Virus record (IMG/VR): IMGVR_UViG_3300035665_000199
Location: 1 to 27,197 of that record
Length of the DNA stretch: 27,197 nt
DNA from: a virus
Direction: 5' to 3' (one strand)
The translations under genes and the position numbers were made by a program. The notes beneath the pieces are model-generated. The model searched no databases, was not told where the DNA came from, and saw only the letters and a program-made list of their open reading frames with translations. Positions 1 through 27,197 of this stretch are shown here, piece by piece (positions within the stretch are counted from its first letter, which is position 1; each line of letters begins with the position of its first letter).

Positions 1-127
1 GAATCTACCGAACTATGCCCTCACCCACTACATTAGCGGAACTCCGCCAGTTCGCAAAGATTCACAACCAAGCGAGATACCCCAACGTTCCGACGTCGGC
101 ATTGCCGGCGACAACGTTCACCGATAA
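1..127 (+). CDS. 3' part of small helical protein (5' end cut by window edge)
   Basis: The first 127 bases are the end of the reading frame seen complete at 25839-26102. It stops with TAA at 125-127. Its start is missing only because the window begins inside it. The last 38 codons overlap the start of the VRR-NUC gene at 15 in another frame. See the complete copy for description. Confidence 0.5.
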   Translation, partial: NLPNYALTHYISGTPPVRKDSQPSEIPQRSDVGIAGDNVHR

Positions 128-446
128 GACGGCAAACGGACTTACCAATGCAATCATATTCGACATCATCCACGTTTGCGGGGGCGCAGCATACCGAATC
201 AACAACGGGGCGACTTACGACCGAGCAAAGAACATATATCGTGCGGGCGTCACGAAACGCGGCGTTCCCGATATTATTGCCGTCGTGGATGGGCGATTTA
301 TCGGAATCGAGGTAAAGATCGGGGCCGACCGCCAGTCGTCGCATCAACGCGAGGTCGAGGCGGAAATCAACGGGGCCGGAGGCGTGTATTTTATCGCGAA
401 AACTTACGAAGAATATGTCGGTTCCCTCACCGCCGCGCTCCGATAA
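15..446 (+). CDS. VRR-NUC domain nuclease
   Basis: A 143-aa protein with the hallmarks of a VRR-NUC (PD-(D/E)XK superfamily) nuclease. GVPD gives the first acidic residue (D86), IEVK gives E99 and K101, and a Gln follows near residue 111. Stand-alone VRR-NUC proteins of this size are common in phage replication modules, where they are proposed to cut branched DNA or Holliday junctions; that role is family knowledge and inferred here. The start overlaps the preceding helical-protein gene by 113 nt, and the end overlaps the next nuclease gene by 32 nt. A second, divergent copy lies at 25990. The C-terminal 25 residues hold most of the amino-acid differences between the copies. Confidence 0.85.
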   Translation: MPSPTTLAELRQFAKIHNQARYPNVPTSALPATTFTDKTANGLTNAIIFDIIHVCGGAAYRINNGATYDRAKNIYRAGVTKRGVPDIIAVVDGRFIGIEVKIGADRQSSHQREVEAEINGAGGVYFIAKTYEEYVGSLTAALR

Positions 447-825
447 GCACCGCGGCGAATGGGCCGAAGCGCAGTTCGTGGCGGACGCGTTGAAAAATGG
501 TTTCGAAATCTTCACGCCGATTGGCGATTGTTCGTCGATAGATTTCGTAATTTTTCACGATGGTAAACCGATACGAATTCAATGCAAAGCAACGTGGACG
601 AACCTAAAGGGCAAATCCAAGTGGAATATCGGTAAAGGGTCTTCAGCGAAGAAAAGATACACGGATCACGACGTGGATTTTTTAGCGCTTTACGATGGAA
701 ACATTGAGTGTTGGCGGTTTGTCCGGCCAAGTGAAACAAACGGACAAAAAACATTTAGAATACCGCAAGACGAAACAAACAAACTGGAAAATTGGCATGA
801 CCTCAAAGAATTCAACGATCATTGA
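415..825 (+). CDS. PD-(D/E)XK endonuclease-like protein
   Basis: A 136-aa protein. An N-terminal GEWAEAQF helix (E15, E18) is followed by a core with D43 (SSIDF) and the motif IQCK (Q56, K58). This arrangement, with Gln in place of Glu in the Q-x-K motif, resembles the PDDEXK_11-type endonuclease family found next to introns and in phages. The substrate is unknown; a DNA-processing role beside the VRR-NUC and the primase-polymerase is inferred. The ATG at 415 overlaps the upstream gene by 32 nt, and the helicase-primase ATG at 797 lies inside the gene's end. The N-terminal dozen residues vary between the two copies, while the core is conserved. Confidence 0.75.
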   Translation: MSVPSPPRSDKHRGEWAEAQFVADALKNGFEIFTPIGDCSSIDFVIFHDGKPIRIQCKATWTNLKGKSKWNIGKGSSAKKRYTDHDVDFLALYDGNIECWRFVRPSETNGQKTFRIPQDETNKLENWHDLKEFNDH

Positions 826-2773
826 TTTAGCACGGCGCTACCTCGCCGCTGGGTTCTCACCAATACCATTGGTTCCGGGCGATAAGCGCCCAAGCGTAAA
901 GGGGTGGCAACGCTACGGCGAAGAACCTATGGGTTGGGGCGAGGCCGACAAAATGTTTGCCGACACGGATTCCATCGGTATCGTTTGCGGTTACGATGGT
1001 TTGGAGGTTCTCGACATCGACGCCAAGCACTTCGACGGCGACGAATTAAACGAGTTCACGACGTTACTTGACGCCGAAGCGCCGGGCCTTCGCTCGAAAA
1101 TGACCATTCAGCAAACGCGGTCGGGCGGTGAACATTGGATTTACAAATGCGATTCGGTCGAAGGCAATCAAAAGTTAGCACGGAATATAGAAGGCGAAAC
1201 GACGTTTGAAACACGCGGCGTCGGCGGTCAAATCGTGGTGTTTCCCTCGCCCGGTTACAAAATGAAAACCAAAATAACATTGGTTCAGCGTATCACGCCC
1301 GACGAACGCGAAATACTATTCCGATGCGCTCGGTTGACGTCCAGCGCCCCGCGCGTTGTGACAATCGCCCACGACCTTAAATTGAAATCGGAAATAAGCG
1401 CGAAAACGCCGTGGGGCGAGTTCCGCGAAACGCACACGGCGCTCGAAATACTCGAATCAAACGGCTGGAAAATCGTCGGGCAAAATGCAAAATATACATA
1501 TTTGAAACGCCCCGGCGACACGGACGCCAAGACGTCGGGCGTCATTTTCAACGATACGGGTTTGTTTTGGCCGTGGACGACGTCAACCGATTTTGTCGCC
1601 GAGAAACCGCACGACGCGTTTCAATGCTATGTCACGTTGGAATGCCGCGGCGACTTCAAAGAGGCGTTCCGTCAACTGGCGTCACGCGGCTACGGGGCGA
1701 AATATGCGCCCGAAAACATACCGCCGTCGGACGACGACGAACAAATCACCGACGACGAAATGATGGCGCACCTCATGACGTTGGAGGTGGATTCGACCAT
1801 TCCCGTTGAACGCCCGCCCGTCGCGGTTGACGTGTTCACCGGTTTGGAATCGTTCGTGCTGGGGTCGCTCGGTAACTTCGTTTTAATTCAAGGCAAAGCG
1901 AAATCGCGCAAATCTTATCTTGTTTCGGCGATTGCCGCCGCCGCGTTGTCGGAAAACGTCGTGGCCGAAGCGCTGCGCGGTTACATCGGCGACAAAGTAG
2001 TTTTATATATTGATACCGAGCAGGGCGATTGGCACGCCGCACGGGCGAAGAAACGCATTTTGAACATGGCGGGTCTTGATCCGCTCACGAACAACGAGCG
2101 GTTGAAATACTTTAAGTTTCGCGGCCTTGACCGCAACGCCGAGCGTTTCGCGTTTGTCGAGTTCGCACTCGAAAGAATCCCGAACATTGGTTTGGTTGTC
2201 ATCGACGGCATCGTTGACCTCGCGTCGAAGGGCGTGAACGACGAAGAAGAAGCGACCGAAATCGCCTCGCGGCTGCTCAAATGGACATCGGTTCATAATT
2301 GTATGCTGGTCGCGGTATTGCACGAAAACAAAAACGACCGCAACGCAAAAGGTCATCTTGGCGCATATTTAGTGCAAAAGGCTGAATCGGTGATCGGGGT
2401 CGCTAAAAATGAACACGATGCGTCGGCGTCAACCATAACGCCCGAATATACGCGAAACATCGAGTTCCCAACGCTTACGATGCGGGTCAACAATGACGAC
2501 ACAATCACGCTGGGCGAACATGAAGAATCGGATTTTTACGAACTCGACCGGGTTTGGTCGCCCGACGACCTTCAGCGCATCGCAAAAAAGATTGACGGGA
2601 AAATGAAAACCGAAATCGTGCCGTTCATCCGCGATACGGAAACGGCAAAGCAAAAGGAGGCGACCAAGGCGTTCAACTTAATGCTTGACCAAGGCATTGT
2701 CACAATGACCAGCGGGCGACCACAACGCGCCGTGTACAACGACCACAACGACGAAATTGAAACACCATTCTAA
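797..2773 (+). CDS. Bifunctional primase-polymerase / RepA-like helicase
   Basis: A 658-aa protein. Residues 1 to about 190 form an N-terminal prim-pol domain: VLDID gives D73 and D75, SGGEHW gives H113, and FETRGVGGQ lies near 137-145 with the following FPSP motif. Residues from about 340 to 580 form a RecA/RepA-like ATPase with Walker A at 366-373 (GKAKSRKS) and Walker B LVVIDG ending near D470. The C-terminal 90 residues look like a winged helix. It probably primes and unwinds phage DNA. No separate DNA polymerase gene was found, so elongation probably uses host enzymes. An upstream in-frame ATG at 695 exists, but 797 fits the domain start and overlaps the previous gene by only 29 nt. The Walker A has Arg in place of the usual Gly before Lys-Ser. 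Confidence 0.85.
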   Translation: MTSKNSTIIDLARRYLAAGFSPIPLVPGDKRPSVKGWQRYGEEPMGWGEADKMFADTDSIGIVCGYDGLEVLDIDAKHFDGDELNEFTTLLDAEAPGLRSKMTIQQTRSGGEHWIYKCDSVEGNQKLARNIEGETTFETRGVGGQIVVFPSPGYKMKTKITLVQRITPDEREILFRCARLTSSAPRVVTIAHDLKLKSEISAKTPWGEFRETHTALEILESNGWKIVGQNAKYTYLKRPGDTDAKTSGVIFNDTGLFWPWTTSTDFVAEKPHDAFQCYVTLECRGDFKEAFRQLASRGYGAKYAPENIPPSDDDEQITDDEMMAHLMTLEVDSTIPVERPPVAVDVFTGLESFVLGSLGNFVLIQGKAKSRKSYLVSAIAAAALSENVVAEALRGYIGDKVVLYIDTEQGDWHAARAKKRILNMAGLDPLTNNERLKYFKFRGLDRNAERFAFVEFALERIPNIGLVVIDGIVDLASKGVNDEEEATEIASRLLKWTSVHNCMLVAVLHENKNDRNAKGHLGAYLVQKAESVIGVAKNEHDASASTITPEYTRNIEFPTLTMRVNNDDTITLGEHEESDFYELDRVWSPDDLQRIAKKIDGKMKTEIVPFIRDTETAKQKEATKAFNLMLDQGIVTMTSGRPQRAVYNDHNDEIETPF

Positions 2774-2777
2774 AATT

Positions 2778-3224
2778 ATGACATTCGAAGAATCCTTAAT
2801 TCACGAACGCGACGCAATGATCGTGTTGAGTGACCTTTACCAATGGCGGACGATTAAGACGCCGCGATACGCCCGCATGGACGGAATCATTCTAAACTAT
2901 GAAAACGACATGACCGCCGTATATGAGTTCAAAGCGCGTTCAATGACTTTTGACGACCTACGTCGGCATCAAACATATTTGATCACTTACGAGAAAATAC
3001 TCGACGGGTGCCATGCGGCGCGAACGCTGGGCATTCCCTTTGTTTTAATCGTGTACCTCATCGGTTCGGAAAACATTATTTTGTTCAAAGTCGCCGACGA
3101 AAACGGCGATTTGTTAATTGACTTCGACGTGGTACGCACGACAACGCAAAAGGACGTCAACGGGGGCGCAGTCGAACGCTACAACGCGTTTATTGGTCTA
3201 AACCACATGAAGGTACTGCGATGA
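2778..3224 (+). CDS. PD-(D/E)XK-like nuclease-fold protein
   Basis: A 148-aa protein. Residues 34-52 contain RMDG (D35), a 14-residue gap and then YEFK (E50, K52), the spacing expected for a PD-(D/E)XK active site. Hydrophobic strands follow (IPFVLIVYLI, near 90-100). I do not recognise a specific family. It follows the primase-helicase with a 4-nt gap if ATG 2778 is used; an in-frame ATG at 2757 would overlap the helicase gene by 17 nt. Its TGA overlaps the next ATG. A phage recombination or resolvase-type nuclease is the best guess. Confidence 0.65.
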   Translation: MTFEESLIHERDAMIVLSDLYQWRTIKTPRYARMDGIILNYENDMTAVYEFKARSMTFDDLRRHQTYLITYEKILDGCHAARTLGIPFVLIVYLIGSENIILFKVADENGDLLIDFDVVRTTTQKDVNGGAVERYNAFIGLNHMKVLR

Positions 3225-3529
3225 TATTAAACGGCCTTACGCGCGAAGAAATCGAAGCCGTTGGGTTGGGTTGGATTCTCGACGACCCAGCGGACGACGA
3301 CAAATTGGTGAACGCAATCATTGAACGAATAATGCAAATGAAGGTCGGGGACTGCCTACCGATTAAGGACGTGACCAAGATTCCGCATATTAAGACCGCG
3401 AACCGCTCGGTCATGGTGTACAACGCCTTAATCGTTGACGAAGTGGCCAATACTTTGACCAAGGTTCGCGAATGCCGCATTCACCGACTGGCGGAATATA
3501 TCGGGGGCAAGCCGCTAAAGATTGGTTAA
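3221..3529 (+). CDS. Hypothetical protein, end of replication operon
   Basis: A 102-aa protein that starts with an ATGA overlap on the previous gene, which supports the start. It is mostly helical and hydrophilic with an acidic segment DDPADDD near residues 21-27. It carries no Cys, signal peptide or TM segment. I do not recognise the family. The next 92 bases hold a promoter, so this gene closes the DNA-metabolism transcription unit. Confidence 0.7.
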   Translation: MILNGLTREEIEAVGLGWILDDPADDDKLVNAIIERIMQMKVGDCLPIKDVTKIPHIKTANRSVMVYNALIVDEVANTLTKVRECRIHRLAEYIGGKPLKIG

Positions 3530-3563
3530 ATAAAATAATTTATTTATTTTTTGTTGAAAAGTG

Positions 3564-3591
3564 TTGCATTCAACATTTTGTTATATATTTG
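3564..3591 (+). promoter_or_regulatory. Bacteroidota-type promoter with operator-like inverted repeat
   Basis: TTG at 3564-3566, a 17-nt spacer and TATATTTG at 3584-3591 match the Bacteroidota -33/-7 pattern (TTG and TAnnTTTG). An imperfect inverted repeat at 3558-3579 (TGTTG-CATT-CAACA core, flanked by AAA/TTT) covers the -33 box and could bind a regulator. The first downstream gene starts at 3622, leaving a leader of about 25 nt. Confidence 0.7.
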
Positions 3592-3621
3592 ACAAACAAA
3601 CAAGCAAATAAAAACAACGTC

Positions 3622-3861
3622 ATGAACAACTCAATCAAATCAACCAAAATCCGCGCTGGTCGCTACCAAGTAAACATCAATGGTTTGCAGCCCTTTATTG
3701 TTCAAGAACGATTGAATAATGATTGTATGCCAACGGGCGAATGGAATATGTTTGCCCCGGACGGAGAATGGATGGACACACGTCATTCAAAAAAAGTGTG
3801 TTTATATCTATTGGACGAAATGCACAAGTCGGGAAGGTTGAATGAATACCGATTATCTTAA
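3622..3861 (+). CDS. Small hypothetical protein, first gene after promoter
   Basis: A 79-aa soluble protein rich in aromatic residues (GEWNMF, DGEWMD), with a helical C-terminus containing KKVCLYLLDEM. The start at 3622 was chosen because the promoter at 3564-3591 ends just upstream; an upstream in-frame ATG at 3472 would lie before the promoter and inside the previous gene. Early expression is inferred from the promoter. Its function is not recognised. A strong hairpin follows immediately after the stop. Confidence 0.7.
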   Translation: MNNSIKSTKIRAGRYQVNINGLQPFIVQERLNNDCMPTGEWNMFAPDGEWMDTRHSKKVCLYLLDEMHKSGRLNEYRLS

Positions 3862-3868
3862 ACCAAAC

Positions 3869-3888
3869 GGGGCGCCTTCGGGCGCCTT
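3869..3888 (+). terminator. GC hairpin with UUCG loop
   Basis: GGCGCC, TTCG, GGCGCC forms a 6-bp GC stem closed by a C(UUCG)G tetraloop at 3871-3886, extended by two G-U pairs. It starts 8 nt after the TAA of the preceding gene. There is no long U-tract (TTACTT follows), so it may be a weak terminator, attenuator or mRNA 3' stabiliser rather than a full stop. Confidence 0.5.
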
Positions 3889-3907
3889 ACTTAAACGAAA
3901 CAATCAA

Positions 3908-4063
3908 ATGAAAACGGAAATCGACACCCTCAAAACCGCGTGGTCTAAATATAGGTTCGCGAAATCAATCGAAGAATTCAACGCTGCCGAAAAGGTTTTA
4001 TTAAAGTTCCACAACAAATACGGAACGATTGACATTCCAACGATTAAATCATTGATACAATGA
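3908..4063 (+). CDS. Small helical hypothetical protein
   Basis: A 51-aa protein, charged and probably all helical (IEEFNAAEKVLLKFH). ATG 3908 was chosen because it lies after the hairpin at 3869-3888. An in-frame ATG at 3842 would add 22 residues translated through the hairpin and overlap the previous gene by 20 nt. The ATGA at 4060-4063 couples it to the next gene. No function is recognised. Confidence 0.6.
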   Translation: MKTEIDTLKTAWSKYRFAKSIEEFNAAEKVLLKFHNKYGTIDIPTIKSLIQ

Positions 4064-4299
4064 ACCCGCTATTAACACCATTCGAGAACGCCATCGTTCG
4101 ACTGCATCGCCGCTATTTAAGGGGCGACAACACACGCGGCGCGGCGCGGTTAATCATTCGCGCAAAGATGCAATTCAAATTCGTACTGGTTCGCGCCCTA
4201 CAACAACAATGGGATGCGTTCGTTCCCGAACCAAAATGCGTTGTTTGCAACTGCCTAAACACCCGCGTCAACGCGGAAACGTGCGACGATCATGCGTAG
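4060..4299 (+). CDS. Small Cys-rich protein, possible zinc ribbon
   Basis: A 79-aa basic protein. A C-terminal cluster (CVVCNC near residues 60-65, then C and H near 75-78) could bind zinc. The N-terminal half is Arg-rich and helical, which suggests nucleic-acid binding. It starts with an ATGA overlap and ends 8 nt inside the next gene. The family is not recognised. Confidence 0.6.
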   Translation: MNPLLTPFENAIVRLHRRYLRGDNTRGAARLIIRAKMQFKFVLVRALQQQWDAFVPEPKCVVCNCLNTRVNAETCDDHA

Positions 4300-4486
4300 G
4301 GGTTTCGTCGAGTGGCTCGAACATATTGGTTCGGTGCATCAATCCAACAAACCCGCGGTCGCGCGTGCATTGCAGCAACTCGCGGACGATGACCAATTTC
4401 GACCAACGTTGACGATCGTTGACGACCGAACCAAGGCGTTGACGTGCATCGTTGCCATCGGCCCCGAATTCAACTACAATGCCTAA
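4292..4486 (+). CDS. Small hypothetical protein
   Basis: A 64-aa protein starting at ATG 4292 inside the end of the preceding gene and ending inside the HNH gene. It is predicted soluble, with a helical N-terminus and a strand-rich C-terminus. No motif is recognised. Support comes from its place in an unbroken chain of overlapping genes. Confidence 0.5.
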   Translation: MRRGFVEWLEHIGSVHQSNKPAVARALQQLADDDQFRPTLTIVDDRTKALTCIVAIGPEFNYNA

Positions 4487-4781
4487 CATACCACAACGCA
4501 AACAACGCCCGTGGCTTACGGGATCGGGGTTCGACAAAGGACGCCGCACGGCGAACTCCGCGTTTTACCAGTCGTCGCCGTGGCGTAAACTGCGCGGAAT
4601 GTTCATTCGAACCAACCCCGTGTGTATTGAATGCGGCCGCGCTGGTGCGGTCGTTGACCATATCGTTCGCGTCAATGACAACCCCGACCTCGCGTTGACG
4701 TGGGCAAACCTTCAAACAATGTGTCACCCGTGCCACAACTCGAAGTCGGGTCGTGAGGCGCACAACAAACCAACACCATGA
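4479..4781 (+). CDS. HNH endonuclease of the packaging module
   Basis: A 100-aa HNH nuclease. The C-terminal half has CIEC, then VVDHI with the catalytic His, then NLQTMCHPCHN with the second Cys pair and final His, which is the classic zinc-bound HNH layout. Small HNH proteins next to P27-type terminases are known to assist terminase cutting at cos sites in HK97-like phages. Four genes' distance from terS fits that role. ATG 4479 overlaps the previous gene by 8 nt; an upstream in-frame ATG at 4452 is possible. Its end overlaps the next ATG (ATGA). Confidence 0.85.
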   Translation: MPNIPQRKQRPWLTGSGFDKGRRTANSAFYQSSPWRKLRGMFIRTNPVCIECGRAGAVVDHIVRVNDNPDLALTWANLQTMCHPCHNSKSGREAHNKPTP

Positions 4782-5035
4782 CCGATATCACTAAATGCAC
4801 GGGCGAAGGCTGCCCGCTAAAAGAAACGTGCCATCGCTTTACCGCGCCGGCTGAAATGTACCAATCGTACTTCATGACCCCGCCGGTTAAGAACGGCAAA
4901 TGCGAATACCATTGGTCGCGAAATGCGACCTCAAGAACGATACTCGACCCAATGCGCGACGCGTTCGACGAAATGAACTGCGACGAATGCGGCGGGTTCG
5001 GGTATCACAAAATGAGTTGCTCGCACGTCAAATGA
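4778..5035 (+). CDS. Cys-rich protein of the CTGEGCPLKxxCHRF type
   Basis: An 85-aa protein. The N-terminus carries Cys pairs in CTGEGCPLKETCHRF (residues 7-21), a central Cys-His lies before HWSR, and MNCDECGG is near residue 66. This pattern resembles small metal-binding proteins I associate with Bacteroidota phages; the function is unknown. It starts in an ATGA overlap with the HNH gene, and its TGA overlaps the ATG of a 19-aa reading frame. Confidence 0.75.
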   Translation: MTDITKCTGEGCPLKETCHRFTAPAEMYQSYFMTPPVKNGKCEYHWSRNATSRTILDPMRDAFDEMNCDECGGFGYHKMSCSHVK

Positions 5036-5091
5036 TTAACACCCGAACCAATCGTTGCATTTTTTGCAACAACTTAAAACCCCAACCATGA
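5032..5091 (+). CDS. Candidate 19-aa micro-ORF with CxxC
   Basis: The frame MINTRTNRCIFCNNLKPQP starts at an ATGA overlap with the previous stop and ends at an ATGA overlap with the next start (5088). It therefore fills the 52-nt gap with translation on both sides. It has one CIFC pair. A 6-bp hairpin (GTTGCA-TTTTT-TGCAAC) lies within it. It may be a real microprotein, a leader that couples translation of the next gene, or chance. Confidence 0.4.
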   Translation: MINTRTNRCIFCNNLKPQP

Positions 5092-5543
5092 AGCAATCAT
5101 TCAAAGTCACAATCGAACACAACGGCGAACAAACGTCAATCGCTACCCCAATGACGTGGTTTGACGTGACCGACTGCATCGACGTCATACAACGTGCAAT
5201 GCTCGGCGCTGGGTTTACGCTCGGCGGTACATTGATGATCGTGAGCGACGACGACGTGCGTAAAATGGATTGCCATTGTGCGCCGGATGCGAATCGGCGC
5301 GAGCATCGCCGCCAACAAAACATCGACAAACAATCGTTGAAGTTCTTGGAAATAATCGAGGTACAATTTTTACCGAACCAAGATTTCGAAACCAAAGTAT
5401 TCACGGGGCCTTTGTTTTCCGACGGCATCCGAGTTGCGGCAACGTACGAGGACGAATGCAAAGCCGCACGCGGTGAAGAATTTAATGAGTTGATGCCTAT
5501 TGAATGGCGCCGTCTTGATGGTGAAATTTTTAAGTATTTGTAG
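5088..5543 (+). CDS. Hypothetical protein before the packaging module
   Basis: A 151-aa acidic protein starting at ATG 5088, which overlaps the upstream micro-ORF stop. An in-frame start at 5055 also exists but has no support. The N-terminal 60 residues look like a compact alpha/beta unit (FKVTIEHNGEQ, then a helix and LGGTLMIVSDDD). A basic segment NRREHRRQQN lies near residues 70-80 and the C-terminus is acidic. No family is recognised. It is followed by a noncoding stretch with an 8-G run. Confidence 0.65.
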   Translation: MKQSFKVTIEHNGEQTSIATPMTWFDVTDCIDVIQRAMLGAGFTLGGTLMIVSDDDVRKMDCHCAPDANRREHRRQQNIDKQSLKFLEIIEVQFLPNQDFETKVFTGPLFSDGIRVAATYEDECKAARGEEFNELMPIEWRRLDGEIFKYL

Positions 5544-5667
5544 GTAGGGGGGGGTCAAATCAAAAACACTTTTCGCCGATTCATCGACGCCTCAGTCGTA
5601 TTTACGCGGTGTCAAAACTTGGGCGCCCTTTGTGTAGAACGATTCTAAATAACAAAACAACAAAATC
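5544..5667 (+). other. Noncoding region before terS, candidate cos
   Basis: This is the only gap between the HNH/small-gene block and terS. It holds a run of eight G (5547-5554), a short inverted repeat CGAT-TC-ATCG (5577-5586) and the palindrome GGGCGCCC (5621-5628). In HNH-plus-P27-terminase phages the cos site commonly lies near terS, so this is the best candidate for the cut site. No promoter-like TAnnTTTG box is seen. Assignment as cos is inference. Confidence 0.4.
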
Positions 5668-6126
5668 ATGCCCGGAGGCCGTAAAAGAAAACCAACTGAA
5701 ATGCTCAAGACCGCCGGAACCTTCCGCGCGGATCGCCACGCCAACAAACTGGAGTTGCCTCTCGGCGCCCCGGTTCCGCGTGCTGCGATGGGTGAAATAT
5801 CACGCGAGGCATTTGAATTTGTTTCCGCACGTTTGACCGCCGTCGGCGTGGTCGCTGAAATCGACGCGTTCGCATTGCAAATGTTCGCTGACGCTTGGGA
5901 GGATTACATCGCATCGCGTGAGGTCATACGCCGCGACGGGCCGACATACACGACCACGACGAACACGGGCGACATCATGTTTCGCCCGCGCCCGGAGTTG
6001 TCGATGATGAACAACGCTTGGGAGCGGTTGAAGAAAATCATTCCCGAATTCGGAATGACGCCGAGTTCACGCGCGAAAATTAACGCGAAGGACGAGGTTC
6101 AAGATATTGACGATTTGTTGTCATGA
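5668..6126 (+). CDS. terS: Terminase small subunit, P27 family
   Basis: A 152-aa protein that begins MPGGRKRKPTEMLKTAGTFR, the typical P27/Terminase_4 N-terminus with its basic Gly-Arg-Lys start and the GTFRxDRH motif. Helical segments for DNA binding and oligomerisation follow, then the usual C-terminal SSRAKI (near residue 136). It recognises the phage DNA end and recruits the large subunit. The stop overlaps the ATG of terL (6123), so the two are translationally coupled. Length matches the family. Confidence 0.9.
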   Translation: MPGGRKRKPTEMLKTAGTFRADRHANKLELPLGAPVPRAAMGEISREAFEFVSARLTAVGVVAEIDAFALQMFADAWEDYIASREVIRRDGPTYTTTTNTGDIMFRPRPELSMMNNAWERLKKIIPEFGMTPSSRAKINAKDEVQDIDDLLS

Positions 6127-7667
6127 TCGACCAAGTAAAAGCAAACCGCGCGGTCAATTTCATTGAACGCATTTGCACCCACGTCAAAGGCGACCTCGCG
6201 AACCAGCCGTTTATTTTAGAACAATGGCAACGCGACTACATTTCGCAGTTGTTCGGAACCATGGGGCCGGGCGGATTGCGCCAGTACCGAACCTCGTTCG
6301 TTTTCCTACCGCGTAAAAATGGCAAATCGAATTTGATTGCCGCGATCGGGTTGTATCTATTATTCGCCGACAACGAACCCGGTGCGGAAATCTACGTCGC
6401 CGCCGCCGACCGCGAACAAGCGAACGCAATCTTTGAGGTTCAAAAACAAATGGTTCTGAACTCGGCGTTCCTTCGTGGCAAATGCAAAATATATCGAAAT
6501 TCAATCACGCTGAACGGAACCAACTCGTTCATTAAGGCGATCAGCGCGGACGCATCGACAAAGCACGGATTCAGCGCACACGCGGTATTGTACGACGAAC
6601 TGCATTCGGCGCCCAACCGCGAGTTGTGGGAGGTTTTGACGACCTCGGTGGGCGCCCGTTCACAACCTTTGGTTTTGGGAATCAGTACGGCGGGAATCGA
6701 CCGCGGCGGTTTGTGTCGTGAATTATATGAGTACGGCAAACGCGTTTTGACTGGCGCGATTGACGACCGAACATTCTTGCCCGTAATTTACGAGGCACCG
6801 CTCGACGCCGATCCGTTCGACCCGAAGACGTGGTTGATTGCAAACCCGAACCTCGGCGTTTCCGTTCGAATGGAATACTTCGAAAAAATGTCGGCCGAGG
6901 CAAAGATTTTGCCGACGTCTGAAATCGCGTTCAAACAATTACACCTAAACCAATGGATTTCGTCGTTCGATGGTTGGTTGACGGACACCGATTGGTGCGC
7001 GTCCGCTGGCGTCGTTGACCTCGACGAACTGCGCGGCCGAACGTGCTTCGGCGGTTTGGACTTGGCCGCCGTGTCCGACGTTTGCGCCTTTGTCTTGGTA
7101 TTCCCGATGGATGATGGCGAAATGAAGGTTGTTTCGAAATTCTTTGTTTCGAACGCCGCGGTCGAACAACGACGCGGCCGCGTGGGGGCGTCGTACGATG
7201 CGTTTGTTTCGGTCGGTGAGTTAATCGTGACCGACGGGAACTCAACGGATTACAACGTGATATTTGAAGTAATGCTTGAAATGTCAAAGGTGTTCGATAT
7301 TAAGTCCGTGGCCTTTGACCGATGGAACTCGTCGGCATTGGTTCAACGACTGGTCGAGGCCGGTTTCGACATGGATCCGTTCGGCCAAGGGTTCGCGTCA
7401 ATGACCCAGCCGATTCGTGAAATGGAAATTATGATTAAGAAAAAAACACTTCACCACGGCGGCAACTCGATGCTTCGGTACATGGTTTCGAACGTGCAAA
7501 CAAAGTTTGACGAGGCTATGAACGTCAAGTTCGTGAAAAATAAGTCGGCCGATAAGATCGACGGCGTGGTCGCGCTGGCGATGGCAATCGGTGAATATAT
7601 GACCGCGACGCGTGGCTCGAATGACGACCGCTCGGTTTACGAACAAACGGGAATCCGCTACCTATGA
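6123..7667 (+). CDS. terL: Terminase large subunit
   Basis: A 514-aa packaging motor of the HK97/Terminase_1 type. The ATPase domain has Walker A RKNGKS (64-69), Walker B VLYDE (155-159, D158 E159) and the coupling motif GISTAG (186-191). The C-terminal RNase H-like nuclease has candidate acidic residues D313 (GGLDLA), D400 (AFDRW) and D480 (KIDGV). It pumps DNA into the prohead and cuts the concatemer. It is coupled by ATGA overlaps to terS upstream and a small gene downstream. All key residues appear present. Confidence 0.95.
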   Translation: MIDQVKANRAVNFIERICTHVKGDLANQPFILEQWQRDYISQLFGTMGPGGLRQYRTSFVFLPRKNGKSNLIAAIGLYLLFADNEPGAEIYVAAADREQANAIFEVQKQMVLNSAFLRGKCKIYRNSITLNGTNSFIKAISADASTKHGFSAHAVLYDELHSAPNRELWEVLTTSVGARSQPLVLGISTAGIDRGGLCRELYEYGKRVLTGAIDDRTFLPVIYEAPLDADPFDPKTWLIANPNLGVSVRMEYFEKMSAEAKILPTSEIAFKQLHLNQWISSFDGWLTDTDWCASAGVVDLDELRGRTCFGGLDLAAVSDVCAFVLVFPMDDGEMKVVSKFFVSNAAVEQRRGRVGASYDAFVSVGELIVTDGNSTDYNVIFEVMLEMSKVFDIKSVAFDRWNSSALVQRLVEAGFDMDPFGQGFASMTQPIREMEIMIKKKTLHHGGNSMLRYMVSNVQTKFDEAMNVKFVKNKSADKIDGVVALAMAIGEYMTATRGSNDDRSVYEQTGIRYL

Positions 7668-7894
7668 AAAACACAATTAACACGGCGCAAGTGTTTCAAA
7701 ACCAATGCGCCACGCTCGATTCCTTCAACCAATTATTCAATGTTTACATTGCCGAGGGAAATCAAAAAATCGCTGCCTATGAATCGTGCGAAATAATGCA
7801 CGTTTCAATGTACGGGCGGCGACGTTTTCAATCTTATCAATCGTTTCAAAATTCATTAAATCATGCAAAACGAAACCTCACAAATCAACGATAA
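7664..7894 (+). CDS. Small hypothetical protein after terL
   Basis: A 76-aa protein starting at ATGA overlap 7664. It is rich in Asn and Gln with a Tyr/Phe/Ser-rich stretch (RRRFQSYQSFQ). There are no TM segments or known motifs. Its end overlaps the start of the next gene by 32 nt. Function is not recognised. Confidence 0.55.
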   Translation: MKNTINTAQVFQNQCATLDSFNQLFNVYIAEGNQKIAAYESCEIMHVSMYGRRRFQSYQSFQNSLNHAKRNLTNQR

Positions 7895-8141
7895 AATTTC
7901 CGAAATCATTGAGAAACTCGAAGATTTGGTTTTGGCAAAAAATACGACCTACGGCAATTCGCTACAAAACCCGGTTCGGGTGTTTTCACGCGCCACGTCG
8001 GTTGAATCCATTTGCGCCCGCATCGACGATAAGTTGTCGCGCATTTCAGCGGTCGGCGTTAACGACGATACCATCGACACCATTTATGATTTGATGGGGT
8101 ATTATGTGCATTTGTTGATCGCGCTGGAGCGTGAAAATTGA
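7863..8141 (+). CDS. DUF1599/Nmad1-like small protein
   Basis: A 92-aa helical protein. KNTTYGNSLQ near residues 26-35, RIDDKLSRI near 54-62 and DTIYDLMGYYVHLL near 72-85 resemble DUF1599 / nucleotide-modification-associated domain 1 proteins, whose folds relate to MazG-like nucleotide hydrolases. A nucleotide-handling role is only suggested. It sits between terL and the portal, which is unusual for metabolism. Its TGA ends at the first base of the 136-bp repeat. Confidence 0.6.
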   Translation: MQNETSQINDKISEIIEKLEDLVLAKNTTYGNSLQNPVRVFSRATSVESICARIDDKLSRISAVGVNDDTIDTIYDLMGYYVHLLIALEREN

Positions 8142-8276
8142 CGTTGTTCAAAAGTTTCTTTGTATTTATTTGGTTTATATTGATGCGCCGTGTATTTTAT
8201 TTATTTATATATATATCCCTACGGGATATATATATAAATAAATAAAATCAACAACGCGTGTCAATAAGTTTTGCGG
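8141..8276 (+). repeat. 136-bp dispersed repeat with perfect 26-bp hairpin, copy A
   Basis: This copy matches 23535-23670 over 136 bases with 5 mismatches and no indels. A perfect stem runs 8194-8219 against 8223-8248 with loop TAC; the arms are ATTTTATTTATTT, then alternating AT, then CCC/GGG. The wider inverted repeat extends imperfectly to TATTGA (8178) and TCAATA (8266). The 90-bp core 8178-8267 is identical in both copies. Upstream, TTG (8144) and TTTATTTG (8165-8172), 18 nt apart, resemble a promoter that would start transcription at about the hairpin's 5' edge. A promoter with a 5'-UTR hairpin, an origin or a recombination site are all possible. Confidence 0.9.
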
Positions 8277-8333
8277 GAACATCCACGCATGGTTTGGAAA
8301 ACTATTCGTATTTTTGAGGGGGATATACCTACT

Positions 8334-9539
8334 ATGGCCGAAACGAAACCAACCTTTGCCGCCCGCGTGATCGGATTATTCCGCGCCTCACCGAACAACC
8401 CTTCAACCTCGTTGGCCAAACCCGCGGAATGGTTATTCTCGGACGACCGCTCAAAGACCGGCGTTGCGGTGAACGAAAAATCCGCCATGACGTTTTCGGC
8501 GGTTTGGGCATCGGTTCGTATTTTATCGGAAACCATCGCCTCACTACCTTGGAACGTTTACACCAGCGAAGACGAATCGCCAATGGTTGTGCCAAGTCAC
8601 CCGATCACGAAAGTACTGCGCCGACCAAACGCGATGATGACGTCAATGATTTTCCGCGAAACGATGATGGCGAACCTCGCCCTTCACGGCAACGCGTTTG
8701 CATTCATTGAGCGCGACGGCGCGGCCCGTGTGACGCAAATGATTCCCGTTCACCCGTTGCGCGTTGAAATCAAAGTCGTACAAAACGAAAAGTTTTATCA
8801 TGTTGACAAAAAAGAAGTTTACTCGGATTTTGAAATGATCCACGTTTGCGGATTGTCATTCGATGGGGTGATGGGCATTTCGCCGATTAAGGCCGCCCGC
8901 GAAACATTCGGAATCGGTTTGGCGGCCAACCAGTTCGGCGCTCAATTCTTTGGCAACGGCGCAAACGTCGGCGGCGTATTAACGCACCCCGGACGTTTGT
9001 CGGACGAGGCATATACACGAATCAAAAATTCGTGGGCGAATTCATACGGCGGTTTGGGCAACGCACACAAGACCGCGATTCTTGAAGAAGGCATGAAAAT
9101 CGAGCGCATGACGATTCCGCCCGACCAAGCGCAGTTCTTGCAAACCCGCGTTTTTCAAGTTGAAGAAGTCGCCCGCTGGTTTCTTATTCCGCCGCATATG
9201 ATCGGCGACCTTAAAAATTCCGCGACCCGTGCAAACGTCGAAGAACAAGGAATCCAATTCGTGCGAAACACGATCCGTCCGTACGCCGTGCGCTGGGAAG
9301 AAGAATTCACGCTCAAATTGTTTGGTTCGGAATCCGCATTTTTTGTTCAATTCAACCTCGAAGGTTTACTTCGCGGCGACATAAAGTCACGATACGACGC
9401 CTATGCGGTCGGTCGTCAATGGGGTTGGTTGTCGGTGAACGACATTCGCAAAAAAGAACAACTGCCCGACGTCGACGGCGGCGACATTTATTTGCAGCCA
9501 TTGAACATGGTGAACGCCGGTCAAGACGAAAGCATTTAA
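8334..9539 (+). CDS. Portal protein, HK97 family
   Basis: A 401-aa protein from ATG 8334. Near residue 50 it has AMTFSAVWASVRILSE followed by IASLPW, the signature N-terminus of HK97-type portals. RDGAARVTQ, the FDGVMGISPI loop and the stretch YLQPLNMV at the C-terminus complete the family pattern. It forms the dodecameric DNA gateway of the head. The open frame extends upstream to ATG 8289 and TTG 8271, the latter inside the repeat; 8334 gives the usual family N-terminus and has a purine-rich AGGGGG 11 nt upstream. The protease gene follows after 4 nt. Confidence 0.93.
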   Translation: MAETKPTFAARVIGLFRASPNNPSTSLAKPAEWLFSDDRSKTGVAVNEKSAMTFSAVWASVRILSETIASLPWNVYTSEDESPMVVPSHPITKVLRRPNAMMTSMIFRETMMANLALHGNAFAFIERDGAARVTQMIPVHPLRVEIKVVQNEKFYHVDKKEVYSDFEMIHVCGLSFDGVMGISPIKAARETFGIGLAANQFGAQFFGNGANVGGVLTHPGRLSDEAYTRIKNSWANSYGGLGNAHKTAILEEGMKIERMTIPPDQAQFLQTRVFQVEEVARWFLIPPHMIGDLKNSATRANVEEQGIQFVRNTIRPYAVRWEEEFTLKLFGSESAFFVQFNLEGLLRGDIKSRYDAYAVGRQWGWLSVNDIRKKEQLPDVDGGDIYLQPLNMVNAGQDESI

Positions 9540-9543
9540 GACG

Positions 9544-10770
9544 ATGCCGTGGTCTGACTATCCCCAAGCCGCAACGGACAACGCACAACGTGCGTTGGAT
9601 CACCGCGAAGAATACGATTCCCAATGCGGAACGCCCGTTGGTTGGGAAACCGCTCGCATTTTATCGGAGCGTGAGGCCATATCGGTTGAACGCCTACCCC
9701 GCATTTATTCGTTTTTATCACGCGCCAAGGTTTACGACCAAGGCGATTTTTTCGATTCCGAGAAAAACGAAATTTGCGGATCCGTTATGTTCGCCGCGTG
9801 GGGCGGTGACGAAATGCTCGAATGGGCGAAAGAAACTTACGAAGAATCCGAAGAATACAATATGAAAACAGAAATTAACCGCGCCGAACCCGGCGAACTC
9901 GAATTAGGCGATTTCGTGCGTTGGAATTCGTCAAATGGGTTCGCCTATGGTCGCATCATAGAAATCGCCGTAGAAGGCGAATTAGAGGCCGATTCGGGGT
10001 TCGTAGTGAACGCAACCGAGGACGACCCCGCCGCAAAGATTCGAATTTTCCAATTTGATTCTGAAATTGAGGCATACGTCGAGCAAGAACCAGCGCTGAA
10101 CGTGGTGCATCGTTTTTCTACTTTAGAAAAATTCGCCGCCGACGTTCGCAAAAACATTCCGATCATGGAGCGCCGCACCACGACGCAACGCGCGGACGTG
10201 AACGGACAAACGATCGCGGGTTACGCAGCCGTGTTCAATTCGCCGTCCGAAGATTTGGGCGGGTTCATTGAATACATCGCGCCGGGCGCGTTCGATTCCG
10301 TTATGAACGACGACGTCCGTGGTTTTTACAACCACGATTACAACTATTTATTGGGCCGCGCATCGTCCGGCACGTTGCGTTTGTCAACCGACGAACGCGG
10401 TTTGCGGTACGAAATTGATTTGCCGAACACAACCTACGCCAACGACTTGATTGAGTTGATGCGCCGCGGTGACGTCAATCAATCGTCGTTCGCCTTTATG
10501 ATCGAATCCGATTCTTGGTCGGTGAAGGGCAAACAAAACATTCGCACGATCACGAAAATATCGCGCCTCATTGACGTCGCACCCGTCGTGATCCCCGCAT
10601 ACCCCGCCGCCACGTCACAACTTGTGACGCGTGCGCTAAACACCGACGCCGAGGTTCAAACCTCGGTTGCCGACGCCGAACCAGTTGGTTCGGAAATCGA
10701 AAACGTAGACAAGGCTGAACGGCCGAATTTGCGCTCTTTACTTTTAAGAATAATTAACCTTAATTCATAA
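9544..10770 (+). CDS. Three-domain prohead protease
   Basis: A 408-aa protein with three parts. Residues 1-105 resemble a small domain seen in other phages (PWSDYPQAATDNAQRAL, then WGGDEMLEWA). Residues 118-195 resemble an Hva1_TUDOR/DUF2945 domain (LGDFVRWNSS, VNATEDDPAAKI, VVHRFSTLEK). Residues 215-365 are an HK97-type prohead serine protease (U35-like) with catalytic His in FYNHDYN (H264) and Ser in NQSSFAF (S314/S315). The protease trims scaffold and capsid domains during head maturation. The usual family length is about 200 aa, so the first 205 residues are an addition. There is one continuous frame with no stop; an internal ATG at 10165 could give a protease-only product. It lies between portal and capsid, as expected. 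Confidence 0.9.
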   Translation: MPWSDYPQAATDNAQRALDHREEYDSQCGTPVGWETARILSEREAISVERLPRIYSFLSRAKVYDQGDFFDSEKNEICGSVMFAAWGGDEMLEWAKETYEESEEYNMKTEINRAEPGELELGDFVRWNSSNGFAYGRIIEIAVEGELEADSGFVVNATEDDPAAKIRIFQFDSEIEAYVEQEPALNVVHRFSTLEKFAADVRKNIPIMERRTTTQRADVNGQTIAGYAAVFNSPSEDLGGFIEYIAPGAFDSVMNDDVRGFYNHDYNYLLGRASSGTLRLSTDERGLRYEIDLPNTTYANDLIELMRRGDVNQSSFAFMIESDSWSVKGKQNIRTITKISRLIDVAPVVIPAYPAATSQLVTRALNTDAEVQTSVADAEPVGSEIENVDKAERPNLRSLLLRIINLNS

Positions 10771-10774
10771 AATC

Positions 10775-11974
10775 ATGAATTCAATTCAACTGCGCGAAAA
10801 ACGCGCCGCGTTGGTAAACGAAATGAATAATATCGTTGCCGCCGCACAAACCGAAGGCCGTTCGCTGAACGCCGAGGAAAACCAAAAGTTTGATGCAATC
10901 GAAACCGACGTTCGCGCCTATGGCGAAAGCGTTGAGAAAATCGAGCGTGCCGAGCAAATGAAGAAGGAGATTGCCGCCGGTCGCGAAGTACGCGCCGAAC
11001 AAAAGGAAATCACCAAGCACGCAGCATTTTCAAAATACCTACGCAACGGAATGGGCGGTCTTACTGCCGAAGAACGTTCATTGGTTGAAATGCGCGGTAC
11101 TGATTCTCAAATCACGACTACCGATTCACTTGGTGGATTCTTGGTTCCCGAAGATTTCTCAAACATCCTTGACGTTGCGAGCAAATTCACCGGCGCCATT
11201 GAAGGTCTTGCCCAAGTTCTAAACACCACAAGCGGAGCGACTTTGCCTTATCCAAAGGTGAACGATACCAGCGTTGTAGGTGCAATTTTGTCTGAAGGTT
11301 CCGCCGACGTGGTTTCCGATATGACATTCGCGGCCCTAAACCTTGGCGCTTACACTTATTCTTCAAAAATTGTTAAGGTATCTTACCAACTTTTGCAAGA
11401 TGCAGCGTTTGATCTTGACGCGTTCCTTGTGAACACTCTTGGCGAGCGTATCGCACGCGGTCAAAACGCACACTTCACAACCGGCACCGGATCGGGTCAA
11501 CCACAAGGTTTGATCACCGCTGGTTCAAGTGCATTGACTACCGCAAGCGCCACCGCAATCACGGCCGACGAAATCTTGACGCTAATTCATAGCATCGACA
11601 AGTCATACCGCAACTCACCGAAATTTGCTCTTATGGGTGCCGACACTACGGCCGCCGCTATTCGCAAACTGGGCGTTGGTTCTTCTAACGACTTCCCCGT
11701 GTTCATTCCGGGAATGGCAATGGGCGAACCCGACCGCGTGTTCGGAGTTCCCTTCTACGTCAACAACGACATGGCCGCTATCGCCGCTACCAACAAAGCG
11801 TTGGTTGCTGCCGATTTCAGCAAATATGTTGTTCGCAACGCTGGAGGCGTTCAAATGCTTCGTTTGAACGAGCGTTTTGCTGATGCTCTTTTGGTTGGTT
11901 ACATTGCTTACAAGCGTTCCGACGCGGGTGCAATCGACACCGCTGCAATCAAGTACATTACTCAAAAGGCATAA
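10775..11974 (+). CDS. Major capsid protein, HK97 fold
   Basis: A 399-aa protein. Residues 1-95 are a charged coiled coil, the HK97 delta domain that acts as an internal scaffold and is normally removed by the protease. The mature part starts around SLGGFLVPEDFSN (residue 118 onward), with ATLPYPK, FTTGTGSGQPQG and FGVPFYVNNDM as typical family motifs. It builds the icosahedral shell. Codon use (more CTT, GCT) differs slightly from its neighbours, as is common for a very highly expressed gene. Confidence 0.95.
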   Translation: MNSIQLREKRAALVNEMNNIVAAAQTEGRSLNAEENQKFDAIETDVRAYGESVEKIERAEQMKKEIAAGREVRAEQKEITKHAAFSKYLRNGMGGLTAEERSLVEMRGTDSQITTTDSLGGFLVPEDFSNILDVASKFTGAIEGLAQVLNTTSGATLPYPKVNDTSVVGAILSEGSADVVSDMTFAALNLGAYTYSSKIVKVSYQLLQDAAFDLDAFLVNTLGERIARGQNAHFTTGTGSGQPQGLITAGSSALTTASATAITADEILTLIHSIDKSYRNSPKFALMGADTTAAAIRKLGVGSSNDFPVFIPGMAMGEPDRVFGVPFYVNNDMAAIAATNKALVAADFSKYVVRNAGGVQMLRLNERFADALLVGYIAYKRSDAGAIDTAAIKYITQKA

Positions 11975-11978
11975 TCGA

Positions 11979-12164
11979 ATGGAAATTCGATTCATTAAAA
12001 CTTTGGTTGGTAACGGGTTTGCATATCGCTCCGGCGAGGTGCATACCCTTACCGCCGAGGCGGCGATGGAGTACGTTGGCGCGGGTTTGGCTGAAGTTAT
12101 CGCCAAACCCGCCGCTCAACGCGCTGAACGCGCAGTTCCAAAAACTAAAGTTCAAAAAAGATAA
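11979..12164 (+). CDS. Small protein between capsid and adaptor
   Basis: A 61-aa protein from ATG 11979, 4 nt after the capsid stop. The first 40 residues form a strand-turn-helix pattern (Y-x-SGE-x-HTL, then AMEYVGAGLAEV), followed by a basic tail. A similar layout appears in the 56-aa protein at 14044, and both sit next to head-completion genes. I do not know its function; a head or connector accessory is inferred from position. Confidence 0.65.
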   Translation: MEIRFIKTLVGNGFAYRSGEVHTLTAEAAMEYVGAGLAEVIAKPAAQRAERAVPKTKVQKR

Positions 12165-12169
12165 AAATC

Positions 12170-12751
12170 ATGATCACGCAAAAAACAATTCAGATTGTAA
12201 CGCCTCCCGCGTCGGAACCATTAACATTGGCCAACGTGAAGGAATTTTTGCGAGTTGATCACAACGACGACGACGTTACGTTGGCGATTTTTATTTCCGC
12301 GGCCCGTGAATTGTGCGAATCATTCACTCGGTTGGCGCTGATGCCAACCACGTTCGAAGAATACTTCGACGATTTCCCGACATATTCGGGGGACTACAAA
12401 GACGAAATACATTTGTCGCGCTCGCCAGTTACGGCCGTGACCTACGTCAAATACATTGACGGAAACGAAACAACCATCACGGCAAACGCCGCCGACTACA
12501 AAGTCGATTTAATTTCCCGACCCGCCCGCATTTCACCCGACGCGGGTTGGTTTGGAACATACGAAACAATAAACGCCGTATTCATTCGCTACGTTGCGGG
12601 GTACGCCAACGCCGCGGCGGTTCCGGCGGCCCTAAAACAAGGAATGCTACTTGTCATCGCCGATATGTACGAAAACCGCACGGATTCCGTTAAGCGGTTG
12701 CCAACGGCGTCGGAATATCTTTGGAACCCCTACCGAGTTTTCTCATTTTAA
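12170..12751 (+). CDS. Head-tail connector, HK97 gp6-like adaptor
   Basis: A 193-aa protein. The N-terminus (EPLTLANVKEFLRVDHNDDD, near residues 16-35) is the signature of phage_connect_1/gp6-like adaptors. IRYVAGYA and LKQGMLLVIADMYENR near 145-170 also fit the family. It forms the ring beneath the portal. Order after the capsid gene and before head closure is standard for HK97-like phages. Confidence 0.9.
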   Translation: MITQKTIQIVTPPASEPLTLANVKEFLRVDHNDDDVTLAIFISAARELCESFTRLALMPTTFEEYFDDFPTYSGDYKDEIHLSRSPVTAVTYVKYIDGNETTITANAADYKVDLISRPARISPDAGWFGTYETINAVFIRYVAGYANAAAVPAALKQGMLLVIADMYENRTDSVKRLPTASEYLWNPYRVFSF

Positions 12752-12754
12752 GCG

Positions 12755-13141
12755 ATGAACCCCGGCGATTTCGACCAGCGCATCGTTATTCAAAACGTGA
12801 GCGAAGCAGTTGATCAATTCGGTCAACGGATCCGTTCGTTTTCAACCTTGGCGGCCGTATGGGCGAAGGTTGAAGAAAAGTCGGGAACCGAAGGCGAGGT
12901 TTCGTACCAACTGACCGCAAACAAAAAGGTTCAATTCATGATCCGTTGGCGCAATGACGTCAACGAAAAAATGCCGATTGTATATCGCGGCAAAATTTAC
13001 GAAATTGAATCTATTATTTCAGACGATGCGCGAAAGCATACAATGAAGATTCACGCGAGGTTGTCGGATAGTACGCTCATGAAATGGGATTTGTTCATTG
13101 AAAAATGGGAATCCGCATCAACCCAATGGCAATTTATTTGA
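12755..13141 (+). CDS. Head closure protein (phage head-tail joining family)
   Basis: A 128-aa protein. It begins NPGDFDQRIVIQ, typical of the SPP1 gp16 / phage_H_T_join family, and contains AVWAKVEE near residue 35 and MPIVYRGKIYEIESI near residues 70-85. It closes the connector and retains DNA. Position between the adaptor and the gp10-like neck protein is as expected. The C-terminal tail is about 15 residues longer than the usual core. Confidence 0.85.
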   Translation: MNPGDFDQRIVIQNVSEAVDQFGQRIRSFSTLAAVWAKVEEKSGTEGEVSYQLTANKKVQFMIRWRNDVNEKMPIVYRGKIYEIESIISDDARKHTMKIHARLSDSTLMKWDLFIEKWESASTQWQFI

Positions 13142-13142
13142 C

Positions 13143-13661
13143 ATGGCAAACGACGGCATTGGTATTGACAACGAGCAACTCAAAGGCGAGTTTGCCCGCG
13201 TGGTTCGTGAATTAAACAAATTCGCGAACGTTATCGACGCGCGTGAACTCGGCAAACTGCAGCGTTCGGCAATGAAGTTGACGCAAGACGCGATGAAGTC
13301 GGAAATCAAAGACGCAAGCGAAACGTTCAAAATTTACCGCAACGGCGGGTTGTATGCGGAAATAAAACCCGGAACGTTGGCGAAATCCATTGGTATCGGA
13401 AAATCGAAGGTCAACAACGCCCGTTTGTTTTCCGCGTACTGGGTCGGCCCACGCGTGAAGGGTTCATTCAAAGACCCCGAAAAGGGCGGATGGTTCGCGC
13501 ACTTCATTAACTACGGGAACATTTCGTCGGGCAACTACGGCGGCAAAAACCGCGGTTTCGCGGAACGTGCAAAGGCCCGAACCAGCGGTTTGGTCATGGC
13601 TAAATTTACCAACGACGCGGGAAAATATATTGAAAAGGAATTCAACAACTCCGTCAAATGA
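13143..13661 (+). CDS. HK97 gp10-like neck/tail component
   Basis: A 172-aa protein starting at ATG 13143, immediately after the upstream TGA; an upstream in-frame start at 13098 overlaps that gene and is less likely. The N-terminal helix contains LQRSAMKLTQDAMKSE and a following Gly-rich segment WFAHFINYGN, a pattern seen in gp10-family proteins (the LNFGT-like motif is FINYGN here). It ends in a helix. It probably sits at the neck between head and tail. The stop overlaps the next ATG. Confidence 0.8.
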   Translation: MANDGIGIDNEQLKGEFARVVRELNKFANVIDARELGKLQRSAMKLTQDAMKSEIKDASETFKIYRNGGLYAEIKPGTLAKSIGIGKSKVNNARLFSAYWVGPRVKGSFKDPEKGGWFAHFINYGNISSGNYGGKNRGFAERAKARTSGLVMAKFTNDAGKYIEKEFNNSVK

Positions 13662-14047
13662 TTGGTAAGGTCATAAAATCAAAGTTCACAACCGACGCGA
13701 ACCTCGCGGCGTTGTTCGGCGGCCGCGTGTTTCCAGCCGTCGGCGCCCAAGGCCAAACCACGCCGTACGCAATCTATGAGGTGATCAACAATTCACCCAC
13801 GCGGTCGAAGGATTCGGATTCGCATATTGACGAAATCGACGTGCGAATCACGTTGGTTTCAACTAATTATTCAGATACTGCAACTGGTGTCGATAACGTA
13901 CGTTCGGCCTTTGTTCGGATGCGCGAAATAATTTTGGACGTTGCCGTTCAAAGTTGTAAATTTGACGGAGAACGGGATTTGTTTTCAGACGACGAACGAT
14001 TTTTCGCCAAGCAAGTTGACCTAATTTTTAGAATCATTAAATTATGA
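13658..14047 (+). CDS. Tail terminator / completion protein (DUF3168)
   Basis: A 129-aa protein with the DUF3168 pattern: an N-terminal helix, GRVFPAVGAQGQTTPYAIYE near residues 22-41 (the P-x-Y motif), and a later strand pair ending DLIFRI. The family caps the tail tube and joins it to the head. Both ends have ATGA overlaps with neighbours. Position just before the tail tube gene is typical. Confidence 0.85.
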   Translation: MIGKVIKSKFTTDANLAALFGGRVFPAVGAQGQTTPYAIYEVINNSPTRSKDSDSHIDEIDVRITLVSTNYSDTATGVDNVRSAFVRMREIILDVAVQSCKFDGERDLFSDDERFFAKQVDLIFRIIKL

Positions 14048-14214
14048 TAAAAGTACAACTCACACAAGATTGGGAAGTTATGCGCGAGCGCGTGATCACC
14101 AAAGGTTCGTTCGTTATGGTTCCAAACCATACGGCCGAACAACTCAAAGCCGCCGGGTTCGTCGCAAAAGACGAAACCGACGCAACCATCGAAAATAAAC
14201 CCCTAAAAAAATAA
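14044..14214 (+). CDS. Small 56-aa protein before tail tube
   Basis: A short reading frame from ATG 14044 (ATGA overlap with the tail terminator) to TAA 14212-14214. The middle contains KGSFVMVPNHTAEQLKAAGF, a strand-helix layout like that of the 61-aa protein after the capsid gene, followed by a charged tail. The tail tube gene starts 6 nt later. Function is unknown; a small structural accessory is possible. Confidence 0.6.
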   Translation: MIKVQLTQDWEVMRERVITKGSFVMVPNHTAEQLKAAGFVAKDETDATIENKPLKK

Positions 14215-14220
14215 AACATC

Positions 14221-14655
14221 ATGCCAGCATCAACAGCAATCATGAACGCAACCGACGTACTGATCCAATTCAGTACGGACGGCGTGACTTACGACGAAGT
14301 AGGTCGTATGACAAACGCGAGTTTGTCAATATCAATGGAAACGCGCGATACATCAAATAAAGATTCCGCCGGGTTCCGTGAACTTTTGGGCGGTCAACGC
14401 TCGTGGTCTTTAGCCGGCGACGGATTGGTCGTGTACTCGTTAACGGGTGCCGACGGATTTTCCGACTTATTTGGATATTGGAATAGCCGAACTAATTTGT
14501 ACGTCAAATTTGGTTCGGTTACTGCATCCGAAAAAAGTTATTCCGGCCGTGGATTTATCACGTCTTTGGATCAAGAAGCGGGCGTCGAAGATAACGCGAC
14601 ATTCTCATTCTCTTTTGAGGGAACTGGAGCGTTGGCCGAAGCAACAAACGCCTAA
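14221..14655 (+). CDS. Major tail tube protein
   Basis: A 144-aa protein with the TP901-1-like tail tube pattern: DVLIQFSTDG near residue 12, SLSISMETRDTSNKDS near residues 35-50, and a second beta half ending FSFEGTGAL. The family polymerises into the tail tube. It is followed 9 nt later by a strong terminator hairpin, which fits high expression of the tube relative to the downstream chaperones. Confidence 0.88.
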   Translation: MPASTAIMNATDVLIQFSTDGVTYDEVGRMTNASLSISMETRDTSNKDSAGFRELLGGQRSWSLAGDGLVVYSLTGADGFSDLFGYWNSRTNLYVKFGSVTASEKSYSGRGFITSLDQEAGVEDNATFSFSFEGTGALAEATNA

Positions 14656-14664
14656 ACAATTAAC

Positions 14665-14690
14665 GGGGGCGGCAACGCCCCCATTTTTTT
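14665..14690 (+). terminator. Intrinsic terminator after tail tube gene
   Basis: GGGGGCG (14665-14671), loop GCAA (a GNRA tetraloop) and CGCCCCC (14676-14682) form a 7-bp GC stem, followed by A and seven T. This is the best-formed intrinsic terminator in the window. It ends only 7 nt before the next ATG, so it probably reduces read-through into the chaperone and tape-measure genes. Confidence 0.9.
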
Positions 14691-14696
14691 ACTTTT

Positions 14697-15005
14697 ATGA
14701 TTGAATACATCGAAACAAACAACAAGCGTTTTCCCGTACGATTCGGATTTAACGCATTGCGTGAATTTTCACGCGCAACGGGAATGCCGCTCGCGGCTTT
14801 AACGTCTTTACAAAATGACATCACTTTGGATCAAGCCATTACCTTGGTATGGTGCGGATTCAAAGACGGCGCACGAAAGGACAAAATGCCATTCAAAATG
14901 GCGATTGACGACGTGGCCGATTTGTTGGACGACGATTCGTCAATTTTGGAAAAGTCGTTCGAAATTTTCGGCCGTCAATTCAATTCAGAAGAAGAAAAAA
15001 AATAA
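14697..15005 (+). CDS. Tail assembly chaperone, G-type short product
   Basis: A 102-aa protein. FGFNALREFSRATGM near residues 16-30 and the acidic C-terminal half are typical of tail assembly chaperones that bind the tape measure. It ends SEEEKK just before TAA at 15003-15005, directly after a run of eight A that forms an A AAA AAA slippery heptamer. This is the non-frameshifted product. Confidence 0.85.
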   Translation: MIEYIETNNKRFPVRFGFNALREFSRATGMPLAALTSLQNDITLDQAITLVWCGFKDGARKDKMPFKMAIDDVADLLDDDSSILEKSFEIFGRQFNSEEEKK

Positions 15006-15358
15006 TTGGCCAAAGCATCGACGGCAACGCCGATTTTGAACTGCCCACTTGGGATTCACTTGAAGCGTACGCGTTTGGTCAAATAGGTTTGTCGCCGTCG
15101 CAATTTTACGCAATGACGCCGCGGGAGTTTTCAAATACTTCGCGGGGTTATTCCGAAAAGTTGGAACAACAATATCGCGCCGAATGGGAACGGGCGCGAT
15201 GGATTGCGTCGGTTAACATTGCGCCACATACGAAGAAACGTTTGAAACCGACCGATTTAATTCGGTTCCCGTGGGAAAATAAACGTTTAGGCCCGAAACA
15301 CGTTTGGACGCGTGGCGAGGTCATCGACGCACACAATCAAAGGTTTGGCAAGTCATGA
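14697..15358 (+). CDS. Tail assembly chaperone GT, -1 frameshift product
   Basis: The slippery heptamer A AAA AAA lies at 14996-15002 with zero-frame codons AAA-AAA-TAA. A -1 shift re-reads base 15002 and continues to 15358, giving about 220 aa. The second frame has no good start near its beginning (first ATG at 15113), yet is open right through the slip site and encodes a recognisable TAC domain (WDSLEAYAFG, LSPSQFYAMTPREF). This is the conserved G/GT arrangement of long-tailed phages. A short hairpin, CGGC-AAC-GCCG at 15022-15032, lies 20 nt downstream. Its end overlaps the tape measure ATG. Confidence 0.85.
14996..15002 (+). promoter_or_regulatory. Programmed -1 frameshift slippery site
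   Basis: A AAA AAA in the zero frame of the chaperone gene, immediately followed by TAA. It matches the X XXY YYZ rule, so both tRNAs can re-pair after slipping. The resulting frame (-1) is the one that is open downstream. Confidence 0.85.
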
Positions 15359-17673
15359 ATTTAAGTTCAATCAATTTAAGGTTTTTCGCGAACATTGCCC
15401 CGTTAATTTCGGGGCTAAATAAGGCGGAGCGCGCACTCGATCAAGCGGGGCGCAAAATGCAAGCGACCGGCAAAAAGTTAACGTTTGAACTAACCGCGCC
15501 GATTGCGGCCATTGGCGCGTTATCAGTTAAAGTTTTTGCGGATTTTGAAGCACAAATGTCACAAGTTAAAGCCGTTACGGGGGCATCAGCAAGTGAATTT
15601 GAAATGCTGAAAAAAAATGCGGAAACTCTTGGCGCATCTACTGCGTTCACCGCTACCGAGGTGGCGGAATTACAAACGGAATTTGGTAAACTTGGATTTA
15701 CCGCAACTGAAATCGACAAAGTAACGGAATCAACTTTGTATTTGGCGCAAATCGCTGGTTCGGATTTAGCAACGGCGGCCGGGGTCGCTGGCGGAACTTT
15801 GCGCGGATTCGGTTTAGATGCCTCGGAAACGGCTCGTGTCGCCGACGTGATGGCGATGGCGTTCAACAAATCGGGTTTGGACATGGAAAGTTTTGCCGAT
15901 TCCATGAAATACGTTGCCCCAGTCGCTAAAGTCGCAAACGTATCACTTGAGGAAACTACCGCGGCACTTGGTATTTTAAGTGATAGCAATATAAAAGGTT
16001 CTCAAGCGGGAACGTCGATGCGTCGTATTTTGTTGGAATTAGGCAAAGAATCCGGAACATTGTCCGAAAAAATCGAAAAGGTTTCCAAACGCGGAATAAG
16101 TTTGGAAAACGCGATGGACGAAGTTGGAATGTCCGCCCAAACTGCGTTGATTGTATTACAACAAAATGCCGATAAATTACCAGCACTAACTCAAGCATTG
16201 GAAAACTCCGCTGGCGAAGCAAAGAAATTCGCTGACGTTGTGCGCGACAACCTTGGCGGTACAATGGATGAATTTATGGGTTCGCTTGAGGCGCTCGCAT
16301 TATCAATCGGGCAAATCGTATCGGTTGTATTGCGTCCGTTTTTGGTGATGCTGACTTCTGTTTTTCAAACACTAAACAACGCTCCGCCAATCATAAAGGT
16401 TTTAGTTGTCGCGTTCGCTGCGTTGCTCGCCGCAATCGGGCCGCTATTATTCACGTTCGGTTTGCTGCAGCGAAACTTTATTTTAATGTTGCCCTACCTC
16501 ACCAAGATAGGGGCGGCATTGCGCTTTATTGCATTCCAAGGGCTTAAAATACTGATTGGCCCGATTGGTATTGTAGTGGCGGCATTGGCGGCGCTCGGCG
16601 CGATTGCGCTATATGTCGGCTACAATTTCGAAGCCTTTAAGGTGATCGCGTTGAACGCAATCAAAACGCTGGCAAACTTCGGAATCAAAATTCTAAATAA
16701 TTTATTGGGTGTCTTTAACAATGTCGCCGGTGCGCTTGGTATGGATTCCGTCAAAATCGAATTGTTTGAAAAGTTAGAAACCGAGGCCGTTCCGAAACTC
16801 AAATCAATTTCCGAGGTTGCCAAAGAAGTCAAACGCGACGTCGCCAAAATGTTTGGCGGTGGCGGCGCGGCCGCGGGCGGTGGCGGCGGTGGACTATCTT
16901 CGGCGGCCGCATCGTTCGACGAAGTAATCGGATCCGAAGGTAATGGCGAAACGGGTGCGGGCGGAACTGGCGTCGTCGGGGCGGTAAAAGCGTTTAGCAA
17001 TTTGGCGAAGGTCGCGCCCAAGGCGATGCACGCCGTTTCGATTTCGGTTGCCAACGGCGTCAAAAAAATGATTGTGCCTATTGAGTCCATGACCGAAAAA
17101 CAATTCAAGTTGATTGAGGCAACGCGGCAAATGTCCAAAGATATTTCGTCCGCAATTACTGGCGCCGCGACATCGTTCGTGATCGGTATCGGTGAAATGA
17201 TTGGCGCCTCAATCGCGGGCGGCCAAGGCATTCAAAACTTTGGAATGTTTGCATTGCAATCGTTGGCGGGTCTTTTGCAATCGGTCGGTGAAATGGCAAT
17301 CCAAACCGGCATTGCACTTTTAGGGATTCAAGTCGCCCTAAAAACGCTGAACCCCTATGTCGCCATTGCGGCCGGTATTGCGTTGGTTGCACTCGCGTCG
17401 GGAATCAAAAGTTCGCTCGCTAAAAAGGCCGACGGCATGGGCGGCATTCCAGCACTCGCCGAGGGCGGAATCGCCACGGGGCCGACGCTCGCATTGATTG
17501 GTGAAGGTAAAGGGCCGGAGGCGGTCATTCCGTTGGACAAACTCGAAGGCATGATGGGCGGCGGTTTCGGCAATGGCCAAAATGTAGTCGTCACCGGGCG
17601 CATCCAAGGTTCAGACATTTTAATTTCGTCCGAGCGTGCGGAACGTCAACGTTCACGATACCGCGGATTTTAA
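15355..17673 (+). CDS. Tape measure protein
   Basis: A 772-aa protein, the second largest in the window. The N-terminal 300 residues are a TMP core domain (FADFEAQMSQVKAVTG near 65, NIKGSQAGTSMRRIL near 210-225). The middle has several hydrophobic helices (IKVLVVAFAALLAAIGPLLF and others), then a Gly-rich hinge (GGGGAAAGGGGGG, near 500-515). The C-terminus has ALAEGG and GEGKGPEAVIPLDKL, common TMP endings. It sets tail length; at about 0.15 nm per residue, the tail would be near 115 nm. ATG 15355 overlaps the chaperone stop. Confidence 0.93.
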   Translation: MNLSSINLRFFANIAPLISGLNKAERALDQAGRKMQATGKKLTFELTAPIAAIGALSVKVFADFEAQMSQVKAVTGASASEFEMLKKNAETLGASTAFTATEVAELQTEFGKLGFTATEIDKVTESTLYLAQIAGSDLATAAGVAGGTLRGFGLDASETARVADVMAMAFNKSGLDMESFADSMKYVAPVAKVANVSLEETTAALGILSDSNIKGSQAGTSMRRILLELGKESGTLSEKIEKVSKRGISLENAMDEVGMSAQTALIVLQQNADKLPALTQALENSAGEAKKFADVVRDNLGGTMDEFMGSLEALALSIGQIVSVVLRPFLVMLTSVFQTLNNAPPIIKVLVVAFAALLAAIGPLLFTFGLLQRNFILMLPYLTKIGAALRFIAFQGLKILIGPIGIVVAALAALGAIALYVGYNFEAFKVIALNAIKTLANFGIKILNNLLGVFNNVAGALGMDSVKIELFEKLETEAVPKLKSISEVAKEVKRDVAKMFGGGGAAAGGGGGGLSSAAASFDEVIGSEGNGETGAGGTGVVGAVKAFSNLAKVAPKAMHAVSISVANGVKKMIVPIESMTEKQFKLIEATRQMSKDISSAITGAATSFVIGIGEMIGASIAGGQGIQNFGMFALQSLAGLLQSVGEMAIQTGIALLGIQVALKTLNPYVAIAAGIALVALASGIKSSLAKKADGMGGIPALAEGGIATGPTLALIGEGKGPEAVIPLDKLEGMMGGGFGNGQNVVVTGRIQGSDILISSERAERQRSRYRGF

Positions 17674-17685
17674 CAAAACAAAAAA

Positions 17686-20253
17686 ATGGCCATTCGTTTA
17701 TTTTCTGAATTCAAATCCGACCTCGGTATTTTATACCGCATTGAAATCCACGATACCGAATGGGCCGCCGCATCGACGGAATTCAACGTGGATTCACGCG
17801 GTTTTGAACTGACGTACGACGGCGAAACCGACGACATCGTTTCACCGATTGTCGGTTCGAAATTGACGTTCGGCGCGTATTCAACCGACGGGACATTCGA
17901 AACCTTTATCGCCTTACTTAAAACATTCCAAGAAAATCGTTTTCGCGTTGTCGTGTACCGCCCCGGCGACATTTGGAATTCATGGGTTGATTTTTGGCAA
18001 AACGCGACAACGCCGTGGGATGAAGCCGATTTGTTTTGGATTGGTTGGTTGACGCAAGATTTGATCAACGTCGAGGACGCATCGCAGCCGTACGTTTACG
18101 AAATGACTGCAACCGATGGTTTGGGTCGTTTGGCGAACATAGATTATACCGCCGACAACGCAATCATTCAAACGAACGGATTTAAGGCAACCAAGGTTGT
18201 TGACGTTATTAAAAACGCGCTGGTAAATATCGGAACCTCGGATTTATGGAGCGCAACAAATACGTTTTTCGAAACGTCGGTTGACTGGTGGGAAACAACC
18301 GCGCAAACATATTCGACCGCCGTTGACCCGTTGTCGCAGCACGCGTTCGACGTTCGTTTGTTCAACGAGTTCGACGACGACGGCAACGTCGTTCGTTCGT
18401 CGTCGTTTGAATTACTGCGTCAAATCGCCACACTTTACAACGCGAGGATTTTTCTACAAAACGGCCGATTTGTTTTCGAACAATACGGCAACCGCGACAC
18501 GGCGTCGCGCTACGTTTCGCGGTACGATAAAACGGCGACACAAATCGAACGCGTTTTCCGAAACGACGACGTGGCAATCGATCAAACCTTGACGGCCGCG
18601 CGGCGGTCGGGAAATAACTACAATTTTTTGCCCGCGGTTAAAAAAGTAAGCGCGCATTTTATTCAACGTTTTTTGTCGTTGTTCGGCGAGTTCGGTATCT
18701 TCGGCGGGTTCCGTTTCTCAAACACGCTCACGACATACCCCGTCGGCTTTATTGCGGGCGGCCCCGGAATCCAGTTGAACATTGGCGCGTTGAATTTTAA
18801 TTTCAAAATAACGGGGCCATTCGCAATCGTTGACCAACTTTTCGCGGTTTTCAAAATGAGAATTCGCATTCAAGATTCGTCAACTGGAACGTTCTATTAT
18901 TTCAACCGCCCTTTTCTTAACGTGTCGGCCGTCGGTCAAATGTTCGGCCCCGCAACGTGGTCAACTACGGCGGGCGAATACTTTTTTGATTTGCCTTCGT
19001 TCTTCACGCCCGGCCCCGTTGTATTCACATCGTCGGTCGCGGGCGTAACGTCAAACAATGTCGGAATACTTACCGACGATTTGCCCGTGAGCGGTGAACT
19101 CGATTTGATTCTTACCCTTCACGGCATTTTCCGTTCGAACAACGGAACGACATTCACGCCAGCGTCGCCCGCGACGTATGACGCGAGTTTCCTTTTCGGA
19201 ATCAAAAAGGACGGAGCCGACGACGCGCCGGGAACGACGTTTTCGTCGAACAATACGGCGTCGGGCATTGATTCAAATATAGTTCTTGAACTCGGCGACG
19301 TGTTTCTCGCCGACGGCCCACGTCAAACGGGGCATTTGTCGGCGTTCAATGGTACGGATTATGTCGCGACCGCGGATTGGCGAAAAGGCCCAAGCGGTGC
19401 GGGAATACCGATATTAAAATTATTGACCAACGAAACGTTGGCGTTGCACGTTCGACCGATTGAGCAATATAATGGATCAATCATTGGAACGTTCGGTATC
19501 GGTCAACGCGTTGTATTTAATTCAACGGCGTACCTCATGACCGGCGGAACGTTCACGGCAAACGTGGACGAATGGTCGGCGACATGGTATAGAATTCAAA
19601 CCCTTCGCGGTTCCGTGGTTGCGCTGGATCCTGTGAACGATTTAATCACGCGGTCGGCGCTCAGTAGTTCCACAACGTCGGGCGAATCGCCGAACGATAT
19701 TATTGGCGGCCGTATTGGCGGTATGATCGTAAACATTGACGAACAAAAGGTCGGCCCCTACGAACAAACGGCAACGGGCGGACGCATCAACGGAACCGCA
19801 AACGTCACGGGCGCGACCACGTTGTCGTCCACACTCGGCGTCACCGGCGCGACGACAATGAACGCCGCAACGATAAACGGAACCGCAACGTTGAACGCGA
19901 AATCCATTGTTAACGGATCGTGGAACGCAAACATTCGCGACGTTGACGCGGGCGCGGGTGCGGATTATTCGGTTGAGGCAACCGACTATATTTTGTTCGT
20001 GAACTACACGGGCGGTTCGGGAACGTTCACCATTTATTTGCCGCCAGTTGCCGAGAACGAAGGGCGCATGATTCGGATCAAGACCGACGACACGATTTCA
20101 AACTCGAACGCGTTGTCAATCGAACCCGACGCCGGCGACACGTCCGCAACGATTGACGGCGAATCCGCGTCGGCAATGACACGCGCTTACGACGGCGCGA
20201 CCTACCTATGTCACAACGGCGATTGGTGGTTGATTCAGAAAAAAGAAAAGTAA
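17686..20253 (+). CDS. Tail-tip / baseplate protein with fibre-like C-terminus
   Basis: An 855-aa protein directly after the tape measure. The first 160 residues (FSEFKSDLGILYRIEI, then paired Trp-rich segments) look like the tail-tip protein commonly found at this position in Bacteroidota phages. The middle is beta-rich. The C-terminal 150 residues have fibre-type repeats (NVTGATTLSS, GVTGATTMNA) and a final domain with GSGTFTIYLPP and HNGDWWLIQ. It probably joins the tail tip to fibres and host receptors. I cannot name a close homologue. Confidence 0.75.
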   Translation: MAIRLFSEFKSDLGILYRIEIHDTEWAAASTEFNVDSRGFELTYDGETDDIVSPIVGSKLTFGAYSTDGTFETFIALLKTFQENRFRVVVYRPGDIWNSWVDFWQNATTPWDEADLFWIGWLTQDLINVEDASQPYVYEMTATDGLGRLANIDYTADNAIIQTNGFKATKVVDVIKNALVNIGTSDLWSATNTFFETSVDWWETTAQTYSTAVDPLSQHAFDVRLFNEFDDDGNVVRSSSFELLRQIATLYNARIFLQNGRFVFEQYGNRDTASRYVSRYDKTATQIERVFRNDDVAIDQTLTAARRSGNNYNFLPAVKKVSAHFIQRFLSLFGEFGIFGGFRFSNTLTTYPVGFIAGGPGIQLNIGALNFNFKITGPFAIVDQLFAVFKMRIRIQDSSTGTFYYFNRPFLNVSAVGQMFGPATWSTTAGEYFFDLPSFFTPGPVVFTSSVAGVTSNNVGILTDDLPVSGELDLILTLHGIFRSNNGTTFTPASPATYDASFLFGIKKDGADDAPGTTFSSNNTASGIDSNIVLELGDVFLADGPRQTGHLSAFNGTDYVATADWRKGPSGAGIPILKLLTNETLALHVRPIEQYNGSIIGTFGIGQRVVFNSTAYLMTGGTFTANVDEWSATWYRIQTLRGSVVALDPVNDLITRSALSSSTTSGESPNDIIGGRIGGMIVNIDEQKVGPYEQTATGGRINGTANVTGATTLSSTLGVTGATTMNAATINGTATLNAKSIVNGSWNANIRDVDAGAGADYSVEATDYILFVNYTGGSGTFTIYLPPVAENEGRMIRIKTDDTISNSNALSIEPDAGDTSATIDGESASAMTRAYDGATYLCHNGDWWLIQKKEK

Positions 20254-20254
20254 A

Positions 20255-20283
20255 CCGCGTTTTATCATTGTTGATAAAATCGG
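20255..20283 (+). terminator. Hairpin after tail-tip gene
   Basis: TTTTATCA (20260-20267), TTGT and TGATAAAA (20272-20279) form a perfect 8-bp stem with a 4-nt loop, with CCG/CGG pairing outside across a small internal loop. It starts within a few bases of the stop at 20253. There is no T-tract, so termination is uncertain; it may protect the 3' end of the upstream mRNA. Confidence 0.45.
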
Positions 20284-20284
20284 G

Positions 20285-20314
20285 TTAGCCTCGTAATATA
20301 ATGAATTAAATTTG
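20285..20314 (+). promoter_or_regulatory. Candidate promoter for the fibre operon
   Basis: TAAATTTG at 20307-20314 matches TAnnTTTG exactly. The -33 box is weak (TTAG at 20285, 19-nt spacer). Transcription would start at about 20320, almost at the ATG of the 53-aa gene (20322), so the message would be nearly leaderless. Confidence 0.4.
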
Positions 20315-20321
20315 TAGAACA

Positions 20322-20483
20322 ATGCACTCAGCGATTTACATTTCATTGTTTCGTCGAAACCGAATTAACTCGATTTCATCGGCCATTATTGGTTCGGGGT
20401 CGGTTGGCGGCGGCGGCGAAGAACGTTGGGAATTGCTCGGTGATAATTGGGAATCTATAAATAGAACATGGGAACAACTTTAA
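20322..20483 (+). CDS. Small protein with NWE motif before tail fibre
   Basis: A 53-aa reading frame from ATG 20322 to TAA 20481-20483. The middle is a Gly-rich linker (GSGSVGGGGEE), and the C-terminus is WELLGDNWESINRTWEQL, with regularly spaced Trp-Glu pairs. I have seen similar Trp-rich small proteins between tail-tip and fibre genes of Bacteroidota phages, but know no function. Its end overlaps the fibre gene start by 16 nt. Confidence 0.55.
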   Translation: MHSAIYISLFRRNRINSISSAIIGSGSVGGGGEERWELLGDNWESINRTWEQL

Positions 20484-21508
20484 CGGGGACAACCCCACAG
20501 GACACATACGATAGCCTTATTAAGGTTACGGACAACGGGCCACTAACGGGGTCACTAAAGAAACTGACTGACGGATTAGGCAACGATTCTTCTTTGTCTT
20601 TGTCAACGACTGCTGCTTCCTTATCGGGAACTTTAGCAGTAACGGGAACATCTACCTTTAATAGCGGTCAGAACGTATTGTATGCTTCGTTTGACAATGA
20701 TGCCGCTTTATTTCAGCGTGTTGGTGCTTATGGTGCGGTCATTCGTTTAGGTCGTAGTGGAGTAAGTCAAACGGCAACTATTGACTATCCTACTGATGGC
20801 ACATTAGCACTTTCAACTGTTGGTGTTGAGCGTATGCGCATCACCGCATCAGGCAACGTAGGCATCGGCACGGATGCGCCTACGAGACAACTATCAATAT
20901 CGGCAACGAATCCGCAAATGGTTTTAAAATCCACAACTACTACGGGTTTTTCAGAATTATATTTTGGCGATAGTGCAGCAGACAATGGATTCGTTGGCTA
21001 TGCTCACAATGGTGATTATATGTACTTTGGCACTAATAATGCCGAGAAAGTTCGTATTCTTTCGGGAGGCGGTATAACCTTCAACGGGGACACCACACAA
21101 GCCAACGCCCTTGATGACTACGAAGAAGGCACTTGGACTATGGGTGTATCGTTTGGTGGTGCGTCTGTTGGTGTGACTTATACTTCTCAAGGGGGAACAT
21201 ATACCAAGATAGGTAGGCAAGTCACGGTGAACGGATTTATCATACTATCAAGCAAAGGAAGTTCAGTAGGTGGCGCAGATATTACGGGCTTACCTTTTAC
21301 GAGTGGGAATACTACGGGAAACAATCCTTCTGCAAGTGTTTGGCTTTTTAATGTAAGTTTTGCAAATCAATTTCAAGCCGTTGGCAACCAAAACGCAACG
21401 ACTATTACATTATATGAAACAACCGAAGCGGGTGCAGTTAGTGGATTGGAAGATACTAATTTTGCTAATGACTCAAGAATTGCGGTTAACCTCACCTACT
21501 TCGTATAA
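20468..21508 (+). CDS. Tail fibre / receptor-binding protein
   Basis: A 346-aa protein. The N-terminus has TYDSLIKVTDNGPLTG, a possible attachment part. Beta-repeat segments follow (SLSGTLAVTGTSTFNSG near residues 50-66). GNVGIGTDAPTRQLSI near 128-143 is a motif common in fibre proteins. The C-terminal domain begins DDYEEGTWTMGVSFGG (near 218) and includes YTKIGRQVTVNGFI and ITGLPF, typical of variable receptor-binding fibre tips. Base composition and codon use (many TCT, CTT, ACT, less CpG) differ clearly from the rest, which suggests acquisition by transfer. Confidence 0.8.
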   Translation: MGTTLTGTTPQDTYDSLIKVTDNGPLTGSLKKLTDGLGNDSSLSLSTTAASLSGTLAVTGTSTFNSGQNVLYASFDNDAALFQRVGAYGAVIRLGRSGVSQTATIDYPTDGTLALSTVGVERMRITASGNVGIGTDAPTRQLSISATNPQMVLKSTTTTGFSELYFGDSAADNGFVGYAHNGDYMYFGTNNAEKVRILSGGGITFNGDTTQANALDDYEEGTWTMGVSFGGASVGVTYTSQGGTYTKIGRQVTVNGFIILSSKGSSVGGADITGLPFTSGNTTGNNPSASVWLFNVSFANQFQAVGNQNATTITLYETTEAGAVSGLEDTNFANDSRIAVNLTYFV

Positions 21509-21527
21509 CAACTAAACAACAAACAAA

Positions 21528-21797
21528 ATGATTGAAGAAGTAATCTACATCAGCGACTTTAACGTCAAATTAGACGGAACTATCGCAGTCCGCAAAACAA
21601 CTGACGTTACCAAAGACGGAGCCGTAATCGCTTCATCTTATTGGCGCGTTGTGCTTGCAGTTAACGACCCTGCTGCCGATGAGGTATTGGGAGTTGATGG
21701 CTACTACCGCACCCTTGCCAACGATGCTTGGGCAATGATTCCAACGCCCGTAGTGGTTGAGGAGGTCGTGACCGAACCGGCCAACGCCGCGGAATAA
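21528..21797 (+). CDS. Small protein downstream of tail fibre
   Basis: An 89-aa protein. A beta-rich core (VIYISDFNVKLDGTIAVRK, residues 5-23; SYWRVVLAVND near 42-52) is followed by a Val/Glu/Ala-rich tail. It is probably a fibre accessory or assembly factor, judged from its position 19 nt after the fibre gene. Its first half shares the composition of the fibre gene. TAATG overlaps the next start. Confidence 0.6.
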   Translation: MIEEVIYISDFNVKLDGTIAVRKTTDVTKDGAVIASSYWRVVLAVNDPAADEVLGVDGYYRTLANDAWAMIPTPVVVEEVVTEPANAAE

Positions 21798-21922
21798 TGG
21801 ATCACCTTCGCGAACGCCTCGTTCAATTACAACAACGGGAACAAGTCCTTTTGATGGAGTTGGACGAGGTTCGTGTACTGGTTCAAGCGTACAACAATAC
21901 GCTGGAGGGCAAAACTGAATAA
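21797..21922 (+). CDS. 41-aa coiled-coil protein
   Basis: A short frame from ATG 21797, overlapping the previous TAA by one base, to TAA 21920-21922. Nearly the entire sequence is a charged amphipathic helix (LRERLVQLQQREQVLLMELD). No TM segment. It may oligomerise or act with the neighbouring membrane proteins. It is short, so support is mainly the start-stop overlap and clean helix pattern. Confidence 0.5.
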   Translation: MDHLRERLVQLQQREQVLLMELDEVRVLVQAYNNTLEGKTE

Positions 21923-21924
21923 CG

Positions 21925-22107
21925 ATGACAAGGGGCGAACAAACGGGTTTGGCGTTCATGTCCACGATGGTTTCGTGGTTGCCAATGAACCCAATTTTGT
22001 CGGCGGTTGCGTCGGTGTTCGCCATCATATTGTCGGCGATGCTTATTTACAAAACGTATCTTGACATTCGGTACCGGCACGAACTACGCAAAAAAGACAA
22101 ACAATGA
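21925..22107 (+). CDS. Small membrane protein, holin candidate
   Basis: A 60-aa protein with one clear TM segment (ILSAVASVFAIILSAMLIY, near residues 24-42) and a strongly basic C-terminus (RYRHELRKKDKQ). Small size, TM layout and location just upstream of the endolysin fit a holin or antiholin. Start at ATG 21925, two bases after the previous stop. The stop overlaps the next ATG. Confidence 0.6.
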   Translation: MTRGEQTGLAFMSTMVSWLPMNPILSAVASVFAIILSAMLIYKTYLDIRYRHELRKKDKQ

Positions 22108-22283
22108 TTGATCGGTTATTCCGCAATCTAAAAACCACGTTCTTGGGTTTGATCGTTTTGCTGGTTTGTTTCGGTTTCGTTTGGTTCGGCAAAGCGACAT
22201 TGACCGAACTCGGCGTTTTCGTCGTGGGCGGATTTTCAATGTTGTTTCTCAAAGACCCAAAGACCGATGGCGGCGAAAAGTAA
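22104..22283 (+). CDS. Second small membrane protein, holin candidate
   Basis: A 59-aa protein coupled to the previous gene by ATGA. It has two hydrophobic segments (TFLGLIVLLVCFGFVWFG near 12-29 and LGVFVVGGFSMLFL near 36-49) with a short charged link and a polar tail. Two-TM proteins of this size next to an amidase are often holins. Which of the two membrane genes is the holin, and whether one is the inhibitor, cannot be told from sequence. Confidence 0.6.
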   Translation: MIDRLFRNLKTTFLGLIVLLVCFGFVWFGKATLTELGVFVVGGFSMLFLKDPKTDGGEK

Positions 22284-22389
22284 TTCGGTTTCAACCCACG
22301 TTTCGAAATCGCACAAACGCGGCAAACACGCGAAGTGTGCCAAACACGGCAACAAAACAAAGCCAAACCGCGGCCAAGGTCGGTCGTGA
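22267..22389 (+). CDS. 40-aa basic His/Lys-rich protein
   Basis: A short frame from ATG 22267 to TGA 22387-22389, overlapping the membrane protein gene by 17 nt in another frame. It is rich in Lys, His, Arg and Gly (SHKRGKHAKCAKHGNK, then NRGQGR) with one Cys. The composition is coherent, and I associate similar basic proteins with this position in Bacteroidota phages. It could bind nucleic acid or metal. Homology would be needed to be sure. Confidence 0.5.
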   Translation: MAAKSNSVSTHVSKSHKRGKHAKCAKHGNKTKPNRGQGRS

Positions 22390-22627
22390 CATATTTACTA
22401 TGTTTTTTGTTACGAATAGTGAACCCTTTATCGTGCATTGAGTGGCACATTCGTTGTCAATGTACGTTTTATTGTACATTATGACTACAAATTGTGCAAT
22501 TAAACGAACGTTACCAATATGCAAAAGGTGCAAATTGCTAATTCAAATTAGCATAAATTTTGCAAAGTGTCAAGTCAAATGGGCATAAAGTGTAAAACGT
22601 GCAACTTTTGATATTGAAAACGTGACC
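22390..22627 (+). promoter_or_regulatory. AT-rich noncoding region with TGCAAA boxes and inverted repeats
   Basis: This is the longest noncoding stretch apart from the dispersed repeats. It holds AATGTAC-8 nt-GTACATT (22459-22480), AATTG-TG-CAATT (22490-22501) and GCTAATT-CA-AATTAGC (22537-22552), the last nested inside TGCAAA (22529) and TTTGCA (22564). TGCAAA-like boxes start at 22520, 22529, 22561, 22591 (TGTAAAA) and 22600 (TGCAAC). A possible promoter (TTG 22535, 16 nt, TAAATTTT 22554) would contain the inverted repeat as its spacer, as an operator might. A replication origin is the main alternative. Confidence 0.55.
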
Positions 22628-23044
22628 ATGCGTAAACTTACCCGAATCATTTTGCATTGCACCGCGACGCCCGAAGGCCGTCACGTTGACGTCGCAACCA
22701 TTAACGCGTGGCACGTCAAACGCGGTTGGTCGGGAATCGGCTACCATTTCGTTATTTATCTTGACGGATCCGTTCACGCTGGCCGCGACGTTTCAAAGGT
22801 CGGCGCACACGTCGCCGGGCATAACGCCGATACAATCGGTATCGTTTACGTCGGCGGCTGCGATGCGGCAATGAAGGCAAAGGACACGTTGAACGCGGCA
22901 CAAGAAACCGCGGTCGTCAATTTGGTTAAGGCACTTCGCGACCAGTTCGGGGCGTTGACGCTGCATGGTCATAACGAATACGCCGCAAAGGCGTGTCCGT
23001 CATTCAAAGTAAAAGACAAATTCAAATGGCTCGTTGGCTACTAA
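22628..23044 (+). CDS. Endolysin: N-acetylmuramoyl-L-alanine amidase, T7 lysozyme type
   Basis: A 138-aa Amidase_2 protein. Zinc ligands H10 (ILHCTAT), H115 and C123 (HNEYAAKACPSF), with Y39 and K121, keep the same spacing as H17, Y46, H122, K128 and C130 of T7 lysozyme. It cuts the amide bond between MurNAc and the stem peptide. There is no signal peptide, so it needs a holin for release. ATG 22628 gives the normal T7-like N-terminus; GTG 22622 is an alternative. Its end overlaps the lipoprotein gene by 19 nt. Confidence 0.93.
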   Translation: MRKLTRIILHCTATPEGRHVDVATINAWHVKRGWSGIGYHFVIYLDGSVHAGRDVSKVGAHVAGHNADTIGIVYVGGCDAAMKAKDTLNAAQETAVVNLVKALRDQFGALTLHGHNEYAAKACPSFKVKDKFKWLVGY

Positions 23045-23454
23045 TTCCCGCGGTCGCCTTGATGGCGTCGTGTACTGCATCGTATCACCTAAAACGTGCG
23101 ATTGCAAAAGACCCTTCAATTCTCAAAACGGCTGCGGTTCGGTTCGACACAATCGTCGTGACGAAGGAGCGAAAATTGACCGACACAATCGTCATGAACA
23201 AACGCGATACGATAACGATTGAACGCGACCGCGTACGGGTGCGTTTGGTGCGTTCTTACGATACTTTGATGGTCGAGGGTACTTGCCTACCCGACACGAT
23301 AAAAATCGACGTCATACGCGAAATTCCGCAACTCGTTCAAAGGCGGTCATTCTTTACCAAGGGCGACCGCGTGTTCGGTTGGTTGCTATTCGTGGCGCTC
23401 GTTGTCGGGGTCGTGTTATATATCGGCCAACGAAACGGCAATCGCTGGTATTGA
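23026..23454 (+). CDS. Candidate unimolecular spanin (lipoprotein plus C-terminal TM)
   Basis: A 142-aa protein. The N-terminus is a lipoprotein signal (MARWLLIPAVALMASC) with lipidated Cys16. The middle is charged and strand- or coil-rich (DTIVVTKERKLTDTIV). A C-terminal TM segment follows (VFGWLLFVALVVGVVLYIG, near 118-136) with a basic tail. Outer-membrane lipid anchor plus inner-membrane TM in one chain is the u-spanin layout (as in phage T1 gp11), which fuses the membranes at the last step of lysis. It overlaps the endolysin gene, which supports the role. The start at 23026 was chosen because it gives the signal peptide. Confidence 0.75.
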   Translation: MARWLLIPAVALMASCTASYHLKRAIAKDPSILKTAAVRFDTIVVTKERKLTDTIVMNKRDTITIERDRVRVRLVRSYDTLMVEGTCLPDTIKIDVIREIPQLVQRRSFFTKGDRVFGWLLFVALVVGVVLYIGQRNGNRWY

Positions 23455-23534
23455 TTTCCCCGACCAAGTTGGTTCGGTCAATCTAAAACTTTAATTTATT
23501 GGGTCGCGCGTCAAAGCAAACGTTGACGTTTTTC

Positions 23535-23670
23535 ACGTTGTTCAAAAGTTTATTTGTATTTATTTGGTTACTATTGATGCGCCGTGTATTTTATTTATTT
23601 ATATATATATCCCTACGGGATATATATATAAATAAATAAAATCAACAACGCGTGTCAATAACTTTTGAGG
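23535..23670 (+). repeat. 136-bp dispersed repeat with perfect 26-bp hairpin, copy B
   Basis: Second copy of 8141-8276. The perfect hairpin stem is 23588-23613 against 23617-23642. Unlike copy A, the outermost ends here also pair (TCAAAAGTT at 23542 and AACTTTTGA at 23668). Before it, 23455-23534 has a weak hairpin (CCGACCA/TGGTTCGG, 23460-23477) and no gene. Copy B precedes the promoter of the 23723 gene and closes the lysis cassette. Confidence 0.9.
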
Positions 23671-23672
23671 CA

Positions 23673-23702
23673 TTGAATCATTGGTTAAGTTTTGTATATT
23701 TG
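23673..23702 (+). promoter_or_regulatory. Bacteroidota-type promoter
   Basis: TTG at 23673-23675, 19-nt spacer, TATATTTG at 23695-23702: an exact TAnnTTTG match with correct spacing. It lies 3 nt after repeat copy B and about 20 nt before ATG 23723. Confidence 0.8.
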
Positions 23703-23722
23703 CAGCCAACAAACAAAAAACA

Positions 23723-23908
23723 ATGATCATGGAAAACAAAAAAACTTATTTGGGCAAAGCAATGATGCAAAGCATCGTCGGCACAATCTTATCGCTCACC
23801 GCCGTATCGCATACCTCAATGACTTGGACTTGCATTCTCGGCGCCCTCGCCTTGGTATGGCTTGCATCCGCGCACCACAACTTCAACAAATACGAAAATC
23901 GCGGGTGA
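23723..23908 (+). CDS. Small membrane protein with its own promoter
   Basis: A 61-aa protein with two hydrophobic stretches (SIVGTILSLTAVSH near 16-29 and TCILGALALVWLASA near 36-50) and a polar C-terminus (HHNFNKYENRG). ATG 23723 follows the promoter; ATG 23729 is equally possible. It is monocistronic, between promoter 23673 and terminator 23948. Expression on its own suggests an early host-takeover or superinfection-exclusion type role, but that is speculation. Confidence 0.65.
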   Translation: MIMENKKTYLGKAMMQSIVGTILSLTAVSHTSMTWTCILGALALVWLASAHHNFNKYENRG

Positions 23909-23947
23909 CGTTGTTTGTTTGTTTCTGAATTCCAAACCCGCGTAATG

Positions 23948-23977
23948 CCCCGCCCGAAACGGCGGGGTTTTTCTTTT
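23948..23977 (+). terminator. Intrinsic terminator
   Basis: CCCCGCC (23948-23954), loop CGAAAC and GGCGGGG (23961-23967) form a 7-bp GC stem followed by TTTTTCTTTT. It ends the transcript of the 23723 gene and insulates it from the SSB promoter. Confidence 0.92.
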
Positions 23978-24000
23978 GTGAAAAACTTTGACATCGGTTG

Positions 24001-24032
24001 TTTGCATTGTTGACAAATACGCCATATCTTTA
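24001..24032 (+). promoter_or_regulatory. Promoter of the DNA-metabolism operon
   Basis: TTTG at 24001-24004, 20-nt spacer, TATCTTTA at 24025-24032 (one mismatch to TAnnTTTG). It lies after the terminator and about 30 nt before the SSB ATG. No other promoter is obvious until 3564 past the genome joint, so it may drive the whole block from SSB to the 3221 gene. Confidence 0.65.
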
Positions 24033-24067
24033 CCAAGCGTAAACAAACAAACGCATTTAATTTAATC

Positions 24068-24592
24068 ATGACAACAAAACCCGATTTCCAAAAAGGGGTT
24101 CGCGCTATTATTAGCGGAACCGCTCAATGGGCGCAATTAACGCCCAAGTCCGGCCCTAACAAAATGGCCAACAAATACCAATGCGATTTGATGATCGACG
24201 ATACCTCGTTGAAACTACTTGAATCCATCGGTGCATATAAGTTCATTCAAATCAAAGGCATGGACGGACAACCTAAATACGAGGTTCCGGCCGTTCGTAT
24301 TAAGGCGAACAACCCGCCCAACGTATTCGATACGCACAAGGCGACGTTCGACGACTACATCAACAATGGTTCAGTTCTGAAAACGAATTGCATCGTTAAG
24401 GCGTACGAATACAACGGCAAAAAAGGTTTGTCCGTTTGGGTGAACGACGTGATCGTTCTAAACCTTGCCGAGCGTGGCGAAGGTGGCGGCACTCCGTCCG
24501 ATTTCTTCGAAGGCGTGAAGCCGACGGAACCAACCTTTGACGCGGTTCAGCCGAACACGGCAACCAACGACGACGATGGTTTCCCGTTCTAA
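24068..24592 (+). CDS. Single-stranded DNA-binding protein, T7 gp2.5-like
   Basis: A 174-aa protein. The core has GTAQWAQLTPKSGPNKMANK near residues 17-36 and AYEYNGKKGLSVWVNDV near 113-129, typical of phage SSBs with an OB fold (DUF2815/gp2.5-like). It ends in an acidic tail with a final aromatic residue (NDDDGFPF), the usual SSB partner-binding tip. It coats ssDNA and recruits replication and recombination enzymes. It is the first gene after the promoter. The end overlaps the next gene by 17 nt. Confidence 0.88.
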   Translation: MTTKPDFQKGVRAIISGTAQWAQLTPKSGPNKMANKYQCDLMIDDTSLKLLESIGAYKFIQIKGMDGQPKYEVPAVRIKANNPPNVFDTHKATFDDYINNGSVLKTNCIVKAYEYNGKKGLSVWVNDVIVLNLAERGEGGGTPSDFFEGVKPTEPTFDAVQPNTATNDDDGFPF

Positions 24593-24998
24593 CATTCACG
24601 ACCGGTTACACTACGCCGAATGGGTGGTTCAGTTCTCCGAGAACTGGGCCGCTCAATCGACGGGTTCAATCAAACGCAATTCCCGCGTGACCTCAATCAA
24701 CGAGTTGCGGCGAATGGTGATCGCGTATTGCTATTGGGAAATCGGATTGAACCAATCCCAAACCGGGGCGATTGTGAACCGCAAGCACCCCGCGATACAT
24801 CACCAGTTGCGCGTTCACAATGAGGCGCACCAAACGGCGGGAAACACAAACCGCCAAACCGATCCTAACTATTGCCGCAATTACAAATTGTACGTGAGCG
24901 ACATCGAACGGGAATCGCGCGAAACGTCAATCGAATACGTCAAAGCCGAAATCGAGCGACTGCAACTTCAATTAAACGAATTAAACAAAAAACCATGA
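24576..24998 (+). CDS. DnaA C-terminal-like HTH protein
   Basis: A 140-aa protein. RMVIAYCYWEIGLNQSQTGA followed by IVNRKHPAIHHQLRVHNE (residues 47-84) resembles the DnaA domain IV helix-turn-helix, including an RKHPAIHH version of the DnaA RDHSTV motif. There is no AAA+ domain. The C-terminus is a coiled coil (EIERLQLQLNELN). It may bind the phage origin or act as a regulator. ATG 24576 overlaps the SSB gene; an upstream in-frame start exists at 24537. The stop overlaps the next ATG. Confidence 0.7.
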   Translation: MVSRSNIHDRLHYAEWVVQFSENWAAQSTGSIKRNSRVTSINELRRMVIAYCYWEIGLNQSQTGAIVNRKHPAIHHQLRVHNEAHQTAGNTNRQTDPNYCRNYKLYVSDIERESRETSIEYVKAEIERLQLQLNELNKKP

Positions 24999-25132
24999 CC
25001 ATCGAATTCAACTGGCGCAAAGAGGACGCCCTATTTTTAACGCCATCAATCGTATATTTTAGCGATTCCGATTCGAAGCACGTTATTTTCTCGTTCATTT
25101 ATTTCACGGCGCTGGCGTCGATTAACAAATGA
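24995..25132 (+). CDS. 45-aa hypothetical protein
   Basis: A short frame with ATGA overlaps at both ends (24995 and 25129-25132). It has a polar N-terminus (IEFNWRKEDA) and a hydrophobic aromatic C-terminus (VIFSFIYFTALASI) that could enter a membrane or form strands. Function is unknown; the coupled ends support translation. Confidence 0.5.
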   Translation: MTIEFNWRKEDALFLTPSIVYFSDSDSKHVIFSFIYFTALASINK

Positions 25133-25863
25133 AAACGAAACCATTTTTGCCGTTGTCGTTTTCCAGCATAAAGGAATTCGCAAAGTCGCCGAACCATTTT
25201 CTCGCCTACAAAAACAAAACGCGTGAGGCAACGGCGGCCATGACCCGCGGTTCGGCATTGCACACCTTTGTATTGGAACCCGAAGAATTCGAAAAGCGCT
25301 ACCTCGTGGCACCGGACATTCGCCGTGGTACGAACGCATGGAAGGAAGTCGAATCGGCCGCGGGAACGCGTGAAATACTAAAGGATTCAGAGTTTGAAAT
25401 CATTGAACGTATGGCGTCCGCCCTTTGGTCGCATCCAGCCGCGGCGGAGTTGTTCGCACAAACGACCGCCGTCGAACAAGGTTTGGAATTTGAGTTCAAC
25501 GGAATCGCATTTCGCGGGTTCGCCGATATGGTGGCCCCGACGTTTGTCGCCGACCTCAAGTCAACGCAAGACGTTTCGGCGTCGGCGTTCAATAGGTGGA
25601 TATTTGGAAACAAATATCATTTGCAAGCGGCGCTATACTGCGCGGCCTTGAAATTAGAAAAGTTCTACTTCATTGGCGTTGAGGCAAACTCGCCGTACAA
25701 CGTCGGAGTTTTCGAAATGGACAAAACGTCGATTGAATTTGGTATATTTGAACTAATCGAATTAACCACGAAATTCAAAAAATGGGACGGAATGCCCGCG
25801 ACCTACACGAACGACATAATTGTTTTAACGCCGCCGAAATGGTCGACGTCGAGCAACGATTGA
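25129..25863 (+). CDS. RecE / exonuclease VIII-like PD-(D/E)XK nuclease
   Basis: A 244-aa protein of the exonuclease VIII / DUF3799 type. Motifs in order: LSFSSIKEFAKSPNHF (9-24), RGSALHTFVLEP (40-51, H45), FRGFADMV (D133), ADLKST (D142, K144) and YHLQAALY (163-170, Q166). The family digests one strand of dsDNA for recombination with an SSB-annealing partner. No RecT-like annealing protein is seen nearby; the SSB at 24068 may serve. It is coupled by ATGA to the 45-aa gene. Confidence 0.85.
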   Translation: MKTKPFLPLSFSSIKEFAKSPNHFLAYKNKTREATAAMTRGSALHTFVLEPEEFEKRYLVAPDIRRGTNAWKEVESAAGTREILKDSEFEIIERMASALWSHPAAAELFAQTTAVEQGLEFEFNGIAFRGFADMVAPTFVADLKSTQDVSASAFNRWIFGNKYHLQAALYCAALKLEKFYFIGVEANSPYNVGVFEMDKTSIEFGIFELIELTTKFKKWDGMPATYTNDIIVLTPPKWSTSSND

Positions 25864-26102
25864 ACCGCGTGTCTGAATTTTTAGAACGCGCCCGCACGCT
25901 GGCCGATCGTTGGGAATCCGACGACATGGTTTCGTTGTGCAACGATATTGAAATAATGGTCGCATTTTGCGAAATGAATCTACCGAACTATGCCCTCACC
26001 CACTACATTAGCGGAACTCCGCCAGTTCGCAAAGATTCACAACCAAGCGAGATACCCCAACGTTCCGACGTCGGCATTGCCGGCGACAACGTTCACCGAT
26101 AA
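25839..26102 (+). CDS. Small helical protein overlapping VRR-NUC gene
   Basis: An 87-aa frame from ATG 25839 (inside the end of the nuclease gene) to TAA 26100-26102. The first 50 residues are a clear helical unit (VEQRLNRVSEFLERARTLAD, then MVAFCEMNL). The last 38 residues are encoded in the same DNA as the VRR-NUC start and look low-complexity and polar. The N-terminal part fills the gap between two well-supported genes. Function is unknown. Confidence 0.55.
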   Translation: MVDVEQRLNRVSEFLERARTLADRWESDDMVSLCNDIEIMVAFCEMNLPNYALTHYISGTPPVRKDSQPSEIPQRSDVGIAGDNVHR

Positions 26103-26421
26103 AACGGCAAACGGACTTACCAATGCGATCATATACGACATCATGCACGTTTGCGGGGGCGCTGCTTACCGAATCAACAACGGGGCAACTTACGACCGCG
26201 CAAAGAACATATATCGTGCGGGCGTCACGAAACGCGGCGTCCCCGATATTATTGCCGTCGTGGATGGGCGATTCATCGGAATCGAGGTAAAGATCGGAGC
26301 CGACCGCCAGTCGTCGCATCAACGCGAGGTCGAGGCGGAAATCAACGCCGCTCGCGGGGTTTACTTTATCGCGAAAACGTACGAGCAATATGTCAGTTCC
26401 CTCGCCGCATCGCTTCGATAA
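25990..26421 (+). CDS. VRR-NUC nuclease, variant copy
   Basis: A 143-aa variant of the gene at 15-446. Active-site residues D86, E99 and K101 are unchanged. Differences include F49Y, I52M and a cluster near the C-terminus (residues 120-122 and 132-141). The reading frame is intact, so both alleles look functional. It is most likely the same locus in another strain. Confidence 0.85.
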   Translation: MPSPTTLAELRQFAKIHNQARYPNVPTSALPATTFTDKTANGLTNAIIYDIMHVCGGAAYRINNGATYDRAKNIYRAGVTKRGVPDIIAVVDGRFIGIEVKIGADRQSSHQREVEAEINAARGVYFIAKTYEQYVSSLAASLR

Positions 26422-26800
26422 GCAGCGCGGCGAATGGGCTGAAGCGCAGTTCGTGGCGGACGCGTTGAAAAATGGTTTTGAAATCTTCACGCCCATTGGC
26501 GATTGTTCGTCAATAGATTTCGTAATTTTTCACGATGGTAAACCGATACGAATTCAATGCAAGGCAACGTGGACGAACCTAAAGGGCAAATCCAAGTGGA
26601 ACATCGGTAAAGGGTCGTCGGCGAAGAAACGCTACACGGATCACGACGTGGATTTTTTGGCGCTTTACGATGGAAACATTGAGTGTTGGCGGTTTGTCCG
26701 GCCAAGTGAAACAAACGGACAAAAAACATTTAGGATAGCACAAGACGAAACAAACAAACTGGAAAATTGGCATGACCTCAAAGAATTCAACGATCATTGA
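26390..26800 (+). CDS. PD-(D/E)XK endonuclease-like protein, variant copy
   Basis: A 136-aa variant of the gene at 415-825. The core with D43 and QCK is identical. Changes lie in the N-terminal dozen residues (P7H, S9F, H12Q) and one near the C-terminus (RIPQD to RIAQD). The frame is intact. Confidence 0.75.
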   Translation: MSVPSPHRFDKQRGEWAEAQFVADALKNGFEIFTPIGDCSSIDFVIFHDGKPIRIQCKATWTNLKGKSKWNIGKGSSAKKRYTDHDVDFLALYDGNIECWRFVRPSETNGQKTFRIAQDETNKLENWHDLKEFNDH

Positions 26801-27197
26801 TTTAGCACGGCGCTACCTCGCCGCCGGGTTCTCACCCATACCATTGGTTCCGGGCGATAAGCGCCCAAGCGTAAAGGGGTGGCAACGCTACGGCGACGAG
26901 CCTATGGGTTGGGGCGAGGCCGACCGAATGTTTGCCGACACGGATTCCATCGGTATCGTTTGCGGTTACGACGGCCTCGAGGTTCTCGACATCGACGCCA
27001 AGCACTTCGACGGCGACGAATTAACCGAGTTCACCACGTTACTGGACGCCGAAGCGCCGGGCCTTCGCTCGAAAATGACCATTCAACAAACGCGGTCGGG
27101 CGGTGAACATTGGATTTACAAATGCGATTCGGTCGAAGGCAATCAAAAGTTGGCGCGGAATATAGAAGGCGAAACGACGTTTGAAACACGCGGCGTC
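26772..27197 (+). CDS. Primase-polymerase, variant copy cut by window end
   Basis: The first 142 residues of a variant of the gene at 797-2773. The prim-pol motifs VLDID, SGGEHW and FETRGV are all present. A few conservative changes occur (for example E42D, K52R, N85T), while most base differences are silent. It is truncated only by the window edge. Confidence 0.85.
   Translation, partial: MTSKNSTIIDLARRYLAAGFSPIPLVPGDKRPSVKGWQRYGDEPMGWGEADRMFADTDSIGIVCGYDGLEVLDIDAKHFDGDELTEFTTLLDAEAPGLRSKMTIQQTRSGGEHWIYKCDSVEGNQKLARNIEGETTFETRGV

Follow-up and report, generated by a model that had tools for sequence, protein, structure and literature searches.

The virus record analysed here (IMG/VR, 27,197 bases; hereafter the window) carries a hairpin element in two copies, one at each operon boundary, established by its structure, its conservation at the same two places among related phages, the two-sided changes in its stem, its strand bias and an arm polarity incompatible with termination. 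We tentatively favour, at a little short of an even chance, the reading that this conserved plus-strand element marks both operon boundaries and acts in RNA as a boundary or processing signal. To judge from sequence comparison, the element is a structured and so far unnamed one, conserved across a large family of uncultured phages that probably infect Bacteroidota.

The repeat pair and its setting

Two copies of a 136-bp repeat lie on the plus strand at 8141-8276 and 23535-23670 and share 131 bases, their 5 differences all falling outside the hairpin, just as an earlier note on this DNA had counted; the alignment extends to 139 bases (8138-8276 vs. 23532-23670, 96% identical). Copy 1 begins at the stop codon of the last small gene downstream of terL (7863-8141) and ends ahead of the portal gene (ATG near 8334). 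Copy 2 comes after an amidase gene and a spanin-like gene (22993-23454) and before the early genes, with a small membrane-like protein and a Gp2.5-like protein encoded downstream. The two copies flank the portal-to-lysis block, and the bracketing of structural and lysis genes described in the note is confirmed, one copy marking the portal border and the other the lysis/early border.

The hairpin of copy 1 (8178-8266, plus strand) consists of an 11-bp lower stem, an internal loop, a 26-bp upper stem and an apical loop, and that of copy 2 (23572-23660, plus strand) is identical to it in sequence. In copy 1 the upper stem pairs perfectly (8194-8219 with 8223-8248) around the loop TAC (8220-8222), the lower stem (8178-8188 with 8256-8266) as RNA contains two G-U pairs, and the internal loop is asymmetric (CGTGT opposite CAACAAC). 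The predicted minimum free energy for RNA 8141-8290 is -51 kcal/mol (z = -6.9), a stability that 0 of 200 shuffles equalled, and the next longest perfect stem in the window has 8 bp, vs. 26 bp here. Longest stems did not exceed 16 in 2000 trials of a first-order Markov control with the element's own composition, and reached 12 in 20 trials of a whole-window Markov control. Within the window there were no further copies.

Every assigned gene of the record lies on the plus strand. A circular genome of about 25,975 bp is probable, because the first 1222 bases (1-1222) recur at the end of the record (25976-27197) with 95% identity, 58 substitutions and no gaps; these differences fall mostly at third codon positions of the first two genes, and the contig probably overruns one turn of the circle into another strain. 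The phage encodes a Prim-Pol/AAA protein as well as the Gp2.5-like protein, a weak match to that class of single-strand binding protein. Two features make a phage of Bacteroidota likely: its TAnnTTTG-type promoters, and its primase-polymerase, for which the nearest relatives among the matches listed are in Cellulophaga phages (Flavobacterium and Arthrobacter phages also matched). The TerL family had no relative in the bacterial genome contigs searched, so we do not name a host.

Conservation at two borders

Searches with TerL and early genes returned many viral contigs (IMG/VR), and throughout the window's clade the contigs that extend to the portal or the lysis/early border were found to have the element there; a search of related phages was a check that the note had proposed. 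The note had regarded a single copy as the mark of an assembly artefact; exactly two copies occur in at least 8 contigs including the window, 6 of which, again including the window, belong to the window's clade. Single-copy contigs lack the other region: L038 and L044 were checked, and are no counter-examples because they do not contain the portal border. A MITE or other mobile repeat, also raised in the note, was rejected, the element being always at the same two syntenic places, without scatter and without copies in genome or phage collections. That is, neither the element pattern in host (bacterial) genomes, where the note had proposed looking, nor a DNA search of the phage collection gave a match. 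The repeat is real, neither an assembly artefact nor a mobile element. An attC-like or dif-like site was likewise rejected, with no recombinase among the proteins searched and no motif fit. A search of viral contigs for the exact stem was empty because the stem sequence varies, and Rfam yielded no family at gathering score, only sub-threshold chance matches, mostly to miRNA.

Beyond the window's clade the place and plan of the hairpin recur. In a more distant clade (TerL 80%) the portal border is occupied by a hairpin built on this plan from different sequence; its counterpart at the lysis/early border was seen in L046, a contig that shares its source metagenome with L027 of that clade. Among members of a wider family (TerL 57-64%), T-rich/A-rich hairpins are often seen after terL, frequently two in tandem, and are followed by a TAnnTTTA/G promoter; two of the longer contigs of this family have a second copy (82-83% identity), and in G002, one of these, its neighbours are a spanin-like gene on one side and a relative of the window's Gp2.5-like protein on the other, which is the setting of copy 2. 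Sequence is almost wholly different in the distant clade and in the wider family (here at 62-64% TerL identity), while the lower stem, the internal loop and the T-rich/A-rich upper arm recur.

Other hairpins were observed in these relatives. At the same junction after terL, phages with 69% TerL identity have a hairpin of unrelated sequence, GAGGTATGTAT...ATACATACCTC in L029 and weaker in L028. Just upstream of the boundary hairpin, the wider family has an extra hairpin with the conserved apex CTATATATAG (after terL in L085, L090, L096, L100, L107, L110 and L121-L125; second copy in L153), and ahead of it there is often a terminator-like combination of a short inverted repeat and a T-run (TTAACA...TGTTAA, CTAACAG...CTGTTAG, TTCACAAG...CTTGTGAA), which likewise covaries. 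Many wider-family phages share a strong CCACTTCCGCAAAGGTGCGGAGGTGG-type hairpin inside apparent coding sequence, at offsets from the terL end of +4528 (L090), +4422 (L092), +4533 (L104), +4542 (L110), +4982 (L124) and +4970 (L125).

Compensated stems and strand bias

The window's clade comprises 17 distinct elements, whose A/T upper stems pair perfectly over 22, 24 or 26 bp. Wherever elements of the same length are compared, upper-stem changes are two-sided and never one-sided, which are the compensatory changes for which the note had recommended looking. For seven 86-nt elements 100% of cells pair, and covariation is 0.103 vs. 0.025 for shuffled columns, with 0 of 500 shuffles as high and the signal vanishing when columns are slid by 1-3; pairing was counted on the gap-free set A3, alignment A1 putting gaps wrongly in the stem. 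The stems of the window's own two copies are identical while their orthologues differ, which indicates that these copies were probably homogenised recently. The note had offered selection on the core or its conversion as alternatives; both apply, the core being conserved across phages as well.

Loops differ between some elements by reverse-complement flips (TAC/GTA, TAAA/TTTA). These flips, with perfect arms lacking one-sided states, show that copying or inversion of DNA acts on the palindrome as well; the upper stem alone therefore cannot prove selection on RNA, and part of the covariation may be mutational. A functionless palindrome, mutationally self-maintained and kept perfect by DNA template switching, would produce just such loop inversions and two-sided changes in the window's clade, and inversions of this sort are known at plastid hairpins. 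We nonetheless judge it very improbable, given that the same two places are held across deep divergence and that the conserved asymmetric internal loop and conserved mismatches of the wider family do not resemble the outcome of template correction.

The lower stem and internal loop are better witnesses than the upper stem for selection on RNA. The lower stem changes its sequence between clades, and between the copies of one genome, with pairing retained: compensation is seen in TATTGATGCGC/GCGTGTCAATA and TCGGGATGTGT/ACGCGTCCCGA, and one genome has TTTGTC/GACAAA in one copy and ATCTGC/GCAGAT in the other. Its wobbles are U-G or G-U on the plus strand, and the 3' side of the internal loop is usually the longer. 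For each of the 18 representatives folded, which are related sequences and not 18 independent events, the plus strand gave the more stable structure, in several cases by <1 kcal/mol. Over all hairpins outside the terminator class, G-T mismatches exceed A-C modestly (15 vs. 5), and the terminator class has no such bias.

This variation also bears on an operator reading, in which the conserved flanks, TATTGATGCG...CGCGTGTCAATA, would form the two half-sites bound by a phage regulator that acts on the early and late promoters within about 10-80 bp 3' of the hairpins. Within the window's clade the flanks are nearly invariant, as an operator might be; they vary, with pairing retained, from one copy to the other of a single genome and also in the distant clade and the wide one, and an operator would not require a perfect palindrome of 20 bp whose sequence is variable, all of which leaves this reading improbable.

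In nearly all elements the 5' arm is T-rich and the 3' arm A-rich, with GC at the apex. An intrinsic terminator was rejected, this polarity being opposite to a terminator's on either strand: the A-rich 3' arm is followed by CAACAACG and not by a U-tract, and the T-rich arm precedes the hairpin. A terminator scan of 7600-8600 found none.

Neighbouring promoters and candidate roles

The Bacteroidota promoter consensus was taken from PMC9723704 and PMC7366714, that of sigma-A being TTG-N17-21-TAnnTTTG (PMC7366714). The predicted promoter just 3' of hairpin 2 (TTG-N19-TATATTTG, 23673-23702, plus strand) agrees with it fully, while 3' of hairpin 1 only a -7 box does (TATTTTTG, a TAnnTTTG, 8309-8316, plus strand), with a poor -33. 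TAnnTTTG-like boxes also stand 3' of hairpins in relatives. A third strong promoter of the window (TTG-N17-TAnnTTTG, 3564-3591) is without a hairpin and precedes a small early-block gene; no consensus promoter was found on the minus strand of the window.

The note had placed a promoter at the hairpin edge. The pair in question, TTG-N18-TTTATTTG, is present (8144-8172, plus strand, with a matching pair in copy 2) and keeps its spacing in many copies. As a promoter it fares less well: its -7 part departs from TAnnTTTG, lacking the TA, and relatives with short flanks are missing 10 bp that include this box (portal copies L015-L018 and L036, lysis copy L040). The distant clade has no such -7 box in the short gap between a predicted terminator and the hairpin.

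The position of promoters matters for a comparison with phage HK022, in which each of two operons has one of the similar structured RNAs putL and putR; these are about 70 nt long with two stem-loops in tandem, share sequence, are 3' of their promoters and bind the zinc-binding domain of RNA polymerase (PMC9378689). By analogy, RNA from the start of both operons would here bind RNA polymerase and cause read-through of terminators. The paired copies, one per operon, the tandem hairpins of the wider family and the conserved upstream TTG-N18-TTTATTTG pair would all suit such an antitermination leader. The upstream box is non-consensus in many copies and absent from others. The better promoters, however, including the consensus promoter of copy 2, are 3' of the hairpin, so that the main transcripts would exclude it; nor is sequence conserved family-wide here, as it is between putL and putR. 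We consider a put-like leader fairly improbable.

In several relatives the order is predicted terminator, hairpin, consensus promoter, which would put the hairpin outside the predicted main transcripts. That is, the hairpin may lie in poorly transcribed DNA, and this order leaves room for a DNA role: the plus strand as single-stranded DNA hairpin, or a cruciform, would aid the start or restart of replication, for example as a priming site for the primase-polymerase, and would be at operon borders merely because few non-coding places exist. Both copies have the same orientation, the stems in the window's clade are A/T-rich, loops have been inverted at the DNA level, and the phage has its own Prim-Pol/AAA and single-strand binding proteins. 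We still think a replication element unlikely, though worth serious consideration. A cruciform would be hard to extrude with a GC-rich apex; RNA accounts more naturally for the G-T pairs and the strand bias; a T-then-A polarity that avoids termination would be irrelevant at a site never transcribed; and cumulative GC skew, with a maximum near copy 2, shows no turn at copy 1. Phage single-strand and replication-origin hairpins are strand-specific with conserved mismatches, as is the element here, but no initiator, nick site or origin signal was found.

The operon-boundary reading has a close likeness in the RNase III signals of T7 (R1.1 and others), hairpins of about 60-90 nt between phage genes with two helices parted by an asymmetric internal loop, of 4/5 nt in R1.1 (PMC6121014). 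The element here shares this architecture and its intergenic position, cleavage being putative. T7 differs in being a lytic podovirus of Escherichia, and its sites are not arranged as a constant two copies at the borders of operons. Another likeness is to REP/BIME-type elements, which stabilise 3' ends as stable hairpins that follow a stop codon and have no U-tract; the element here has these features too, at two fixed places, whereas REP elements are many and dispersed.

Under the boundary reading, transcripts passing between gene blocks would fold at the boundary into a very stable hairpin unable to terminate transcription in either direction. The non-terminating polarity, G-U pairs, apical GC clamp and strand bias are what suggest that it forms in read-through RNA. 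The hairpin would fix where the upstream message stops and where the downstream one begins, whether because an RNase III-type enzyme cuts close to the asymmetric internal loop or because exonucleases are blocked, and the separate downstream promoter would restart transcription. We infer the hairpin's transcription, its cleavage or protection, and any protein partner.

A bolder claim, which we regard as doubtful but plausible enough to state, is that these elements form a new class of regulatory RNA in phages: hairpins that do not terminate, are specific to one strand and are duplicated at the two operon borders throughout a large Bacteroidota phage family, with shape kept and sequence free, recognised by host or phage machinery through structure alone, and partitioning a one-strand circular transcriptome. 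The element offers a simple case of structure kept without sequence, together with the caution that perfect covariation in A/T palindromes can be partly attributable to DNA template switching. The hairpin would serve as a marker delimiting operons in many uncultured genomes. On the boundary reading, the element would be a family-wide signal of transcript punctuation, and gene regulation in the phages of this phylum has hardly been studied.

Follow-up and report, generated by a model that had tools for sequence, protein, structure and literature searches.

Location and composition of the region upstream of the endolysin gene

What does the noncoding DNA directly upstream of an endolysin gene do in an uncultivated phage, and is any part of it kept in other phages? 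The DNA analyzed (the window) is a whole virus record of 27,197 bases with genes for phage terminase, portal, tape-measure, amidase, annealing-protein and exonuclease. Its ends overlap (25976-27197 versus 1-1222, 95.25% identity, gap-free), and the simplest interpretation is a circularly permuted, complete map of roughly 25,975 bases; the imperfect identity of the overlap would come from assembly of diverged strains or from sequencing errors. The gap under study and its borders hold the following features.

22267-22389, + strand: gene for a very basic 40-aa protein, motif HVSKSxKRGKHxK...GQGR; left border of the gap, TGA at 22387-22389
22390-22621, + strand: hypervariable intergenic region, 232 nt, 33% G+C; mosaic, dispensable among relatives
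22390-22417, + strand: upstream dyad module (CATATTTACTATGTTTTTTGTTACG); variable, common to the window and some relatives
22430-22517, + strand: conserved core, 80 to 90 nt, a palindrome array; one copy per record
22433-22448, unstranded: core palindrome 1, GTGC-N8-GCAC; arms kept, spacer free to vary
22459-22480, unstranded: core palindrome 2, AATGTAC-N8-GTACATT; both arms kept
22478-22498, + strand: 21-nt block ATTATGACTACAAATTGTGCA; intact in 77 of 78 stretches picked by the neighboring palindrome 2 alone
22494-22509, unstranded: position of core palindrome 3 (GTGC-N8-GCAC); the left arm GTGC is retained, and the window has a degenerate right arm (GAAC)
22529-22560, + strand: 32-nt unit a, containing the dyad at 22537-22552; unit number differs between phages
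22561-22592, + strand: 32-nt unit b; the block of 95% identity with the closest relative starts inside it (22563)
22593-22621, + strand: tail, consisting of GTAAAA, a short variable piece and CAACTTTTGATATTGAAAAC, directly 5' of the start codon
22622-23044, + strand: N-acetylmuramoyl-L-alanine amidase endolysin gene (PHROG 822 amidase, E 2.7e-53)

The lysin may start at GTG 22622 or at ATG 22628. The 40-aa protein on the other side of the gap had no Pfam or PHROGs match, and an open reading frame (ORF) homologous to its gene recurs upstream of the lysin in relatives.

A preliminary description of this DNA had pointed to an AT-rich gap of about 240 bases with inverted repeats and TGCAAA-like boxes, and this was borne out. 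The G+C content of 22388-22627 is 32.9%, and the gap ranks fourth among the 200-nt segments of lowest G+C in the genome, the lowest being 23550-23749. The boxes exceed chance: TGCAAA occurs three times, at 22520, 22529 and 22561, versus 0.48 expected (three were reached in a fraction of 0.012 of 5,000 first-order simulations), and TGCAA five times, additionally at 22495 and 22600, versus 1.12 expected (fraction 0.0034 of 5,000 first-order simulations). The first two TGCAAA boxes lie exactly 9 bases apart, as described. The hexamer is not rare genome-wide, with 19 occurrences on the + strand. Units a and b, missed in the preliminary description, form a direct repeat and are 75% alike. Among 61 distinct tails, the perfect dyad GCTAATT-CA-AATTAGC at 22537-22552 was found only in that of the window, with a looser form in 14, and TGCAAA-N3-TGCAAA was present in 42. 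Tail length is fixed in 60 of the 61, and the variable piece is 4 nt long with nine sequence variants.

A core shared by otherwise dissimilar phages

Comparison with relatives revealed strong conservation of part of the region, the core. Using an exact-match scan, a 21-mer from the gap was found in at least 80 other uncultivated-phage stretches, and a pattern made from palindrome 2 alone matched at least 78, of which 77 carried the 21-mer intact. As such scans need exact matches, these locus numbers are lower bounds, and the 80-stretch set was selected for the 21-mer. An initial 16-nt scan gave many chance matches in coding DNA, which were told apart by context. The 21-mer was absent from 84,980 species genomes; the 263-nt region gave only short chance matches, none of them credible, against 50,697 phage records and no match against plasmids. 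No paper on the core was found by title or abstract among openly licensed PMC papers.

For 33 chosen loci the underlying records were searched, giving a long match in 29, short or weak pieces in three and nothing in one. The long match was single in each of the 29 records, except for the terminal repeat of G023. When 14 joined records were searched with a profile, the core was identified in 12 and a second copy in none. In pairwise comparisons of G027 with G019, G015 or the window, the core was the best or second-best nucleotide match (81 to 98 nt, 85 to 96%) between genomes that are otherwise nearly unalignable.

The gene downstream of the core was inspected in 81 cases (the 80 stretches and the window). 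It encodes an M15 peptidase of type a in 68, an M15 peptidase of type b in four and an amidase in two, the core being upstream of and co-directional with these lysins; another gene follows in five cases, and in two the contig end is too near. The five non-lysin cases represent three contexts (L173, with a methyltransferase; L176; and L190, L202 and L207), in all of which the core lies upstream of, and co-directional with, early genes, although three of the five are near-identical records.

We infer that the hosts of the core-bearing phages are Bacteroidota, since phages of Nonlabens, Flavobacterium, Cellulophaga and Maribacter encode relatives of proteins from two other phages with the element, and Bacteroidota-type promoters (TTG-N18..22-TAnnTTTG) number four on the + strand of the window versus 0.5 in shuffles. 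Amidase relatives in genome contigs, at most 57% identical and of mixed phyla, are uninformative on the host, and portal and terminase matches are mixed as indicators.

Separately from the gap, an A+T-rich inverted repeat is present at 23579-23651 (35-nt arms, 89% complementary, 3-nt gap). It directly precedes a textbook promoter of the Bacteroidota type, TTG-N19-TATATTTG (23673-23702), and the cumulative GC-skew maximum of the window (23702) coincides with this site. Positions 23579-23702 are likely a terminator plus an early promoter.

Anatomy of the core and constraint on it

The spacing between palindrome starts is 29 and 32 nt, close to three turns of the helix, and no length change was seen across 52 haplotypes. 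As in an operator-type array, conserved half-sites enclose a free spacer in palindrome 1, and palindrome 2 keeps both arms; the right arm of palindrome 3 departs from this pattern. One base pair of palindrome 3 is broken in 17 of the 52 haplotypes, and the palindrome is not kept in the window. It thus does not behave as a kept dyad, which counts against a strict three-operator reading. Distances from the core to the start codon are mostly 113 or 145 nt, with 112, 143, 144, 175 and 250 also found, as the 32-nt units after the core vary in number.

Selection was gauged on the 26 core-bearing loci fetched via the lysin protein, which are the strong profile matches among 75 M15 loci. The lysin-protein sets, chosen independently of the 21-mer, consisted of the best 80 matches each, of which 40 amidase loci and 75 M15 loci were used. 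Across the 26 loci the mean pairwise difference was 0.024 in the block from -36 to +23 and 0.003 in its center (-8 to +19), while in the lysin it was 0.185 at codon position 3 and 0.037 at positions 1 and 2. Parts of the core itself drift, with values of 0.183 for the spacer of palindrome 1 and 0.277 for the right arm of palindrome 3. As recent spread alone would have left the block and the drifting parts equal, these differences indicate that the block is under purifying selection and has not only spread recently. Fixed arms beside drifting spacers fit protein-binding sites. Noncoding DNA that is conserved beyond the coding positions of its neighbor, in unrelated phages, and is yet dispensable is unusual.

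Mosaicism of the gap

The sequence upstream of the same lysin ranges from nothing, where stop and start codons overlap, to 271 nt. In 53 M15 lysin loci (L307 to L359, from the best 80 matches), the core was present in 26, other content in 18 and no gap in nine. On a quick lysin tree of these loci the core is gained or lost at least 12 times, a rough figure given the weak support of the tree (7 of 46 inner branches starred). The core is absent from G028, to which the window is most closely related. The window and G028 are 94.9% identical from 22563 rightwards, versus 89% just left of the gap and 75 to 83% further left, a pattern that places a recombination breakpoint inside the gap. A conserved sequence stands at the border of a module, and exchange has taken place on both sides of it. 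In five other loci (L006, L007, L016, L017 and L022) a different nested-dyad module (TTCGGATAACGTCCGATTAAAG ... GTGCA..TGCAC .. GCATAAT) replaces the core before the lysin.

A putative control cassette and alternative readings

With about even confidence, we regard the region as a dispensable, exchanged, putative protein-binding cis-control cassette that is also a recombination junction. Under this reading, a group of uncultivated phages would carry a cis-acting cassette that has inserted after the last late gene and ahead of the lysin. The palindromes, about three turns apart and so on nearly the same helix face, would most likely be the target of a DNA-binding protein from either phage or host, and this putative protein may set the timing or strength of expression of the downstream gene. 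Being nearly identical in unrelated phages, the core could also serve as a homology patch for exchange of whole cassettes and lysin modules. Conserved, palindromic, single copy, co-directional with the gene that follows, mosaic in its surroundings and dispensable, the core presumably binds a protein and may control transcription, with lysis timing as a conceivable purpose. The preliminary description had proposed, among other readings, a late-gene switch timing lysis; of its readings, a switch before the lysin survives best. Several points count against the control cassette: the dispensability of the core in close relatives, which argues against an important switch, the lack of a recognizable host promoter in the gap, the imperfect keeping of palindrome 3, and the failure to identify a binding protein among those common to the joined genomes.

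A broader reading is offered only tentatively. The core may be a portable, single-copy palindromic element, confined to phages, that is passed among unrelated phages sharing a host guild and inserts ahead of lysis or early genes, either under a shared regulator encoded by host or phage or as a decoy for a host defense factor.

It is also conceivable, if rather doubtful, that the stretch is kept purely as a homology boundary for swaps of lysis modules and has no part in regulation. The breakpoint in the gap, its mosaic contents and patchy presence, the varied genes that flank the same core on both sides, and the predicted annealing-protein and exonuclease genes of the phage all favor such a junction. 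Homology alone, however, would not fix a sub-block while its own spacer drifts at the third-position rate, and the core also precedes unrelated early genes.

A structured RNA, put forward in the preliminary description as well, is unlikely, whether as a leader or small RNA or as a repeat-type antitoxin RNA mimic. The palindromes, the fold of the window (z of -1.8 on the + strand and -1.9 on the - strand) and an RNAalifold consensus energy for the core of -10.2 versus -2.0 in column shuffles (z of -5) are in keeping with it; a palindrome array would give such a low consensus energy too, but the energy does leave room for RNA hairpins. Against it, no double changes were found in 16 core pairs across 52 haplotypes, double-change cells in the tail amounted to 0 of 370 and 2 of 432, and neither the window nor eight loci had an Rfam match. 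Moreover, where the CTTTTGATATT block is swapped, the strand facing it in the predicted long stem stays the same.

An iteron-type replication origin, in which an initiator would act at the 32-nt units and the TGCAAA boxes, has lost ground since the preliminary description and is very unlikely. Its attractions are direct units of variable number, A+T richness, one occurrence per genome and, in G015, G019 and G005, a cumulative GC-skew maximum no more than 200 nt from the core. A skew change is thus indeed nearby in some genomes, but it is a terminus-like maximum, whereas origins usually show a minimum, and its amplitude is mostly small, with block shuffles exceeded in only some genomes. The distance between core and maximum is 1.2 kb in the window, 2.4 to 2.7 kb in G023, G007 and G012, and 8.9 kb in G027 and G021; in four complete genomes the minima lie about 10 to 13 kb away on the circle. 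The core is missing in G028 and nine of the 53 related loci have no gap, whereas an origin that the replicon needs would be expected in close relatives. There is no DnaA box in the gap (the sole exact TTWTNCACA of the window is at 23977), and no initiator gene was recognized alongside, the tested neighbors of the core having no DnaA or Rep match. The ORF at 24537-24998, taken for a DnaA-like protein in the preliminary description, had no DnaA match and in PHROGs hit only an unknown family (E 0.007).

A short leader or zinc-knuckle peptide, for which ATG 22481 opens MTTNCAIKRTLPICKRCKLLIQISINFAKCQVKWA, is more improbable still. The 9-base pitch of the TGCAAA boxes would correspond to a Cys-Lys-Arg-Cys codon run, the paired boxes recur in most tails (42 of 61), and the N terminus MTTNCAIK occurs in nearly all core-bearing sequences. 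Yet lengths vary from 13 to 48 aa with unrelated ends, the frame is shifted by the 32-nt units and by a 1-nt length difference, and the first seven codons show almost no synonymous change, which points to constraint on the nucleotides.

Least probable of these is a terminator or attenuator of transcription that would protect the lysin against late read-through: the site does lie at the end of the late genes, and a weak hairpin followed by a T-run can be read near 22391-22410, but a scan found no terminator on the + strand of the gap, the one site that it gave within 22250-22750 falls in the upstream gene, on the minus strand, and relatives without the gap do without it.

An ordinary host promoter is not supported, as the gap holds no canonical match. 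The flavobacterial sigma-A motif TAnnTTTG, as given in the cited part of its source (PMC9723704), is matched elsewhere in these genomes, for example at 23673-23702, whereas the full pattern TTG-N18-22-TAnnTTTG has no exact match in the gap and a single one-mismatch occurrence, with 22-nt spacing, at 22463. In L190-type genomes a promoter of the host type, with one mismatch, lies 84 nt downstream of the core. The dyad at 22537-22552 had been placed in the spacer of a possible promoter, which proves a weak candidate: the sole sigma-70-like match near the dyad (TTGACT-17-TATGCT, 22578-22550) reads on the minus strand and overlaps the dyad with its second hexamer, not with its spacer. Sigma-70-like matches number 3 versus 0.7 expected.

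A XerCD dif site was considered on account of GCATAATGTGTA in the 32-nt units; Bacteroidetes microviruses integrate at dif, according to the cited part of PMC3091885. It was discarded: with E. coli dif as the query, 17 to 19 of 28 positions matched, the same as in shuffled sequence, and a dif-like pattern in 4 of 118 Bacteroidota-side genomes gave matches unlike the 32-nt unit.

Candidate binding factors

Among the proteins common to the joined genomes, no binding protein for the core was identified. The one small protein common to every core-bearing joined genome begins MTDITKC and was rejected as a shared regulator, being present also in G028. The window encodes this small Cys-containing protein (MTDITKCTGEGCPLKETC...) at 4778-5035, and relatives of it occur in G028 and in each of the 12 joined records that bear the element. 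A sigma-like protein was likewise set aside, as it occurs in only 5 of 14 joined genomes. It is represented by a 162-aa sigma-factor-like protein in the core-bearing G015, G019, G005 and G017 and by a version of 32% identity in G012; the first 50 residues of the 162-aa protein match Sigma70_r2 below the cut-off (E 0.012).

Implications and comparison with known systems

To our knowledge, little is known of late control in phages of Bacteroidota. The core offers a concrete handle on how such phages trade lysis modules and time them and, should it bind a common factor, would illustrate the sharing of regulatory parts among phages within one guild of hosts.

Three known systems resemble the putative cassette in part, as far as the cited portions of their sources describe them. 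The SAS and ESAS elements of Cluster K mycobacteriophages are conserved noncoding repeats with 17-bp inverted repeats and are given as of unknown function (PMC3203893). Like the core, they are located shortly before start codons and their inverted repeats are imperfect, but they belong to another phage group, differ in sequence and number 11 to 19 copies per genome for SAS versus one per record for the core. The stoperators of Cluster A mycobacteriophages are intergenic repressor sites all oriented with transcription (PMC3029335). They share the intergenic position and the orientation; they are, however, 13-bp asymmetric sites in 24 to 34 copies per genome, whereas the core is symmetric and clustered in one place. 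By profile search, each of the 12 core-bearing records has a single copy, unlike either many-copy system. Finally, mosaic phages can carry short conserved boundary (linker) sequences between exchanged modules (PMC3029335). The likeness here lies in a short conserved sequence between exchanged modules with a breakpoint inside; the core differs in the purifying selection on its block relative to its own spacer and in its position before unrelated early genes.
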